The translations under genes were made by a program, and so were the position numbers. From Pedobacter caeni (lineage in GTDB: Bacteria; Bacteroidota; Bacteroidia; Sphingobacteriales; Sphingobacteriaceae), in contig NZ_FQUQ01000007.1 of assembly GCF_900129215.1 (NCBI RefSeq), positions 1 through 64,000 on the forward strand: 64,000 nt of DNA. Reading direction: 5' to 3'. Below, one piece after another: positions 1-64,000 of the stretch. Positions within the stretch are counted from its first letter, which is position 1, and each line of letters starts with the position of its first letter. The notes under the pieces are model-generated. The model ran no database searches. It was not told the origin of the DNA and saw only the letters and a list, made by a program, of their open reading frames with translations.

Positions 1-278
1 TTTAAAGCCTTCTTTTTAATATAAGAAGTAGCCAGATTATGTGCGTTTTTAACTGTTCCCTGAGCTTCCAGGTCAAAACTGACACTGATAAATTCTCTGA
101 TGGACTTCACCAGACGCATCGTTACCGACATCTCCTGGCGGTTGGCCAGCTGATTGATGCTTGGTTTACCCGGATCGCCTATCGTACGACAAACATGTTG
201 TCCGTTTAGCACATAAAATACCAGGTTGTGTAATTTTCCGTTTAAGGTCCCTAATGGACCATTTGCTGCTTTCGCCAT
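1..278 (-). CDS. DUF6266-like hypothetical protein (C-terminus cut by window edge)
   Basis: An open frame runs from an ATG at 278 off the left edge of the window. The visible ~92 residues begin MAKAANGPLGTLNGKLHNLV, and the opening resembles the DUF6266 family common in Pedobacter and relatives, whose function is unknown. There is no signal peptide. It is partial because of the window edge, not because of a visible lesion. The family name is from recognition of the N-terminus only. Confidence 0.6.
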   Translation of the reverse strand, partial: MAKAANGPLGTLNGKLHNLVFYVLNGQHVCRTIGDPGKPSINQLANRQEMSVTMRLVKSIREFISVSFDLEAQGTVKNAHNLATSYIKKKAL

Positions 279-620
279 ATTTAAAGAGTTAATTGTTTAA
301 TCACAAAAGTTAACAACCTTATACTCAACAACACTAATATAAGTAATAAATTTTATTAAAGTCAATACAACAGCCGTACACGGCCTTCATTTACTTCTAA
401 TTTAGAATTAATTTTCATCAGACAACAATAGGGCTTGACAGGGCTCCAGGCCCTACAGGGCCCTACCAACCTCCTCGCAAGAAAGCAGCAAACCAGCAGC
501 AACTGAAGACCTGGTACGAAGGCTTATGCTGCAATAATGCCTGTTACCCCATCGAAAGCACAATCCAGCTATAAAGCTCAATTGATTCTCTTAACTTTAC
601 ATCATCAAAAAAATATAGAC
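279..620. other. Intergenic region with a GC-rich AGGGC repeat/palindrome
   Basis: This gap separates two divergent genes and contains no convincing ORF. At 429-467 there is a GC-rich patch in otherwise AT-rich DNA, with AGGGC at 430, 440 and 457. A perfect short palindrome, GGCCCT-AC-AGGGCC, lies at 449-462. It could form a small hairpin or be a remnant of a dispersed repeat. The second cannot be judged from one copy. Confidence 0.4.
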
Positions 621-1841
621 ATGATGAGGAAATACGGATTTTTAAGCATACTGACGCTCTTTTCTCTCTTCTGCAATGCTCAGTTCAATTTGCAGCCAGG
701 AAAATGGAAAGGAACTTTACAACGAGAAGACGGGCATCACATCCCTTTTGAATTGGCCATTGAAAAACAAGGTAAAAAGCCTGTTTTTTACATTGTCAAT
801 GATACGGAACGAATGAAAACAGAAGACATCGTAATGTCTAAAGATTCCATTTTGATTAAAATGCCGGTATTTGAATCTTATTTCAGGGTTAAAATCATCA
901 CCAAAGACAGCTTAAATGGGGTCTGGATCAAAGGTGGATCTGCAAAAGACCTTGTGATGCCTTTTTATGCAGTAAGCGGGGTTAGCCGTTTTCCTAAAAA
1001 AGCTCCGGGCAACCTTCAACAGGTAGCCGGGAAATGGAAAATGGAATTTACACGGGTCGATCAGACGAAAAGACCTGCTATTGGCGAGTTTAGTCAGCAG
1101 GGACAACAGATCAGAGGATCTGTATTGACCCCTGCAGGAGACTATCGTTATCTTGTCGGAACCCTTGCCGCTGACTCTATGTTTCTTTCTACATTTGATG
1201 GCGTGCATGCCCTCTTCTTTGCCGCAAAAATCACGAATGGAGCGCTACGGGGAAATTATTACAGCAGCGCATCTAAACCTGAACCATGGGTAGCAGTGAA
1301 AGATGCAAACGTGACCTTAGACCCTCCTGTTACCGCAGTCAAGGAAGGTTCAGATGGCCTTCTGGATTTCAGTTTTAAAGATCTCGATGGGAATGCAGTA
1401 TCACTAAAAGACAAAAGATTCAAAGACAAGGTGGTTGTTCTGCAACTGATGGGATCATGGTGCCCCAACTGTATGGACGAGATGGCTTTTCTAAGCGATT
1501 ACTACCGTAAAAATAAAAACAGAGGGATTGAGATCATTGCACTGGCTTATGAGTTGAGTACAGATAAGGCTCGCTCCAGGAAGAGCCTGAAGAAGTTCCA
1601 GCAACAATTCAAGGTGGAGTATCCGATGCTCAATACCGGGGTAACAGTAGGAGATCCACAGCGTACTGAAAAGACATTACCTCAGTTGACACAGATTAAA
1701 GTCTTCCCAACCACGATTTTCTTAGATAAGAAGGGAAAGGTAAACAAAATCAATACTTCATTTTATGGTCCGGGAACGGGGAAATACCATACGGAATATA
1801 AACTGGAGTTTGAAAAGACCATCACTAAACTTTTAGAGTAG
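621..1841 (+). CDS. TlpA-family thiol-disulfide reductase, exported
   Basis: About 406 residues with an N-terminal signal peptide (MMRKYGFLSILTLFSLFCNA). A ~250-residue beta-rich region of unknown role comes next, then a C-terminal thioredoxin fold with the redox motif WCPNC (Cys281 and Cys284) and the cis-Pro segment FPTTIF. Family members reduce or isomerise disulfides outside the cytoplasm. The frame is open upstream to 537, but those residues are not signal-like, so the ATG at 621 is chosen. It converges on the GIN gene and shares a terminator with it. The substrate is unknown. Confidence 0.85.
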   Translation: MMRKYGFLSILTLFSLFCNAQFNLQPGKWKGTLQREDGHHIPFELAIEKQGKKPVFYIVNDTERMKTEDIVMSKDSILIKMPVFESYFRVKIITKDSLNGVWIKGGSAKDLVMPFYAVSGVSRFPKKAPGNLQQVAGKWKMEFTRVDQTKRPAIGEFSQQGQQIRGSVLTPAGDYRYLVGTLAADSMFLSTFDGVHALFFAAKITNGALRGNYYSSASKPEPWVAVKDANVTLDPPVTAVKEGSDGLLDFSFKDLDGNAVSLKDKRFKDKVVVLQLMGSWCPNCMDEMAFLSDYYRKNKNRGIEIIALAYELSTDKARSRKSLKKFQQQFKVEYPMLNTGVTVGDPQRTEKTLPQLTQIKVFPTTIFLDKKGKVNKINTSFYGPGTGKYHTEYKLEFEKTITKLLE

Positions 1842-1863
1842 ATTCCAGGATCCTATCACAAAA

Positions 1864-1893
1864 AAAAGCGACGGGGATCACCCCGCCGCTTTT
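1864..1893. terminator. Bidirectional intrinsic terminator
   Basis: A 12-bp stem with one mismatch (AAAAGCGACGGGG against CCCCGCCGCTTTT) and an ATCA loop is flanked by A-runs on the left and T-runs on the right. It can therefore stop transcription from both convergent genes. Confidence 0.9.
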
Positions 1894-1916
1894 TACTTCA
1901 CTGCAATTCTTCCTTC

Positions 1917-2528
1917 CTATTTCACCAATACCGTTTTCGTGTTTGCAGCAATTCCTGTATCCGAGTTGGTCATTTCTGTTCTCAAAGCAGCGAACTTCTC
2001 TGTATCCAACATGGAATTTCTATTTTTAACAATGATGTGCTCGTTGGCAGTACCTGCTAATTTCAGGTCTGAAATATCTTTGGTCACTGTATACAAGCTA
2101 TTGATGGTCGCTTTTACATTTGCAGTAGCGTTATCCTCAAGGAACACCTGTAATACTTCCAGGTTAAACTTCCCTGAAGTAGTTACCTGTGCACCTTTAG
2201 AAGCATCTATTCTTTGTAAGTCTGTTACCGCTATCGTCACTTCCAATGGTTCTGAATCTGTAGAATTCACAAACAAAGTATACCCTTTTTGCTTGAATGA
2301 AATTTTAGTTCTATCAAATTCACCATTTACTGAGATGTCTTGTCTTGATCGCTGAACAAGTGTCAGTTTTACATTTCCGCTGACCACGATCTTGTTAAAA
2401 GTTGACAAGGGAGCAAAAACTCCTGATGGGTTTTTATCTGCTGCTACAGCATTGCTGGTAAATACAGATGTAGATAAAACAAGGGCTGTTAATGTTAGTG
2501 CGAGTAATGATTTGAATGAGGTTTTCAT
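1917..2528 (-). CDS. GIN-domain (DUF2807-type) exported protein
   Basis: 203 residues. A signal peptide (about residues 1-29) precedes a repetitive beta-strand domain with the KIVVSGNVKLTLVQ opening typical of GIN/auto-transporter-adhesin-head (DUF2807) proteins. These are secreted or surface beta-helical proteins of Bacteroidota with poorly defined roles. The gene is monocistronic by layout. Its upstream region carries three GTC-centred direct repeats at exact 21-bp intervals (2615, 2636, 2657), suggesting control by a LytTR-like regulator. Confidence 0.75.
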   Translation of the reverse strand: MKTSFKSLLALTLTALVLSTSVFTSNAVAADKNPSGVFAPLSTFNKIVVSGNVKLTLVQRSRQDISVNGEFDRTKISFKQKGYTLFVNSTDSEPLEVTIAVTDLQRIDASKGAQVTTSGKFNLEVLQVFLEDNATANVKATINSLYTVTKDISDLKLAGTANEHIIVKNRNSMLDTEKFAALRTEMTNSDTGIAANTKTVLVK

Positions 2529-2611
2529 AATATTTTGTTTTTAAATGATTTCTTAAGGTTTTGTAGATAAGACGCGTCCCTTTCAGAAACGTTTCACTCA
2601 TTTTCAGCGTT

Positions 2612-2662
2612 TTAGACCACAATGTTTGAATACCCGACCAAACGGTATTTTTTTTCGACGAA
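2612..2662 (-). promoter_or_regulatory. Triple 21-bp-spaced direct repeat (LytTR-like operator)
   Basis: Read on the minus strand toward the GIN gene, the repeats are TTCGTCGAAAA, TTTGGTCGGGT and TGTGGTCTAAAA. Their GTC cores fall at 2657-2659, 2636-2638 and 2615-2617, exactly 21 bp apart. LytTR regulators characteristically bind direct repeats about two helical turns apart. The first repeat is identical to one at the RiPP locus near 60771-60778. Confidence 0.5.
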
Positions 2663-2775
2663 CGGGCAGAAAAAAAATTGGTTAATTCTGCGATTTTATT
2701 TGAAAGAAGCTCAATTTGCTGTATGTTTAAAGATTTTTAAATGCTTACCCTCCCTTTGTTTTAACTTTTTAGCTA

Positions 2776-5670
2776 ATGTTACGAGTAGATAGTTCTAAAC
2801 CCTGCAAAATTGTATACTCTTTATGTAAGCATGAGTTTTTCGGCTATTTGATCGAACCCCATATTGTTCAGTTGAACCCACAAGGTGATTTTTCATTGAC
2901 CTATCAGCGGATATTCTCGCATACGGCAAATGAATTCGCCAGACATTTAACCGAGAAAGACCTAAAGCTTATCAAAATCCTTGACGAGACCGAACAAGAT
3001 TTCATCATCAAGAAATACCATAAGAAGCCAATCCGCCCTGTTGAGTTCTTCAGTAAGTTTTTCAATGAGAAATTTTATGAAAGTGTGCGCCCGAAAATTG
3101 AGAAGAAACTTTCCGAGGTGTTAGAACTGATCAGAATAGATGGCGAGCTTTACCTGATGGACAGCGACGGCTGGCCTGCAGAGCGCAAAATCGAGCTTGC
3201 TGCCGAAGCCGCAACGGTCCTGTTTCATTTCAGACGCAATGCCATGGAAACCCGGTATTTTCCGACCATAAAATATCAGGGAATGCGAATAGATTTCATG
3301 TTTAAGGAAGCACAGGTGGTGAGCAACCAACCGGCCTGGCTCCTGCTAAATGACATGCTCTATTTCTTTGAGCAGGACATTGAAGGCAAAAAACTGATGC
3401 CTTTCCTGAATAAGCGATACATCACCATTCCCAAAGCAACCGAAGGCGCTTATTTCGAGAAGTTTGTAGCCCCATTGATCGAAAAATACCATGTTTATGC
3501 AGAAGGTTTCGAGATTAAAACGGAGAAACATGACCCTACACCGGTGATCAAAGTGATATATGTAGATTCAGGGATTTCACAACTGCAATTGTACTTCAAA
3601 TATGACACTCATGCCTTTGCCATGGGAAATGAGAAGAAAATAACGGTTCATTTAGAAAAAGAAGAAGACAATTACATTTTCACCAGGATCAAAAGAGATG
3701 CGGCATGGGAAAAACAAAAATTTGCGGTATTGACCAATCTGGGCTTAAAGAAAACCAGTCCGCTTTACCATAACCTCGAAGTACCACCAAATAAGGACGA
3801 AGATCAGTCTTATGCCATCATCAATTGGGTAAATGAGCACATTGAACAATTAGAAGCAGAAGGCTTCGAGATTGAACAGCATCAGGGTACTAAAAAATTC
3901 CTCTTTGCCACCAATAAAATAGATTTTGAGATCAAGGAAGATAACGATTGGTTTGACATCAATGCCATTGTTTATTTTGGCTCACATCCCATTCCTTTCA
4001 TCTCCTTAAAACAACATATCCTTCATAAAAAGAGGGAATTTACCTTGCCTGATGGTTCCATTGCCATCATTCCGGAAAAGTGGTTTACCCAATACGGCAG
4101 TTTATTCAGTCTCTCTGACGGAGGAAAAGCGCTAAAGTTAAAGAAACACCATATCGGCCTGATCAATGAGCTGGCAGAAGACGGAATTGCCAATGTTACC
4201 CTCAGCCGGAAACTGGAAAGGCTCAACGATTTTGAAAACATTGCCGACACTCAAATGCCGGTACACTTTAAAGGAGACCTGCGCAGTTACCAGAAAGCAG
4301 GTTACAACTGGTTCAGCTTCCTCAGGGAGTACAACTTTGGCGGATGTCTGGCTGATGACATGGGTTTGGGTAAAACCATTCAAACCCTGGCTATGCTTCA
4401 GAAAATCAAGGAAGAAGATGAGCAGAATTCCACAAAAAGCACTTCGCTGATTGTGATGCCCACCTCTTTGATTTACAACTGGCTAAATGAGGCCAAAAAG
4501 TTTACCCCAAAACTGAAGATTCATGCCCATACCGGAAGCTCCAGGAATAAAGATGTGAGTCAGTTTGCAAAATACGACATCGTCATTACCACCTATGGCA
4601 TTACGCGGGTAGACATCGACCTGCTTAAAGAATACTATTTCAATTATATCATTCTGGATGAGAGTCAGAACATCAAGAACCCTTCTTCCAAATCATTTAA
4701 AGCAGTAAGGGCACTTAAATCCAGACATAAACTGGTACTCAGCGGTACGCCGGTAGAGAACTCGGTGAGCGATCTATGGACGCAACTGACCTTCTTAAAC
4801 CCGGGTTTATTAGGCACACAGGCCTTTTTCAACGAAGAGTATGTGCAAGCCATAGAGAAAAGGAAAGACGAAGAGAAAGCACGTAAACTACAGGCCATCA
4901 TCAAACCTTTTGTATTGCGCAGAACCAAGGAACAGGTGGCCTCAGAACTTCCGGCAAAAACAGAACAGATCTTTTATTGCGATATGAGTGAAGATCAGGC
5001 TGCGTACTACGAAAAGACAAAATCTGCTTACAGGAATGACCTGCTGAGCAGTATGGACGATGGAACGTATGCTAAAAAGCAAGTGCAACTTTTACAGGGG
5101 CTAACGGCATTGAGACAACTGGCGAATCATCCGGTGATGATCGACGAGCAGTATACTTCTGATTCCGGAAAGTTTGAAAACGTGATCCATACGCTCGACA
5201 ATGTGCTGAAAGGCGGTCACAAGGTTTTGATCTTTTCTCAGTTTGTAAAACACCTGAACATCTTTAAACAGTATTTTGAGCAGGAATCCATCCCTTTTTC
5301 CTACCTCGATGGCGCCACAAAAAACCGTGGAGAGATCGTGGCAGAGTTTCAGGAAAATACGGATCTTAAAGTTTTCCTGATTTCAATTAAAGCGGGCGGT
5401 GTTGGTTTGAACCTGACACAGGCGGATTATGTATTCATTCTTGATCCATGGTGGAATCCGGCAGTAGAACAACAAGCCATTGACCGGACCCATAGAATCG
5501 GGCAGGAAAAGAAAGTTTTCATCTATAAATTTATCGCAAAAGATACGGTGGAAGAAAAAATCCTTGCTTTGCAGAACAGAAAGAAAAGACTGGCAAGCTC
5601 CTTAATTACTACGGAGGAAAGCTTCTTTAAGTCGCTCAGCAAAGAAGACATCAGGGAAATCCTGAACTAA
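2776..5670 (+). CDS. SNF2/SWI2-family DEAD/DEAH-box ATPase
   Basis: 964 residues. A ~500-residue Bacteroidota-type N-terminal region is followed by the two RecA lobes of an SNF2 translocase. Visible motifs are Walker A ADDMGLGKT (526-534), a DEAH-like DESQ box (628-631), SGTPVEN (motif III) and DRTHRIGQ (903-910, motif VI). Such proteins use ATP to move on duplex DNA and remodel nucleoprotein complexes. In bacteria they are linked to transcription recycling or DNA repair. The stop codon overlaps the convergent aat gene by four bases. The specific role is not known. Confidence 0.9.
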   Translation: MLRVDSSKPCKIVYSLCKHEFFGYLIEPHIVQLNPQGDFSLTYQRIFSHTANEFARHLTEKDLKLIKILDETEQDFIIKKYHKKPIRPVEFFSKFFNEKFYESVRPKIEKKLSEVLELIRIDGELYLMDSDGWPAERKIELAAEAATVLFHFRRNAMETRYFPTIKYQGMRIDFMFKEAQVVSNQPAWLLLNDMLYFFEQDIEGKKLMPFLNKRYITIPKATEGAYFEKFVAPLIEKYHVYAEGFEIKTEKHDPTPVIKVIYVDSGISQLQLYFKYDTHAFAMGNEKKITVHLEKEEDNYIFTRIKRDAAWEKQKFAVLTNLGLKKTSPLYHNLEVPPNKDEDQSYAIINWVNEHIEQLEAEGFEIEQHQGTKKFLFATNKIDFEIKEDNDWFDINAIVYFGSHPIPFISLKQHILHKKREFTLPDGSIAIIPEKWFTQYGSLFSLSDGGKALKLKKHHIGLINELAEDGIANVTLSRKLERLNDFENIADTQMPVHFKGDLRSYQKAGYNWFSFLREYNFGGCLADDMGLGKTIQTLAMLQKIKEEDEQNSTKSTSLIVMPTSLIYNWLNEAKKFTPKLKIHAHTGSSRNKDVSQFAKYDIVITTYGITRVDIDLLKEYYFNYIILDESQNIKNPSSKSFKAVRALKSRHKLVLSGTPVENSVSDLWTQLTFLNPGLLGTQAFFNEEYVQAIEKRKDEEKARKLQAIIKPFVLRRTKEQVASELPAKTEQIFYCDMSEDQAAYYEKTKSAYRNDLLSSMDDGTYAKKQVQLLQGLTALRQLANHPVMIDEQYTSDSGKFENVIHTLDNVLKGGHKVLIFSQFVKHLNIFKQYFEQESIPFSYLDGATKNRGEIVAEFQENTDLKVFLISIKAGGVGLNLTQADYVFILDPWWNPAVEQQAIDRTHRIGQEKKVFIYKFIAKDTVEEKILALQNRKKRLASSLITTEESFFKSLSKEDIREILN

Positions 5671-6299
5671 GTAGTGAGCATGGTATAATATTCTTCCCGG
5701 CTGATCATTAAAGCCCCCAGGCTCATCAAATGATCATTGGGCAGCTGACAGTCGATCAGTTTAAAGGCATTGGTCTGGCAAAGCCAGATCAATGCTGTTT
5801 TAGAAGCATTGCTCAGCAGGCTAAACATACTTTCCCCGCAAAAGACATCTCCGATCTGAACCCCGTAAAGTCCGCCACAAAGTTCTCCATCCTTCCAGAC
5901 CTCTACACTTTTCGCATAACCGTATTCGTGTAAGGCAATATAGGCTTCCTGCATTTCTGTAGTAATCCAGGTTCCGGGATTATCTTTTCTGCCCACCATT
6001 GCACAATTTCTGATGATTTCAGGAAAAGCCTGGTTATAGGTCACTTTAAAAACCTCATCCTTCAATACCTTTGCCATACTCTTGCTGATCTTTACCTGAT
6101 CGGGATAGATTACACAGCGCTCATGAGGGGAATACCAGCAAATAGGATCCTCTTCACTAAACCAGGGAAAAATGCCATGATGATAAGCTAAAAGCAACCT
6201 GTTGATGCTCAGATCACCACCTATTGCCAATAATCCATCCTCCTCAGCCAGTGCCGGATCGGGAAAACTGATCTCCTTTTCATCTAGTCTAAAAACCAT
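5667..6299 (-). CDS. aat: Leucyl/phenylalanyl-tRNA-protein transferase
   Basis: About 210 residues, the full family length. It opens MVFRLDEKEISFPDPALAEE and carries the hallmark segments AIGGDLS, GIFPWFSEEDPICWYSP, CGGLYGVQIGDVFCGESMFS and SNASK. Aat moves Leu or Phe from charged tRNA to the N-terminus of proteins bearing basic N-terminal residues, marking them for the N-degron pathway via ClpS/ClpAP. A start two codons upstream (6305) is possible. The start at 6299 matches the family opening better. Confidence 0.93.
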   Translation of the reverse strand: MVFRLDEKEISFPDPALAEEDGLLAIGGDLSINRLLLAYHHGIFPWFSEEDPICWYSPHERCVIYPDQVKISKSMAKVLKDEVFKVTYNQAFPEIIRNCAMVGRKDNPGTWITTEMQEAYIALHEYGYAKSVEVWKDGELCGGLYGVQIGDVFCGESMFSLLSNASKTALIWLCQTNAFKLIDCQLPNDHLMSLGALMISREEYYTMLTT

Positions 6300-6368
6300 A
6301 TGCAATAATAAAACAATACCTTTAATGTAACTAATCCTTCTTTATTTCATCTCAATTAAAAGCACATC

Positions 6369-6737
6369 ATGAATTTTATAGGCAATATTATCTGGATCAT
6401 TTTTGGGGGTATATTTATCTTTTTCGAATATATTATCGGAGGTCTGATCCTTTGCCTGACCATCATCGGCATCCCTTTTGGACTACAGTGCTTTAAATTT
6501 GCAATTGTCGGATTGGCTCCATTTGGCGTAAAAATCACGGATACCTCTTCCAATACCGGATGTCTTTCTACCATTATGAACATCATCTGGATTGTTTTTG
6601 GTGGTTTCTGGATTGCCTTAACCCATTTGTTTTTTGGCCTTCTTTTCTGCATTACCATTATCGGGATTCCTTTTGGCAGGCAACATTTCAAGCTGATGAA
6701 CCTGGCCTTTACTCCTTTTGGAAAATCCATCAGTTAA
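6369..6737 (+). CDS. yccF: YccF-family inner membrane protein
   Basis: 122 residues made of two similar halves, each with the pattern hydrophobic segment, ...TIIGIPFG..., then ...LAPFG or LAFTPFG (IIGIPFG at about 35-41 and 98-104). This duplicated arrangement is characteristic of YccF (DUF307) membrane proteins, whose function is unknown. The end overlaps the end of the convergent App1-like gene by four bases. Confidence 0.88.
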   Translation: MNFIGNIIWIIFGGIFIFFEYIIGGLILCLTIIGIPFGLQCFKFAIVGLAPFGVKITDTSSNTGCLSTIMNIIWIVFGGFWIALTHLFFGLLFCITIIGIPFGRQHFKLMNLAFTPFGKSIS

Positions 6738-7711
6738 AAACCGATCAATCCGATCTTTTTGGAATGTGCGATGGCTTCTTTGCTGTGGCTAAACAGGCAG
6801 GTTTTAATCCCTTTAGCTTCAATTTTAGCCAGGAGTTCCAGGGTCATTCCTGCCCTTGATTTACGGATATTTCTGATATAAACGGCTTCAATATTCTGAG
6901 GATACTTTTCTGCAATGGTCGCATAAATAAAAGGGTCTTTTTGAGAATTGTCTCCGAAAAAGACGAACTTCTGATTTGGAAAAGCATCCAGGATCCGCCT
7001 CACCCGCAGCAGTTTCCCCTCATGACCTGTTTTGCCGGTCTTGAGTAAGTCAGTCCATCGCTTGATCTGGTTCAGCAGAAATGCGCCTTCCGGTAATCCG
7101 TTAAACCTGAAGGTTTCTACCAGATAGTCGTACAGGTTCCATTCGCTGCTGGATACATAAAAAAAAGGATTGGGTTGTTCTGCATCCGTATGTGATAAGG
7201 CCAGTAAGCCATAATGCTTCTTTGCATCGACAAAAGTTTTCCTCGTTCTTGGGTTCTTAATGAAAAGCTCTCTGAGCCTCCTTCCGATCTTTGCGGAATA
7301 GGAAATCATTACGGTATCGTCGATGTCTGAAATGAAAGCATATTGGGTAATATGAGGCACATAGACCTTTCCTTCTGTCCTTGCCAGTACAGTATCTCCT
7401 TCTCCCAGGGCTTCGACTTTTACCTCATGCCATCCGGCAGCCACATTTTCCAGTGCTTTCCACTCAAATTTAAAAAAGCCATCATAGGCCGTTTTCTGAT
7501 GGACGATCTGCCCTTTAAAATCCAGACGAACCTTCACATAAGGTGCTGGTTTAACACTGAATAACCTGAGTAGGTGGACAATGTTCACAAATAAATTGTC
7601 GCTGTATACTTGTGTGGTCTTTGCCTTGAAATCAAACACATGCCCATAGAGCACCAGATTGTGCGTATGTCCATAGCCATGATATACCTTAACACTGGTA
7701 GAATTATTCAT
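6734..7711 (-). CDS. App1-family (DUF2183) phosphatase-like protein
   Basis: 325 residues. The central HAD-like motif FISDIDDTVM (about residue 125-134) is the catalytic DxDxT signature of the App1/DUF2183 family, whose yeast member is an Mg-dependent phosphatidate phosphatase. A further conserved segment, FVFFGDNSQKDP, lies in the C-terminal half. No signal peptide is seen. It is divergent from the neighbouring lipid kinase, with only 53 bp between starts, so both may act in phospholipid metabolism. That link is inference. Confidence 0.82.
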   Translation of the reverse strand: MNNSTSVKVYHGYGHTHNLVLYGHVFDFKAKTTQVYSDNLFVNIVHLLRLFSVKPAPYVKVRLDFKGQIVHQKTAYDGFFKFEWKALENVAAGWHEVKVEALGEGDTVLARTEGKVYVPHITQYAFISDIDDTVMISYSAKIGRRLRELFIKNPRTRKTFVDAKKHYGLLALSHTDAEQPNPFFYVSSSEWNLYDYLVETFRFNGLPEGAFLLNQIKRWTDLLKTGKTGHEGKLLRVRRILDAFPNQKFVFFGDNSQKDPFIYATIAEKYPQNIEAVYIRNIRKSRAGMTLELLAKIEAKGIKTCLFSHSKEAIAHSKKIGLIGF

Positions 7712-7764
7712 TGCTATTTAAAACAGAGTTAGGCTAAAGTTGTTTGTGATATTAAAGATTATCA

Positions 7765-8640
7765 ATGGGAAAAAGCAATTCAAGCCCGAAATTACTGTTT
7801 ATTGTAAACCCGGGTTCTGGAAATAACGAGATAGATTTTGCAGAAGCAATACGTACCTACTTTGAATCCGGAAACACGGACTTTGAGATTTATGAACTGT
7901 TTAAAGGCTGTAGCTTAGATAAATTACGATCAGTCATTACACAATCAAAGGCTGACCGGGTAGTGGCTGTTGGAGGAGATGGAACCTTAAAACTGGTGGC
8001 CGAATGTCTGGAAGGCATGGATATCCCTATCGGCATTATTCCTGCGGGATCAGCCAATGGCATGGCCAAAGAACTGGGGATTCCTCAGGAACTGGATGCT
8101 GCACTGGATCTGGTGGTAAATGGTCAGCCAAAAAAGATTCATGCAGTGAAAGTAAACGGAGAGCTGTGTATCCATCTTGCCGACATAGGTTTTAACGCCT
8201 ATATTGTGAAGAAGTTCGATGACTTGCCTCAACGCGGAATGTGGGGTTATACCAAAGCGGCCTGGAAAGTACTCTGGAACCATAGTAAAATGGAGGTAGA
8301 AGTTAAGATCAAGGATAAAACCATCCGCAGTCAGGCGGCAATGGTGGTGATTGCCAATGCCACTATGTATGGCACAGGGGTGAAGATCAATCCCGAAGGA
8401 GACCTTACTGACGATCTTTTTGAAGTGATTCTGGTGAAAGAATATTCGGTGATGGAAATCTTAAAAATCAGGTTTACCGACCTCCCTTTTAATCCTGAAA
8501 AGATCGAACTTTTTCAAACAAGAGACCTGAAGATCAAAACAAAGCGCAAAGTACATTTCCAGGTAGACGGGGAATATATGGGAAAAGTAAACCGTGTGGA
8601 AGCTTATATTCTTCCTGCAGCGATCACGATCATTGTTTAA
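7765..8640 (+). CDS. Diacylglycerol/lipid kinase family protein (YegS/BmrU type)
   Basis: 291 residues with the DAGK catalytic signature VAVGGDGTLKLV (about 67-78) and the GIIPAGSANGMAKEL nucleotide-binding loop. The N-terminal LLFIVNPGSGNNE motif is typical of the family. These cytoplasmic enzymes phosphorylate diacylglycerol or related lipids and recycle them into phosphatidate. It is transcribed divergently from the App1-like phosphatase. The lipid substrate cannot be told from sequence. Confidence 0.9.
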   Translation: MGKSNSSPKLLFIVNPGSGNNEIDFAEAIRTYFESGNTDFEIYELFKGCSLDKLRSVITQSKADRVVAVGGDGTLKLVAECLEGMDIPIGIIPAGSANGMAKELGIPQELDAALDLVVNGQPKKIHAVKVNGELCIHLADIGFNAYIVKKFDDLPQRGMWGYTKAAWKVLWNHSKMEVEVKIKDKTIRSQAAMVVIANATMYGTGVKINPEGDLTDDLFEVILVKEYSVMEILKIRFTDLPFNPEKIELFQTRDLKIKTKRKVHFQVDGEYMGKVNRVEAYILPAAITIIV

Positions 8641-9287
8641 TGGCAGTATTGAGCAATCAGCTCATCTGCCAGCTTTGAGCCCATATTTCTCACAAACATA
8701 AAGTCTTCGCAGGCGCCCTGAAGGTCTTTCTGTTTCAGTTTGCGCTTGCCATCGCTGATGCGTTCCTTTAAATAGGCTTCATCATAACCGAGATCAGCTT
8801 TCAGGCGCAGGATTCTGGCTTCTTCTTCCGGCTTATATTTAACCGAATCTTTGTTTTTATAGAAATTGAGAACGGCATTTGTCATGCCTTCATTGGATTT
8901 ATAATTGGTGATGGCCAGCTGAATCTCTTGTTTGCTTTTCACATCACAACCATATCCGGATAAGTTAAAAATCATCGGTGCAATCATGACAAGGGTGGAA
9001 TCGTGTCCAGAAGGGACCTCCCATTTGCCACTACTCAGCCGGATCAGTCTTAAAGCCTCATCGTCCAGGTCAGTTCCGATTCCTTTACGAACCACAGAAT
9101 GGTATACCTCCCCTTTTTTATTGAGCTTAAATCCGACCGTTACCACACCCTGAATGCAATTTTGCAATGAATATGGGGGATAGACCTTATTGGTCATGAC
9201 AAATGCCTCCAGGCCTCCTTTTAATTGAGGTTGTGCCTGAACGATAAGTCCCGCGAGAAGAAATAGTGCTAAAATAATTCTGCCCAT
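8637..9287 (-). CDS. Exported protein with a TonB C-terminal-type domain, no membrane anchor
   Basis: 216 residues. A cleavable signal peptide (MGRIILALFLLAGLIVQAQ) is followed by a TonB_C-like fold: VYPPYSLQNCIQGVVTVGFKLNKKG..., then DDEALRLIR. The last ~90 residues are a charged helical region. Unlike real TonB it has no retained N-terminal transmembrane helix and no Pro-rich spacer, so it is unlikely to energise receptors itself. Free periplasmic TonB_C proteins of unknown role are common in Bacteroidota. Confidence 0.65.
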   Translation of the reverse strand: MGRIILALFLLAGLIVQAQPQLKGGLEAFVMTNKVYPPYSLQNCIQGVVTVGFKLNKKGEVYHSVVRKGIGTDLDDEALRLIRLSSGKWEVPSGHDSTLVMIAPMIFNLSGYGCDVKSKQEIQLAITNYKSNEGMTNAVLNFYKNKDSVKYKPEEEARILRLKADLGYDEAYLKERISDGKRKLKQKDLQGACEDFMFVRNMGSKLADELIAQYCH

Positions 9288-9305
9288 GTACTAATTTACG
9301 CATTT

Positions 9306-10013
9306 TTAAATCAATGCGGATTTAAATGTATGTTTTAATAACGGAGCAGGGTCAGGAGAATTGCCCAGAAAAGCTTCTTTTTTGGAATATTGACATACTC
9401 CAGGGTAATCTCCTTTAAAAGCATACATATTGAATATCAGCTGAAAATGCAGATGTGGCGGCCAGAACCCATTTTCTTCAGCAATGCCAAAACGGGCAAA
9501 AGCCTTCCCCATAGGGATCTGTTGCCCTTCTTCCAGTCCGGCCAGGGAATCCAGGCTCAGGTGTCCGTATAAAGCATGAAAAGTTTGTCCCTTGAGGGTA
9601 TATTTCAGGATGATGGTTGCTCCATAATCTCCATACTGATCATTGAATTTGAAACTATGGACTACAGCATCCTGGAAGTTATAAACCGGGGTCCCTGCAG
9701 GTCCCCAGATATCGATGCCCAGGTGTAAGCGACGAGGTTCTTCGGCAGTGTCAAAATGATGACTCCGGGCATAGATCGTCCGGTGTTCATCATACCCACC
9801 GATACCGTAACGGGCATGATGAGCATGGAGCTCATCTGCTACCCAGGCACTAAAAGTAGTGGTATCTTCCAGGATTTCCGTTGTGATGGCCTTGTTATTT
9901 GCAGTCAGGTCAAAGGTATAAAGCCGATCTGTTTCCGGATCAAAATCTACCACTTTTCCTATGGTTATGCCTTCCAGATTTAACGTTGTTTCTGTTTGTC
10001 CTGCTAACTGCAT
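9306..10013 (-). CDS. M23-family (LytM-type) zinc metallopeptidase
   Basis: 235 residues. The LytM active site is complete: H97-x3-D101 (in RLHLGID), YGHLS, and H187-L-H189 in PPHLHFQ. The family cuts peptidoglycan cross-bridges. No clear signal peptide is visible at the chosen start, which is unusual for a cell-wall enzyme. Either a more distal export route is used or it acts on an intracellular substrate. It lies 11 bp downstream of rbfA and could be co-transcribed with it. Confidence 0.82.
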   Translation of the reverse strand: MQLAGQTETTLNLEGITIGKVVDFDPETDRLYTFDLTANNKAITTEILEDTTTFSAWVADELHAHHARYGIGGYDEHRTIYARSHHFDTAEEPRRLHLGIDIWGPAGTPVYNFQDAVVHSFKFNDQYGDYGATIILKYTLKGQTFHALYGHLSLDSLAGLEEGQQIPMGKAFARFGIAEENGFWPPHLHFQLIFNMYAFKGDYPGVCQYSKKEAFLGNSPDPAPLLKHTFKSALI

Positions 10014-10024
10014 CGTATAAAAGG

Positions 10025-10402
10025 TTATTCCGCTTCTTCGTCTGTTTCTTTACGTTCCTTAGAAATTTTGTCGAACAATTTATCCATGTGTTCTACATAT
10101 TCATTGGTATCATCAAGGAAGAAGGTTAAGGTAGGTACAACCCTTGCCTGATGGCGGATTCTTGCCCCTAATTTATACCTGATCTCACTGGAATGAGAGT
10201 TGACTTCCGCCACAGATAAAGTGGTATTGTTGGTATTTAAAAAGCTTAAATAAACCTTTGCTACTGCCAGATCCGGAGAAACACGGACTTTGGTAATGGT
10301 AACCAGGGTATTTGGTAAATATGCTGCTCCTTCACGTTGAAATATAGCTGCTAATTCCTCTTGCAGGACTCCGGCAAATTTCTGCTGACGTTTACTTTCC
10401 AT
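10025..10402 (-). CDS. rbfA: 30S ribosome-binding factor A
   Basis: 125 residues with the KH-like RbfA fold and the segments KFAGVLQEELAAIFQRE, VTITKVRVSPDLAVAKVYLS and RVVPTLTFFLDDTNEY. RbfA assists maturation of the 16S rRNA 5' end in 30S assembly. It sits 20 bp downstream of hflX, another ribosome-associated factor, in the same direction. Confidence 0.93.
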   Translation of the reverse strand: MESKRQQKFAGVLQEELAAIFQREGAAYLPNTLVTITKVRVSPDLAVAKVYLSFLNTNNTTLSVAEVNSHSSEIRYKLGARIRHQARVVPTLTFFLDDTNEYVEHMDKLFDKISKERKETDEEAE

Positions 10403-10422
10403 AATTATTCCAATCTTAAATA

Positions 10423-11613
10423 TTAATATAACAGCTTATCATAAGGATAGCGCTCGGTATGTAAAGCGACAACTTTATCGTACAATAATTGCTTAAATTC
10501 TTCTAAATTCTCTTTGTGTAATGCAGAGATGAATAAGGCTGGCGCATTGTCATTGGCCATCCAGCTGCGCTCAAACTCTTCGAGCGTAAGCGTCGTTTTT
10601 TCTCCATTTTCTGTATCTATTTCCGGGCTCACATAAGCATCAATCTTATTGAAGATCATGAAAGTAGGCTTATCTCTCGCCCCTAAGTCTTTCAATGTTT
10701 CGTTCACCACATTGATCTGATCTTCGAAATTGGGATGGGAAACATCAACTACATGGAGTAGTACATCCGCTTCACGAACCTCATCCAGTGTAGATTTAAA
10801 GCACTCTACCAGATGGTGAGGCAATTTTCTGATGAACCCTACCGTATCTGATAGAAGAAAAGGCAGGTTATCGATCACCACTTTACGTACGGTTGTGTCC
10901 AGTGTTGCAAAAAGTTTATTCTCTGCAAACACTTCAGATTTCGCCAGCATGTTCATGATCGTCGACTTACCCACGTTGGTATAGCCTACCAATGCCACGC
11001 GGATCAGTTCCGTGCGGTTTTTACGCTGTGTTTCGTTCTGCTTATCGATCAGTTTCAGACGGCCTTTTAGTAAAGAGATTTTTTCCAGAATCATCCTTCT
11101 GTCACTCTCAATCTGGGTTTCCCCGGGACCTCTCATCCCGATACCCCCTTTCTGGCGCTCCAGGTGGGTCCATAAACGGGTCAATCGTGGTAGTAAGTAT
11201 TGCAGCTGAGCCAGCTCCACCTGCGTTTTTGCCTGTGCAGTTTGTGCCCTTCCGGCGAAAATATCAAGGATCAGGTTGCTCCTGTCCAGGATCTTTACCT
11301 GAAGTTCACGCTCAATATTTCTCAGTTGTGATGGCGACAATTCATCATCAAACACCACCATATCTATCTCTTCCGACTTGACGTAAGCCGCTATTTCTTC
11401 TAATTTCCCGGTACCTACGAAGGTAGCACGGTCTGGTTTCAGCATTTTCTGCGTAAACGAACGGTCTACCACACCACCGGCAGTATCTACCAGGAATGCC
11501 AGTTCATCCAAAAACTCTTTGGTTTCTTCCTGGGTTTCTCCTGGTCTAATTACGCCAACAAGAACAGCACGTTCAGGTTTAAGCGCGGTATCATAATATT
11601 TCTGTTTTCCCAT
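10423..11613 (-). CDS. hflX: Ribosome-associated GTPase HflX
   Basis: 396 residues. The N-terminal HflX domain and glycine-rich segment (GGIGMRGPGETQIE) precede a GTPase domain with G1 GYTNVGKST (210-218), G3 DTVGF and G4 NKID. HflX splits stalled or heat-stressed 70S ribosomes. It is 22 bp downstream of trpC, so read-through from the attenuated trp operon is possible. That coupling is inferred from spacing only. Confidence 0.95.
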   Translation of the reverse strand: MGKQKYYDTALKPERAVLVGVIRPGETQEETKEFLDELAFLVDTAGGVVDRSFTQKMLKPDRATFVGTGKLEEIAAYVKSEEIDMVVFDDELSPSQLRNIERELQVKILDRSNLILDIFAGRAQTAQAKTQVELAQLQYLLPRLTRLWTHLERQKGGIGMRGPGETQIESDRRMILEKISLLKGRLKLIDKQNETQRKNRTELIRVALVGYTNVGKSTIMNMLAKSEVFAENKLFATLDTTVRKVVIDNLPFLLSDTVGFIRKLPHHLVECFKSTLDEVREADVLLHVVDVSHPNFEDQINVVNETLKDLGARDKPTFMIFNKIDAYVSPEIDTENGEKTTLTLEEFERSWMANDNAPALFISALHKENLEEFKQLLYDKVVALHTERYPYDKLLY

Positions 11614-11635
11614 GTAAAGTACAAAGATACAAAAG

Positions 11636-12427
11636 TTATACCGAGATCAGCTGACTGACAAAGTCGGTCATAGATGCGCCCGGGTTTTCGGTTTTCATAA
11701 AGTTCTCCCCAATCAGGAAACCATCGAATCCTGCGGCACGCAGCTCATTGATCGTTTGCGGATTGCTGATGGCACTTTCAGAGATTTTCAGGAAGTCGTC
11801 CGGAATCTCATCTACCAGGTCAAAAGAGGTTTGAATGTTCACGGAGAAATCAGCAAGGTTGCGGTTGTTTACCCCAATGGCATCCAGTTCCGGAATCACA
11901 CTTCTTTGTAGTTCTTCCAGGTTATGAACCTCCAACAACACATTTAAACCAAGACTTTTAGCAAATACGGCCAGGTCTTCGATCTCATCCGGTGTCAGGA
12001 TTGCGGCGATCAGCAAAATGATATCTGCCCCTAAAGCTTTCGCTTCCAGGATCTGATACTCATCGATCATGAAATCTTTTCTTAAGATAGGGATCTGATT
12101 TACTGCTCTGGCAGCCAGCAGGTCATTGGTATGCCCACCGAAAAAATCTACATCCGTCAGCACTGATAGCGCAGAAGCTCCCGCAGCTGCGTATGCCGTA
12201 GTTACCTCTTCAACAGTCACTTTGTCATTAATGATCCCTTTTGAAGGGGAACGGCGCTTAAATTCGGCGATGATGCCACTGCGTTGATCGTCCAGTAAAA
12301 AATCTTCAAAAGAATAAGGGACGCGGTTGAAATGCAATGCAGCTTCCAGTTCTTTGATGGAAACATTCGCTTTGGCGAATTCCACTTCTTCTCTTTTGCG
12401 CAGTACGATTTTATCTAAAATATTCAT
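11636..12427 (-). CDS. trpC: Indole-3-glycerol phosphate synthase
   Basis: 263 residues, a TIM-barrel enzyme with the family start MNILDKIVLRKREEVEFAK and the motifs EFKRRSPSKG (about 54-63), LRKDFMIDEYQI, IGVNNRNL and SAISNP. It converts 1-(2-carboxyphenylamino)-1-deoxyribulose 5-phosphate to indole-glycerol phosphate in tryptophan synthesis. It starts 2 bp after trpG. trpD, which commonly lies between trpG and trpC, is missing here, as are trpF, trpB and trpA, so they must be elsewhere. Confidence 0.95.
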   Translation of the reverse strand: MNILDKIVLRKREEVEFAKANVSIKELEAALHFNRVPYSFEDFLLDDQRSGIIAEFKRRSPSKGIINDKVTVEEVTTAYAAAGASALSVLTDVDFFGGHTNDLLAARAVNQIPILRKDFMIDEYQILEAKALGADIILLIAAILTPDEIEDLAVFAKSLGLNVLLEVHNLEELQRSVIPELDAIGVNNRNLADFSVNIQTSFDLVDEIPDDFLKISESAISNPQTINELRAAGFDGFLIGENFMKTENPGASMTDFVSQLISV

Positions 12428-12429
12428 AA

Positions 12430-13020
12430 TTAATGCTCTAACCAGTTTTTCATCATTTGTTTACCATGTTCCGTAAGGACACTTTCCGGGTGAAACTGAA
12501 CACCTCTGACATTGAATTCGTTGTGTCTCAGGGCCATGATCTCGTTGTCCTTATCGGTTGCCGTTACGGTAAGGCAATCCGGTAATCCTTCATTACTCAC
12601 TACCCAGGAGTGGTAACGCCCTACATTGATCACTTCAGGGCAATCCTTAAACATCACTTCCTCTTTATCCAATACCGAAATTGGTGTCGCAATTCCATGC
12701 ATCGGACGACCTAAATTTAGTAAAGTTCCGCCAAATGCTTCTGCAATTGCCTGTTGCCCTAAACAAACGCCAAAGATACTTTTAGTTGGTGCATATTTTT
12801 TAATGACTTCCAGGAGCAAACCCGCTTCTTCGGGGATTCCAGGGCCAGGCGACAGGATGATCTGGTCATATTGGTCTACATCTGCAAGGTCAAACTTATC
12901 ATTACGCCATACCTCCACATCTCTTCCCAGTTCATTGATTAAATGCACTAAATTATAGGTGAATGAATCGTAATTGTCTATTACCAGTACTTTCTTCTGC
13001 ATGTTCGTATGATTTGTCAT
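12430..13020 (-). CDS. trpG: Anthranilate synthase component II (glutamine amidotransferase)
   Basis: 196 residues, a class I amidotransferase with nucleophile Cys86 (GVCLGQQ) and His177/Glu179 (QFHPES), plus the LSPGPG oxyanion loop. It supplies ammonia from glutamine to TrpE. The ATG at 13020 lies one base after the trpE stop, suggesting translational coupling. An internal ATG at 13002 (MQKKVLVIDNYDS) matches the usual family start and is a credible alternative. Bacteroidota TrpG can also serve folate synthesis (PabA). Confidence 0.94.
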   Translation of the reverse strand: MTNHTNMQKKVLVIDNYDSFTYNLVHLINELGRDVEVWRNDKFDLADVDQYDQIILSPGPGIPEEAGLLLEVIKKYAPTKSIFGVCLGQQAIAEAFGGTLLNLGRPMHGIATPISVLDKEEVMFKDCPEVINVGRYHSWVVSNEGLPDCLTVTATDKDNEIMALRHNEFNVRGVQFHPESVLTEHGKQMMKNWLEH

Positions 13021-13021
13021 G

Positions 13022-14425
13022 TTATATTCCTGTGGCCATTTCTATTGCCCGGCGAAGGGCTGCAATTTTGTTATTTACTTCGTTCATCTCATTCTCAGGG
13101 ATGGAATCGGCCACAATGCCCGCCCCTGCCCTGTAATGCAAATGGTTATTTTTACTCATAAAAGTCCGGATCATGATGGCATGGTTGAACTTATCGTCAA
13201 AGCCCATATAACCAATGGCACCGGCATAAAAGTTACGCCCTAATCCTTCATATTCATCGATCAGCTGCATGGCCCTGTATTTAGGTGCACCGCTTAATGT
13301 TCCGGCAGGGTAAGTATCTGCGACGACCTTAAATGCAGAAGTGTTTTTCTGCAGGTTTCCGCTTACTTTGGACACCAGATGAATCAAATGAGAATAGTAT
13401 TGCACCTCTTTGAAGGATTTTACTTCTACCCCTGTGCAATGTCTGCTCAGGTCATTTCTTGCCAGATCTACCAGCATCACATGTTCTGCGCTTTCTTTAG
13501 GATCCTGTTCTAATTTTCTGGCCAGCTCTGCATCCTCCTCATCATTTCCTGTCCGTTTAAAAGTTCCGGCAATAGGGAAAATATTGGCTACATTATTTTT
13601 GATCGTAATTTGTGCTTCCGGTGAAGAACCAAACAGTTTGAAACTTCCATAATCGAAGTAAAACAAATATGGAGAAGGATTGATGGAACGCAGGCAACGG
13701 TACACGTTAAACTCATCTCCTAAAAAACCCTGTTTAAATGCCCTGGATGGTACGATCTGAAACACATCTCCCCTAAGGATATGTGTTTTCATCTTGTCTA
13801 CGATATCCATGAATCCCTGATCGGTCAGGTTTGAATGTTCTTCACCTGTAGTTTTAAAGCTATACTCCGGAAAGTTTTTATTCTGAACCAGGTATTCCAT
13901 CTTCGTCAGGTCCTCATCCTCATCTCCGTTAAACGTGTTTTTGAACAGCGTCACTTCATTTTTAAAGTGATCGATGGCAATGATGTACCTGTAAATATGG
14001 TACTGCATTACCGGAATCTCTTCGTCTGAAGGGCATTCTGCTTTGAAAGTGATGTCTTCAAAGTTGGGAATGGCATTCCAGGTAAAATATCCGAACAGAC
14101 CATTGGAGATATACCGGGTATCTTCCACTACTCCCGGCTGAAACTGCTGCTTAAACGCATCAATTTCTTCTGTGAGTACAAAATTCTCTTTTTCCGTTTT
14201 CTTTCCATCGGGAAAATAAGAAGATAAGATGCCGTTGTTCAGGGTGATCCCCGCAACAGGTTCTGCACAAACATAACTTACCGAGTTTTCGCGACTGTGG
14301 TAGTCGGAGCTTTCCAATAAAATGGTATTTGGGAATACGTCTCTTAACCTTAGGTAAATGCTTACCGGCGTTGTGGTGTCGGCAAGGCGTTTCTTGTAAG
14401 TGGTGTTAATGATATAGTTCTTCAT
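13022..14425 (-). CDS. trpE: Anthranilate synthase component I
   Basis: 467 residues, a chorismate-binding enzyme with the motifs SINPSPYLFYFDYG, FGSSPEAQ, GTFKRTGNDEEDAELA, HVMLVDLARNDL, TYPAGTLSGAPK and YAGAIGYMGF. It makes anthranilate from chorismate with TrpG. It is the first structural gene of a trpE-trpG-trpC unit. A 272-bp leader with a Trp-containing peptide and an intrinsic terminator precedes it, so expression should follow charged tRNA-Trp levels. Confidence 0.95.
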   Translation of the reverse strand: MKNYIINTTYKKRLADTTTPVSIYLRLRDVFPNTILLESSDYHSRENSVSYVCAEPVAGITLNNGILSSYFPDGKKTEKENFVLTEEIDAFKQQFQPGVVEDTRYISNGLFGYFTWNAIPNFEDITFKAECPSDEEIPVMQYHIYRYIIAIDHFKNEVTLFKNTFNGDEDEDLTKMEYLVQNKNFPEYSFKTTGEEHSNLTDQGFMDIVDKMKTHILRGDVFQIVPSRAFKQGFLGDEFNVYRCLRSINPSPYLFYFDYGSFKLFGSSPEAQITIKNNVANIFPIAGTFKRTGNDEEDAELARKLEQDPKESAEHVMLVDLARNDLSRHCTGVEVKSFKEVQYYSHLIHLVSKVSGNLQKNTSAFKVVADTYPAGTLSGAPKYRAMQLIDEYEGLGRNFYAGAIGYMGFDDKFNHAIMIRTFMSKNNHLHYRAGAGIVADSIPENEMNEVNNKIAALRRAIEMATGI

Positions 14426-14560
14426 CTTAATTCCTGGGTTTCATTAGTATGTATTTTCTTTTTACCGGCTGTTCAGAGATCATGATCTTATTTCTTTGCA
14501 GCCCTGCTGGTTTTATTCTTTTTTGTCTGGTTTTTGTATCGTCGTATAAAAAAAATCACA

Positions 14561-14592
14561 ACAAAAAACCCGACGTGTGGTTACGTCGGGTT
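14561..14592 (-). terminator. trp attenuator terminator
   Basis: On the minus strand a perfect 10-bp stem, AACCCGACGT/ACGTCGGGTT with a 6-nt loop (14567-14592), is followed by six T residues. It lies between the leader peptide stop (14621) and trpE (14425). Part of the leader ORF (CGTCG near 14645-14641) is complementary to CGACG in the ascending stem, which could supply an antiterminator pairing when ribosomes stall. Confidence 0.85.
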
Positions 14593-14620
14593 AAAGTGTG
14601 GTTTGGTTTAGGTTGATAAA

Positions 14621-14698
14621 CTATAAGGTACACGAAGCTACGACGAAACTCTTTTCAGAATTACTGCGCCATTGCCAAGTATGTATATTGTTAATCAT
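14621..14698 (-). CDS. trpL: trp operon leader peptide (Trp-Gln-Trp)
   Basis: A 25-codon ORF on the minus strand begins ATG at 14698 and ends TAG at 14621. Codons 8-10 read TGG CAA TGG (Trp-Gln-Trp) in the context MINNIHTWQWRSN. A stem-loop terminator follows 29 nt after the stop, and trpE after that. This is the classical arrangement for ribosome-mediated attenuation by tryptophan starvation. The predicted transcription start falls only a few bases before the ATG, so the peptide may be read from an almost leaderless mRNA. Confidence 0.85.
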   Translation of the reverse strand: MINNIHTWQWRSNSEKSFVVASCTL

Positions 14699-14704
14699 GA
14701 GCAA

Positions 14705-14735
14705 CAAAAATATAAATAAATCTTACAACACCAAA
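14705..14735 (-). promoter_or_regulatory. trp operon promoter
   Basis: On the minus strand, TTTG (14735-14732), exactly 19 bp, then TATTTTTG (14712-14705) matches the Bacteroidota sigma consensus TTTG-N19-TAnnTTTG perfectly. The -7 element ends 6 bp before the leader-peptide ATG. Confidence 0.8.
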
Positions 14736-14750
14736 TTAAATTGTGAAATT

Positions 14751-15185
14751 TTATGAGACTCCCCAGAATGTCCTTGCAGGATCGGCCTTAATCATGGCAA
14801 TAATTGCCGCCACAATAACGACCAATCCAAGACCAAAATATAGGGCAATAGTGCGGTGTTTGCCTGCTGGATCATCAATTCGCTTCGATCTTGCGTTTCC
14901 AACGGTAATTAAAACCGCCGCAAAAATCATCATTCCGATGTGCTCCATTTTCCAGTATCTGATTCCTGCTTCTACCAATGGGCTCAGGAAATATAATATC
15001 AAGCCAAATAAAATTTGGACGTGGGTAAAGATCAATGTAAAAACATTCAATTTCCTGTTTCCTTCTGTATATGGTTTTTTACCTAACCATCCTGCCAATG
15101 CCTGAATGATGGCCAGTACCAATAAAATTAAAACCAAGTAACGCCATCCTGAATGCGCACTTCTCAAAATCTGATAGAAATTCAT
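14751..15185 (-). CDS. Four-helix membrane protein (cytochrome b-like annotation in relatives)
   Basis: 144 residues with four strongly hydrophobic helices (about 15-34, 48-68, 83-100 and 117-136). It begins MNFYQILRSAHSGWRYLVLI. Conserved-looking His residues (His11, His55 and His82) could bind haem, and homologues in Bacteroidota are often labelled cytochrome b. The sequence alone does not prove haem binding. The gene ends just before the trp promoter. Confidence 0.6.
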   Translation of the reverse strand: MNFYQILRSAHSGWRYLVLILLVLAIIQALAGWLGKKPYTEGNRKLNVFTLIFTHVQILFGLILYFLSPLVEAGIRYWKMEHIGMMIFAAVLITVGNARSKRIDDPAGKHRTIALYFGLGLVVIVAAIIAMIKADPARTFWGVS

Positions 15186-15364
15186 AACTGTGTTTTTCTT
15201 TCAAACTTAACTAATAAATTACTTGATTATAAAAAAGAGAAAATAGTAATGCTTATTTAAAACCATTCTAAATGATACAAAGCGCTTGTTTTCAGTAAAA
15301 AACATGTTATAAAGCCGTGTAACAGATTTTTTATGATAGATTTAGGGAACTAATCTAAATTTTT

Positions 15365-18091
15365 ATGAAGAAAATTCTACTCTCGCTTGCGTTGGTCTTT
15401 TCTGGTACTTTCTTATTTGCACAGCAAACTTACCCTGTAAATGGTTCATACGACATCAGGCAGGGAATGTATGCGTTTACCAATGCAAATATTGTAGTTA
15501 ATGCCAACCAGACCATCTCTAACGGAACTTTACTAATCAAAGGACAGACCATCCAATCTGTTGGCTCAGGAACAGCCATACCAAAAGGCTATGTGGTGAT
15601 TGACCTGAAAGGCAAATACATTTACCCTTCGCTCGTAGATGCTTTTACTTCCTATGGGGTAACAGAGGCGAGCCGTCAGGGCGCCGGTGGCCCCCGTCAA
15701 TCTATTTTTATCTCTACCAAAAAAGGAGCTTACGGATGGAATGAAGCGATTCGTCCGGAAACTCATGTCAACACGATCTTCGCCATAGACACTAAAAAAG
15801 CGGATGATTTGCGTAAAGCAGGTTTTGGCAGTGTGAATGTGATCAACAGAGATGGCATTTCCCGCGGAACCTCATCCGCAGTGACCTTAAGTGATGAACG
15901 TGAAAACAGCATTATCTTAAAACCTGAGGCTTCGGCCAATTATTCCTTTAATAAAGGCACCTCTCAGAATGATTATCCAACTTCTCTGATGGGTTCCATT
16001 GCCCTTTTGCGTCAGACTTATTACGATGCACAATGGTATGGCAAACAGAAAGAAGAATACAACATCTCGCTGGAAGAATTCAACAAACAACAAAACCTGC
16101 CTCAGATTTTTGAGGCCGATGGCTGGCAGAACATCCTGCGTGCCGATAAAATTGCCAAAGAGTTTGGCAAGCAGTATATCATTAAGTCTACCGGAGATGA
16201 ATATCAGCGGATTGATGCCGTAAAAGCGACTGGCGCAAGTCTGATCATTCCCATCAATTTCGTTAAAGCTTATGACGTGGAGGATCCGGCAGATGCAAGA
16301 GCAGTAACGCTTACGCAGATGAAAGGCTGGGAAATGGCCCCAACCAATCCTGGTGTACTGGAAAAGGCAGGAATCAGGTTTTCTCTAACAGCATACGGCC
16401 TGGATAAACCGGGCGATTTCTGGACCAATATCCGCACTGCGATAGATAACGGTTTAAGTCAGAAGCAGGCATTACTTGCGGTTACAGAAGTTCCTGCAGC
16501 TATGATTGGGATTTCTGATAAAGTAGGGACGATTGAAAAAGGTAAACTCGCCAATTTCATCATTACTTCCGACAGCCTGTTTAAAAAGAACAATCTTGTT
16601 TTGGAAAACTGGGTACAGGGAAAACGTTTCATTACCTATCAAAAAAATGAAAAGGATACCGTCTCAAAAACGGCTGCCAAAAAGGAGGAATCCAAATCAA
16701 ACTTATCTACAGGTAGCCTGATCTATCCATTTACCGCATTTGGCAATGCCAGTCCGCTAAAACAAGAGTCAGTATTGTTGAAAAATGCAACGGTGTGGAC
16801 GAACGAAAAAGAAGGGATTTTGCAAAATGCAGATGTTTTACTGGAAAACGGAAAGATTAAATCGGTAGGTAAAAACCTGAGTGCAGGCAATGCAAAGGTA
16901 ATTGACGCGACAGGAAAGCACATTACACCAGGCTTAATAGATGAGCATTCTCATATCGCCGGAACGGGTGGGATCAATGAAGGTGCTCAGTCATCATCTG
17001 CTGAAGTGCGGATTGCAGATATCATCAATTCGGAAGATGTGAACATTTACCGTCAGCTGGCCGGTGGGGTCACCACTTCCCAGATCCTCCATGGTTCTGC
17101 CAATCCGGTAGGCGGACAGGCGCAACTGATCAAACTTCGCTGGGGTAAGCTTCCGGAAGAGTTAAAGTTTGCCGGTTCGGATGGTTTCATCAAGTTTGCA
17201 CTCGGTGAAAATGTAAAACAAAGTAATTTCGGTACAGGAGCACGTTTTCCGGTTACAAGAATGGGTGTAGAACAGTCTTTCGTAGACCAGTTTACCCGTG
17301 CAAAAGAATATAAAGCAGCAATGGCAGCAAAAGGAAGCACTGCGCGTCGTGACCTTGAGCTGGATGCGATTGTAGAGATTCTGGACAACAAACGTTTCAT
17401 TACCTGTCACTCTTACGTACAGTCTGAAATCAATATGCTGATGAATGTGGCAGATAGCCTTGGCTTTAAGATCAATACTTTTACCCATATCCTGGAAGGT
17501 TATAAAGTGGCCGATAAAATGAAGGCACGTGGCATTAGTGCTTCTACTTTCTCAGATTGGTGGGCTTATAAAATGGAGGTTGCAGAAGCGATTCCTTATA
17601 ATGGAAAGATCATGCACAACGTTGGGATCACCACTGCTTTCAACTCAGATGATGCAGAAATGGCCCGCAGGTTAAATCAGGAAGCAGGAAAAGCCGTATT
17701 ATATGGTGGCGTTCCTGAAGAAGATGCCTTGAAGTTCGTTACGCTGAACCCGGCAAAAATGCTGCACATAGACAATAAGGTAGGTAGTATTAAAGCGGGC
17801 AAAGATGCAGATGTGGTGATCTGGTCCGCGCACCCCCTATCTATTTATGCGAAAGCAGAAAAAACATTTGTAGATGGCATCTCTTACTGGGACATCAGTC
17901 GTGATGAACAGGTAAGAAAAGAACAAAATACAGAACGCGCCAGGCTCATCAAAAAAATGCAGGACAGCAAAAGCAAAGGTGGTAAAACACAACGTCCTGT
18001 TGCAGAAAGCCCACGCATGTACCATTGCGAAACGGTGGAAGATTATTCTTTGGAACTAAACGAATCAGAAAGGACACATACTCATGAATAG
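15365..18091 (+). CDS. Exported double-domain amidohydrolase-family protein
   Basis: 908 residues. A signal peptide (1-20) is followed by two amidohydrolase-like units. The C-terminal unit keeps the metal-binding motif HSH in ITPGLIDEHSHIAG, His in ITCHSY, His in FTHILEGY and Asp in FNSDDAEM, so it is probably catalytic. The N-terminal unit has YPSLVDAFTSYG where HxH belongs and looks degenerate. Such enzymes hydrolyse cyclic amides, often dipeptide-like substrates. The gene overlaps its downstream partner by 8 bp, implying coupled expression. Confidence 0.82.
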   Translation: MKKILLSLALVFSGTFLFAQQTYPVNGSYDIRQGMYAFTNANIVVNANQTISNGTLLIKGQTIQSVGSGTAIPKGYVVIDLKGKYIYPSLVDAFTSYGVTEASRQGAGGPRQSIFISTKKGAYGWNEAIRPETHVNTIFAIDTKKADDLRKAGFGSVNVINRDGISRGTSSAVTLSDERENSIILKPEASANYSFNKGTSQNDYPTSLMGSIALLRQTYYDAQWYGKQKEEYNISLEEFNKQQNLPQIFEADGWQNILRADKIAKEFGKQYIIKSTGDEYQRIDAVKATGASLIIPINFVKAYDVEDPADARAVTLTQMKGWEMAPTNPGVLEKAGIRFSLTAYGLDKPGDFWTNIRTAIDNGLSQKQALLAVTEVPAAMIGISDKVGTIEKGKLANFIITSDSLFKKNNLVLENWVQGKRFITYQKNEKDTVSKTAAKKEESKSNLSTGSLIYPFTAFGNASPLKQESVLLKNATVWTNEKEGILQNADVLLENGKIKSVGKNLSAGNAKVIDATGKHITPGLIDEHSHIAGTGGINEGAQSSSAEVRIADIINSEDVNIYRQLAGGVTTSQILHGSANPVGGQAQLIKLRWGKLPEELKFAGSDGFIKFALGENVKQSNFGTGARFPVTRMGVEQSFVDQFTRAKEYKAAMAAKGSTARRDLELDAIVEILDNKRFITCHSYVQSEINMLMNVADSLGFKINTFTHILEGYKVADKMKARGISASTFSDWWAYKMEVAEAIPYNGKIMHNVGITTAFNSDDAEMARRLNQEAGKAVLYGGVPEEDALKFVTLNPAKMLHIDNKVGSIKAGKDADVVIWSAHPLSIYAKAEKTFVDGISYWDISRDEQVRKEQNTERARLIKKMQDSKSKGGKTQRPVAESPRMYHCETVEDYSLELNESERTHTHE

Positions 18092-19400
18092 ATATTTTTT
18101 AACCCTGTTCCTTGCCGCAGCAACTGCCGTTTCTGGTTTTGCACAGGCCAACATCTCTCCTGCCCCGGCACAAAGCAAGCAGACCTGTATCCTTGGCGCT
18201 AAATTACACCTGGGCAATGGATCCGTAATCGAGAATGGCTACCTGATCTTTGATAAAGGCAAAATCACCGCAATCGGAGATGCTACTGTTGTCCGTTTAG
18301 ACTTCACAAAAAACGAAGTGATTCAGGCCAATGGCAAACATGTTTATCCTGGATTTATTGCTCCGGTAACGAATTTAGGTCTGGCAGAATTTGAATCGGT
18401 AAAAGCGTCTCTGGATTTTTCTGAGATTGGCAACCTGAATCCTCATATCCGCTCTATCGTAGCTTATAACACCGACTCTAAGGTTCCCGCCACATTAAGA
18501 AGTAATGGCGTCCTGATGGCTCAGGTTACCCCACAGGGTGGCACTGTTTCCGGAAGCTCATCGGTAGTACAGCTGGATGCCTGGAACTGGGAAGATGCTG
18601 CGATTAAGAAAGACGATGCGATGCACCTGAACTGGCCGGTAACCCCAAAGATCAGACCTGGTTTTGGAAACCGTGGCCCTGCACTTTCACCAGAGTTACT
18701 AAAAGAAAGAACACAAAATTCCATCAATGAGCTGGAACAATTGTTTGCTGAAGCCAAAGCCTATTCCGAAACTGCTAAACCAGCGGTTACCAATGCCCGT
18801 CTGGCGGCGATGAAAAACCTGTTTAATGGTACTCAGCGTTTGTTTATTCATGTCGATGAGCAGAAAGACATTCTTGCTGCTGTAAATTTCGCGAAGAAAC
18901 ACCAGATCACTCCGGTAGTCGTTGGTGGAGATGAGGCCTATCTGGTGACAGATTTTTTAAAGCAGAACAATGTTTCTGTGGTGGTAAAGCAACCGCATGC
19001 GCTTCCTAATGCGACGGATGATGATGTGAACATGCCTTATAAAAATGCTGCAGTACTGGTGAACGCCGGGCTGAATGTAGTAGTGAGTATAGATGGTTAC
19101 TGGCAACAAAGGAACCTTCCTTTTATGGCCGGAACCGTTGCGGCATGGGGCCTTGATCCTGAAAAAGCATTACAAACCATTACCCTGAATACCGCTAAAG
19201 TTCTTGGAATTGACAAGCGCACAGGCAGCCTGGAAATGGGTAAGGATGCGACTTTCTTTATCTCCTCCGGAGATGCATTAGACATGAGAACGAACCATGT
19301 GGAAAAAGCATTTATTCAGGGAAGAGACATCAATCTGGATAACCTGCATAAACAACTGGACAAGAAGTTCAGCGATAAATACAACGCACAAAAACCATAA
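18084..19400 (+). CDS. Exported amidohydrolase-like protein, metal motif lost
   Basis: 438 residues with a signal peptide (MNRYFLTLFLAAATAVSGFA). It has the amidohydrolase composite fold, including a C-terminal GSLEMGKDATFFISSG segment. The first metal motif reads YPGFIAPVTNLG, with no HxH, so it probably lacks a normal binuclear site. It resembles the degenerate N-terminal half of the upstream 908-residue protein, suggesting origin by duplication and a role as structural partner. The ATG overlaps the upstream gene's end. Confidence 0.75.
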   Translation: MNRYFLTLFLAAATAVSGFAQANISPAPAQSKQTCILGAKLHLGNGSVIENGYLIFDKGKITAIGDATVVRLDFTKNEVIQANGKHVYPGFIAPVTNLGLAEFESVKASLDFSEIGNLNPHIRSIVAYNTDSKVPATLRSNGVLMAQVTPQGGTVSGSSSVVQLDAWNWEDAAIKKDDAMHLNWPVTPKIRPGFGNRGPALSPELLKERTQNSINELEQLFAEAKAYSETAKPAVTNARLAAMKNLFNGTQRLFIHVDEQKDILAAVNFAKKHQITPVVVGGDEAYLVTDFLKQNNVSVVVKQPHALPNATDDDVNMPYKNAAVLVNAGLNVVVSIDGYWQQRNLPFMAGTVAAWGLDPEKALQTITLNTAKVLGIDKRTGSLEMGKDATFFISSGDALDMRTNHVEKAFIQGRDINLDNLHKQLDKKFSDKYNAQKP

Positions 19401-19421
19401 TTTTTTAGGTTTTTAACCGGC

Positions 19422-19463
19422 AAAACAAAGAGGCCCCCTTAGAAAAGGGGGCCTCTTTGTTTT
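19422..19463. terminator. Strong bidirectional terminator
   Basis: A 19-bp perfect stem (AAAACAAAGAGGCCCCCTT with its complement) and an AGAA loop end in a T-run. It lies between the amidohydrolase pair and the convergent isochorismatase gene. Confidence 0.93.
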
Positions 19464-19505
19464 GATCCATAACCGATCATATGATTGAGCCGGTTCAATT
19501 CATGA

Positions 19506-20141
19506 CTACTTATTCTGGTTAAGAAATTCTTTGGTTGTCATGATCGTTGAATAATAAAAGCCCAATGCGCCCATCAATGCCGTTTGTACATTTTCTGCGG
19601 TTACTGTTGCCCCTTTAACTTCCAGGTCTCTTGTTGCACAGGCATCAGCAATCACCGTACATTCAAAACCAAAGTCTTTGGCAGCTTTTACTGTCGCGTC
19701 AATACAGACATGTGTCATCATACCCACTATCGTTAAATGCGTAATTCCATTGTCTTTCAGGTATTTTAACAAATCTGTTTCCCTAAAACTATTCGGATAA
19801 TGTTTGATGATCAGCTTTTCAGCAGGAAAAGGCTTTACCCGGTCATTTATTTCGACGCCTTTGCTATCTGGCAGAAAAAAGGATGCAGCGGGATCTGTAG
19901 CAATGTGCTGGATGTGGATCACCGGAACTTTTTTCTCTCTGCTCTTCGCTAAAATTTGCTGAACATGGTCAGCAGCCTGTTCAGCACCTACCAGTTCCAT
20001 TTTTCCTCCCTGAAAATAATCGTTTTGGACATCGATAATAATTAATGCTTGTTTCATCTTTTTGGTTTGTTTTGCTGGTGGCATTGCAAATGCCCCAAAT
20101 GTGAATAGAAAATTTAACCCGAGTAATCCTAAATACTTCAT
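19506..20141 (-). CDS. Isochorismatase-like cysteine hydrolase
   Basis: 211 residues. The cysteine-hydrolase triad is visible: Asp37 (IIIDVQND), Lys113 (IIKHYPNSF) and Cys146 (MTHVCIDAT). Family members cleave amides or enol ethers (nicotinamidase, isochorismatase, YcaC types). The N-terminal MKYLGLLGLNFLFTFGAFA looks like a signal peptide, which is unusual for this mostly cytoplasmic family. An internal start at MKQALIIIDVQ (residue 29) would remove it. The Crp/Fnr regulator 97 bp upstream is a likely controller. Confidence 0.82.
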   Translation of the reverse strand: MKYLGLLGLNFLFTFGAFAMPPAKQTKKMKQALIIIDVQNDYFQGGKMELVGAEQAADHVQQILAKSREKKVPVIHIQHIATDPAASFFLPDSKGVEINDRVKPFPAEKLIIKHYPNSFRETDLLKYLKDNGITHLTIVGMMTHVCIDATVKAAKDFGFECTVIADACATRDLEVKGATVTAENVQTALMGALGFYYSTIMTTKEFLNQNK

Positions 20142-20238
20142 TTTAAATACGTTTAATTTGGAAGTAAAAGTAGGTTTCAGCGCTCAGGGGCTAAATGTCC
20201 CAGATCAAGAGGAATGTCAGCACATCGTCAATCTATGG

Positions 20239-20823
20239 CTATTTCAATTTTCTCTTTTTTAACATCCGGCTAAAGAAGGAAGGGGTAACATCAATGTAGG
20301 ACGCAATTTGTTGGTGGCTGAGCTGATGAAGGAGTGCAGGATATTGATGGATAAACTTTTCGAATCGCTCCTCCGCGCTCAGGCTCATACGCTCGACAAT
20401 CCTTTGCTGACTGACTGCGAAGCCGCGCTCTGTAAGAATCCTGAAATAGCGTTCAAAATCCGGGTGTTTTCTGAACAGGATTTCCTGGTTATGCCTGGAT
20501 AAAACAATGGCCTTTGTATTTTCGATGGCTTCAATCCAAAGGTTTCCGGGCGTTCCGGTGACATAACTTCTGATGTCTGCGATCCACCAGTCTCTGACCG
20601 CAATTGTCAGGATATGCTCAAAACCTTTTTCATCAATCAAATAGCTTTTTACACAGCCTTTATCCACAAAAGCAAAGTTTGTACAAGTCTCTCCTGCCCT
20701 CAACAACAGCTGTCCTTTATGGTAAATCCTTTCAAAGACTAAGGATTGAAAGTCTGTTTTTTGCTCATCTGTAAGGGAGATATGCCTTTCTATATTACTG
20801 ATGATCAAATTAAAATTCTCCAT
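20239..20823 (-). CDS. Crp/Fnr-family transcriptional regulator
   Basis: 194 residues. An N-terminal cyclic-nucleotide-binding-type beta-roll (KGQLLLRAGETCTNFAFVDKG) is followed by a C-terminal helix-turn-helix (HQQIASYIDVTPSFFSRMLK) that ends at the recognition helix, as in many Bacteroidota members. The phosphate-binding cassette of true cAMP binders is not obvious, so the ligand is unknown. It lies upstream of the isochorismatase-like gene on the same strand. Confidence 0.85.
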   Translation of the reverse strand: MENFNLIISNIERHISLTDEQKTDFQSLVFERIYHKGQLLLRAGETCTNFAFVDKGCVKSYLIDEKGFEHILTIAVRDWWIADIRSYVTGTPGNLWIEAIENTKAIVLSRHNQEILFRKHPDFERYFRILTERGFAVSQQRIVERMSLSAEERFEKFIHQYPALLHQLSHQQIASYIDVTPSFFSRMLKKRKLK

Positions 20824-21050
20824 GGCACCTTATAAATCTAAAACAGCTGATCAATATTATTAATTAATCAGCTGTTATGCGAAAATGTATTTAATTATTT
20901 TCTTAAAAACGGCTCATTTTGTTGGAAAACGCTTTAGCACAGGCTCCTGAGATGACTTATTCAAGTATCATTTCTTAATACAAAGGACCTTTTCTGCTAA
21001 CATCCCTGCTTTACTTTAGCCGCGGAAAAATTAATCTAAAAATCTATTTA

Positions 21051-24000
21051 ATGATGAGACATCTACTGTGCACCGTCCTGTTGTTTTTCTGTTTTTTTGT
21101 ATTTAAAAACGAATTAGCAGCCCAAACAACGCTAGCCTCCATCTCCGGAGTCATCACGGACAATCAAAACAAACCCATTCCCGGCGTATCTGTTAAGGTA
21201 AGGAATGAGTCTACTGGTTTTACGACCAATACCACGACTAACAACCAGGGGAACTATACTTTTAAGGAGCTTCCTTTAGGGTCACCCTATACCATCACAG
21301 CCACTTATGTGGGTTTTGGACAACAACAAAGAACAGGTTATTCCCTAAATCAGGGCGATGTACTGAAGGTAAATATTGCGATGCAGGATGCCGTTGAAAG
21401 TCTTTCTGTAGTAGAGATCGTAGGATCAGGAATGAAAAACAAAACTGAAAACCTGGGTGCCTCCACGACCATTTCAGCCAGGGACATCACCAAACTTCCT
21501 GTGAATGGCCGTAACTTCACCTCATTAACAGATCTTTCTCCATTGGCAAGAGGTGGAAATATCTCCGGACAGCTTGCTTCTTCCACAAACTTCACTATTG
21601 ATGGGATGAATGCCAAAAACCCAACCTCTGCAGGTGCAACCACAAGCCGAAGTGGCGCACCATATTCCCTTTCTATCGAAGCAGTTAGAGAGTTTAAAGT
21701 GGTGACCAACCAATATGATGTAACTTTTGGTCGCAGCGGAGGAGGAACCATCAGTGCGGTTACCAAATCAGGAACAAATACCCTTACCGGAAGTGCCTTC
21801 ACTTATGGACGTACCGACTGGTTGGCCAGTCCTTACGCCATTAATGGAAATAAACGTCAAAATGATTTCTCTACTTATCAATATGGATTTTCCCTGGGCG
21901 GCCCGATCATCAAAGATAAACTACACTTCTTCGTGGTATGGGATCATCAACGGGATGCACGTCCGCTTCAGGTGGCAGATATACAATCCGCAGCTGATGA
22001 AACCCGCTTAAACCTTACTCAGCCTACGCTGGATCAGTATGTCAGTATTGCGCGCAACAAATATGGTGTAGCCAGCAGCCCACAGTTTGGATCATTTAAT
22101 AAGAAACGAGGTTCTGATGCAGGTTTCGCCCGATTGGATTGGCAGATTAATGATAAAAACCTTTTGTCGATCCGCGATAACTATACCAATGACCGGAATA
22201 AACAGGGTTTGGAAGATAATACAGCTGTCAATCTTTATGAATCATACGGAAATGATAAGAATGTTGACAATAGTCTCCTGGCGAGCTTGAGAACATCCAT
22301 TAACTCCCGTCTGACGAATGAATTGAAAGCACAACATCTTTATACTTATCAGTTGAGTAGCCCCGGAGATCAGCTGCCTTCACAAAATATCCCAAGAGCT
22401 GTTGTGGAAGGTGTAGCTTCTGTAATCGGTGGAAAATCCAAAACCACCAATATACAAATGGGGGGACATCGTTTCGCTCAGGAGGGCTTTACCAATAATG
22501 TATTTCAACTGGTAGATAATCTTTATTATAACACCGATAAAATCAAATATACTTTTGGTACGGACTTAATGTACACCCGGGCGCATTCTACTTATGGAAG
22601 TGAGCTGAATGGCCGTTTTTATTTTGCCGCTGATGCCAAAAACAACCTGACTGCTCTGGATAACTTTAACAATTTAAAGCCTTATCGTTACACACGTGAA
22701 GTTCCACTTGTTGCAGACCCTAGTGTAACTCAGGGCATATTTAGTGCCGCTCTATACGCACAAATGCAAACAAAATTAGCTTTGGGTCTTGATATGATCG
22801 CTGGTATACGCGGAGACTATACCAATTATCCGAAAGCAGCTTTCAATCAACTGGTATTTGATGAATTAGGCCTACGTACGGACAATTCGCTTTCGACTTT
22901 TCAAATCCAGCCAAGAATTCAATTGAACTGGGATATCAATGAAAACCATACCGACTATCTACGCTTCGGAGCTGGTATTTTCTCTTCAGACATCAATAAT
23001 TACGCGACCATCAACAATATGGTATTTGACGGAAACCACCTTGCTTCCTTAGATGTAAGAGGCGCAAGCGTTCCTACACCAAACTTTCCCGGTTACCGCG
23101 AAAATCCGGCCAGTGCCCCTGGTTTAGACTTATTTAACCTTCCGGGTGTAAGTAAACTGATGACGATCAATACCAATGCTAGCGATGCCAGAGTACCGGT
23201 AGTTTATAAAGCAAATATATCTTACAGTCGTTTCATTACAGACCGTTTAAAAGTAGGAATCACTGGTTATGCTACTTTAGGCAGAAACAACTATATGTAT
23301 GTGGATAGAAATATGGCAACTACCCCGTTTTTCCGCTTATCTAATGAAGACAATCGTGGGGTTTATGTGCCCGTAGCCGGTATTAATGCGGATAATGGCT
23401 CCGCAGACTGGCTACAAGGACGAATCAGCACCAAACTTGGCCGTGTGCTGGAGATGAACAGTAAGGGAAAAGTAAATCAGTTTGCCGCAGTAATTGACGC
23501 TACCTATCAATATTTTAAGGATGGCGAGATTACGGTTAGTTACACCCTTAATGATGCCCGGGACAATACCTCTTATAATGGTAATGTGGCAAACAGTGCC
23601 ACGCTATCGCTGCCAGTAAGGGAAGATCCACGTGATCTGAGTAAAATGACCTATTCTGATAATCAATTCCGCCATAAAATTGTTTTTTATGGAACACTAC
23701 CAACTTTCTATGGATTTAGTGTCGGTGTACGTTATTCGGGAATTGGTGGTACACGTTACAGCTTATTGTCTGGAGTAAACAGCAATGGCGATTTTGTAGC
23801 GACGAATGACCTGGCCTATATTTTTGACAGAAACAACACTGCTGTTCCACAAAACGTCAGAGATGGCTTACAGGCGATCCTGGATAATCCCAATGCCAGC
23901 CAGAGTATGAAAGATTATATCTTAAAATATTCAGGTAAAATTGCAGAAAGAAATGGTGGTAAAAACAATTTCTATGGTGTCTTTGATCTTAGAGTGACGA

Positions 24001-24272
24001 AAAAACTAAAGCTCTACAAAACCCATACCCTTGAATTTTCAGCCGATCTTTTCAATGTTGCGAACCTGCTCAATAAGAAATGGGGCGTGAATGAATCTCT
24101 TGGAAATCAGGCACTATATGCCGGTGGGATACCGAAAACAGATACTAAGCCTGGCACCCCGGCTTTTAATCCGACCACAAACAATTTTGTATATACAGTC
24201 AATTCAGCAGGTGTAGTTAACCCTTCCGGAAATCCTTATCAGGGACAATTGGGGATTCGCTACGCGTTCTAA
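21051..24272 (+). CDS. Oar-like TonB-dependent outer-membrane receptor
   Basis: 1073 residues. A signal peptide (1-24) is followed by a CarboxypepD_reg Ig-like domain (SISGVITDNQNKPIPGVSVKV, about 30-110), a plug domain (LPVNGRNFTSLTDLSPL) and a long beta-barrel. The protein ends in an aromatic residue (GQLGIRYAF), as outer-membrane barrels do. Oar-type receptors import large or unknown substrates with TonB/ExbBD. No SusD partner adjoins it, so a glycan utilisation locus is unlikely. The substrate is unknown. Confidence 0.9.
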   Translation: MMRHLLCTVLLFFCFFVFKNELAAQTTLASISGVITDNQNKPIPGVSVKVRNESTGFTTNTTTNNQGNYTFKELPLGSPYTITATYVGFGQQQRTGYSLNQGDVLKVNIAMQDAVESLSVVEIVGSGMKNKTENLGASTTISARDITKLPVNGRNFTSLTDLSPLARGGNISGQLASSTNFTIDGMNAKNPTSAGATTSRSGAPYSLSIEAVREFKVVTNQYDVTFGRSGGGTISAVTKSGTNTLTGSAFTYGRTDWLASPYAINGNKRQNDFSTYQYGFSLGGPIIKDKLHFFVVWDHQRDARPLQVADIQSAADETRLNLTQPTLDQYVSIARNKYGVASSPQFGSFNKKRGSDAGFARLDWQINDKNLLSIRDNYTNDRNKQGLEDNTAVNLYESYGNDKNVDNSLLASLRTSINSRLTNELKAQHLYTYQLSSPGDQLPSQNIPRAVVEGVASVIGGKSKTTNIQMGGHRFAQEGFTNNVFQLVDNLYYNTDKIKYTFGTDLMYTRAHSTYGSELNGRFYFAADAKNNLTALDNFNNLKPYRYTREVPLVADPSVTQGIFSAALYAQMQTKLALGLDMIAGIRGDYTNYPKAAFNQLVFDELGLRTDNSLSTFQIQPRIQLNWDINENHTDYLRFGAGIFSSDINNYATINNMVFDGNHLASLDVRGASVPTPNFPGYRENPASAPGLDLFNLPGVSKLMTINTNASDARVPVVYKANISYSRFITDRLKVGITGYATLGRNNYMYVDRNMATTPFFRLSNEDNRGVYVPVAGINADNGSADWLQGRISTKLGRVLEMNSKGKVNQFAAVIDATYQYFKDGEITVSYTLNDARDNTSYNGNVANSATLSLPVREDPRDLSKMTYSDNQFRHKIVFYGTLPTFYGFSVGVRYSGIGGTRYSLLSGVNSNGDFVATNDLAYIFDRNNTAVPQNVRDGLQAILDNPNASQSMKDYILKYSGKIAERNGGKNNFYGVFDLRVTKKLKLYKTHTLEFSADLFNVANLLNKKWGVNESLGNQALYAGGIPKTDTKPGTPAFNPTTNNFVYTVNSAGVVNPSGNPYQGQLGIRYAF

Positions 24273-24317
24273 TTCATCACTTAACTAAAGTAGTAAAAGT
24301 TTAAACTACTAAAATTA

Positions 24318-24350
24318 AAAAAGCCGTTAATCAATGATTAACGGCTTTTT
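24318..24350 (+). terminator. Intrinsic terminator after the TonB receptor
   Basis: The stem AAGCCGTTAATCA (24321-24333) pairs with TGATTAACGGCTT (24335-24347) and is followed by a T-run. It lies 49 bp after the receptor stop codon. Confidence 0.88.
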
Positions 24351-24412
24351 ATTTGCGTTGCATGAAGGTTGTAAAATTTTTGTTTTCCTGAATACAAAAG
24401 GCGTTAAAAAGA

Positions 24413-24436
24413 GAGTGACCTCATCCAAGGTCACTC
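24413..24436. terminator. Terminator shared by the tRNA-like genes
   Basis: GAGTGACCT (24413-24421) pairs with AGGTCACTC (24428-24436), with A-rich sequence on the left and T-rich on the right. On the minus strand the tail is TCTTTTT, so it can end the transcript carrying the two minus-strand tRNA-like elements. Confidence 0.75.
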
Positions 24437-24468
24437 TTTTTTAACTAACTTATTATTCATAAAAAAAC

Positions 24469-24614
24469 TGGCTGTTGGGGAAGGAGTCGAACCTTCAAGG
24501 GGTAGTTAGCTATAGTTCAAAAAATCAATTTGTGGTCAACCCATAAACTACGTTTATCCATTTATCCCCGCCACCGAGACAAGGAGGTGTGTCTGCCAAT
24601 TTCACCACCCAACA
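24469..24614 (-). ncRNA. tRNA-Leu-like RNA 1, oversized variable arm, non-decoding anticodon loop
   Basis: On the minus strand TGTTGGG (24614-24608) pairs perfectly with CCCAACA (24479-24473), followed by G and an encoded CCA. The T-arm is perfect (GAAGG-TTCGACT-CCTTC). The D-arm is Leu-like (GTG...TTGGCAGACAC) with T8, A14 and GG18-19. The anticodon arm is CCTCC-TTGTCTC-GGTGG, with a T-T mismatch and a pyrimidine at 37. The variable region is about 70 nt, closed by GGGG/CCCC. At 146 nt it is far too long for tRNA-Leu. A non-translational tRNA mimic is inferred. Confidence 0.7.
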
Positions 24615-24713
24615 TTATGTTAAAGTACTAGTCTGAGTTTTAAGCTTTAAGTTGTTTATTTCTAAATGCACCTTAACTTAGAGCTGAAAAACTTATCACT
24701 CAAAAACTCATTG

Positions 24714-24821
24714 CTGTAGGGGAAGGAGTCGAACCTTCAAGGAGTAGTTAGCCCTTACGGGTTTTCCATATTCTCCACCACCGAGACAAGGAGGTGCGTC
24801 TGCCAATTCCACCACCCTACA
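24714..24821 (-). ncRNA. tRNA-Leu-like RNA 2, same anticodon arm, shorter insert
   Basis: On the minus strand TGTAGGG (24821-24815) pairs perfectly with CCCTACA (24721-24715). The T-arm and the 17-nt anticodon arm are identical to those of the first copy. The variable arm is GGAG/CTCC with a 28-nt insert containing CCC-GTAA-GGG, a GNRA-type hairpin. Acceptor pair changes relative to copy 1 are compensatory (TT to TA with AA to TA), showing selection for structure. The 3' end continues CAA, so CCA is not encoded. Total about 108 nt. Confidence 0.72.
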
Positions 24822-24869
24822 GAGTATAAGCAAATGTTTAAAGAACTATTTTTTGTTACTTGCTTGATA

Positions 24870-24901
24870 CAAATGTAACAACAACCCCAATACGTTGCAA
24901 A
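24870..24901 (-). promoter_or_regulatory. Promoter of the tRNA-like pair
   Basis: On the minus strand, TTTG (24901-24898), 20 bp, then TACATTTG (24877-24870) is an excellent match to the Bacteroidota consensus. It lies about 50 bp before the first tRNA-like element and is divergent from the Lrp gene. Confidence 0.75.
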
Positions 24902-24974
24902 TATTTTAATCATATTATTTTATTTTTACCATATTTATAATTATATTTGAATATCGTTAACAAATATCAAAATC

Positions 24975-25448
24975 ATGCTTAAAAAAGAAAGCCAAAATTT
25001 AGAAATTGATAACCTGGATATTGACATTTTAAAACAGTTGATGCAGGATGCTACGAAACCCTATACAGAAATCGCTAAAGATCTGATCGTTTCGGGCGGA
25101 ACTATCCATGTAAGGATGAAGAAACTTCAGGAAATGGGCATTATCAAAGGTTCTCATTTGATCATAGATGCGCAAAAGGCGGGTTATGACATCTGCGCTT
25201 TCCTGGGAATTTACCTGGAGAAAGGAATTCAATATAAAGATGCGGTAGCGCAGCTGAGTAAAATTAAAGAGGTCGTAGAACTACATTATACAACGGGCTC
25301 CTATAGTATGTTTGCCAAAATCATTTGCAGGGACACCAACCACTTAAGGCATGTCCTGAATGAAGAGATCCAGGCCGTTGAGGGTATCCAACGTACAGAG
25401 ACTTTGATTTCACTGGAAGAAAGCATCAGAAGACAGATTGAATTGTAA
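24975..25448 (+). CDS. Lrp/AsnC-family transcriptional regulator
   Basis: 157 residues. An N-terminal winged helix (DNLDIDILKQLMQDATKPYTEIAKDL, recognition helix near IHVRMKKLQEMG) is followed by the RAM/AsnC effector domain. Lrp-type proteins sense amino acids as multimers and act globally or on neighbouring genes. It lies between the tRNA-like pair and the first RtcB unit, and which gene it controls is not evident. The start at 24975 gives the full family length. Confidence 0.9.
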   Translation: MLKKESQNLEIDNLDIDILKQLMQDATKPYTEIAKDLIVSGGTIHVRMKKLQEMGIIKGSHLIIDAQKAGYDICAFLGIYLEKGIQYKDAVAQLSKIKEVVELHYTTGSYSMFAKIICRDTNHLRHVLNEEIQAVEGIQRTETLISLEESIRRQIEL

Positions 25449-25472
25449 TTCAATCTGTTTTTCTATAAAAAT

Positions 25473-25505
25473 TTGCTTTCTATTTAAATTTAATGATACC
25501 TTTGC
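25473..25505 (+). promoter_or_regulatory. Promoter of the basic-protein/rtcB unit
   Basis: TTTG (25473-25476), 21 bp, then TACCTTTG (25498-25505) matches the Bacteroidota consensus. It would give a transcript with a leader of about 265 nt before the gene at 25779. Confidence 0.7.
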
Positions 25506-25778
25506 AGCAATTCCTTACTATTCATCGTTTTAAATCAAAGGAATCATGACTGAACGTTTCAACATATCGCCCCTTTCGCAAGCTGCCTGATCCAGGCGGA
25601 CGCATCACATTTACTTCTTTAGTATCGTGTAATTAGCTATATGGCTTTATAAGTCAGTATTGCGCATTCGTCTGCCACATTTTCCAGGTCCTGCTGCGAA
25701 CTCAATAAGGGTATATCCCCCATCGGAGGATGAATTGATCCAATTCAACTACTATTATATTTTTTTGAGTACAGTCCA
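25506..25778 (+). other. Long untranslated leader upstream of the basic protein
   Basis: No convincing gene. A 14-codon ORF (25547-25591) follows an AAAGGAA stretch. Short hairpins include GCCTG-ATC-CAGGC (25586-25598), GGG-TATAT-CCC near 25709-25719 and GAATTG-ATC-CAATTC (25732-25746), the last covering the approach to the start codon at 25779. The density of small stems and the leader length suggest a regulatory RNA, but I recognise no riboswitch class. Confidence 0.4.
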
Positions 25779-26546
25779 ATGGACAATTATGAACAATCGT
25801 TCGATGTCTTGCAGTACAGATTAAAATCTGCAAGAAGAAAGAAACGATTACAAAAAAAGGATTTCGATAAGCAATTAATTCAAATCATTAAAAAGGAAAA
25901 ACTGCTTTGGCAAAAGAGACGTGAGTTACCGATGATTCCGCTTGAAACGCCCTATCAGAAAGGATGGAAACGTCATTTTGTGGTTCGGGAAGACATCAAA
26001 AGATCGCCTTCAGCCGGATTTTTCACTACGCTTTTAGAAAAGATCAACACGGTGCAACACCATCCGGATAAGTCTTTCAAAATAAAGAAGAGAAGAAAAG
26101 GCTCCCGCAAAAGAAGCAAAGGACATGAGGTTAGAAGACAGTTTCTGCAAGAGTTTTCTGAATGGTACTGGAACCACCATAGCTTAAAGCTGACGGAACT
26201 GGAGAAAGCGCATTTTCATTTATACGATAAGATGAGCAAAGATGGAAAATCAAAATGTTTTGTTTACCGGTTTAATGAGCCCTGGCGGTATGTATTGCAA
26301 GTAAAGCCCCACATGATCACTGAAGTGAAAATGGTGGACAGTCTTCTGGAACAGGAAATTCAACTGCTGAAAAATTATATTACAAACCATGATTTGCAGC
26401 GCAGAATGAACAAGATCACCGGAAGAGGATACAGCGTATATGGCTGGGGAGAAGAAGTAAAACCCCGTTATCGGATTCCAAAACGAAACCGCACATTATC
26501 CGCCCTAATGGAGGAATGTGCAAATGATGAACAACAACAATATTAA
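25779..26546 (+). CDS. Unknown highly basic protein encoded with RtcB
   Basis: 255 residues, not recognised. It is very rich in Lys, Arg and His, with basic clusters near the N-terminus (SARRKKRLQKKDF) and in the middle (KIKKRRKGSRKRSKG). There is a Trp/Tyr-rich segment (FSEWYWNHHSLKL) and a conserved-looking GRGYSVYGWGEE near the C-terminus. There is no signal peptide or membrane helix. It ends 5 bp before rtcB, so co-expression is likely and an RNA-binding or ligase-partner role is plausible. It is not archease or Ro60. Confidence 0.6.
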   Translation: MDNYEQSFDVLQYRLKSARRKKRLQKKDFDKQLIQIIKKEKLLWQKRRELPMIPLETPYQKGWKRHFVVREDIKRSPSAGFFTTLLEKINTVQHHPDKSFKIKKRRKGSRKRSKGHEVRRQFLQEFSEWYWNHHSLKLTELEKAHFHLYDKMSKDGKSKCFVYRFNEPWRYVLQVKPHMITEVKMVDSLLEQEIQLLKNYITNHDLQRRMNKITGRGYSVYGWGEEVKPRYRIPKRNRTLSALMEECANDEQQQY

Positions 26547-26551
26547 ACGCG

Positions 26552-27952
26552 ATGAGCATTTTAAAAACAAAAGAACTAAGTAAAATAGGTTATATCAATG
26601 ATAAAGCAAGAAGCCTGGTGATCAATACGATTGCTAAAAATTTCAAGCATCATACTAAAAACCAGATCATAGAATTATTAATCAATATTAAAAACACACC
26701 AGAGAATTATGTAGAAGACGAACAGCTCGGCAAAATTGCCGAAACATTTATGGATAAAGTAAAGGAGGTTGATTTCCAATCCTACCACCTGTTACAGGAA
26801 AGCGGAATGCTGAAGACGTATGGCAGCAAAGAGATAGAACATGGTGCAAAGAAACAAATGGAACTGGCCATGTCGCTTCCTGTTGTCACTCAGGGTGCTT
26901 TAATGCCGGATGCCCATAGTGGCTATGGATTACCAATTGGAGGTGTTTTGGCTACAGATAACGCGGTTATTCCTTACGCAGTTGGGGTAGATATCGGTTG
27001 CAGAATGGCCCTGAGCATTATAGATGAAGGTGATAGCTTTTTTAAGCGTTATAGTCACCAGATGAAAGTGGCATTAAGAGAACTTACGCATTTTGGAATG
27101 GAAGGTTCATTAGACATCCAGCCACATCATGATCTGCTCGACAGCCCTGTTTTTAAAGAAACAGAACTGCTGAAGAAACTGCATGCCAAGGCTTTCAGGC
27201 AACTGGGGACCTCTGGCAGTGGCAATCACTTTGTAGAGTTTGGCGAAATAGAATTGTATGACAACAATACACTGGGCTTGCCACCAAAGAAGTACATGGC
27301 CTTGCTGACGCATTCCGGAAGCCGGGGCTTAGGGGCTAATGTAGCGATGCATTATACCAAAATAGCCATGGATACCTGTAGGTTGCCAAAAGAAGCAAAG
27401 AGTCTGGCCTGGCTGGACATGAATACAGAGGCCGGTCAGGAATACTGGTTAAGCATGAACCTTGCAGGTGATTATGCCAGAGCTTGTCATGATGTGATCC
27501 ATTCCAGTCTATTGAAATCTTTAGGCCTGCAATCATTGGCAAAAGTAGAAAACCACCATAATTTTGCCTGGAAAGACAAGCTCGCTGATGGAAGAGAAGT
27601 GATTGTGCACAGGAAAGGAGCTACACCTGCACACCAGGGAGAACTGGGAATTATTCCCGGAAGCATGGCTACCGCAGCTTATCTGGTAATGGGTAAAGGG
27701 GTTGAAAATTCTTTACACTCTGCTGCACATGGGGCCGGAAGGGCAATGAGCCGCCAAAAAGCGAAGAACAACACCACGGCCTCCGCTTTGAAGAAAATGC
27801 TGGCCACTGCCGGCGTGACCTTAATTGGGGGAAGTGTAGAGGAAAATCCTTTGGCTTATAAAGACATCGAAAGGGTGATGTATGCCCAGAAAGACCTGAT
27901 CGAAGTACATGGGAAGTTCTTTCCTAAGATTGTACGGATGAACAGAGATTAA
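26552..27952 (+). CDS. rtcB: RtcB-type RNA ligase (copy 1)
   Basis: 466 residues with the complete RtcB active site: Asp147 and Cys150 (GVDIGCRM, Mn2+), GNH at 224-226, His254 (THSGSRG), the VENHHNFAW pair (His335/336) and the guanylylated His393 (AAHGAGR). RtcB joins RNA 2',3'-cyclic-phosphate or 3'-phosphate ends to 5'-OH ends using GTP and Mn2+, as in repair of nuclease-cut tRNA or rRNA. It follows the basic protein by 5 bp and ends at a strong terminator. It is a paralogue of the copy at 33005, not a recent duplicate. Confidence 0.95.
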   Translation: MSILKTKELSKIGYINDKARSLVINTIAKNFKHHTKNQIIELLINIKNTPENYVEDEQLGKIAETFMDKVKEVDFQSYHLLQESGMLKTYGSKEIEHGAKKQMELAMSLPVVTQGALMPDAHSGYGLPIGGVLATDNAVIPYAVGVDIGCRMALSIIDEGDSFFKRYSHQMKVALRELTHFGMEGSLDIQPHHDLLDSPVFKETELLKKLHAKAFRQLGTSGSGNHFVEFGEIELYDNNTLGLPPKKYMALLTHSGSRGLGANVAMHYTKIAMDTCRLPKEAKSLAWLDMNTEAGQEYWLSMNLAGDYARACHDVIHSSLLKSLGLQSLAKVENHHNFAWKDKLADGREVIVHRKGATPAHQGELGIIPGSMATAAYLVMGKGVENSLHSAAHGAGRAMSRQKAKNNTTASALKKMLATAGVTLIGGSVEENPLAYKDIERVMYAQKDLIEVHGKFFPKIVRMNRD

Positions 27953-27973
27953 AGGTTGAGTATCATTTAATGC

Positions 27974-28005
27974 AAAGCCGTCTTCTTTTTAGAGGGCGGC
28001 TTTTT
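27974..28005. terminator. Terminator between rtcB copy 1 and the WYL gene
   Basis: The hairpin AAAGCCG...CGGCTTT with wobble pairs inside, followed by TTTTT, lies at the convergence of the two genes. Confidence 0.85.
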
Positions 28006-29050
28006 ATGGTTTAAAGAATTCTTCTTTTTGATGTTCTTCCTTTTGATATCGCGCAGCAGCATCTTCCAGTCTTTTCCTGATCCTGGAAGCCAGGTTTCTT
28101 GGCCCCAGTACTTTCATGCATTCTCCAAAACCCAATATCTCCCGTTCCAGTTCAAAGTTCAGGACCACATCAATCCTGATGACAATGCCATCCTGATCCT
28201 CCTTTAACAGGACCTGACTATGGTGTAGTGGCTTTGTCAACACATAGGGCGCATTTCGCCTGTCTACTTTGAGGATCACTTTATGAGCCCGGTCCCGTTC
28301 CGATTTCGTTACGCCCAGTAAATCTTCAAAATAGCGGTCAAAATCAACGCCTTTGTATTCTACGAATGGTTCTTTAGTTAATTCCTGGAACTCCAGAATG
28401 CGATCGAGCGCCAAAGTAATCAGCGCCATACCTTTTCTTGGTTTTGCAATCAGAAACCATCGGTTCCTGTATTCTTTTAAGAGGTAAGGAAAATAAATAC
28501 TCTGCTGTGCCTTTAGTGCCTTGAAGGACTTATACTCAATCAGCAGTGGCACTTTATTCAGGATTGCACTATACAAAGGGGTAATAAATTTCAAGCCCCG
28601 GAGCTGTTTATTACTTTCAAACTGAATGCAGTTTTTGCTTTGATTGGTAGACTTATAGAGGTTGTTTTCCAGTTTAGCGATCATATCACTCATCTCATCA
28701 AAGTAACTAAAGCCGTTAAACTGCTTTAAAACGCCAACGATTTCCTTCATCTTCTCGATATCATTGTTATTGATCGGGGCCTTTGTAATGCTGTAATTAG
28801 GATCACTATACGCATAATACTTCCGGTCTGTAACGACAATAGGTGCATTATAGCCCAGCTTATCGCTCCTCATGATTTGAATATCTGATTGAACGGTCCG
28901 CTTACTTACTCCTGAGCTGATTCCTTGATATTCGAACAGCACTGCAGCAACCTTTTCGATCAGGTCGTCGAGGCTCCATTTCCGGAACCTGTTTTTTAAA
29001 CATTCATCAATGGTTTTGTAACGGATGAGGGCTAGTTTATTGATTGACAT
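28004..29050 (-). CDS. WYL-domain transcriptional regulator
   Basis: 348 residues. The N-terminal winged helix (about 15-75, SSGVSKRTVQSDIQIMRSD) precedes a WYL domain (about 160-225) in which YRNRWFLIA carries RWF in place of the eponymous triplet. A WCX-type C-terminal region follows. WYL proteins sense nucleic acids or nucleotides and control stress and defence genes. It is divergent from the tRNA-like/slipin/rtcB unit. Matching direct-repeat operators sit over both promoters, so it probably regulates itself and the repair unit. Confidence 0.88.
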   Translation of the reverse strand: MSINKLALIRYKTIDECLKNRFRKWSLDDLIEKVAAVLFEYQGISSGVSKRTVQSDIQIMRSDKLGYNAPIVVTDRKYYAYSDPNYSITKAPINNNDIEKMKEIVGVLKQFNGFSYFDEMSDMIAKLENNLYKSTNQSKNCIQFESNKQLRGLKFITPLYSAILNKVPLLIEYKSFKALKAQQSIYFPYLLKEYRNRWFLIAKPRKGMALITLALDRILEFQELTKEPFVEYKGVDFDRYFEDLLGVTKSERDRAHKVILKVDRRNAPYVLTKPLHHSQVLLKEDQDGIVIRIDVVLNFELEREILGFGECMKVLGPRNLASRIRKRLEDAAARYQKEEHQKEEFFKP

Positions 29051-29067
29051 CTGAAATTTCCTTTGTA

Positions 29068-29107
29068 TAAAAGTAACAAAAGCAATTGACTACGCAATGG
29101 AACTGCG
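29068..29107 (-). promoter_or_regulatory. WYL gene promoter with overlapping operator
   Basis: On the minus strand, ATTG (29098-29095), 19 bp, then TACTTTTA (29075-29068) resembles the housekeeping consensus. The -33 element lies inside ACTACGCAAT-N4-CTGCG (29089-29107), which matches the element at 29201-29219. Binding there should block or modulate the promoter. Confidence 0.6.
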
Positions 29108-29200
29108 CATTTTAAACAATCTTGTTGTTAATTCAGAATAAAATTAAAATTATCTACCTGATAATAAGCACAATGAAACAAATTCACATTATAAAAATCA

Positions 29201-29239
29201 ACTGCGCAATTGTGCTGCGTTATAGCCCCTGCATCTTTG
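29201..29239 (+). promoter_or_regulatory. Promoter and operator of the tRNA-like/slipin/rtcB unit
   Basis: ACTGCGCAAT-N4-CTGCG (29201-29219) repeats the element at 29089. Both have two CTRCG half-sites 13 bp apart. ATTG (29209-29212) within it, 19 bp, then CATCTTTG (29232-29239) forms a near-consensus promoter. Transcription would start near 29245, so the untranslated leader to the slipin gene is about 710 nt. Confidence 0.6.
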
Positions 29240-29415
29240 TAATGTCGATCACAACGACAAGTTCTTTGAATCATATCAGTACGTAAGTACTTAAAAATAT
29301 TCCCGAAAGGGAATGGCAATACTACATCATTAACGCCCGCAGTTGTGTGGTTTCTGTATGGCCCCAAAGTATGAGACAATTATGTTTTCATATCCTGGCG
29401 AATTAAGGATGATAG
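29240..29415 (+). ncRNA. 5' part of structured leader with GNRA-type hairpins
   Basis: No ORF is credible. Two hairpins with GNRA tetraloops stand out: AGTAC-GTAA-GTACT (29278-29291) and ATTCCC-GAAA-GGGAAT (29299-29314). They lie between the predicted transcription start and the first tRNA-like module, and fit a folded RNA better than coding DNA. Confidence 0.5.
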
Positions 29416-29498
29416 ATTGTCCACATGTTGTGTAACGCGGGTTCGAATCCCGCTCCCGGTTTCCGGGATAGCTTAGTCCGGTCAAAGCAACAACCAAT
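29416..29498 (+). ncRNA. Circularly permuted tRNA-like module (bacterial Y RNA-like)
   Basis: In order: ATTG-bulge-GTTGT (29416-29431), GTAAC, T-arm GCGGG-TTCGAAT-CCCGC (29437-29453), acceptor hairpin TCCCGG-TTT-CCGGGA (29454-29468), TA, D-arm GCTT-AGTCCGGTCA-AAGC (29471-29488), A, and ACAAC-CAAT (29490-29498). The outer strands pair GTTGT/ACAAC and ATTG/CAAT at the anticodon-stem position. T8, A14, G15-C48, G18G19 and T54T55C56 are all kept. This is the layout of YrlA-type bacterial Y RNAs, a tRNA with joined ends and an opened anticodon arm. Confidence 0.75.
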
Positions 29499-29570
29499 AT
29501 GCAGGTTCGAATCCTGCTTCCAACCAAAACTGGAATAGCAAAATGGTAATGCAATGGATTTAGGATCCAC
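29496..29570 (+). ncRNA. Second permuted tRNA-like module with an anticodon-like hairpin
   Basis: T-arm GCAGG-TTCGAAT-CCTGC (29501-29517), acceptor hairpin TTCCA-ACCAAAAC-TGGAA (29518-29535), TA, D-arm GCA...TGC with GG (29538-29552), A, then a hairpin TGGA-TTTAGGA-TCCA (29555-29569). A15 is matched by T at the position-48 equivalent (29500). The order repeats that of module 1. The outer strands hardly pair, so the module closes by a self-contained anticodon-like hairpin instead. It shares the CAAT strand with module 1, so the two folds may compete. Confidence 0.6.
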
Positions 29571-29955
29571 TTAGAAGAAGAGGAACTTCACAAACCCTCG
29601 CTGTTAAGCATTGGAGAAAAACATTCGGCTTAAAATCTGATCATCAGGAGATCAGGAATAAAGCAATCCAAAAGAGACTTTGAAAGTCCGAAACGGAAAA
29701 GAAGAATGTTGATTTGTCAAATATGCCATCCCCCCTGAGAACCGCTTCTGAAAAGGACGGATTGAAAGCAGGTAAAGCATCTTTAAAGATCAAAATATTC
29801 CTACCAGACGGAACTTCCGTATCCTTTGGAGGAATGTTTTTCAAAAATGCTTGTTAAAAAATAAAGAGAAAAGCTGCCGGAAGAATGGTCAAAGAGCGCA
29901 CCGTTCTTCCTGATGTCAGGAATAATAAATATTAAACCAACCAAAATTAAAATAT
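29571..29955 (+). other. Rest of the structured leader, with hairpins and one doubtful small ORF
   Basis: Visible hairpins are CTGATC-N7-GATCAG (29637-29655), GACTT-TGA-AAGTC (29676-29688) and a long one, GGAAGAATGGT/ACCGTTCTTCC with a 10-nt loop (29879-29910), which lacks a T-tail and so is not a terminator. A 44-codon ORF (29723-29857, starting MPSPLRTASEKDG) is open but unrecognised and may be chance. No separate promoter is seen before the slipin gene, so this stretch is probably its mRNA leader or a processed RNA. Confidence 0.45.
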
Positions 29956-31050
29956 ATGAAAAGAGTAACCATTAATACCAACTCTGTGGGGTTGGTTTAC
30001 AAAAACAGAGAATTTAAAAGAGTATTAACTGCCGGAAACTACTGGTTAGGATTTGGAGAAACTGTAGAAGTTTATGATCAGTCTAAAACTTTTATCGCTT
30101 CTACGGAGCTGGATGTACTGTTACAAAATAAAGATTTTTCAAACCTGGTACACCTGATAGAAGTAAAAGACAACACTTTGGTCTTGGTTTATCAAAATGA
30201 GAACTTCAAGCAGGTATTGACTGCCGGAAGGTATGCGTTCTGGATCGGGTTAAACAAATACTCCTTCCTGAATGCCGACCTGAACAAGTATGAGATCACC
30301 GAAAACATCGATAAAAGCACTTTATTAAAGCCCTTGATGCAGCCTTATGTCAGATCTTTCAGAATTGAAAGCTATGAAGCCGCTTTGATGATGGTTGACG
30401 GGAAGTTTGAGCAGGTCCTGGAAGTAGGAAACTACATCTGGTGGAACAACAGTACGTTGATCCAGGTGTTGAAAACTGACTTGAGACAACTGAACATGGA
30501 AATCGCAGGGCAGGAAATTTTAACCAAGGATAAAGCGCAGTTGAGAATCAACTTCAGTGTTCAGTACAAAGTAACAGATGCCATTAAAGCCCTGTTGGAA
30601 AACAAGGAATTTGAGAAACAACTGTATGTATTGATTCAGTTATCTTTAAGAGAATTCATTGGAAGGTTAACTTTTGATGAGTTGATGGAGAGCAAGGAAA
30701 AGATTGCAAATCATGTCTTGACCAGCTCCGCAGCGAATGCCGCGCTTCTGGGGATTGAATTAATCAACTGCGGATTGAAAGACATTATACTACCAGGTGA
30801 TATCAAAGAAATCATGAATCAGGTTTTGATTGCTGAAAAAAGAGCACAAGCCAACCTGATCACGAGAAGAGAGGAAACAGCCTCTACCAGAAGTTTGTTA
30901 AATACGGCAAAACTGATGGAAGATAATGCCATGTTGTATAAATTGAAAGAAATGGAATATGTAGAGAAGATTGCAGAAAAGATCAACACGATCAGCTTAT
31001 CCGGAAGCGGACAAATGATCGATCAATTGAAGCAAATCTTTGTTAAATAA
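29956..31050 (+). CDS. Soluble SPFH/Band-7 (slipin-like) protein with triple N-terminal repeat
   Basis: 364 residues. Three related N-terminal repeats have the pattern VYKNREFKRVLTAGNYW (about 8-33), VYQNENFKQVLTAGRYAFW (71-96) and MVDGKFEQVLEVGNYIWW (140-163). An SPFH domain follows (about 175-300, with NMEIAGQEILTKDKAQLRIN), then a coiled-coil-like tail. There is no N-terminal membrane hairpin, unlike classic stomatins, so a cytosolic oligomeric scaffold is likely. It is the first protein of the WYL-controlled unit, after the tRNA-like leader. Slipin-RtcB pairings are known from RNA-repair surveys. Confidence 0.82.
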   Translation: MKRVTINTNSVGLVYKNREFKRVLTAGNYWLGFGETVEVYDQSKTFIASTELDVLLQNKDFSNLVHLIEVKDNTLVLVYQNENFKQVLTAGRYAFWIGLNKYSFLNADLNKYEITENIDKSTLLKPLMQPYVRSFRIESYEAALMMVDGKFEQVLEVGNYIWWNNSTLIQVLKTDLRQLNMEIAGQEILTKDKAQLRINFSVQYKVTDAIKALLENKEFEKQLYVLIQLSLREFIGRLTFDELMESKEKIANHVLTSSAANAALLGIELINCGLKDIILPGDIKEIMNQVLIAEKRAQANLITRREETASTRSLLNTAKLMEDNAMLYKLKEMEYVEKIAEKINTISLSGSGQMIDQLKQIFVK

Positions 31051-31137
31051 CCAGAAGGATGAAAACATCATAAGCAGACAAATAAAACAATATGCTTATG
31101 ATGGTTTCATGACTAATGAAAATCAAATTATATACTA

Positions 31138-31914
31138 ATGAAAACAACAATCGTAAATAAACTAAGTGCAATAGAGCAGGAGTACGATCTTAAAATACTC
31201 TTCTCTTGCGAATCAGGCAGTCGGGGCTGGCAATTCCCTTCGATGGACAGTGATTTTGATGTGCGGTTTATTTATATAAAACCGCTTAACCACTATCTTT
31301 CGATATTGGAAAGAACGGATCATCTGAGTTTTCCTATAAACGATGAGCTTGACATCTATGGATGGGACCTTCGTAAAGTGTTGAATCTATTGAGAAAATC
31401 TAACACGACTCCATTTGAATGGCTTCAATCTCCTGTTGTTTATGGAGAAGAAGCGGGATTCAAATCCAGGTTATGGCATTTATGTCAGGGTTATTTTAGT
31501 CAGCGGACTAATGCACACCATTACCTCGGCATCGCGAAAGGTGCAATGGATACGATCGTCAATGAGGATGAAATAAAAATAAAGAAGTTGTTTTATGTGC
31601 TTCGCCCTCTGCTTGCTGCCAAGTGGTGTTTAGAAAAGAATCAAATCGCTCCCATGGAGATAGGTCCTTTAATGGACCTGCTTCCAGATCATTTACATAC
31701 AATGGTCAGCGAATTGATCGTCTTTAAATCCACCGGAAAAGAAGGCACGATGATCAAAATACCAGTGCTACTGAAAGATTACATAGATCATGAATTTATA
31801 AACTGTACTGAAGCCGCCAAGGACCTGCCTAAAAATCAGTTTGATCTCGCAGGTCTGGATGATTTCTTCCTAAAAACAATAAATGAATATGACTATAAAA
31901 GACATAAAGGATAA
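31138..31914 (+). CDS. Pol-beta-type nucleotidyltransferase 1 (COG3541/YcgL-like)
   Basis: 258 residues. The minimal nucleotidyltransferase site GSRGW (27-31) with Asp37, Asp39 and Asp41 (MDSDFDVRFIY) is intact. A helical domain follows. COG3541 proteins are predicted to add nucleotides to RNA or small molecules, but few have been characterised. It sits between slipin and a second, related transferase that starts inside its 3' end (32-bp overlap). The context suggests processing of RNA ends before RtcB ligation. Confidence 0.82.
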   Translation: MKTTIVNKLSAIEQEYDLKILFSCESGSRGWQFPSMDSDFDVRFIYIKPLNHYLSILERTDHLSFPINDELDIYGWDLRKVLNLLRKSNTTPFEWLQSPVVYGEEAGFKSRLWHLCQGYFSQRTNAHHYLGIAKGAMDTIVNEDEIKIKKLFYVLRPLLAAKWCLEKNQIAPMEIGPLMDLLPDHLHTMVSELIVFKSTGKEGTMIKIPVLLKDYIDHEFINCTEAAKDLPKNQFDLAGLDDFFLKTINEYDYKRHKG

Positions 31915-32947
31915 AGGTTTGCTGCTCTTTGAGTGCGTCAGCGGAAGCCGGTCCTATGGACTCGAAACGGAAACCTCTGACACCGATCTGAAAGGCGTTT
32001 ATTATCTTCCCAAATCGGTTTTTTATGGGTTGACATATACACCACAGATCAGCAGCGAAAGCAACGATGAAGTATATTATGAGCTGGGCAGATATGTAGA
32101 GTTGTTGATAAAGAACAACCCCAACATGCTGGAAATGTTGGCTTCTCCTGAGGAAATGATCTTATACAAACATCCGGTAATGGACAAACTGAAGAGCAGT
32201 ATGTTTTTATCGAAACTATGTAAGGATACTTTTGCCGGTTATGCGATCACTCAAATCAGGAAAGCGAAAGGATTGAAGAAAAAGATCGTCAATCCGCTAC
32301 CCAAAGAGCGGGCAACGGTGCTGGACTTCTGCTTTATACTGGAAAGTTACCACAGTCTTAGCCTGAAAGACTGGTTAAAAAAGCAGGGATATCAGCAGGA
32401 ACAATGTGGTTTGATCAACATCCCGCATTCCAGAGGCGTTTTTGCCATGTTTTACGATCCGGAAGGAAAGTTTGGTTATAAAGGAATCGCAACGAATGCG
32501 TTTGCAAACGAACTGTCTTTATCGTCGGTACCTTCCGGAGAAAAAGAAGTTGCTTACCTGCAGTTTAACCAGGACAGCTATTCTTCTTACTGCAAGGAAT
32601 ACCGGGAGTACTGGGATTGGGTGGACAAGAGAAACGAAGAACGGTACCTGAATAACCTGGAACACGGAAAGGACTATGATGCGAAGAATATGATGCATAC
32701 AATACGCCTGTTGCAGGTTGCTGAAGAAGTGCTGCGATGCGGAGAACTCAGGATAAAAAGACCAAACAGAGCGGAATTGCTCGCTATAAAATCGGGGCAT
32801 TATTCCTATGCTGAGCTGCAAAAAATGGCAGAAGAACTGATTGGACAAATAGAGCAGGCCTACCTGGGAAGCAGTCTTCCCGATCAGCCTGATTACGATA
32901 AATTGGAAAATGTGCTCATAGAAATGAGAACGGAGTTATATCATTAA
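31883..32947 (+). CDS. Pol-beta-type nucleotidyltransferase 2 (COG3541/YcgL-like)
   Basis: 354 residues. Catalytic motif GSRSYGL (21-27) with Asp33 and Asp35 (TSDTDLKGVY), followed by a longer helical region (residues 120-350). It is a distant paralogue of the upstream transferase. It overlaps that gene by 32 bp in another frame. A second in-frame ATG lies at 31889. Two adjacent transferases may form a heteromer or act in sequence. Whether the substrate is RNA is inferred from neighbours, not shown by the sequence. Confidence 0.82.
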   Translation: MNMTIKDIKDKGLLLFECVSGSRSYGLETETSDTDLKGVYYLPKSVFYGLTYTPQISSESNDEVYYELGRYVELLIKNNPNMLEMLASPEEMILYKHPVMDKLKSSMFLSKLCKDTFAGYAITQIRKAKGLKKKIVNPLPKERATVLDFCFILESYHSLSLKDWLKKQGYQQEQCGLINIPHSRGVFAMFYDPEGKFGYKGIATNAFANELSLSSVPSGEKEVAYLQFNQDSYSSYCKEYREYWDWVDKRNEERYLNNLEHGKDYDAKNMMHTIRLLQVAEEVLRCGELRIKRPNRAELLAIKSGHYSYAELQKMAEELIGQIEQAYLGSSLPDQPDYDKLENVLIEMRTELYH

Positions 32948-33004
32948 GCGAACGAATGAAACCATCATCATAGTTTTATAGCCGCTGAAAAAACAAATAA
33001 ATAC

Positions 33005-34429
33005 ATGAAAACTATATTAAATGGAAATGACCTCATTGAAAATGGTTATATCCCTGGAAAAATACTCGGGCTTGCATTAAGTCTGGTTGAAAATAAATTT
33101 GAAGAATTAAACAAAGAACAGCTGATCGCATTACTACAGGAAGTAAAAGCAAAACCGGAACAGTTTATGGACCATGAGATCCTGGAAGAACTGGCAACAG
33201 CCATCATTGAAGAAGCTTCGGCACCAGCAGATGAAACCATTTCCTTATCAAAACAAGCGATAGCTTATCGCATATATGGTGGAGACCAAATAGAAAATAG
33301 TCCAAGAATGCAAATGGATATTGCGATGAGACTACCCATAAGTGTTGCCGGAGCATTAATGCCGGATGCACATCATGGATATGGCTTGCCAATAGGAGGT
33401 GTTTTAGCGACGCGTAATGCGATTATACCTTACGGTGTAGGTGTAGACATTGGTTGTCGAATGGCGCTGTCTGTATTTGATATTTCGGAAAGTCATTTCC
33501 ATGAGCATGAAGCACAATTCAAGAAAGAACTGATTGCACATACCAGGTTTGGCGCAGGACGTGGTTTTATTGGTCGATACAGAGCAGATCATGAAGTACT
33601 GGAACGGGATGAGTTTAACCTTACTCCGATGATCAAAAACCTGCACGATAAAGCTTATGATCAATTAGGAAGCTCGGGAGGTGGAAATCACTTTGTAGAA
33701 TGGGGGATCATTGAATTTGAAAAAGACGATGTAGTTTTAAATATTTCCAGGGGAAAATACGTTGCTCTACTGACACATTCAGGTTCAAGGGGTCTTGGAG
33801 CGACAATCGCCGGACATTATACCAAATTGGCTAAAGATTTATGTAAACTTCCAAAAGAAGCAGCAAATCTTGCCTATCTGGACATGAATTCCGAAGCTGG
33901 ACAAGAATACTGGCTGGCCATGAACCTTGCAGGAGACTATGCTTCTGCCTGTCATGAAGTAATTCATAAAAGACTGACTAAAGCGATCGGTGCAGAGGTA
34001 CTGGCCCGGGTAGAGAACCACCATAATTTTGCCTGGAAAGAAATCTGGAACGGGGAAGAAGTGATTGTTCACCGTAAGGGGGCTACTCCTGCCGGCAAAG
34101 GGGTGATGGGAATTATTCCAGGCTCTATGACTGCACCCGGTTTCCTTGTCCGCGGAAAAGGAGAAACTGCCGCGATCAACTCTGCTTCTCATGGGGCAGG
34201 AAGATTGATGAGCCGAACAAAAGCCATTCAAAACATCTCTAAAAAGCGGATGAGCGATAGCTTAAGGGAACATGGAGTTACCTTGATCGGTGCAGGATTA
34301 GATGAAGCTCCTATGGCTTATAAAGACATCAACCTGGTGATGGACGCTCAAAAAGAACTCGTTGATGTAGTGGCCAGGTTCAGTCCGAAGATTGTCCGTA
34401 TGGCCGATGACGGAAGCCGTGAAGACTAA
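33005..34429 (+). CDS. rtcB: RtcB-type RNA ligase (copy 2)
   Basis: 474 residues with a full RtcB active site: Cys151 (GVDIGCRM), His229 (GGGNHF), His258 (THSGSRG), VENHHNFAW (His339/340) and nucleotidylated His396 (ASHGAGR). It is the last gene of the unit tRNA-like RNA, slipin, two nucleotidyltransferases, rtcB. It is clearly homologous to copy 1 but diverged through the N-terminal 90 residues and the 180-210 region, which contacts RNA. The two may serve different broken RNAs. A terminator follows directly. Confidence 0.95.
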   Translation: MKTILNGNDLIENGYIPGKILGLALSLVENKFEELNKEQLIALLQEVKAKPEQFMDHEILEELATAIIEEASAPADETISLSKQAIAYRIYGGDQIENSPRMQMDIAMRLPISVAGALMPDAHHGYGLPIGGVLATRNAIIPYGVGVDIGCRMALSVFDISESHFHEHEAQFKKELIAHTRFGAGRGFIGRYRADHEVLERDEFNLTPMIKNLHDKAYDQLGSSGGGNHFVEWGIIEFEKDDVVLNISRGKYVALLTHSGSRGLGATIAGHYTKLAKDLCKLPKEAANLAYLDMNSEAGQEYWLAMNLAGDYASACHEVIHKRLTKAIGAEVLARVENHHNFAWKEIWNGEEVIVHRKGATPAGKGVMGIIPGSMTAPGFLVRGKGETAAINSASHGAGRLMSRTKAIQNISKKRMSDSLREHGVTLIGAGLDEAPMAYKDINLVMDAQKELVDVVARFSPKIVRMADDGSRED

Positions 34430-34433
34430 ATGA

Positions 34434-34464
34434 AAAAGGTTCGGATATGTTATCCGAACCTTTT
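34434..34464. terminator. Terminator ending the RNA-repair unit and tex
   Basis: The perfect 14-bp stem AAAAGGTTCGGATA with its complement and a TGT loop is flanked by A- and T-rich sequence. It serves both rtcB copy 2 and the convergent tex gene. Confidence 0.92.
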
Positions 34465-34482
34465 CTGTTTATCTGAGAACTG

Positions 34483-36780
34483 TTACTTGAACATATTTTT
34501 CAATGCTTCCAGTTTCAGTTGTAAATCACCTTCCGGCTGTGCTTTTCCTTTTTGTTCCGGTTTATGTGCCGGCTTTGGTTTAGCATTGGCTGGCTTATTG
34601 AACGTTTTTGCTTTATCAGCCGGTTTCCCGGTGTTTTTCGATTTAGGTCTTGCCTCTCCTGTTTTCATCGATAAGGAAATGCGTTTACGCGCAACATCCA
34701 CTTCCATAACCGTCACTTCTACTTTCTGATGCACTTTTACCACATCATTTGGGTTCGCGATGAAACGGTCTGACATCTGGCTGGTATGTACCAATCCATC
34801 CTGATGAACTCCGATATCCACAAAAGCACCGAAATTGGTAATGTTCGTTACAATTCCAGGAAGCTTCATGCCAATCTTAAGGTCTGAAACTTCATTCACC
34901 CCATCGGTAAAGCTAAATGCCTCGAATTGCTCACGGGGATCTCTCCCTGGTTTAGCCAGCTCATTCATGATGTCGTTTAGGGTAGGCAATCCGATCTCGT
35001 CACTTACATATTGTTGTAATTTGATTTGCTTTCTCAGCTCTGAATCCTTCACCAGCTGTGCAACAGTACAGTTTAAATCTCTGGCCATTTTATTCACCAG
35101 GGCATAACGTTCCGGGTGAACACCGCTGGCATCAAGCACATGTTCTGCATTTCTGATCCTCAGGAATCCCGCAGCCTGTTCAAATGCTTTATCGCCCAGA
35201 CGGGGAACCTTTTTCAGACTTTCTCTGTTTTTAAATGCACCATTCTCATTTCTATAGCTCACGATGTTTTGTGCCAGCTGAGGGCCAAGTCCGGAAACAT
35301 AGGCCAATACCTGTTTCGAAGCAGTATTTAACTCTACTCCTACCGCATTTACACAGCTCATTACGGTATCATCTAAAGACTGTTGCAATTTAGTTTGATC
35401 TACATCATGCTGATATTGACCGACACCAATAGATTTAGGATCGATTTTTACCAGTTCAGCCAATGGATCCATTAACCTTCTGCCAATAGAAACGGCGCCA
35501 CGAACGGTAATGTCCTGGGTTGGGAATTCTTCCCTTGCCACATCAGAAGCAGAATAGATAGAAGCCCCGTTTTCATTCACCATCACCACTGTGATTTCCG
35601 GCAACTGAAGTCCACGGATAAATACTTCTGTTTCTCTTCCTGCAGTGCCGTTGCCAATGGCTATGGCTTCTACTTCATGCTTTTTACAAAGCTCAATAAT
35701 TTTATCTGCTGCGTTCTTCACATTGCCTTGTCCGGTATGCGGGTAGATCGCTGTATTTTCTAATAATTTCCCTTGTCTGTCCAAACAAACCACTTTACAT
35801 CCGGTACGGAATCCAGGGTCGATAGCGAGGACGTTTTTCTGTCCCATTGGGGCGGCCAATAAGAGTTGTCTTGCATTTTCGGCAAAGACACGAATGGCTT
35901 CTTCGTCCGCTTTATCTTTCGAGAAAGATCGGATTTCGGTTTCCATTGCCGGGCCTAACAGCCTTTTGTAGCAGTCCTGAATAGCCAGTTTCACCTGTTT
36001 GCTCCCCGGAGAATTCCCTTTCACAAACTGCTCTTCCAGAATAGAAATTGCGCCTTCTTCTTCCGGCATGGTCTCCAGCTTCAGGATGGATTCGTTTTCT
36101 CCTCTTCTCATGGCAAGCACGCGGTGCGATGGAGCCGCTTTCAGGGGTTCTTCCCATTCAAAGTAATCTTTATACTTGATTCCTTCTTCCTCTTTACCTT
36201 TCAGTACTGACGATTTGAAGGAAGCTTTTTGCTGGAAATATTTACGCATAGAAGTTCTCACTTCCACGCTTTCATTGACGATCTCTGCGATGATATCTCT
36301 GGCACCTGCAAGTGCTTCATTAATAGAATTCACTCCGAGTTCGGTATTCAGGAAGGCTGTTGCTTCTGAGTCAGGGTCAACTTTTCCTTGTTCCAGGATC
36401 ATCAAAGCCAAAGGCTCAAGGCCTTTTTTTCTTGCTTCCGAGGCTCTGGTTTTACGTTTAGGCTTGTAAGGAAGGTAAATATCCTCGATCGTGGCAATGT
36501 TCGTTGCCTCGTTGATCTGACTTTCCAGTTCAGGAGTCAGCTTATCGAGTGCTGCCAAAGCTTTCAGGATTGCTTCTCTGCGTTTATCGAGTTCGCGAAG
36601 CTGTTGAAACCTGTCGCGGACCGCCGCCACCTGTACTTCATCCAGGCTACCCGTCATTTCTTTACGGTAACGGGAGATAAAAGGAACGGTTGCTCCTTCA
36701 TCTAACAATTCAATAGTCGCATTAACCTGCTTTTCAGCTACCGCAAGTTCGGCAGCAATTATTTTAGAATGGTGACTCAT
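34483..36780 (-). CDS. tex: Tex-family RNA-binding transcription accessory protein
   Basis: 765 residues. Tex N-terminal helical region, YqgF-like domain (NVLAIDPGFRTGCKVV), HhH motifs (VSGLGPQLAQNIVSYRNENG) and a C-terminal S1 domain (LPGIVTNITNFGAFVDIGVH, about 650-720), then a basic Pro/Lys-rich tail. Tex binds RNA and is related to eukaryotic Spt6. It affects transcription and stress tolerance. The low-complexity basic tail is longer than in many homologues. Confidence 0.95.
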   Translation of the reverse strand: MSHHSKIIAAELAVAEKQVNATIELLDEGATVPFISRYRKEMTGSLDEVQVAAVRDRFQQLRELDKRREAILKALAALDKLTPELESQINEATNIATIEDIYLPYKPKRKTRASEARKKGLEPLALMILEQGKVDPDSEATAFLNTELGVNSINEALAGARDIIAEIVNESVEVRTSMRKYFQQKASFKSSVLKGKEEEGIKYKDYFEWEEPLKAAPSHRVLAMRRGENESILKLETMPEEEGAISILEEQFVKGNSPGSKQVKLAIQDCYKRLLGPAMETEIRSFSKDKADEEAIRVFAENARQLLLAAPMGQKNVLAIDPGFRTGCKVVCLDRQGKLLENTAIYPHTGQGNVKNAADKIIELCKKHEVEAIAIGNGTAGRETEVFIRGLQLPEITVVMVNENGASIYSASDVAREEFPTQDITVRGAVSIGRRLMDPLAELVKIDPKSIGVGQYQHDVDQTKLQQSLDDTVMSCVNAVGVELNTASKQVLAYVSGLGPQLAQNIVSYRNENGAFKNRESLKKVPRLGDKAFEQAAGFLRIRNAEHVLDASGVHPERYALVNKMARDLNCTVAQLVKDSELRKQIKLQQYVSDEIGLPTLNDIMNELAKPGRDPREQFEAFSFTDGVNEVSDLKIGMKLPGIVTNITNFGAFVDIGVHQDGLVHTSQMSDRFIANPNDVVKVHQKVEVTVMEVDVARKRISLSMKTGEARPKSKNTGKPADKAKTFNKPANAKPKPAHKPEQKGKAQPEGDLQLKLEALKNMFK

Positions 36781-36901
36781 TTAAAGATCTTTTGGTATTC
36801 TAACTTACAATTGGGGTCAAAATTAATTCTAACAATCGACATCCTCAAATAAATAAAATGTTAATGAATTGTTGTGCCCTGGTTAGGATGGATAAAAAAA
36901 A

Positions 36902-36928
36902 ATCCCGCTGGGTTTTTGCCAACGGGAT
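36902..36928 (-). terminator. Terminator after pdhB
   Basis: Minus-strand stem ATCCCGTTGG / CCAGCGGGAT with a 7-nt loop and one mismatch, followed by eight or more T residues, 26 bp after the pdhB stop. Confidence 0.88.
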
Positions 36929-36953
36929 AATATCATAGAATATATTAAATAGC

Positions 36954-37940
36954 TTATTTTGCTACGTACATTACTTCTTTAACTGCTTTAATCACTTTTT
37001 CAGCATTAGGTAAGCTGGCTGCGATCAGCGTTGGTGCATACGGAAGTGGAACATCCGCACAAGTGATGCGCAATACCGGAGCATCTAAGTAATCAAAAGC
37101 ATTCTTTTGAACGTTAAATGCAATCTCAGAAGAGATAGAAGCCAATGGCCATGCCTCTTCAACGATCACTAAACGGTTTGTTTTCTTCACAGACTCAATG
37201 ATGGTTGCATAATCAATAGGACGTACTGTACGTAAATCGATTACTTCAACATTGATTCCGTCTTTAGTTAACTCTTCTACTGCCGGGTTTACCACACGGG
37301 TTAACATTTTACCGAAAGTAACGATGGTTACATCAGAACCTTCTTTAACCACATTTGCTTTACCGATTGGCAGGTAATATTCTTCTTCAGGAACTTCTCC
37401 TTTATCGCCATACATCACTTCAGACTCCATGAAAATAACCGGATCCGGATCAAGGATAGCTTGTTTTAATAAACCTTTAGCTTCGTAAGGAGTAGATGGA
37501 ACCACTACTTTTAAGCCCGGGCAGTTTGCATACCAGTTCTCAAAATTCTGAGAGTGCTGAGCACCTAGCTGACCTGCATTTCCGGTTGGGCCACGAAATA
37601 CGATCGGAATAGGGAACTGTCCGCCACTCATTGATAACATTTTGGCTGCACCGTTAATAATCTGATCAATAGCAACCAACGAGAAATTGAAAGTCATAAA
37701 TTCTATGACCGGAATCAATCCATTCATTGCTGCGCCAATACCAATACCGGTAAAGCCCAATTCAGCAATTGGAGTATCAATTACGCGTTTGTCGCCAAAC
37801 TCGTCTAACATACCCTGACTTACCTTATAAGCACCATTGTATTGCGCTACTTCTTCACCCATCAGAAATACGTTCTCATTTTTACGCATTTCTTCACTTA
37901 GGGCTTCACGTAACGCTTCTCTAAATTGAATTTCTCTCAT
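36954..37940 (-). CDS. pdhB: Pyruvate dehydrogenase E1 component, beta subunit
   Basis: 328 residues, the full E1-beta length. It begins MREIQFREALREALSEEM. Transketolase-type motifs include MGEEVAQYNGAYKVSQG, GFTGIGIGAAMNGLIPVIEF and a C-terminal domain with IDLRTVRPID. It forms the thiamine-diphosphate E1 component with PdhA, decarboxylating pyruvate for acetyl-CoA production. The alpha subunit gene is not in this window, so it stands alone. Confidence 0.93.
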   Translation of the reverse strand: MREIQFREALREALSEEMRKNENVFLMGEEVAQYNGAYKVSQGMLDEFGDKRVIDTPIAELGFTGIGIGAAMNGLIPVIEFMTFNFSLVAIDQIINGAAKMLSMSGGQFPIPIVFRGPTGNAGQLGAQHSQNFENWYANCPGLKVVVPSTPYEAKGLLKQAILDPDPVIFMESEVMYGDKGEVPEEEYYLPIGKANVVKEGSDVTIVTFGKMLTRVVNPAVEELTKDGINVEVIDLRTVRPIDYATIIESVKKTNRLVIVEEAWPLASISSEIAFNVQKNAFDYLDAPVLRITCADVPLPYAPTLIAASLPNAEKVIKAVKEVMYVAK

Positions 37941-38007
37941 TGTATATTCAAATATTAACTGTGGGCAAATATAACTATTGTAACTTAATTATAAAGTAGT
38001 GTTTTAA

Positions 38008-38370
38008 TTACACTTTGTTTTCTATGGATTCTCCGAAATGAATGATGTTTCCATTGTTGTCTAAAATCGAGAACTGACGCATTCCCCAGGGCATTTCTGC
38101 CAGCTTACCATTGGGATGAACCACTCCCAGAGGCTCATATTGTTGATACAATTGCTCAACTTTATTTACATTGATATAACAACCGGTATGCTTTGGAATC
38201 TCCGGATCTGTGGTTGGCCAGAAGTGCAAAGAGATGTCATCTTTACTAAAAATCAGGTATCCATCCCATTCAGAATGGAAGGTAAAGTCTAATTTTCCGG
38301 TGTAAAAAGCGATGGTTTCCGTTGTATTTACCGAAGCGAGAATGGGTACTGCAGAGACAAGCATAGGCAT
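38008..38370 (-). CDS. VOC-superfamily (glyoxalase/bleomycin-resistance-like) protein
   Basis: 120 residues with one VOC fold of paired beta-alpha-beta-beta-beta units: VPILASVNTTETIAFYTGKL at the start and FSILDNNGNIIHFGE at the end. The C-terminal half resembles bleomycin-binding proteins. The reaction or ligand is unknown. It is 7 bp downstream of the addB-like gene on the same strand and may be in its operon. Confidence 0.75.
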   Translation of the reverse strand: MPMLVSAVPILASVNTTETIAFYTGKLDFTFHSEWDGYLIFSKDDISLHFWPTTDPEIPKHTGCYINVNKVEQLYQQYEPLGVVHPNGKLAEMPWGMRQFSILDNNGNIIHFGESIENKV

Positions 38371-38376
38371 AGTTTT

Positions 38377-41289
38377 TTATTTTCCACAAAGGGTGAGGTA
38401 AGGACAATACATGCAATTATCGGCTACTGTTGTGTGTACAAAAGGGACATCAGGATTGAACAATTCTTCCAGCTTTTGGCGGAGCAGATTGGTAAAATTT
38501 CCTTTCATATCGTCGAGTTGTTCGGCCTGGAGCAATACTTTTTTCCGGTTTTCCCTCAAATAGAACAAGGTTCCTTCTTCCCGCATTTTACGAATGATGT
38601 AAAGGTTGGGTTCTACCCCTGTGATTCCTTTAGCCTGTTCGTAAACGTATGTATAGAACAAGGTTTGCACGAGTGCCTTGTTTTGTTTATTACTTTCTGT
38701 GTCAAAAAGCTCTTCAATGGAAGAGAATCCGATTTCGTCCCTACCTGTTTTATAATCCACGATTCTCGTAACTCCGTTGCGCTGATCTACACGGTCGATG
38801 ATTCCGAACAGGGTCAGCTGCCGCTCCTCTCCTTTCACCTTTATAGGAAAAGGGATGACATAATCTTCATCATTTTCCAGTTCTACCAGGGTAAAAGGGG
38901 CTTGATTTTCATCATGATCGAGGATGACATTTGCATATTCGGCTACGATGGCCAGCATGACCTGCTGCATTCCATTATGTTCCAGGATCTTTTCTTCCTC
39001 TTTGAACATCACGAAAGCAAAAGCACGTTTACACAGCTCAGTCAGATTTTTCCTGTTCTCTACAATTCTTTCTTTAGTGATATAAGGGCTTTCGGCCTGA
39101 AGTTTCTGGTAAAAACGCTCCAATACCAGGTGGAGTGTAGATCCAATGCTGTTCGCTTCCAGGTTTTCTGCCAGTTCTTCCGGCTCTTCTACTTTTGCAA
39201 TGTATTTATAGAAAAACTGTACCGGGCAATTCAGGTAAGTGGTGAGGCGGGTTGCTGAAAGTTTAGCTGAAGGTCCCTCCTGTCCATCCAGATAAAGGTT
39301 TAATCTTCGGAGTGTCTCCCCTTCCTTTTTAATATCCACATTCGATTTTGACTCAATGGCAACGGATTGCGACTGGTCAAAATATTTAAAGGTATAACCG
39401 CTTTCGAATTCCAGCTGACGGAGAAAACGGCTGGGTTCACCTGTATTGTTATCATCCCCCTGGCCATTATAAACCAGGCTGACTTTCTTTGAACGCTGCA
39501 GCAAACGGTAAAACATATACGCAGAAATGGCATCCTGGTTTTCGATAACAGGCAGGCCGTAAGCCCTGCGGATGCTATCCGGAATAAAGCTTGGCGAAAC
39601 ATTGATCTGTGGGAGAATCCCTTCATTTACACCCAGCACATATACATGCTCAAAATCCAGGCTCCTGCTTTCCAATAATCCCATTACCTGCACACCTTGC
39701 AAAGGCTCTCCGCTTAAAGGAACTGAAATCCCCTGCACTGCTTTTTGCACGAGGGAAAGCACAAAGGAAAGGGGCAGCTGAGCGGCATAATCCTCCAGCG
39801 TATCGTGTAACCTGTTCAGCTCTTTTAAAGTAGCGCCAAACAAATCAGCCTCTGTTTGTTTTAAGGTTTTATCTTCCAGCTGGCGCTCCAGAATCAACTT
39901 AAATACCTTTTGCAGGTTATTTATAGCCGCTAATCCTTTATGCACTTTTGTAAAAAAGAGACTGGACAGTTCGTCATGATGCAAACTGAGCAGGGGAACC
40001 TCTATCAGTTGTTCTTTTAAAATTTCCTGTTGTACCAGATCTCTTTGTACCGCAGACACGCCGGTTAAAGGGTGAGACAAAAAAGCCTCCACTTCTCTGT
40101 AATAAACGGTATCTTTTTTACCATCAATCAATTGTGCCTGCACACTCAGCCAAAGGTCTGCAAGGCCAAAAATGGAAGTCGCCAGTAAAGGATACCCCAT
40201 CGTGACGTTGAGGTCAATATTAGAGATCCTATCGGCATGCTGGTATTGCGTAGGAATGGTCTGTAAAACAGGGAGCAACAAACTCTCGTCGGCCAGGATC
40301 AATGCAATTTTCCCTGCATTATCTGCAGCATCCAGTAAGGGATAATCCTGTAGCAATTCCTGCTGAAGGATTTTTGCCTGTGCCGTTTGCCCCTGAGTTT
40401 TGTAAACGTTAATTTCTTTCTGATGGCTCCTGATCAGGTCTTTGCTTGCACCCAATGCATTTGGGAGTCCTAACTTTTGGATATTTTTCCTCAGGAACAA
40501 GCCCGCTTCCTGGGTATCATCCTGGAGGTAGTAATTATCAGTATCAAAATAAAACAAGGCCTTTTCGTCTTTGTTCCAGCGCTTAAAGATGACCGCTTCT
40601 GCATTGCTCAGGGCATTGAATCCGGCAAAGACCAGTTTCCCTTCCTTGAAATCATCAATAAAAGAAGGCCTGTCGGCTTTGCCTTCTGCCAGCTGACGAT
40701 AAATGTAGGCCATCGTCGTATACCCTTTTTCCCTTAAGGCCTGATGAAAACCACGGTACAGCTTTGGCATACGCCTCCACATGCGGATAAACTGTTCCTG
40801 ATGATTCTGTTGTTTGCCTGAGGAGAAAGAAGACCAGAATTGCTCTAAAAACTGTTGTTGTTCTGGTGTGAGGTGCTGAAATTCCTTTTCGATCACGGCA
40901 ATATCTTCCAGCTCCTGAAACAGCTGATCCGCATTGACAAGGTCATTGTCAATTTGCGAAAAATCACTCAGGATAATCCTTGCAATGGGATAAAACACAT
41001 CCGGGTTTAAGGCTTTTCCTCCTTCCTCTGCCAGGAGTTTATTGTACTCTTTTAGCAGGGTAAAAAACTGGGTAAAGCCATCGGCAACCTGTAAATGGGT
41101 AGACAGAGCAAAAAATTCCTGAATGGTAAAAAATGAGGGACTCCAGAAAGGTTTCCCAATGGTATCCGCCAGGTGATTCTGCAAATAAGGAACCGGCCTT
41201 TTGTTGTTAAAGACAACCGCAGCATGGTGTAAATCTTTACCTAAGCGCTGTACTAAATCCTCTGCTACTTCTTTTAAAAACGCAGTCAT
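38377..41289 (-). CDS. AddB-like PD-(D/E)XK nuclease subunit
   Basis: 970 residues. The C-terminal RecB-type nuclease has VDYKTGR, with cysteines for a likely Fe-S staple (YLNCPVQFFY, then CMYCPYLTLCGK at the end). The N-terminal helicase-like part lacks a good Walker A, as in AddB-type proteins. It pairs with the helicase-nuclease gene immediately upstream (2 bp apart) to form a double-strand-break resection enzyme that feeds RecA. A gene symbol is withheld because Bacteroidota AddB sequences diverge strongly. Confidence 0.85.
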   Translation of the reverse strand: MTAFLKEVAEDLVQRLGKDLHHAAVVFNNKRPVPYLQNHLADTIGKPFWSPSFFTIQEFFALSTHLQVADGFTQFFTLLKEYNKLLAEEGGKALNPDVFYPIARIILSDFSQIDNDLVNADQLFQELEDIAVIEKEFQHLTPEQQQFLEQFWSSFSSGKQQNHQEQFIRMWRRMPKLYRGFHQALREKGYTTMAYIYRQLAEGKADRPSFIDDFKEGKLVFAGFNALSNAEAVIFKRWNKDEKALFYFDTDNYYLQDDTQEAGLFLRKNIQKLGLPNALGASKDLIRSHQKEINVYKTQGQTAQAKILQQELLQDYPLLDAADNAGKIALILADESLLLPVLQTIPTQYQHADRISNIDLNVTMGYPLLATSIFGLADLWLSVQAQLIDGKKDTVYYREVEAFLSHPLTGVSAVQRDLVQQEILKEQLIEVPLLSLHHDELSSLFFTKVHKGLAAINNLQKVFKLILERQLEDKTLKQTEADLFGATLKELNRLHDTLEDYAAQLPLSFVLSLVQKAVQGISVPLSGEPLQGVQVMGLLESRSLDFEHVYVLGVNEGILPQINVSPSFIPDSIRRAYGLPVIENQDAISAYMFYRLLQRSKKVSLVYNGQGDDNNTGEPSRFLRQLEFESGYTFKYFDQSQSVAIESKSNVDIKKEGETLRRLNLYLDGQEGPSAKLSATRLTTYLNCPVQFFYKYIAKVEEPEELAENLEANSIGSTLHLVLERFYQKLQAESPYITKERIVENRKNLTELCKRAFAFVMFKEEEKILEHNGMQQVMLAIVAEYANVILDHDENQAPFTLVELENDEDYVIPFPIKVKGEERQLTLFGIIDRVDQRNGVTRIVDYKTGRDEIGFSSIEELFDTESNKQNKALVQTLFYTYVYEQAKGITGVEPNLYIIRKMREEGTLFYLRENRKKVLLQAEQLDDMKGNFTNLLRQKLEELFNPDVPFVHTTVADNCMYCPYLTLCGK

Positions 41290-41291
41290 CT

Positions 41292-44200
41292 CTACACTAA
41301 TTTTAATTCGGCACTGTGTGCATAAAACAAATAGGTTTGCACCTTCTGATAACCCATGGCCAGTAACAGATCACGGTAACCATAAACCTGCTTAATATGT
41401 GCTTCACTCTCTTTAAGGGTGAACTTATAGTCGATAATGACCACTTCATTTCCAGAAATAAGAACCTTATCCGGCCGGTAAGTTTTCCCTCTGATGTCTA
41501 TGATACTTTTTTCATTAATGGTCTCTTTGCTCGTTCCGAGTAAGGCTTGCAAGTCTTTATGTTCCAAAACATTTACGGCCTGTTTTCTCAGATCAGGAAG
41601 TTCTTCTGCTTTAAAAACCCCCTCATTGAGCATCGTTTTCAGCACTTCATCCACCTCCGAAGCATTGGCAGAAAGGGCCAGCACTTCATGTAAAATGCTT
41701 CCTTCTCTTCCGGCATTTGTCCCGGTAAGCATTTCCAGTTCTCTCCTTTTTAACTTATTATTGAACACTTCACTAAGCCGGCCAGAAGTAGGATATTCCT
41801 GCAGGTTAATGAACTGCGGACGTTCTTCTTTAGGGCTTGATGAACCTGACTTTTTTACCACAGGTTCATCCACGATAAAGTTGCCCTCTTCGTTTAGCTG
41901 TTCTTGCAGTGTCATCGCCATCAGGTCACCAATGGTGCTGATGGTATCTGTTTTTTTCCCAAGACAGGTGATGTACAGGTATTCTTTTGTCCTGGTTGTG
42001 GCCACATATAACATGTTCAGGGCATCCATGTTATTGTATAACAATTCCTCATAATAAGGAATTGCTACTGCCGACTGACCAAGCTCTTTGCTGTATTTTA
42101 AAGGGATACTTTGCAGCTGGTGATAAGGGGTGTTTGCTGTAGGCACCCAAAAGATGCTGTTGGGTTTTCCATTGATTTCCCAGTTACAAAATGGCACCAT
42201 GACCACTTTAAAGGCAAGTCCTTTAGATTTATGAATGGTGATCACCTGCACCGCATCGGTGTTTTCTGAAGAGGGTAATGTTTTTCTACGGCCTTCTTCC
42301 TCCCAATAAGTAAGAAAAGAGGTGATTCCTTTTTCTCCCTGCCTGGCGAAATTTCCAGCCAAATCTCTGAGTGCAAACAAATACGGTAAATGCGCCGCCT
42401 GATTGGACTGGCTTAGTCCATATGCACGGATCAGCTTTTCCAGTAATTCCGGCAGCGGCTGTTGCATCCAGCTTTTCCAGTTTTCACAGAGTTCAGCAGG
42501 TAAAATATCCGACAATTCTTCCAGCCCTTTGATTTTCAGGTTAAATAAGGTTTCGGGTTTCAGTTTCTCGTTTTTCAACTGTGCATAGAGGCTGATGCAA
42601 TTGGCTTTATATAAAGCGGTATTGTTAGGGAGGCCGGCCATCACCATTAAGGTATTGATCAGGATCTTCACCGCAGTGTTGTTTTCGATCAGTAAGGCTT
42701 CTCCGGAAATCACATTGATGTTGTTCTCCATTAAAGCATCCACAACAGCGATTGCTTCCGAATTAGAGCGGACCAAAACACAGGCATCACCTGCTTTATA
42801 CCGCCGTTCTTCTACGATAAGACGTGTTAAAGTGACGACCATCCTCCTAAGGGCCTCAAGTTTAAATCCTGTTCTTCCCAGACTTCCGCCATCTGCATCT
42901 GTTTTTAAAACAGAAAAATCAATACTTCCACCGGAAGCAGTCCTGGGGGTAAGCTTTTGGGCCACTTCAGCATATACATCGGTGATGATATGACCAAGGC
43001 CTTTTTCCGCCCACCAGTTGGCGAGTTTTTGATTGGCCGACTGCTCTTCTATCGTATCATTTAACCTCCCCTGCATCAATATAGGCAAAGCCTTAAAGAG
43101 CATATTGTTAAAGAGGATGATATTTTCGGTGCTTCTATAGTTTTCTTCCAGATTGGCTGCCGTGACATAACTTTCTCCGATGTCTTTTTTTGCTTGCTGA
43201 TGAAGGATGTTCCAATCCCCATTTCGCCAGCGATAGATGGATTGTTTTACATCACCAACAATCAAATGATCGATAAGCCTGCCATTGGCTTCCGCCATTG
43301 CATTCTTTAAGAGAGGTTTAAAATTTCCCCATTGATTGGCGGAGGTATCCTGGAATTCATCAAACAGGAAATGTCGGTACCGGCTTCCTGTCTTTTCCCA
43401 GATAAAAGCCGGGTTATCATCATCTTCTCCGGTAATCCCTTTTAATAAATTTTGGGCATCGCTAATTAACAGGTTACCACTTTCCTGCCGGTATGTTTTC
43501 AGCAAGACAGCCATTTCCTGCATTAAACGCAGGTAGTATAAGTTTTTATTGAAGGCCTGCGCCAGAATATATTCAGGTAAACCAGAAATATAACGCTGGT
43601 ACAACTGGTCAAGCAAAGGGTTCAGTTCCGGATATAAAGAATCGTCTGCTCCTGCTTTAAACCATTCTTCAGGTTCATTTACCAATTTTGCTATGCTTTC
43701 AATTTTGGAGAAATCACCATCTGCTATTTTTGAAATGGCCAGCAAAGGGGAACGCGATTTTCCTTTGAGCTGATCGGTACTGATATTCGCCGATTCAAAT
43801 AAGGTAAAGGCACGTAAGGCTTTTTCTTTAAGGTCGCTTTCAAATAAAGTAATTTGTTGACGGGTAGATTTGCTGTACTCCGCAAACATGACGTTTAGGT
43901 CATTGTGCTGAATGAGTTCCTGTATGGCATTGTCAAAAGGCTGATAACGTTCTTTAAAGATCTCCCCGGCAAGGTCTATGAGTTCGTTTCTGTAATTCCA
44001 GCTGATGTTATTACTAATCCTGTCCATCGCGAGGTCAATGATCCATTGAAGCAGGTTGGGATTGCTGTCCATCTGCTCATCCAGCTTATCGGCAAGTTCA
44101 TTTTTTACTTTATCAAAGTTCATCTCCAGTGCATAACCAGAATCTAAACCCAACTCAAAAGCAAAGCCCCTGATTACCTTTTGTACAAATCCATCAATGG

Positions 44201-44531
44201 TGCTAACAGAAAAACGGCTGTAATCGTGTAATATCTTTTTATAAATCCTTTCTGATTTTTCCTGTAAAAGGGTTCTGTTTAAATCAGGATGGGCTTTTAA
44301 CACTAAGACTCTGTAATCTTCGACCTCTTCCTGCCCCAATGCAAAACCTTTGAGCACTTCCATGATCCTGGTTTTCATCTCTTCAGTAGCCTTATTGGTA
44401 AAGGTTACGGCAAGAATCTCCCGGTATTTAGTTTCACCAGACAACAGCAAGGTTAAATAATGCGCTGTAAGACTGAATGTTTTACCGGATCCTGCGGAAG
44501 CTTGTAGTATTTTTAGAGGCTGTTGCGGCAT
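41292..44531 (-). CDS. AddA-like UvrD-type helicase/nuclease
   Basis: 1079 residues. Superfamily 1 helicase motifs include Walker A ASAGSGKTFSLT, DEFQDTSANQW (motif II), VGDVKQSIYRWRNG (motif III) and VITIHKSKGLAFKVV (motif V). The C-terminal nuclease has VIIDYKF. It is the motor subunit of an AddAB/RecBCD-like complex that processes broken DNA ends. It is the first gene of a compact minus-strand unit with the AddB-like subunit. Confidence 0.9.
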   Translation of the reverse strand: MPQQPLKILQASAGSGKTFSLTAHYLTLLLSGETKYREILAVTFTNKATEEMKTRIMEVLKGFALGQEEVEDYRVLVLKAHPDLNRTLLQEKSERIYKKILHDYSRFSVSTIDGFVQKVIRGFAFELGLDSGYALEMNFDKVKNELADKLDEQMDSNPNLLQWIIDLAMDRISNNISWNYRNELIDLAGEIFKERYQPFDNAIQELIQHNDLNVMFAEYSKSTRQQITLFESDLKEKALRAFTLFESANISTDQLKGKSRSPLLAISKIADGDFSKIESIAKLVNEPEEWFKAGADDSLYPELNPLLDQLYQRYISGLPEYILAQAFNKNLYYLRLMQEMAVLLKTYRQESGNLLISDAQNLLKGITGEDDDNPAFIWEKTGSRYRHFLFDEFQDTSANQWGNFKPLLKNAMAEANGRLIDHLIVGDVKQSIYRWRNGDWNILHQQAKKDIGESYVTAANLEENYRSTENIILFNNMLFKALPILMQGRLNDTIEEQSANQKLANWWAEKGLGHIITDVYAEVAQKLTPRTASGGSIDFSVLKTDADGGSLGRTGFKLEALRRMVVTLTRLIVEERRYKAGDACVLVRSNSEAIAVVDALMENNINVISGEALLIENNTAVKILINTLMVMAGLPNNTALYKANCISLYAQLKNEKLKPETLFNLKIKGLEELSDILPAELCENWKSWMQQPLPELLEKLIRAYGLSQSNQAAHLPYLFALRDLAGNFARQGEKGITSFLTYWEEEGRRKTLPSSENTDAVQVITIHKSKGLAFKVVMVPFCNWEINGKPNSIFWVPTANTPYHQLQSIPLKYSKELGQSAVAIPYYEELLYNNMDALNMLYVATTRTKEYLYITCLGKKTDTISTIGDLMAMTLQEQLNEEGNFIVDEPVVKKSGSSSPKEERPQFINLQEYPTSGRLSEVFNNKLKRRELEMLTGTNAGREGSILHEVLALSANASEVDEVLKTMLNEGVFKAEELPDLRKQAVNVLEHKDLQALLGTSKETINEKSIIDIRGKTYRPDKVLISGNEVVIIDYKFTLKESEAHIKQVYGYRDLLLAMGYQKVQTYLFYAHSAELKLV

Positions 44532-44761
44532 TAGGTAAAGCTAAAATATTCTATTGAGGTTTTCATAAAATAGTAGACTACTTAATTAGTAGACAATTTT
44601 ATATTCTGATTACAGAAAGATATCAATAGTTTCTTACTTTTGATTTTAGCGATGTAATCTGATGCCGCATGGATTATGGTTTAGCTTTTCAGACTACGAA
44701 AAGTTCTCCTAAAATACCAGAAGGCTGAAGGCGCTGCTAGTAAACGATAAAACAAATAACA

Positions 44762-45259
44762 ATGAAAAGAATAGCTTTAATCCTTGTTGCTTTTGTGGCC
44801 ATTTCAACAAGTGGCTTTGCTCAGGCGGCAAAAGAAACCGTAAAGATTTACAATCCTTCTGCGAATGCGCAGGCAGATATTGATGCCGCAGTAGCCAAGG
44901 CAAAAAAAGAAGGCAAACATGTATTTATACAGGTAGGTGGCAACTGGTGTTCCTGGTGTATTGCTTTCCATAACCTGGTAAACAGCACTCCAGAGCTTAA
45001 AACTGTGCTTAATGACAATTACGAAACGGTGTTGGTTAATTACAGTAAAGAGAATAAAAATGAAGCGGTATTGGCGAAATTAAACTATCCGGGACGTTTT
45101 GGTTTTCCGGTATTCCTGGTGCTTGATGGAGACGGGAAATTACTGCACACGCAAAATTCAGCTTATCTGGAAGAAGGTAAAGGTCATAGTGTTAAAAAAG
45201 TAACGGAATTCCTTAAAAACTGGAATGTTGCTGCACTAAAACCTGAGAACAATAAATAG
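44762..45259 (+). CDS. Exported thioredoxin-fold protein
   Basis: 165 residues. A signal peptide (1-20, ending SGFA) precedes a thioredoxin fold with redox motif WCSWC (Cys63, Cys66) and cis-Pro in GFPVFLV. It is likely a periplasmic reductase or chaperone of the DUF255-like/thioredoxin_7 type. A TACTTTTG element (44635-44642) could be part of its promoter. It converges on the GH3 gene. Confidence 0.82.
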   Translation: MKRIALILVAFVAISTSGFAQAAKETVKIYNPSANAQADIDAAVAKAKKEGKHVFIQVGGNWCSWCIAFHNLVNSTPELKTVLNDNYETVLVNYSKENKNEAVLAKLNYPGRFGFPVFLVLDGDGKLLHTQNSAYLEEGKGHSVKKVTEFLKNWNVAALKPENNK

Positions 45260-45272
45260 ATATTTTCGAAAG

Positions 45273-45314
45273 ATCCTGCTGATTTGATCTCTTTATGGAT
45301 CAAATCAGCAGGAT
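45273..45314. terminator. Strong shared terminator
   Basis: The 17-bp perfect stem ATCCTGCTGATTTGATC with its complement, an 8-nt loop and a following T-run lie between convergent genes. Confidence 0.93.
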
Positions 45315-45317
45315 TTT

Positions 45318-47024
45318 TTATTCCCCGTCGCCGTATTTAAATGTTCCGTTTACGGTTACTGGTAATTTTCCGGTAGGGACCAATTGGTTTTTAATCACCG
45401 AAGATGCTGCACGCTGCATAAAATCTTCCTTCTGATAAGCTACAATTAAGCCTTTACTGTTTTCAAGCCCTGGCAATGCGCTGATGTTATATGGGTTGGC
45501 AAACAAGGCGAATACGGCATTTTTACCTGACATGTCTTTGATGAACATTTTTAGATCTGCACTCAGGACCATTCCATTTCCAGGACGGTTCCTCATGTCA
45601 TGAATTCCCACGATCACCTGATCAAAATCAGCAATGTCCCTCAACACTTTTGCAATGGCATTGGCGTTGGCGTCTTTATCAAGGGTATAAAAAGCGGAAT
45701 TCTTATAATAGGTCCCAAGGTCTTTCTGGAAAGTAGTAATATTGGGAGTACCTATACTGATAATGATCGTTCTTTTTTCTGCTGACAATGTTTTTAAGTA
45801 CTGCTTTCCTTTCAAAACAGTCATGGAGGCATCAGCCAATTGTTGTAACAGGGTTAAACTTTCTGCTCTGTTGACTTCAGCAGCAACATGATGTTCATTT
45901 ATGGTATCCTTTACATTTAAACCAGCCCAGTATTTTGCCGTAAGGATTTTCTTAACGCTTTCATCGATCCTTTCCATGCTGATCCTATCTTCTCTTACTG
46001 CTTTTCTAACCAGCTTAATTGCACGTGCACTATTTTCAGAAAGTTCAAGAATATCGTTTCCTGCAATGATGCCCATTACATCGGCTTCTCCGTCCTTAAA
46101 GTATTTAACCACACCTTTCATGCCCATTGCATCAGAAATAATGATCCCCTTAAAGCCAAGCTCTTCTTTCAAAATCCCTGTCACGATTGGTTTGGACAAC
46201 GTAGATGGCATATTAGGTGTATTGTCTAATGCCGGAATGTTCATGTGTGCAATCATTACCCCCGCAGCCCCTTCTTTAATCAATTCCCGGAAAGGATAGA
46301 TTTCCAGGCTGTCCAGGCGGGCTTTAGTAAAAGGAAGTTTTGGAAGGTCATAATGTGAATCCACATCAGTATCCCCATGACCGGGGAAATGTTTCAGACT
46401 CACCAAAAGTCCACCGTCCTGCATCCCTTTCATATAAGCCGAAGCTTTGGCGGTAACATTGTATTTATTCTCTCCGAATGACCTGAAGTTAATGACCGGG
46501 TTTTTGGGATTGTTATTGACATCTACATCCGGGGCAAGATTCATGTGCATGCCGATACGTCTGTAATCTTTTGCGACTTCTAAACCCATTTTATAGAGGA
46601 GTCCTTTATCCTGTACAGCGCCCAATGCCATCTGGTAAGGATAGGAAATGGTGCTGTCCAGACGCATCCCTAAGCCCCATTCTCCATCTGAAGTGATGAG
46701 TAAAGGAACACGCGCCAGTGATTGATACTGATTTGTTAATACGGCTTGCCGGCCGGGTCCACCCTGGAAGAATACCAGGCCACCAATTTTCTCCTTTTTA
46801 ACCACCCTTCCAATAGAATCTTCGTAAGCTTTTCCCATATCGGTATGGGCCCTTACAAAAAACATCTGGGCGATCTTCTGGCGTTTATTGAGTTTTTTAA
46901 AAACAGAGTCTACCCAATGGTTTGGGCTCGCTAAAGTTTCCAGGTATGTTTTTTTCTGGGCCTGAACGGAAGACAGGCCAGTCAACAAAATAAGAATAAG
47001 GGCTATAGGATACTTAAATTTCAT
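45318..47024 (-). CDS. Exported glycoside hydrolase family 3 enzyme (NagZ-like)
   Basis: 568 residues. A signal peptide (1-22) is followed by a GH3 N-terminal TIM barrel with the NagZ-type dyad KHFPGHGDTDVDSHYDLP and the nucleophile Asp in GIIISDAMGM. A shorter C-terminal domain follows. GH3 N-acetylhexosaminidases of this type act on peptidoglycan or glycan fragments. The catalytic His in the KH(F/P)GHG loop marks the beta-N-acetylglucosaminidase branch. Export suggests a periplasmic or surface role rather than cytoplasmic recycling. Confidence 0.9.
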   Translation of the reverse strand: MKFKYPIALILILLTGLSSVQAQKKTYLETLASPNHWVDSVFKKLNKRQKIAQMFFVRAHTDMGKAYEDSIGRVVKKEKIGGLVFFQGGPGRQAVLTNQYQSLARVPLLITSDGEWGLGMRLDSTISYPYQMALGAVQDKGLLYKMGLEVAKDYRRIGMHMNLAPDVDVNNNPKNPVINFRSFGENKYNVTAKASAYMKGMQDGGLLVSLKHFPGHGDTDVDSHYDLPKLPFTKARLDSLEIYPFRELIKEGAAGVMIAHMNIPALDNTPNMPSTLSKPIVTGILKEELGFKGIIISDAMGMKGVVKYFKDGEADVMGIIAGNDILELSENSARAIKLVRKAVREDRISMERIDESVKKILTAKYWAGLNVKDTINEHHVAAEVNRAESLTLLQQLADASMTVLKGKQYLKTLSAEKRTIIISIGTPNITTFQKDLGTYYKNSAFYTLDKDANANAIAKVLRDIADFDQVIVGIHDMRNRPGNGMVLSADLKMFIKDMSGKNAVFALFANPYNISALPGLENSKGLIVAYQKEDFMQRAASSVIKNQLVPTGKLPVTVNGTFKYGDGE

Positions 47025-47125
47025 TTAGTTCTGATCGGTTAAATCTCAAAGTTAAACAAAAAGCGTTCAGATAAAAGGAGGCAAGATGTAACAAAAGAAA
47101 AGAGAAAAAACGTTAAAAAAAGAAA

Positions 47126-47150
47126 CCCGGTCCTGTTTAAAGGAACCGGG
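47126..47150 (-). terminator. Terminator after the first porin gene
   Basis: CCCGGTcC / GGaACCGGG hairpin followed on the minus strand by a T-rich tail, 26 bp beyond the stop codon. Confidence 0.75.
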
Positions 47151-47175
47151 ATCTGCTTTCCATAGGTAAATGGAA

Positions 47176-47823
47176 TTAAAAAGTATAACCTAATGACAAG
47201 GCAAAGCCTTTATTTTTCAGTTTATCCTGATTAATGTCGTCATTAAATGTTTTCTGGAAGTCCATGGTATATCTTCCGTTCACGTTGATGTTAGGGGTAA
47301 TGGCATAACCCAATCCTACTACACCACCTGCAATTGATTTTTTATAGTCTTTTTTATTGGTAAAGCTATCTCCTACCTGTTGACCATTCACTTTAAATGA
47401 AGACTCCTGAGACAGTAAGAATGATGCCTGAGGGCCAACAAAAACGGTTAGTTCAGGGGTAGGTCTATATCCGATCAGAATCGGTACATCCAGGTATCCA
47501 ACTTTAGAATCGAACTCAGAAGTCGTATTTCCAACTGTTTCTTTCACCTTACCTCCTTTTTGGGAGTAGATCACTTCCGGAAGGAAGGCAAAGCCTCCGC
47601 CCATTGGCAAATCTGCATAAACACCAGCCTGGAATCCAACTTTAGAATCTGTCGAATAGCTTTGGTTACCGATAGAGATCTTACCCATGTTCATTAAATT
47701 TGCACCTGCCTTAATACCAAATCTCATTTGATCGTTTGCAGCAGATTGTGATTGTTGTGCTTTTGCCTGGAAGGCCAGACTACTCATGGTCAGACCCAAT
47801 CCTATAATGAATAATTTTTTCAT
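47176..47823 (-). CDS. Outer-membrane beta-barrel (porin family) protein 1
   Basis: 215 residues. A signal peptide (MKKLFIIGLGLTMSSLAFQAKAQ) is followed by an eight-strand OmpA/OMP_b-brl_2-type barrel ending GFALSLGYTF with a terminal Phe. The frame extends 22 codons upstream to 47889, but those residues would precede the signal peptide, so the ATG at 47823 is used. It resembles the next protein upstream, probably an old tandem duplication. Function unknown. Confidence 0.83.
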   Translation of the reverse strand: MKKLFIIGLGLTMSSLAFQAKAQQSQSAANDQMRFGIKAGANLMNMGKISIGNQSYSTDSKVGFQAGVYADLPMGGGFAFLPEVIYSQKGGKVKETVGNTTSEFDSKVGYLDVPILIGYRPTPELTVFVGPQASFLLSQESSFKVNGQQVGDSFTNKKDYKKSIAGGVVGLGYAITPNINVNGRYTMDFQKTFNDDINQDKLKNKGFALSLGYTF

Positions 47824-48067
47824 AGTTGTCGATTTTAATGTATTTAAAATTCGGGGTGGGTATTGTAATAACCATGCCAAAAAAGGCAATTAATCGGCTA
47901 CACCCAATGAAACCATCAAAACAAAAGCGCTGACTTACAGACAATTAAAGTCAAATGTAAAGTTTAAAAAAGTTTTTCAATCCCTGTTTTCAGATTGTCC
48001 CAAATCCAACACATAATGAGATATTAATCAGGAAAGTAAGGGCTTGAAAAGAGAAATTCAGAAACAA

Positions 48068-48099
48068 AAAGAGGGGCCCATTTGAAGGGGCCCCTCTTT
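48068..48099 (-). terminator. Terminator after the second porin gene
   Basis: The 12-bp stem AAAGAGGGGCCC / GGGCCCCTCTTT with an 8-nt loop. On the minus strand it is followed by a TTTTGTTTC tail. Confidence 0.88.
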
Positions 48100-48118
48100 A
48101 ATCTATTCTTTTCTAAAG

Positions 48119-48733
48119 TTAGAATTTTACACCCACACCTACAGAGAATACCTGGTTTTTGTATTCCGGAGTACGTTTTGTTCCGTCTTCATTGTTTTTC
48201 TGGAAATCAAGTGCATAACGTCCATGGAGATCAAATTTATCATTGATATCATATCTGAATCCAATCACCCCACCTACAAGACTCTTTTTAAATTTATCAG
48301 AATCTTCTTTGTATTCGTTTTCTACCACAGTACCAAAACGACTATCGAATTTATTTTTAGTCGAGGTCAAAAACGAGACCTGAGGTCCTACAACCAGATT
48401 CAATCCGCTACCTCCAACATTGATACTTGCCAGAATTGGAATATCAATGAAATGAGTAGTTTGAGTATACTCCCCAAGAGGAGTTTCTGCTTTATACCCT
48501 TTTGTAGAATACAATAGCTCCGGAGTAAACGCCAGTCCTTTGATCAGGTTGATGTCCAAGGTCACACCGGCATTAAATCCAGGATTTACTTTTGTTTTGT
48601 AATCGTTGTTTCCATCTCCCTTAATGACATTAGGAAGGTTCAAACCCGCTTTAACCCCTAACCTGATGGGGCTTTGTGCATTTGCTGCACCAGCGATGAA
48701 TAGGCCGAAGGCCAAAATAATGATCTTTTTCAT
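48119..48733 (-). CDS. Outer-membrane beta-barrel (porin family) protein 2
   Basis: 204 residues. Signal peptide MKKIIILAFGLFIAGAANAQ, then a small barrel with alternating strands, ending VFSVGVGVKF. It is paralogous to the protein encoded just downstream (shared GVKAGLNLPN / GIKAGANLMN start and FQK near the end). Each gene has its own terminator. Such 20-kDa barrels are abundant in Bacteroidota and usually of unknown role. Confidence 0.83.
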   Translation of the reverse strand: MKKIIILAFGLFIAGAANAQSPIRLGVKAGLNLPNVIKGDGNNDYKTKVNPGFNAGVTLDINLIKGLAFTPELLYSTKGYKAETPLGEYTQTTHFIDIPILASINVGGSGLNLVVGPQVSFLTSTKNKFDSRFGTVVENEYKEDSDKFKKSLVGGVIGFRYDINDKFDLHGRYALDFQKNNEDGTKRTPEYKNQVFSVGVGVKF

Positions 48734-49064
48734 GTTGTGTTGTTTTATCCGAGGGTCTTAGAAAGAAATGTGCCAAGATTAAATTTTCAACTTAGTATCA
48801 ACCTGAAAATTCCAGTTAAACCTTCTCTTAAAGCGAATTAGCGTTCATAAATGTATTGTCTTTCTTCTTTATGATTTCAGTCCTGTCCCGGCAGTAATTG
48901 TATCGAATTTGATACAAACATTTTCTGTATGCCAGAAAACAAAGTCAGAAAGCCTGAAAAATTAATAATTAACATTTTCGGTTTAGCTTCTTTTAGTTTC
49001 AGTAACGATTGTTTATACTTACGTATAATTACGATTAGTGTTATAAATCATTAAATCTATTCAG
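48734..49064. other. Divergent intergenic region, nothing recognised
   Basis: This 331-bp gap separates the divergent porin and aquaporin genes. It is AT-rich and should hold both promoters. I see no clear consensus pair, RNA or repeat. GTATCGAATTTGATAC (48900-48915) is a palindrome that could be an operator. Confidence 0.3.
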
Positions 49065-49796
49065 ATGTCGGAATTTTCAGCCGAAATAATCGGTACCATG
49101 GTCATGATCCTTTTAGGAAACGGCGTTGTGGCCAATGTGGTGTTAACAGGAACAAAAGGGAATAATGGAGGCTGGATTGTGATTACAACTGCCTGGGCAT
49201 TAGCCGTATTTGTGGGTGTAGTGATTGCGGGCCCTTATAGCGGAGCCCATCTTAATCCTGCCGTCTCGATCAGCCTCGCCCTGATAGGCAAACTGAGCTG
49301 GGCAAAAGTACCTGTTTATATCCTGGCCCAGTTTATTGGCGCATTTTTAGGGGCTTTCCTGGTTTGGCTGACTTACAAAGACCATTACAAGCTAACCGAA
49401 GATCAGGGCGCCAAACGCGCCACATTCTGTACCGCTCCTGCCATCAGGAATACCTGGTCTAACCTGACCAGCGAAATCATCGGTACATTCGTGTTGATCT
49501 TTGTGATTTATCATTTCAGTGATGCCTCAATGGGCGTAAGCAAAACACCTATAGGCCTGGGTTCATTAGGGGCCTTACCTGTCGCTTTCCTGGTTTGGGT
49601 AATCGGTTTATCACTTGGAGGAACGACGGGGTATGCCATCAATCCGGCAAGAGACCTCGGGCCACGAATCATGCATGCCATTTTACCCGTTCACGGAAAA
49701 GGAGATAACGACTGGGGTTATGCATGGATTCCGGTTGCCGGTCCGCTGATTGGCGCTTCCCTTGCTTTTACCCTCGATTATCTGATCAAAATATAA
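49065..49796 (+). CDS. MIP-family channel (glycerol facilitator-like)
   Basis: 243 residues with six predicted helices and both NPA boxes (64-66 in HLNPAVS, 193-195 in INPARDLGPR). The Asp after the second NPA-Arg (D197) is characteristic of glycerol-conducting aquaglyceroporins rather than water-only channels. It allows passive uptake of glycerol or small solutes. No glpK or glpD is in the window, so substrate assignment rests on the Asp. Confidence 0.9.
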   Translation: MSEFSAEIIGTMVMILLGNGVVANVVLTGTKGNNGGWIVITTAWALAVFVGVVIAGPYSGAHLNPAVSISLALIGKLSWAKVPVYILAQFIGAFLGAFLVWLTYKDHYKLTEDQGAKRATFCTAPAIRNTWSNLTSEIIGTFVLIFVIYHFSDASMGVSKTPIGLGSLGALPVAFLVWVIGLSLGGTTGYAINPARDLGPRIMHAILPVHGKGDNDWGYAWIPVAGPLIGASLAFTLDYLIKI

Positions 49797-49846
49797 AAAC
49801 CAACAAAGGGCTGCTGAACATATTTTCAACAGCCCTTTGTTGGTTT
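49797..49846. terminator. Shared terminator
   Basis: A long stem AAACCAACAAAGGGCTG with its complement, one internal mismatch and an AT-rich loop, lies between the convergent aquaporin and TlpA genes. Confidence 0.93.
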
Positions 49847-49861
49847 GAAACTTCTATATTT

Positions 49862-50872
49862 TTAAGGAGTTTTCGCCAAAGGAGTGGCCAATAGCTCCTC
49901 CAGCTTTTTATCTAAATCTTCCCCTCTCAGGTTTCTGCCAATGATCACTCCGTTAGGGTCGATCAGCACATTAGCCGGAATTGCACGCACACCATATAAT
50001 CTGGCAGGAGCACTATTCCAGAACGCAAGATCAGAAACATGTGTCCAGCTTAACTGATCATCTTTAATCCCTTTTAGCCAGGCTTCTTTATTTTTATCCA
50101 GTGATACTGCAAAAATATCAAAACCTTTGTCATGGTATTTCTGGTAGGCTTTTACCAGATTTGGGTTCTCCCTTCTGCAGGGTCCGCACCAGGATGCCCA
50201 GAAATCAAGCAATAGATATTTTCCAAAGGAAGCAGATAGTTTAATCGATTTTCCCTCCGGTGTTGTTCCTTCAAAATCAGGTGCTTTTTTCCCGATCCCC
50301 ACACTCGTTAAGGTATTTACCAGGTCTTTCAGTACTGCTACGTATGGTGTATTGGACAATTTTGGATCCAATAACTGTAAATTCTGCCTGATTTCCTCCG
50401 GGCTAAGCCGGTAAGAAAAATCTCTATAAAGCACATAAGCCGGAACTAAAGAACCTGGATTTTCTTTAATAAACGTTTCTATTTTAACGTCCTTTTGTTT
50501 TTTATAACTTGTAAATAAATCATTGGAAGCAGATCCGGTCACTACTGAATTTTTGTAGTATCCCTCCGCATCCAGTGACACATTTACTTTCCCTTTTTCT
50601 AAAAAGATATATAGGGGACTTTCGTCCTTATTTATGGCCAGGCCATACAGCTCCGGTAATTTCAGTGTTTTATTAAATTTGAAGGCCCCATCCTTTACCT
50701 CTGCAGAATCCAATGTAAAAAACATTTTGTTATCAAATTTCTGAAGGTATACCTTACCTGAGTTCTGTCCTTTAACTGTTCCGGCGATTTCTACATTACC
50801 TTTATCTTGTGCATACCCTGCTACATTGGCAAAGAGCAATGATAGTGCAGCTATTGTTAATATTCTCCTCAT
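49862..50872 (-). CDS. TlpA/AhpC-TSA thiol-disulfide reductase with DUF4369-like N-terminus
   Basis: 336 residues. A signal peptide (1-21), a DUF4369-type beta domain (about 25-110), a linker, then a thioredoxin domain with WASWCGPCR (Cys229 and Cys232) and an IPANVLIDPNG cis-Pro loop. These periplasmic proteins reduce disulfides, for instance during cytochrome c maturation. The N-terminal domain is specific to Bacteroidota. It is a different subfamily from the TlpA protein at 621. Confidence 0.9.
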   Translation of the reverse strand: MRRILTIAALSLLFANVAGYAQDKGNVEIAGTVKGQNSGKVYLQKFDNKMFFTLDSAEVKDGAFKFNKTLKLPELYGLAINKDESPLYIFLEKGKVNVSLDAEGYYKNSVVTGSASNDLFTSYKKQKDVKIETFIKENPGSLVPAYVLYRDFSYRLSPEEIRQNLQLLDPKLSNTPYVAVLKDLVNTLTSVGIGKKAPDFEGTTPEGKSIKLSASFGKYLLLDFWASWCGPCRRENPNLVKAYQKYHDKGFDIFAVSLDKNKEAWLKGIKDDQLSWTHVSDLAFWNSAPARLYGVRAIPANVLIDPNGVIIGRNLRGEDLDKKLEELLATPLAKTP

Positions 50873-50994
50873 ATATCCGTTGATTTATTTCGATCCTTTA
50901 TCCGCCTTAAATGCTAAGGTAAAACAAAGGTAAATAAATAAACTACTAATTCCATAGACTTTAATGAATTGAAGTAGAAATAGATTTAAGCGGC

Positions 50995-52908
50995 TTAAAA
51001 TTGTTTTCGGGAAATGGCAAGAGGGTCAGCTTGAATTGAAAGCTTACGAAGTTGTTCATTGGTAAGCAGCTCCAGCTGCATCAACATCGGCATTGAAGGA
51101 TTAAGTTTCCGGATTTCGTTACGGTGTTGTTTCATCCAATCCACTATGATTTTCAGGTATCTGGAATTGGCTTTTCCATGATTTGTTTCATCGTTTAACC
51201 CGGACCCCAGGATACTTCCGGTTAAAGCCAATTTTGGATTAGAAGAGAAGATCACCTCCGATAATTTCGCCCTCAGTTCTCTTTCATCATCAGACATCTT
51301 AGCAAATTCCTCTTTAAAATAAAGTTGATCTATGGCATGCCTACCTTCATGGGCAAAGATGGTGGATTCCACACTCAGGCGCATGTTTTCAGCGATAAAG
51401 GCCAGATATAATTGCGTATGATCTAATCCTGTTTTTTTGAGGCTATCCATTATTTCTGTCGCCTCCTTAAATTTTATCTTCAAGGCTAGACCTGAAGGCT
51501 CCAGATATTCGTCCTGCGCACACCTCAGACTATCTTTTCTTTCGGTTTCCTGAATTCGTTTCATCATTTTTTGCTTTTCGCCTACATTGATCAGCCAGTT
51601 CAACCTTTGATAGGGATCACTCAGATAAGCCTTTCTGATTTGTACGATGGTAGAGTCGTTCCCCCAGCCCCCGACATTGGTTGCTCCATACCATGAGGTA
51701 TAATCCTGTGAAATTAACCGGTCAATAGCTACGTATCTAAAATTAGCCTCATAGCCATACTGTTTGATCGTCTTCATTTCATCATGAACAATATGACCGA
51801 ATAACATACTATAATAATTGACCGTTGTGCCGATATAACCATCTGCACCGAACCTCTGCTTAATCTCCTTAAAAAAAGCTGCTTCTATATATTTTTCCCG
51901 ATGACCCAATTGCACCCAGAGTTGTTTTGCTGCTGTATTAATAGTTTTATGATAAGCAGAATCATAATTGATCCTACCCTTTGCGATTTCCGGATAGAAA
52001 CGATTGTTTATAGCTGTAATCTTATTTACAAAACTGTTATAATGGAGAATCGGGCTTAATAACGGGTCCGAATACAACTGTCCGTTAGCATAATTTGACA
52101 AATGCAGGGCATAAAGAGATGCATATTCAAAAAATTTAGCTTCAGAAAGGGCGATGATCAGGTTGCGTTCATCAGATAAATTTAGTTCCCCTCCCGACCC
52201 TTTTTTTACCACTTGATCCATTTTTTCATAGGCCCTCCCTAACGCTGGGTTGATGTATCTTTCATCAGTGATAAAATAGTAAGACTTTATTCCACTCATC
52301 AGGTCTGGCCATTTTCTAAGCATCAGGGAAATCCCAATTAGCAGTTCCGTGGCATGCTGCTTTCCCGGCTGCTGCTCTAAAACTTTTTTTAATGTAGCAG
52401 ACGCTGAATTTAAATCAGCATTATTTAATTGAAGTCCCTTCTTTATCCGCACAACATTTTTATGGTAAACGATGTCTGCATATAATATCCGGGCGTTGAG
52501 AAGGTCAATATCTGCCGTTGCCACTTTCCCCGCACTATCCGCATCAATTAATGCCGATTCATATTTTCCTTCTTCCATTCTGATTTGTCCCGATATCTGG
52601 TAGGAAACACTGGAGCTTAATTTTAGGTCCACTGCCTCGGACAAAAGCTTTAAAGCATGATGGCTATTTTGATAAATCTTCCAGTCCTGACTAGCCAGAT
52701 TCTGCAAGGCGGTTACCCGCTCCTCCACCGGAAATGATTTATTGTACACGATCAGATGATAAATATCTCTACTCTCCTTAAGTTTAAACTGTTGATAGGC
52801 TTTCTTCGCAGCGAAAACAGAAATTTCTTTACTTTGGGCATTGCTGCCACCGGAGTATAAGAAATAGAATATCAGAATAAAACCAACTGAACGCTTAAGA
52901 CTTTTCAT
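50995..52908 (-). CDS. Exported TPR-like protein with a zincin HExxH motif
   Basis: 637 residues with a signal peptide (1-24). The N-terminal 200 residues are helical and TPR-like. The C-terminal region contains H520-E-G-R-H524 (in TIFAHEGRHAIDQ), the zincin signature, with acidic residues downstream that could complete the metal site. I infer a periplasmic metalloprotease or inactive relative but do not recognise the family. There are no obvious operon partners. Confidence 0.55.
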   Translation of the reverse strand: MKSLKRSVGFILIFYFLYSGGSNAQSKEISVFAAKKAYQQFKLKESRDIYHLIVYNKSFPVEERVTALQNLASQDWKIYQNSHHALKLLSEAVDLKLSSSVSYQISGQIRMEEGKYESALIDADSAGKVATADIDLLNARILYADIVYHKNVVRIKKGLQLNNADLNSASATLKKVLEQQPGKQHATELLIGISLMLRKWPDLMSGIKSYYFITDERYINPALGRAYEKMDQVVKKGSGGELNLSDERNLIIALSEAKFFEYASLYALHLSNYANGQLYSDPLLSPILHYNSFVNKITAINNRFYPEIAKGRINYDSAYHKTINTAAKQLWVQLGHREKYIEAAFFKEIKQRFGADGYIGTTVNYYSMLFGHIVHDEMKTIKQYGYEANFRYVAIDRLISQDYTSWYGATNVGGWGNDSTIVQIRKAYLSDPYQRLNWLINVGEKQKMMKRIQETERKDSLRCAQDEYLEPSGLALKIKFKEATEIMDSLKKTGLDHTQLYLAFIAENMRLSVESTIFAHEGRHAIDQLYFKEEFAKMSDDERELRAKLSEVIFSSNPKLALTGSILGSGLNDETNHGKANSRYLKIIVDWMKQHRNEIRKLNPSMPMLMQLELLTNEQLRKLSIQADPLAISRKQF

Positions 52909-53053
52909 TGTACAGGAATGCTTATTCTAAAAATACAATTCTATTTAGTTATTGCCAAGGAACAATGGCATCCAACAGAAAAGAGCTTTGACATTTGATA
53001 CTGATTTACAAACACTTACCATTAATTAGAACTACCTTCACCAGATAAGGGCG

Positions 53054-53680
53054 ATGATGCCCGAAATCGTGATGATCATTCCATTGGAACAAATCTTTAA
53101 TCAACTCATTGATAGCTTTATAGAAAACAAAGTTGGTATAGCAGAACACTTTCTAAACGCAGACCTTGCTGCCCATTTAAAAGGCAATTTAACGCAACTT
53201 TACAAAGAAAACCTTCTTTTATCCGCCGGAACAGGAAACGACACACTGGTAGTACATGATAAATTATTTAGAAGTGACCGGATTTACTGGCTTGACCGGA
53301 AGCACAATAACCAGCATGAAAATGATTTTTTCGATTTGATGGACCGTTTCGTGAGTCACCTGAACAGCACCTGTTATACCGGAATCACAGGGTATGAATT
53401 TCACTATACCTTATATGAAAAAGGTAGTTTTTACAAAAAGCACCTGGATCAGTTTCGCAGCAATGGAAGCAGACAATATTCCATGATCATGTATCTGAAT
53501 CCTGATTGGAAGATCAATGATGGGGGAGAACTGTGTATCCATCACCTGGATACCCTACAAAATATCTCTCCATTAAACGGTAAGAGTGTCTTTTTCAAAA
53601 GCAGTGAGCTCGCACATGAAGTTTTATTGACCCATAAGCCCAGAATGAGCATCACAGGATGGTTGAAGGTCATGCCATAG
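53054..53680 (+). CDS. 2-oxoglutarate/Fe(II)-dependent oxygenase (prolyl 4-hydroxylase type)
   Basis: 208 residues. Iron ligands are His130-x-Asp132 (KKHLDQF) and His188 (LAHEV), and Arg197 (KPRMSITGW) is placed to bind 2-oxoglutarate. The double-stranded beta-helix core starts near YEFHYTLYEKG. Bacterial members hydroxylate proteins, amino acids or natural products. The substrate is unknown. A start at MMPEIVMIIP is assumed. Confidence 0.87.
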   Translation: MMPEIVMIIPLEQIFNQLIDSFIENKVGIAEHFLNADLAAHLKGNLTQLYKENLLLSAGTGNDTLVVHDKLFRSDRIYWLDRKHNNQHENDFFDLMDRFVSHLNSTCYTGITGYEFHYTLYEKGSFYKKHLDQFRSNGSRQYSMIMYLNPDWKINDGGELCIHHLDTLQNISPLNGKSVFFKSSELAHEVLLTHKPRMSITGWLKVMP

Positions 53681-53797
53681 GAATTTTATAATTGTAACCG
53701 GGAGGTTTTAGGATGGAGAGATGATTAAGGTTATTATAACATTTGATTTTAAAGGATCATAAATTAGCATAACTTTAATAGAAATTCGCTCCAGGTT

Positions 53798-55072
53798 ATG
53801 ATTAAAAGAAAGCTCTCTCTAATTGAAGGTACGATGTATGCAGACGGCTGTACGGCTGTTAACGTAGTATCCGGTGTCAGAATCAAGGGAAATATTCCAG
53901 AAAAGGACTTACATGATGCCCTTTTGAAAATTCAGAAAAGACATCCTTTACTTAGGGCATGTATTGTAGAAGAGGAGAATGGCATTTCTTATTTTATGGA
54001 GCGAAAAAGCATCTCGCCAATTCCGGTCCGTCTGGTTACACGATATGGCGATGAGGATTGGGAAAAAGAGTCGATGGCAGAATGTCTTAGCCCTTTTACT
54101 TCAAAGGATCAGCCGCTGGCCAGACTGGTATGGATTCATTCAGAACAGATTTCAGATTTAATTTTCGTTTGCCACCATTGCATTTGTGATGGCAGATCAG
54201 TTTTAAATATGATGGACGAAACGCTTCGCCTGCTAGCTCAGCCGCGATTGGAGATAGGCGCTTATAGCACCTTTTCATCAGTTGAAGAATTTATCCCAGA
54301 TGCAATAAAATTCAATAAAGCAAACATGATTAAAGTCCGGCTTTTTGCGAAAGTGGTAAACTTCAGTTTAAAGATTTTGTGTTTGAAAAAAGCGATCAAA
54401 AGAGACCAACCTTATTTCTTACATTGGAAGATAACCAGGGCAGAATCCTCCATGATTCTGGAAAGCTGTAAAGCGGCAGACATTTCCGTTAATGCGGCCT
54501 TATCTGTGGCTTTTTTAAAAGCACATCAGCAGATCAAACAGCTTAAATCATACTCCAGGTTATATTGTGCTGTAGATATGCGAAGATTTCTTCCTGAGGT
54601 AAAAGACGATATGTTTTTTGCCTTTCCGGCAATGATAGGTCTTAATCTAAAAAGTAACCTGAGCAGTAACTTATGGCCTCAGGCAAGGCTTTTTAAAGAA
54701 AAACTGCAAAAGGAGATCAGCAAGATAGACGTTAGCAAACTATTTATGTATAGCAATGGCCTCCTACGGACTGTTCCAAAAATGAGTAAATATGCCAAAG
54801 CAGAAAGGGGAGCTCATGATTTTACATTTTCCAATATGGGGAAAGTAACCATCAAAGAAAACTATGGGAAATTTGAAGTGCAGGCACTTCATACTCCTTC
54901 AACTGTGTTTCCCTTTGGAAATCCGACTACGCTGTCAAGTACCACATTCAGAGGAGAAATAGACTTTATACTTGCCTCTGATGAGGCCTTTTTAAGGAAG
55001 GAAGATTCCATGGCTTTAAAAAGGAATGCCATGGAATTACTAATAAACCAGGCCAGGCTCACACCGTGTTAA
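53798..55072 (+). CDS. Condensation-domain-like acyltransferase
   Basis: 424 residues. The catalytic motif H126-H127-x3-D131-G132 (CHHCICDGRS) is the HHxxxDG site of condensation/PapA5-type acyltransferases. The protein shows the two-lobed pattern ending in FSNMGKVTIKENYGKF. Stand-alone members transfer acyl chains to alcohols or amines in lipid or peptide synthesis. There are no PKS/NRPS neighbours. It may be a lipid acyltransferase, but the substrate is open. Confidence 0.78.
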   Translation: MIKRKLSLIEGTMYADGCTAVNVVSGVRIKGNIPEKDLHDALLKIQKRHPLLRACIVEEENGISYFMERKSISPIPVRLVTRYGDEDWEKESMAECLSPFTSKDQPLARLVWIHSEQISDLIFVCHHCICDGRSVLNMMDETLRLLAQPRLEIGAYSTFSSVEEFIPDAIKFNKANMIKVRLFAKVVNFSLKILCLKKAIKRDQPYFLHWKITRAESSMILESCKAADISVNAALSVAFLKAHQQIKQLKSYSRLYCAVDMRRFLPEVKDDMFFAFPAMIGLNLKSNLSSNLWPQARLFKEKLQKEISKIDVSKLFMYSNGLLRTVPKMSKYAKAERGAHDFTFSNMGKVTIKENYGKFEVQALHTPSTVFPFGNPTTLSSTTFRGEIDFILASDEAFLRKEDSMALKRNAMELLINQARLTPC

Positions 55073-55208
55073 ATAGTAATGTTAATTTTTTCAATGTCGT
55101 AAATTCCCCTTCATTTTGTCGTTTCTACCTATCACAAGGGGGAAAAACTTCCGCTAATTTTACATTATTCAATCATTAACCAGAATCATTCAAATAAAAT
55201 TAAGCAAA

Positions 55209-55640
55209 ATGGAAACAACAAATCAGGTCAACATCACAATTGAGACAATCGTAAATGCTCCTGTAGAAATCGTTTGGAAAGCATGGACTGCACCGGAACA
55301 TATCGTACAGTGGAACAATGCCTCCGAAGACTGGCATACCCCAAAAGTAGAGAATGACTTGCGTGCAGGCGGAAAATTCCTTTCAAGGATGGAAGCTAAA
55401 GATGGCAGTTTCGGATTTGACTTTGCAGGAATCTATGACGAAGTAAAAACCAATGAACTCATTTCTTATACACTTGGAGATGATAGAAAGGTGAGCATTT
55501 CATTTAGTGGAAATGGAAACACCACAAAAATAACAGAAACCTTTGAGGCGGAAAACACAAATCCTGTTGAGATGCAAAAAGGTGGCTGGCAGGCTATCCT
55601 GGATAATTTCAAAAAATACACGGAATCAATAACCGGCTAG
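55209..55640 (+). CDS. SRPBCC (AHSA1-like) domain protein
   Basis: 143 residues with the START-like fold: INAPVEIVWKAWTAPEHI-like opening (here VNAPVEIVWKAW), YDEVKTNELISYTLGDDRKV, and a C-terminal helix GGWQAILDNFKKY. Such proteins bind hydrophobic ligands or act as Hsp90 co-activators in eukaryotes. The bacterial role is usually unknown. Confidence 0.88.
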   Translation: METTNQVNITIETIVNAPVEIVWKAWTAPEHIVQWNNASEDWHTPKVENDLRAGGKFLSRMEAKDGSFGFDFAGIYDEVKTNELISYTLGDDRKVSISFSGNGNTTKITETFEAENTNPVEMQKGGWQAILDNFKKYTESITG

Positions 55641-55660
55641 TTCTATATTACATAAAAAGG

Positions 55661-55690
55661 AAAAGCCTTTCGAATATTTGAATGGCTTTT
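55661..55690. terminator. Bidirectional terminator
   Basis: AAAAGCC-T-TTC / GAA-T-GGCTTTT hairpin with A- and T-rich flanks, between the SRPBCC gene and the convergent RiPP unit. Confidence 0.8.
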
Positions 55691-55698
55691 TACTTTTA

Positions 55699-56568
55699 TT
55701 ATATATACCCAAAGTAATAGAGGTACCTTCCTACAACTTTTTTCATTTCCTCATCAAAAAGAGAATTGTCTAAAAACGCAGAAGCCTCTTCAACAAAGCC
55801 CTCTTCATTTCCATCGACAAGATCTCCAAACATACGCAGGTAACTGTCGAAGGCCCTGTAACGGGGATCATAAGGTGCCAAATGGTCAAAATTAAGTGTT
55901 CTTAATGGTTCAATAAATAATTTTATCCAGGAAACGGCAACTACTTTTTCTGTCTTGAACCGTGAAACGAGGCGGGCAAGCATTTCAGTTATCACCTGAA
56001 TAAAGAATAAATACTGTGTATTTTCCACAAGTACCATCACCGGAACATTATGGATACTCCGGTTAATGTCCCAATTGCCTGCTTTATCATAAATATCGAG
56101 TACACATTGCGTGTGTATTTTTACTGTTTTTTCAATATCCCCCGTAGCCCAGGAAATCCGTCCCAGATTTTGTTGTTGTTGTATTTTACAGAAGAACAAA
56201 TACTCATGATTTGCACTTTCAAGCTCGGTTACTTTTGCAATTATAAAATTGGACTTATCTATTGCCGATTTATAATCCTTGATCTTGTAATAATAATAAC
56301 TGATAAAAGGCAAACAAAACACATTGACCAACTTTTTCACCATCGAAGCTGACTGTTCCAGTAAAGCATTTCCCTGCTCTAAATTCTGACTGGCCAAAAC
56401 AGGATCCTTTGTTTTTATTAAGCTAAAACAGGCCGCATAATGCGCGTTGATCTGATCAAATATTTTATGTTCTTCTTCATTTAGAAGATCCTTTACCGTA
56501 AAATCCACATAAAATTGATAGGGACTCCCTACGATATCATAAGTACTATTTTCGACTAATAATTCCAT
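55699..56568 (-). CDS. Helical-repeat (TPR-like) protein of the RiPP locus
   Basis: 289 residues, all-helical, with TPR-like spacing of hydrophobic and small residues (for example YYYKIKDYKSAIDKSNFIIAK). No signal peptide and no known catalytic motif. It is the last gene of the minus-strand unit that carries the precursor and radical SAM genes, 29 bp after the latter. A helper role, such as precursor recognition or chaperoning, is inferred from context only. Confidence 0.6.
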   Translation of the reverse strand: MELLVENSTYDIVGSPYQFYVDFTVKDLLNEEEHKIFDQINAHYAACFSLIKTKDPVLASQNLEQGNALLEQSASMVKKLVNVFCLPFISYYYYKIKDYKSAIDKSNFIIAKVTELESANHEYLFFCKIQQQQNLGRISWATGDIEKTVKIHTQCVLDIYDKAGNWDINRSIHNVPVMVLVENTQYLFFIQVITEMLARLVSRFKTEKVVAVSWIKLFIEPLRTLNFDHLAPYDPRYRAFDSYLRMFGDLVDGNEEGFVEEASAFLDNSLFDEEMKKVVGRYLYYFGYI

Positions 56569-56597
56569 AAAATTTAACCCGTTAAGACCTGTAAAAT

Positions 56598-57890
56598 TTA
56601 AAGTAGAATATTTTTGACTTTTCTATACACAATATCATCTTTGACCTTTTGATCAAAATCGAAAACACAGTAGTCCTCTCCATTTGCCTCTATTGCAGCC
56701 TGAGAACAACCACCGTTACATAGAGGAAGTATATTACAGGTATGACAAGGCTTGTTTTTTAATTTTATACTCATTCTGTCATGATATTTATGATTCCAGA
56801 CAATTTCCCCATCTTCATTGATTACACCTTCGCTATTTGTATCGGAAAAATCACGGGCAGTACATTTAAATACCTTACCATCATAATTTACTGTAGCATG
56901 GTTACTACGATCGGCATAACAGGAGTTTTGTAAAGTATCAGGAACATAGGCATTCCCCCCTTTCAGGCCTTTGGTACGAAAGAAACTGACCACTTCATCA
57001 GCCCGGTCATTCAATGTCTGGTCTTCTTCCTGCCATACCTTATGAAGGTTGAAGGTTAAAAATCTTTTATCCGCATCTGTAAGGTCTTGAAAATCTTCGT
57101 AAATCTCTTCAATGTCGGGCAAGTTTGTCTTAGTATAGTTTATCCTGACTATAACCCTAAATTCATTTCTAGCCAGTAATTTCATATTGTGCACAATGTC
57201 GTCATATGAGCCCCTGCTTTTTGATACAAACCTGACGGTATCGTGCAAAAAACGATTGCCATCTAAGGTGATTTGAAAATCGTTGAGGTCATATTTTTTG
57301 AACTCAGCGATCATATTTTCCTTAATCAAAAAGCCATTGGTTGTGATATTTGAACTTACCGTTACCTTGTACTTCTCTTTAAGGAGATCAATTTCCTTAT
57401 AGATAGGCAACATGACCTTCTCAAAATAGAGTAAAGGTTCACCACCAAACCAGGAGATAATAACTTCATTAATCTTGCTATTTGCTGACAATACCTGATC
57501 CAGATGTTTAACAATATTATTGATGGTAGAGAGATCCATTTTAGAGTCCTTAATATGGGACTCATAACAATACCAACATTTAAAATTACAGTTCATTGTA
57601 GGATTAATCACCAGGTGATATCTGAATTCATCTGCATCAACCCGGTTCATAATTTCTCTGACCTCTTCAATTTCATTAGCGTCATCAGTCACAATATATC
57701 TGTCTTCGAGCAGCTTCTGAAAGAAAGTAGGGTGATAATTCCCAAGACCGTCAACATCATTTTCAGCTACAGCCGCTTTATATAGATCGACCAATGCAGG
57801 CTCTAATAAAAGTACGCTATTCGTTAAAGTATTGTACAATATGTGACTATTGTCAATCAGGAGAAAATGGTTAAAAAGACTATTTTTCAT
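56598..57890 (-). CDS. Radical SAM/SPASM peptide maturase
   Basis: 430 residues. The Fe-S cluster motif C101-x3-C105-x2-C108 (CNFKCWYC) and a C-terminal SPASM region (CYADRSNHATVNYDGKVFKC..., CHTCNILPLCNGGC...C) are intact. An N-terminal segment resembles a peptide-binding RRE-like domain (residues 1-80), though this is tentative. SPASM enzymes install thioether or C-C cross-links in ribosomal peptides. The Cys-containing precursor encoded 96 bp upstream is the obvious substrate. Confidence 0.9.
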   Translation of the reverse strand: MKNSLFNHFLLIDNSHILYNTLTNSVLLLEPALVDLYKAAVAENDVDGLGNYHPTFFQKLLEDRYIVTDDANEIEEVREIMNRVDADEFRYHLVINPTMNCNFKCWYCYESHIKDSKMDLSTINNIVKHLDQVLSANSKINEVIISWFGGEPLLYFEKVMLPIYKEIDLLKEKYKVTVSSNITTNGFLIKENMIAEFKKYDLNDFQITLDGNRFLHDTVRFVSKSRGSYDDIVHNMKLLARNEFRVIVRINYTKTNLPDIEEIYEDFQDLTDADKRFLTFNLHKVWQEEDQTLNDRADEVVSFFRTKGLKGGNAYVPDTLQNSCYADRSNHATVNYDGKVFKCTARDFSDTNSEGVINEDGEIVWNHKYHDRMSIKLKNKPCHTCNILPLCNGGCSQAAIEANGEDYCVFDFDQKVKDDIVYRKVKNILL

Positions 57891-57910
57891 AATGATGAGA
57901 TTTAAGATAG

Positions 57911-57936
57911 AAAGGGGGAAAACGCAATCCCCCTTT
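57911..57936 (-). other. Hairpin between precursor and maturase genes
   Basis: The 8-bp stem AAAGGGGG / CCCCCTTT with a 10-nt loop lies in the 96-bp gap. It lacks a T-tail on the minus strand, so it is more likely an mRNA-stabilising or partial-termination element that keeps precursor expression above enzyme expression. Confidence 0.55.
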
Positions 57937-57986
57937 AAATTGATAAGTAGATGGTTTGCAAAAAAGAATCCGTTGAAACAACAGGA

Positions 57987-58199
57987 CTAGGAACTGCAAC
58001 CTGCTACCGAGTTCGGGCCACATCCAGTGTTTTTAGTGTTACATGGCACATTGATGTCATCAATAGGCGCAAGATGGTCAATGTTAGCACTTGCGAATCC
58101 ACCAGTTAACTGGTCATTTTCAGTCTCAGAAACGCTTTGTAATTCATCTTTCAGTACATCCAGTACTTTCTTTTTCATTGAGTTTTTGTCAGTTCCCAT
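57987..58199 (-). CDS. RiPP precursor A (GG leader, Cys-containing core)
   Basis: 70 residues. The charged leader ends in LTGG (Gly33-Gly34), a double-glycine site for C39 peptidases. The 36-residue core has Cys53, Cys60 and Cys68, Pro and Asn/Ser/Thr residues and two DH/DD pairs. The start MGTDKNSMKKK is used, and an internal Met8 is possible. It is like the Bacteroidota GG natural-product precursors (TIGR04149-like). Three Cys next to a SPASM enzyme suggest thioether or disulfide cross-links, which is inference. Confidence 0.82.
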   Translation of the reverse strand: MGTDKNSMKKKVLDVLKDELQSVSETENDQLTGGFASANIDHLAPIDDINVPCNTKNTGCGPNSVAGCSS

Positions 58200-58278
58200 T
58201 TTGTTGGTTGTTTAGATTGTCCTTACTCTTTTCAGGGTTTTCAGGGTTCCCCTTTTTATAGGTATAAAATTTGGTTTA

Positions 58279-60684
58279 TTACATTCTGCTTTTTTCGTCG
58301 TTATTTCCTCCGGTAATTTTCTGGACTTTTACTTTTTTTCCAAGACGGAAATTATAAGTCAGTTGTATAGAGAATCTCCTTGTTGTATATTTTTGTCTTT
58401 CTGTCAGGTTAAGGCTTCCTGATATGATTTCGTAATCATTTCTGCTGGTATTAAAAACATCGGTTACCAATGCTCTGGCAATAAACTTTTTGTTAAAAAA
58501 GCTGTTGCTTAATCCGAGATCGATATAATAACTAGGGACAAATACCTGATTGGAGGTATTGTATTTAGATTGATAGAGTCCCGAAACCTCTAACCGGAGG
58601 TCTTTATTGAGGCTTACATTCTGTGTAGTTTTTCCAGAGAAGACCGTTCTTCTGCTTTCACCGGAATCAAAATCAATAATATTTTTATAGACCATCACAT
58701 TATTGATCATACTCCACCATTTTGCCACCTCAACAGGAACATAAAGGTTTAATCCCAGATATTTCTGACTCGATAAATTCTCCCAACTGTAATTTGCGAC
58801 GAGGTCTCCGGGTTTATTGCTGAGCAAATACTGAGCAAAAACACCCTTTGTCTGATTTGCGAACAGGCTTAAGCTATATCGGCTCTTATAGAGATAGGAT
58901 AAATTGAATGAGTGAATAAACTGAGGGTTTAAATAAGGATTTCCAGAGATATAGGTATAATCATCTACACGCCACTCAAATGGATTAAGGCTATTAAATG
59001 AGGGTCTGTCCAGTCTTCTGCTATAATTGAATGATAAGGTATTCTTATCATCAAGTGCTCTTTTCAGAAACAAGGAAGGAAATAAATTAAAGTAACTACG
59101 GTTATGGGTTTCTCCGGATGTAACAGATGAACCTTTTGTCCTTGTACTTTCAGCACGAAGCCCTACTTGAAAACTTGTTTTTCCCAGACGGAAGCTATAC
59201 TGGCCATAAGCCGCAGCAATTTGCTCCTTATATTGAAAAATATTACTTCGCTCCGGATCATTTACAAACCCGTCTGTTTTATAATATTCATAGAGGACAT
59301 TGTTCCGGGTATTTGTCACCGTAAACTTAAGTCCAAATTTCAGCTTCCCTCCATTTTTAAATGCTTTAACATAATTTGCTGCTGCATTATAATTGTCAAT
59401 TTTTACCGGAACATTGTTGCGATAAAGGGAGTCAAAAAGTGGGGCATTTTGCTGGTCTGTATAATGTGAAAGGAAATCACCCCGGCCATTTCTTTTTGCT
59501 GTGGTATAGTCAGAAATTATACCGAAAGATGAGCCAAGCGTATCTATTTTCAAATCATAATTGAATGATAAAGTATAAATCTTATTGTCATTTCTGGTTA
59601 GAAAATCGCCTTTGATATTATTGAATTTGTTGTTTAAAGGGTCGTTCAATACCGCAATAGACTTAGCACCTGCATCCGATTTATTATTATTACCATTAAA
59701 TTCAAGACCTATATATTGATTTTTGGAAATGTCATAAGCAGCCCCCAACCGGAAATTATTTGCCCTTGTGGCTGTAATGGTATTGATATTGGTTTTATAG
59801 GTTAGCTGTTCCTGAAACCGGTTATCTTCCAGCTCAGTTCCAACTTTACTCTTTGTGTAATTATGGCTCCCATAGAGTTGCCAGCCTTTATATCCATAAT
59901 TTAATTGCGCCGAAGTATTATATGAGGGATTTTTAGGTGTCATTGCCCCGATGCCTATTGTTCCATCGAGCCCACCTACACGTTGCTTTTTAAGGATCAC
60001 ATTAATCAATCCGCCACTACCTTCTGCTTCAAATTCGGCTCCTGGATTAGGGATAATTTCTATCGACTCGACCTCTTCAGAACGAAGGTTCGTCAAATAA
60101 TTTTGAACCTGATCTCTGCTTAAACGCAGTAACCTTCCATTCACCATTATTTTAGTCGCCGTATTCCCGTTAATACCAATGGAGCTACCCATTGTCATTA
60201 CTCCCGGAGCATAATTCAGTAATTCAAATGTTCCCCGGCCTGATGCCAGAACACTTTCAGAAACATTCAATACATAGCGGTCAATTTTTCGGCTAACCAG
60301 TGGTTTTTTTCCGGTTATTTTCACTTCACCTAGCAACTTTGAATCCGGAAGCAGCTGAATTTTACCCAGGTTGGTATCCATATTAACTGTGATTTCCCTG
60401 GAATAGGTTTTATAACCGACTAAACTAACCTGTATTCTGTAATCCCCTGGAGTAACATCGAGTTGAAACGAGCCATTTTCATTACTTTGTGCGCCTTTAA
60501 GAGGTTTATCACCTAAAGCAGGATTAAAAAGATATACAGAAGTAAAAGGCAATGTAACCCCCTTTTCATCGTATATAATACCTTTGATTTTTAACGCTCC
60601 ATCCTGACCAAAACCAGGTCCAAAAAAACCACATAACATCAGTAAACAGATGCAGTACCTGATCTTCCCCGAATAAAATGCCAT
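58279..60684 (-). CDS. TonB-dependent receptor-like outer-membrane barrel of the RiPP locus
   Basis: About 801 residues. Signal peptide (MAFYSGKIRYCICLLMLCGF), CarboxypepD_reg domain (IKGIIYDEKGVTLPFTSVYLF), plug (LSRDQVQNYLTNLRSEEVESI) and OMP_b-brl_3 barrel, ending in a basic tail (KVKVQKITGGNNDEKSRM). The frame is open to 60708, but the ATG at 60684 gives a better signal peptide. It is the first gene of the minus-strand unit. It may move the peptide through the outer membrane or sense it. Its 3' tail is unusual for a barrel, which normally ends in an aromatic residue. Confidence 0.85.
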   Translation of the reverse strand: MAFYSGKIRYCICLLMLCGFFGPGFGQDGALKIKGIIYDEKGVTLPFTSVYLFNPALGDKPLKGAQSNENGSFQLDVTPGDYRIQVSLVGYKTYSREITVNMDTNLGKIQLLPDSKLLGEVKITGKKPLVSRKIDRYVLNVSESVLASGRGTFELLNYAPGVMTMGSSIGINGNTATKIMVNGRLLRLSRDQVQNYLTNLRSEEVESIEIIPNPGAEFEAEGSGGLINVILKKQRVGGLDGTIGIGAMTPKNPSYNTSAQLNYGYKGWQLYGSHNYTKSKVGTELEDNRFQEQLTYKTNINTITATRANNFRLGAAYDISKNQYIGLEFNGNNNKSDAGAKSIAVLNDPLNNKFNNIKGDFLTRNDNKIYTLSFNYDLKIDTLGSSFGIISDYTTAKRNGRGDFLSHYTDQQNAPLFDSLYRNNVPVKIDNYNAAANYVKAFKNGGKLKFGLKFTVTNTRNNVLYEYYKTDGFVNDPERSNIFQYKEQIAAAYGQYSFRLGKTSFQVGLRAESTRTKGSSVTSGETHNRSYFNLFPSLFLKRALDDKNTLSFNYSRRLDRPSFNSLNPFEWRVDDYTYISGNPYLNPQFIHSFNLSYLYKSRYSLSLFANQTKGVFAQYLLSNKPGDLVANYSWENLSSQKYLGLNLYVPVEVAKWWSMINNVMVYKNIIDFDSGESRRTVFSGKTTQNVSLNKDLRLEVSGLYQSKYNTSNQVFVPSYYIDLGLSNSFFNKKFIARALVTDVFNTSRNDYEIISGSLNLTERQKYTTRRFSIQLTYNFRLGKKVKVQKITGGNNDEKSRM

Positions 60685-60708
60685 ATGGTTATTTGCTGTC
60701 AAAATCAT

Positions 60709-61043
60709 ATATCGAATGTAGCAGAGGAGTCAGGAGTCGTAAATTTTTTTAGACAAAGACACCCGGTTTTTCGACGAAGATTACCTCATTTAACCATGTG
60801 ATTGAATTTTAGTGTAAAAACCTTTACAGATCTCCTTTTCGTTGGAAAAAACAGCGCTAAATTTGTCGAACGAGGCTTTCAGGATTCTGGCAGCAAATTT
60901 CCGTCGAAAAAGAGCCCTACTTCGTCTAAAAAAATACCTTCTTTTTTTTTTCTGCCTTAATTTCAATAATCAATGTCGGTGTTTTGAAGTGCTGATAAAA
61001 TCTGCATGTCAATTCAGACAATGAAATCTAAAACGCTTGAAGT
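60709..61043. promoter_or_regulatory. Divergent promoter region with two LytTR-like operators
   Basis: Two inverted copies of a double direct repeat. On the minus strand toward the barrel gene, TTCGTCGAAAA and TTTGTCTAAAA have GTC cores 21 bp apart (60773-60775 and 60752-60754). On the plus strand toward the precursors, TCCGTCGAAAA and TTCGTCTAAAA are 21 bp apart (GTC at 60903-60905 and 60924-60926). Both are followed by an A-rich run. The fragment 60842-61024 is an open frame but looks non-coding. Confidence 0.6.
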
Positions 61044-61250
61044 ATGAAAAATTTAAAAGATTGGTTTAAAACAAAAAAGATAAGACTGGAAGATTGCTCT
61101 TCATTTGAAATGGATAAAGAACAATCAGATCAATTTTTCGGAGGATTTAAGGAATATAAACCCCCTATTTATGAGCATGAAAGTCCTGGGAAAACTCAAA
61201 TTACAATCAGTGATTTGTTCATGGAAACAAATTTAAATACCCTTAAATAA
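61044..61250 (+). CDS. RiPP precursor-like peptide B (GG leader)
   Basis: 68 residues. The charged leader ends FFGG (Gly33-Gly34), the same position as in precursor A. The 34-residue tail is KEYKPPIYEHESPGK-type, acidic and Pro-rich, with no Cys. The leader contains one Cys (Cys18). It is encoded 8 bp before peptide C and upstream of the C39 transporter, so it is probably exported by it. Function unknown. Confidence 0.7.
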   Translation: MKNLKDWFKTKKIRLEDCSSFEMDKEQSDQFFGGFKEYKPPIYEHESPGKTQITISDLFMETNLNTLK

Positions 61251-61258
61251 CTAAAGCT

Positions 61259-61441
61259 ATGTCAAAAGAAAAAAAAAAAGAGAAACCCCTTATCAACAGT
61301 GATGAAAAGTTAAAAGCTTTCGGGATCATCAAAGAAGATGACAATGATGATATTGAAATTGACGGAGAACAGGCTACTGGCGGTAAAGATACTACAGTAG
61401 ATACCCACTGGCCTACAAGACCAACCGGTGCAGGAATTTAA
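61259..61441 (+). CDS. RiPP precursor-like peptide C (GG leader, short core)
   Basis: 60 residues. A long acidic leader ends ATGG (Gly41-Gly42), and the core would be only 18 residues, ending PTRPTGAGI. No Cys. It lies 26 bp before the exporter gene. The small core and lack of Cys suggest a pheromone-like or inducer role rather than a cross-linked product, but this is inference. Confidence 0.7.
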   Translation: MSKEKKKEKPLINSDEKLKAFGIIKEDDNDDIEIDGEQATGGKDTTVDTHWPTRPTGAGI

Positions 61442-61467
61442 TTGCATTTAAATACATCCAAAATAGC

Positions 61468-63771
61468 ATGGCATTCAGAGGTAAGAAATTCAAATTTCAC
61501 AGGCAGCTTGACTACATGGACTGTGGACCAACCTGTCTAAAAATGGTATCGGAGTTCCATGGCAAGGATTATTCTTTGGATTTTCTTCGTGCGAACTCTT
61601 TCATCACTAAAAATGGGGTAAGTCTACTTGGTTTAAGCGAAGCCGCCGAAAAGATTGGGTTTAAAACCTTAGTTGCCAAGGTAAGCTATAAGCAGCTAAC
61701 CGAACAGGTTCCTCTTCCCTGCATCTTACACTGGAATCAGGAACATTTTGTTGTGTTGTATGACGTAGAGAAAAAATCCTTTTTTCGGGGCACAGAAAAG
61801 CTAACACTTGGTGATCCCGGTCATAACCTGGTCAAGGTAGAACGCGAAGTTTTTGAGAAATGCTGGATTAGCGCTTCAAACGACAAGGGAGTAGCGCTAC
61901 TGCTTGAGCCAACACCTGACTTCTATAAAAACATTGATGAGTCTCCAAAGAGCAAAGTTGGTTTTGGATTTTTATTCCAATACTTAAAACCTTATAAAAG
62001 GTACTTTTTTCAGATTTTCTTAGGTATGTTCCTGGGCAGCCTGATCAGCATGTGTTTTCCCTTTCTAACGCAGAGTCTGGTTGATTTCGGTGTAAACAGG
62101 AAAAATTTAAGTTTTATCCATCTGATTTTATTATCTCAGCTATTGCTGTTTTTAGGTAGCATCGCTGTTGACCTGATCCGAAACTGGATACTTCTTCATG
62201 TCAGCACCAGGATCAGTATTACCATTATTTCCAATTTCCTCGTTAAGCTGATGAAGTTACCTATCAATTTTTTCGAGTCAAAGAATGTCGGAGACATTAC
62301 ACAGCGGATCAATGATCATCATCGGATTGAAACTTTTCTGACGGGTTCCACACTTAGTACGCTCTTTTCAGTCATTAATCTGATTGTCTTTTCCTTTGTC
62401 CTTGCCATCTACAATGTAAAACTCCTGCTCATCTTCGGGGTAGGCAGCTTGCTCTCCATTCTATGGATTTCCATTTTCTTAAAGAAGAGAAAGCACATTG
62501 ATTATGCAAGGTTTCAACGCTCAAGAGAGAATCAGAATAGTCTGTATGAAATCATTACCGGCATGCAGGAAATTAAACTTTACAATAGTCAGCGGGCCAG
62601 ACGTTGGGAATGGGAGCGAATACAGGCAAAACTTTTTAAAGTTAATATAAAGAGTCTCGCACTTGATCAGTATCAGGAAATTGGCTCTTCCTTTTTCACG
62701 CAACTTAAAAATATTATTATTTCTTATTCCGCCGCTGTATTGGTCATTAACCAGGAAATATCTCTGGGTGTGATGTTAAGTATTTCCTATATCGTTGGCC
62801 AAATGAATGGTCCATTAGCCCAAATCATTCAATTTATCAGGAGCATCCAGGATGCCAAAATCAGCATGGACAGGTTAGCCGAAATCCATAACAAGCCAGA
62901 GGAAGAAGCCAGTGAAGATCTTGTTGGCGATAATGAGAACGAAATAGCGCATGTTTACAACGGTGCGGATCCCGATGGGGTTTACTTCAATCACAGTCAC
63001 TTTTTAAATAGCATGAAAACAGATTCCGGAGATGGAATTACAATTTCAAATCTATCTTTCAGGTACGGATCACCCAAAAGTCCCTTGATTCTGAAGGACA
63101 TCAGCATGCACATTCCAAAAGGAAAAATCACAGCAATTGTAGGCGCAAGTGGAAGTGGCAAAACGACTTTGATGAAGCTGTTATTGAAATTCTATCCCCC
63201 TTCAGAAGGAAATATCTTCATAGACGGGCTAAATATAAAAGACATTTCGGCACAACTATGGCGAAATAACTGTGGAACAGTAATGCAGGATGGTTACATA
63301 TTTTCAGATTCAATTGCCAGAAATATTGCCGTTGATGGGGAACGCATTCAGGAAGAGAGACTCTACGATGCCATCAGGGTGGCTAATATACAGGAATACA
63401 TTTCCAAATTACCCCTGGGCTTTACCACCAGAATAGGAAACACCGGCTCTGGTTTGAGTGGAGGGCAAAAGCAACGTCTTTTCATTGCCAGAGCAGTGTA
63501 TAAAGATGCAAAATATCTTTTCTTTGACGAAGCAACCAGTGCACTTGATTCAAATAATGAAAAAGTGATTATGGAAAATATGGAGCAATTCTATCAGGGA
63601 AAAACCGTGCTTATTGTGGCTCATCGCCTGAGTACAGTAAAAAATGCAGATCAGATTATCGTAATGAAAGATGGAGAAATTGTAGAACAAGGAAGTCATT
63701 ATGAGCTTGCTGATCAAAGGGGTTATTATTACGAGTTGGTAAAGAACCAGCTGGAGTTAGGAAACGCTTAA
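61468..63771 (+). CDS. C39 peptidase-containing ABC exporter (PCAT)
   Basis: 767 residues. N-terminal C39 peptidase with Gln13 and Cys19 (QLDYMDCGPTC) and His93 (EHFVVLY). Six-helix membrane domain (about 165-440), then a nucleotide-binding domain with Walker A GASGSGKT (559-566), signature LSGGQKQR and Walker B LFFDEATS. It cuts GG leaders and exports the cores across the inner membrane. It is placed directly after two GG precursors. An insert of about 45 residues between the membrane and nucleotide-binding domains is notable. Confidence 0.95.
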   Translation: MAFRGKKFKFHRQLDYMDCGPTCLKMVSEFHGKDYSLDFLRANSFITKNGVSLLGLSEAAEKIGFKTLVAKVSYKQLTEQVPLPCILHWNQEHFVVLYDVEKKSFFRGTEKLTLGDPGHNLVKVEREVFEKCWISASNDKGVALLLEPTPDFYKNIDESPKSKVGFGFLFQYLKPYKRYFFQIFLGMFLGSLISMCFPFLTQSLVDFGVNRKNLSFIHLILLSQLLLFLGSIAVDLIRNWILLHVSTRISITIISNFLVKLMKLPINFFESKNVGDITQRINDHHRIETFLTGSTLSTLFSVINLIVFSFVLAIYNVKLLLIFGVGSLLSILWISIFLKKRKHIDYARFQRSRENQNSLYEIITGMQEIKLYNSQRARRWEWERIQAKLFKVNIKSLALDQYQEIGSSFFTQLKNIIISYSAAVLVINQEISLGVMLSISYIVGQMNGPLAQIIQFIRSIQDAKISMDRLAEIHNKPEEEASEDLVGDNENEIAHVYNGADPDGVYFNHSHFLNSMKTDSGDGITISNLSFRYGSPKSPLILKDISMHIPKGKITAIVGASGSGKTTLMKLLLKFYPPSEGNIFIDGLNIKDISAQLWRNNCGTVMQDGYIFSDSIARNIAVDGERIQEERLYDAIRVANIQEYISKLPLGFTTRIGNTGSGLSGGQKQRLFIARAVYKDAKYLFFDEATSALDSNNEKVIMENMEQFYQGKTVLIVAHRLSTVKNADQIIVMKDGEIVEQGSHYELADQRGYYYELVKNQLELGNA

Positions 63772-63781
63772 GAAAAAGAAC

Positions 63782-64000
63782 ATGCCAAACGAAAATCAAC
63801 CACTGGAGATCAGAAGTAATGAAATGGAAGAAATAGTTGGACAAGTTCCACACTGGATTATTCGTTGGGGGATATGTGTGCTGTTTTCAGTAGGAATCAT
63901 CGGCTTTATCATCACAAAATATGTAAGCTTTCCAGACATTCTTGCCGCCCAGGTATTGGTACAAGCCAAACAACAACCAGGAAAAGTAACGGTCAGGAGG
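63782..64000 (+). CDS. HlyD-family membrane-fusion protein (partial)
   Basis: The frame from ATG 63782 runs off the window. It has one N-terminal transmembrane helix (about 29-47, WGICVLFSVGIIGFII) followed by the beginning of a beta domain. This is the standard adaptor that follows a PCAT in peptide secretion systems. It starts 10 bp after the exporter stop. Confidence 0.85.
   Translation, partial: MPNENQPLEIRSNEMEEIVGQVPHWIIRWGICVLFSVGIIGFIITKYVSFPDILAAQVLVQAKQQPGKVTVRR

Follow-up and report, generated by a model that had tools for sequence, protein, structure and literature searches.

A predicted structured RNA with two tandem circularly permuted tRNA mimics at a slipin and RNA-repair locus of Pedobacter caeni

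Bacterial Y RNAs of the YrlA type carry a tRNA-like domain in which a T-arm, a capped acceptor hairpin and a D-arm follow one another in permuted order, the ends of the chain leave through the position of the anticodon stem, and the RNA is encoded with RNA-repair genes. In the Salmonella rsr-yrlBA-rtcBA operon, for example, such a tRNA mimic is encoded together with RtcB. RNA-repair systems have reportedly been surveyed by Burroughs and Aravind. The tRNA-like domain of YrlA is described as a substrate of tRNA modification enzymes (PMC8394870) and as a possible competitive inhibitor of an anticodon nuclease, an idea that is thus not new (PMC7790460). A further comparison is offered by Anabaena, in which a tRNA operon (trn) is released under stress and rtcB and a slipin gene stand under repression by TrcR; the locus numbers of these genes are distant, and the accessible part of the report mentions no WYL domain and no tRNA-like RNA (PMC10272220).

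The window analyzed here is a stretch of 64,000 nucleotides of Pedobacter caeni (contig NZ_FQUQ01000007.1, positions 1 to 64,000). The original prediction placed a Y RNA-like tRNA mimic within a WYL-SPFH-RtcB locus that also encodes a nucleotidyltransferase, and Pfam matches to WYL, Band_7, RlaP and RtcB bear out this gene content, with both RtcB and RlaP proteins present. Compared with the Salmonella operon, WYL stands in for RtcR, slipin and RlaP stand in for Rsr and RtcA, and many relatives carry tRNA genes as well. The features of the locus, in window coordinates, are the following.

25779-26546, plus strand: 255-aa protein, possibly an island member; no Pfam or NCBIfam match
26552-27952, plus strand: RtcB RNA ligase, copy 1, on the far side of WYL (Pfam RtcB, 262.8 bits)
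28004-29050, minus strand: divergent WYL/WCX-domain regulator (Pfam WYL 35.2 bits, WCX 42.8 bits)
29093-29109, minus strand: operator-like TGCGCA-N7-TGCG on the WYL side (pattern scan)
29203-29219, plus strand: operator-like TGCGCA-N7-TGCG on the RNA side (pattern scan)
29232-29239, plus strand: CATCTTTG, putative end of the RNA promoter (pattern; start site putative)
29243-29259, plus strand: hairpin TGTCG..CGACA, presumed 5' end of the RNA
29261-29269, plus strand: boxA-like GTTCTTTGA at the presumed 5' end (pattern)
29339-29398, plus strand: 5' module of two hairpins (RNAalifold, 50 sequences, covarying pairs)
29427-29494, plus strand: unit 1, predicted permuted tRNA mimic inside an outer helix (sequence, comparative alignment and folding)
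29501-29569, plus strand: unit 2, predicted permuted tRNA mimic with T-arm, capped acceptor, D-arm and anticodon arm (sequence and comparative folding)
29580-29599, plus strand: hairpin after unit 2 (RNAalifold, 21 close relatives)
29606-29852, plus strand: 3' domain, its ends joined in a long-range helix between 29606-29626 and 29832-29852 (sequence pairing)
29956-31050, plus strand: slipin (SPFH; Pfam Band_7, 97.5 bits)
31138-31914, plus strand: RlaP nucleotidyltransferase (Pfam RlaP, 238.3 bits)
31883-32947, plus strand: second, divergent RlaP-like protein (Pfam RlaP, 85.4 bits)
33005-34429, plus strand: RtcB RNA ligase, copy 2 (Pfam RtcB, 277.9 bits)

Read from the sequence, unit 1 runs in the order T-arm, capped acceptor hairpin, T8/A9 and D-arm. 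The T-arm consists of GCGGG (29437-29441), a TTCGAAT loop (29442-29448) and CCCGC (29449-29453), the acceptor hairpin of TCCCGG (29454-29459), a TTT loop and CCGGGA (29463-29468), and, after T8 and A9 at 29469-29470, the D-arm of GCTT (29471-29474) and AAGC (29485-29488). The outer helix pairs GTTGT (29427-29431) with ACAAC (29490-29494), and the unit is without an anticodon arm. Single-sequence folding of unit 1 yields the permuted arrangement with an energy of -25 kcal/mol and a z of -2.58, an equally good fold arising in 2 of 200 shuffles, and the strong evidence for this predicted structure is comparative. The permuted order that had been proposed for 29416-29498 is recovered both by direct reading and by de novo RNAalifold of 52 aligned sequences. 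The proposed outer GTTGT/ACAAC pairing likewise holds, with compensatory change in all 4 of its 4 scored pairs and 96.6% pairing. A further ATTG/CAAT extension, also proposed, is not kept among 21 close relatives (20 belong to the same genus as the window, L006 to another): it occurs strictly in 2 of the 21, the window counted, and a match of at least 4 bp near the site occurs in 7 of the 21, several of these in shifted register.

Directly downstream, unit 2 presents a T-arm (GCAGG-TTCGAAT-CCTGC, 29501-29517), a 5-bp acceptor (TTCCA/TGGAA) with an 8-nt loop followed by TA, a D-arm (GCA/TGC) with GG in its loop, and an anticodon arm (TGGA-TTTAGGA-TCCA, 29555-29569) with a 7-nt loop of the kind found in tRNA-Leu(UAG). 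Because these arms follow one another in that order, unit 2 is a nearly complete tRNA whose chain has been rotated, with the break in the variable loop. It folds weakly on its own (z -1.46; 17 of 200 shuffles are as good). The original prediction of a single Y RNA-like mimic therefore stands as regards permuted tRNA mimicry and falls short as regards number and extent: two units lie in tandem, the second with an anticodon arm, within a longer structured stretch, and the predicted interval of 29416-29498 takes in unit 1 and misses unit 2, the 5' module and the 3' domain.

To place the two units in a comparative setting, slipin homologues provided 18 close loci from 151 family genomes and the best 80 of at least 576 loci in named genomes, giving, with the window's own copy, 99 listed loci, or 93 distinct ones after 6 duplicates. 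Locus L036 (Pedobacter sp. PF22-3) matches L003, from the window's genus, without a difference across the 300 bases compared. At least one unit was called within 1 kb upstream of slipin in 88 of the 93 distinct listed loci (two units in 69, one in 15, three in 3 and four in 1, some chance far-upstream matches included); within 650 nt, 69 listed loci have two or more units and 19 have one, the first 'unit' of at least one of these 69 (L094) being the end of a tRNA-Tyr. As for the loci without a called unit, L107 is matched at 108.7 bits by R1, a covariance model built from the tandem pairs, L097 starts too close to its contig end for judgement, L061 has a worn upstream region without an intact unit, L052 carries a plain tRNA-Tyr in place of the unit, and in L051 no unit was found upstream of slipin, R1 included. 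A MAFFT alignment of 52 tandem pairs from 50 listed loci, similar ones removed (L020 and L092 contribute two rows each), was folded de novo with RNAalifold, which recovered the permuted structure, outer helix and anticodon arm included. Conserved structure with compensatory changes in related loci had been set in advance as the check, and compensatory change is found in 33 of 37 base pairs. Paired cells amount to 94.0%, compared with 70.7% in shuffled alignments (0 of 500 as high) and 41-48% in slid ones. The predicted structure is thus well supported, as are its occurrence in tandem and its link with slipin. On this comparative evidence the DNA at about 29243-29852 is conserved as a structured RNA, built around a core of two circularly permuted tRNA mimics in tandem. 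Neither of two slipin queries found a match in 50,697 phage records.

The two units differ in their equipment across loci, as tallied by a mechanical parser in the 69 listed loci with at least two units called within 650 nt. An outer helix of at least 4 bp is present in 66 first units compared with 10 last units, and an anticodon arm with a 7-nt loop is present in 52 last units compared with 9 first units. Among 59 anticodon arms tallied from last and single units, a few of them doubtful by eye, U33 occurs in 50 and a purine at 37 in 49, a conservation that could be inheritance from tRNA rather than selection, and positions 34-36 take 23 different triplets. Acceptor loops of 4 nt are found in 38 of 69 first units (15 GNRA, 2 UNCG) and 16 of 69 last units (5 GNRA, 4 UNCG). 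Since the acceptor loops are small and partly of GNRA or UNCG type, a free tRNA-like 3' end is unlikely for the units.

Together with the 5' module, which lies about 85 nt ahead of unit 1, and the 3' domain, found in close relatives, the structured stretch comes to about 600 nt. The helix corresponding to the closure of the 3' domain covaries in the 21 close relatives; in the window it is composed of AAGCATT/AATGCTT and GAAAAACATTC/GAATGTTTTTC. Upstream, CATCTTTG is a putative promoter end and GTTCTTTGA presumably resembles the boxA of ribosomal leaders. In 44 of 88 listed loci TTCTTTGA stands no more than 350 nt from the first unit, and a promoter scan of 29000-30000 returned 2 sigma-70-like sites against 3.0 expected, which is not above chance. 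Terminator-like stems number six in the same interval, where 0.6 would be expected, and three of the six are on the RNA strand. The final one of these three (29814-29832) places its T-run within the 3' strand of the long-range helix, and the RNA could therefore end ahead of slipin. Between the WYL gene and slipin, the plus strand contains no open reading frame reaching 80 aa. Directly ahead of slipin, a strong hairpin at 29879-29910 (GGAAGAATGGT/ACCGTTCTTCC) is seen, among the 21 close relatives, only in the window and L032.

R1 was run on 395 Bacteroidota genomes and gave a match at E<=0.001 in 385 of them; the E-value alone does not separate these matches, because tandem tRNA genes resemble R1. 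In each of the 16 best matches (94.8-134 bits), the window among them, slipin follows on the same strand at a distance of a few hundred bases, a tie that is partly expected among kin of the slipin loci from which R1 was built. The RNA is therefore patchy in its distribution, with about one genome in 25 reaching this level. Of thirty R1 loci retrieved, 16 are slipin loci and 13 overlap with ordinary tRNA genes in tandem; the remaining one (L143, 68.1 bits) is a YrlA-like RNA with a Ro60 gene about 1.2 kb away. In the window's own genome R1 scores 134 bits at the window and 45.4 bits at the next best site. Of 15 further matches, 2 were excluded as repeats or near-repeats of alignment rows, and the remaining 13 (L127 and L129 being mutually close) have a similarity below 0.8 to every model row. 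De novo folding of these 13 sequences restores unit 1 in full and, from unit 2, the T-arm and the anticodon arm, with compensatory change in 20 of 29 pairs; the acceptor and D-arm of unit 2 are not drawn in their consensus fold, and single rows display both by eye.

Among the best 80 of at least 576 slipin loci, window queries found a divergent WYL gene upstream in at least 41 and RlaP in at least 15, and RtcB lies downstream in at least 58 (at least 54 of the 71 with a 4 kb right flank). Neither RlaP nor RtcB thus looks obligate; slipin was the search bait of that set. The 255-aa protein at 25779-26546 is basic, lies beside RtcB copy 1 and has homologues in 5 of the same best 80 of at least 576 loci (L064, L077, L093, L100 and L102). 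The operator-like TGCGCA-N7-TGCG occurs three times in the window, two of them between WYL and the RNA, against 0.05 expected from shuffles; the whole genome holds 4 copies, as does the reversed control, so the motif alone is unspecific. With both orientations counted, 41 of 88 listed loci have it in the 1.5 kb ahead of slipin, compared with 17 sites in the other 690,901 bases of these loci, or about 0.04 per 1.5 kb. It also stands at the Ro60 loci of all 6 genomes examined out of 11 seen with TROVE, and its presence at both kinds of locus suggests that Ro60/Y RNA units and slipin islands may share a kind of regulator. A DUF805b RNA (RF02914, 37.9 bits) lies elsewhere in the window, at 58220-58254 on the minus strand.

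We see an even chance that the RNA is a stress-induced tRNA mimic made with slipin, RlaP and RtcB and acting as a decoy or docking platform, its transcription and mechanism being what we infer from the locus. Under stress, release of the WYL repressor would switch on the RNA along with slipin, RlaP and RtcB, to which many relatives would add spare tRNAs. With its acceptor end closed the RNA would not be chargeable, and would therefore most likely offer a tRNA-shaped surface to enzymes that cut, modify or mend tRNAs. It could serve as a decoy for anticodon nucleases, and/or as a docking platform gathering RlaP and RtcB on a slipin scaffold, RlaP being predicted to restore lost nucleotides ahead of ligation (PMC7824862). 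The RNA would then act in the manner of a Y RNA, with something other than Ro60 as its partner. More tentatively, and with doubt outweighing confidence, we suggest that it represents a new RNA class of tandem circularly permuted tRNA mimics, one with a freely changing anticodon loop, that would act across several phyla and independently of Ro60 as replaceable bait and platform in slipin-scaffolded tRNA repair or replacement. A literature search, confined to titles, abstract starts and limited reading and with the main Y RNA papers outside it, found no description of this RNA, and within that search a tandem, Ro60-free form bearing an anticodon arm seems to be new. The findings indicate that Y RNA-type tRNA mimicry is apparently not tied to Ro60 and link it to slipin, making testable the idea that tRNA mimics shield cells from tRNA-cutting toxins or organize RNA repair.

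The main rival, which we consider possible and rather unlikely, is a cis-acting leader: the units would form an operator on the slipin mRNA, bound by a tRNA-binding protein of the operon (or cut by an anticodon nuclease), and damaged tRNAs would compete for that protein and raise expression. The upstream, co-oriented position of the units, seen in the 16 best genome matches, fits such a leader just as well as it fits a decoy or platform, and the anticodon loop of unit 2 links the core to the 3' domain, so that a cut there would presumably split the transcript. However, 386 nt separate the end of unit 2 from the slipin start in the window, with the 3' domain in between, and the 5' and 3' modules resemble a free-standing RNA. 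A leader would also accord with tRNA-like pieces ahead of slipin genes in other phyla. Slipins from E. coli, Citrobacter, Burkholderia, Photobacterium and Subdoligranulum records align over most of the protein at 30-41% identity. Their leaders contain a T-arm and hairpin without a clear D-arm, behind a sigma-54-like site (E. coli and Citrobacter), a T-arm and hairpin (Subdoligranulum), linear tRNA-like modules scoring 54.1 and 46.4 bits with the tRNA model (Photobacterium), or linear tRNA-like modules with an anticodon arm loop of about 3-5 nt (four Burkholderia records). R1 scores of 56.6, 31.2, 22.9, 20.0 and 17.2 bits on L158, L157, L156, L154 and L155 prove nothing alone because ordinary tRNA pairs reach the same range, and the occurrence of such putative pieces in five genera of two other phyla is suggestive. 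The slipin-nucleotidyltransferase operon of E. coli and Citrobacter (L154:6690-8922 and L155:4960-8913) is accompanied in Citrobacter by a divergent rtcR. The E. coli copy is chromosomal and occurs in 1624 of 5426 complete genomes (1621 with most of it), and its leader could make the question accessible in a convenient model organism, provided that its tRNA-like piece is real.

A true Y RNA that has lost its Ro60 partner, surviving as a relic or serving PNPase alone, is a quite improbable reading. The check proposed with the original prediction was a search with YrlA covariance models, and YrlA (RF02553) is indeed the top-scoring Rfam match of the region, covering 29412-29519 at 41.7 bits (E 1.1e-7 in a 911-base scan), below the gathering cut-off of 69. 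The Ro60-linked YrlA-like RNA of the same phylum also scores below it, at 44.6 bits, a similarity that favours this reading, while a sub-cut-off score is weak evidence. A permuted tRNA-like module of YrlA type is present, as judged from the Rfam match and covariation. Unlike YrlA, however, this RNA has two tandem units, the second bearing an anticodon arm, adjoins slipin with no Ro60 gene, and has an outer helix of 4-5 bp only, with no conserved pairing beyond it and no long outer stem found. The absence of Ro60 originally noted for the window extends to the whole genome (7.83 Mb, 99.93% complete), in which no TROVE match was found. TROVE was also not found in the other 18 family genomes with a close slipin, is present in 9 of 151 family genomes, and occurs in one (G206, some 32 kb away) of 15 further genomes with a top R1 match. 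Strong covariation extends over many genera that mostly lack TROVE (1 of 34 genomes carrying the RNA or its close slipin), contrary to what a relic would imply. In the Ro60-linked counterparts in the phylum, L143:1290-1597 and L153:1341-2858, a YrlA-like RNA and further partial stretches of Y RNA type come after a Ro60 gene, and TGCGCA-N7-TGCG stands ahead of both; the L143 RNA folds with a longer stem, its own fold not being significant (z -0.80).

Circularly permuted tRNA genes of algae and archaea resemble the units in having the 3' half ahead of the 5' half, and the four arms and plausible anticodon of unit 2, with an RNA ligase gene nearby, would suit maturation through a circle joined by RtcB and opened at the acceptor loop by RNase P and Z. 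Circle-based maturation is described for algae and some archaea, with a 1-nt intervening sequence reported in one archaeon (PMC3978253). We nevertheless hold this to be very improbable and disfavour a full permuted tRNA gene on the parse of 69 last units: acceptors parsed at 4-8 bp mostly appear to depart from tRNA length (at least 7 bp in only 16 of the 69), loops of 3-4 nt in 21 of the 69, often tetraloops, leave little space for a normal 3' end, unit 1 is without an anticodon arm, and the units lie in tandem within a longer structure with no sign of maturation. Decayed tandem tRNA genes with structure by chance, a reading that gains from ARAGORN finding 0 tRNA genes in the 64-kb window, from ordinary tRNA genes near this position in relatives and from ordinary tandem tRNA genes matching R1 at up to 90 bits, are scarcely credible and are contradicted for the set as a whole by compensatory changes in the permuted and not the linear acceptor pairing.

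A linear tRNA reading was likewise rejected: the Rfam tRNA match at 29465-29521 (30.3 bits) spans both units, and linear acceptor pairing barely exceeds chance (60.4%, compared with 57.2% in shuffled alignments; 17 of 500 shuffles pair as much, and 69 of 500 reach its covariation score). Ordinary tRNA genes lie upstream of slipin in 32 of 74 listed loci, with 154 on the strand of slipin and 1 on the opposite strand, a count that leaves out two calls overlapping parsed units, of which that of L094 is probably a true tRNA. As a raw count, U35 is present in 78 of the 154 same-strand genes. This would be in keeping with a stock of tRNAs whose anticodons are liable to be cut. In one locus (L087), twenty tRNA genes are called, 19 of them within 4280-8635, flanking slipin on both sides.
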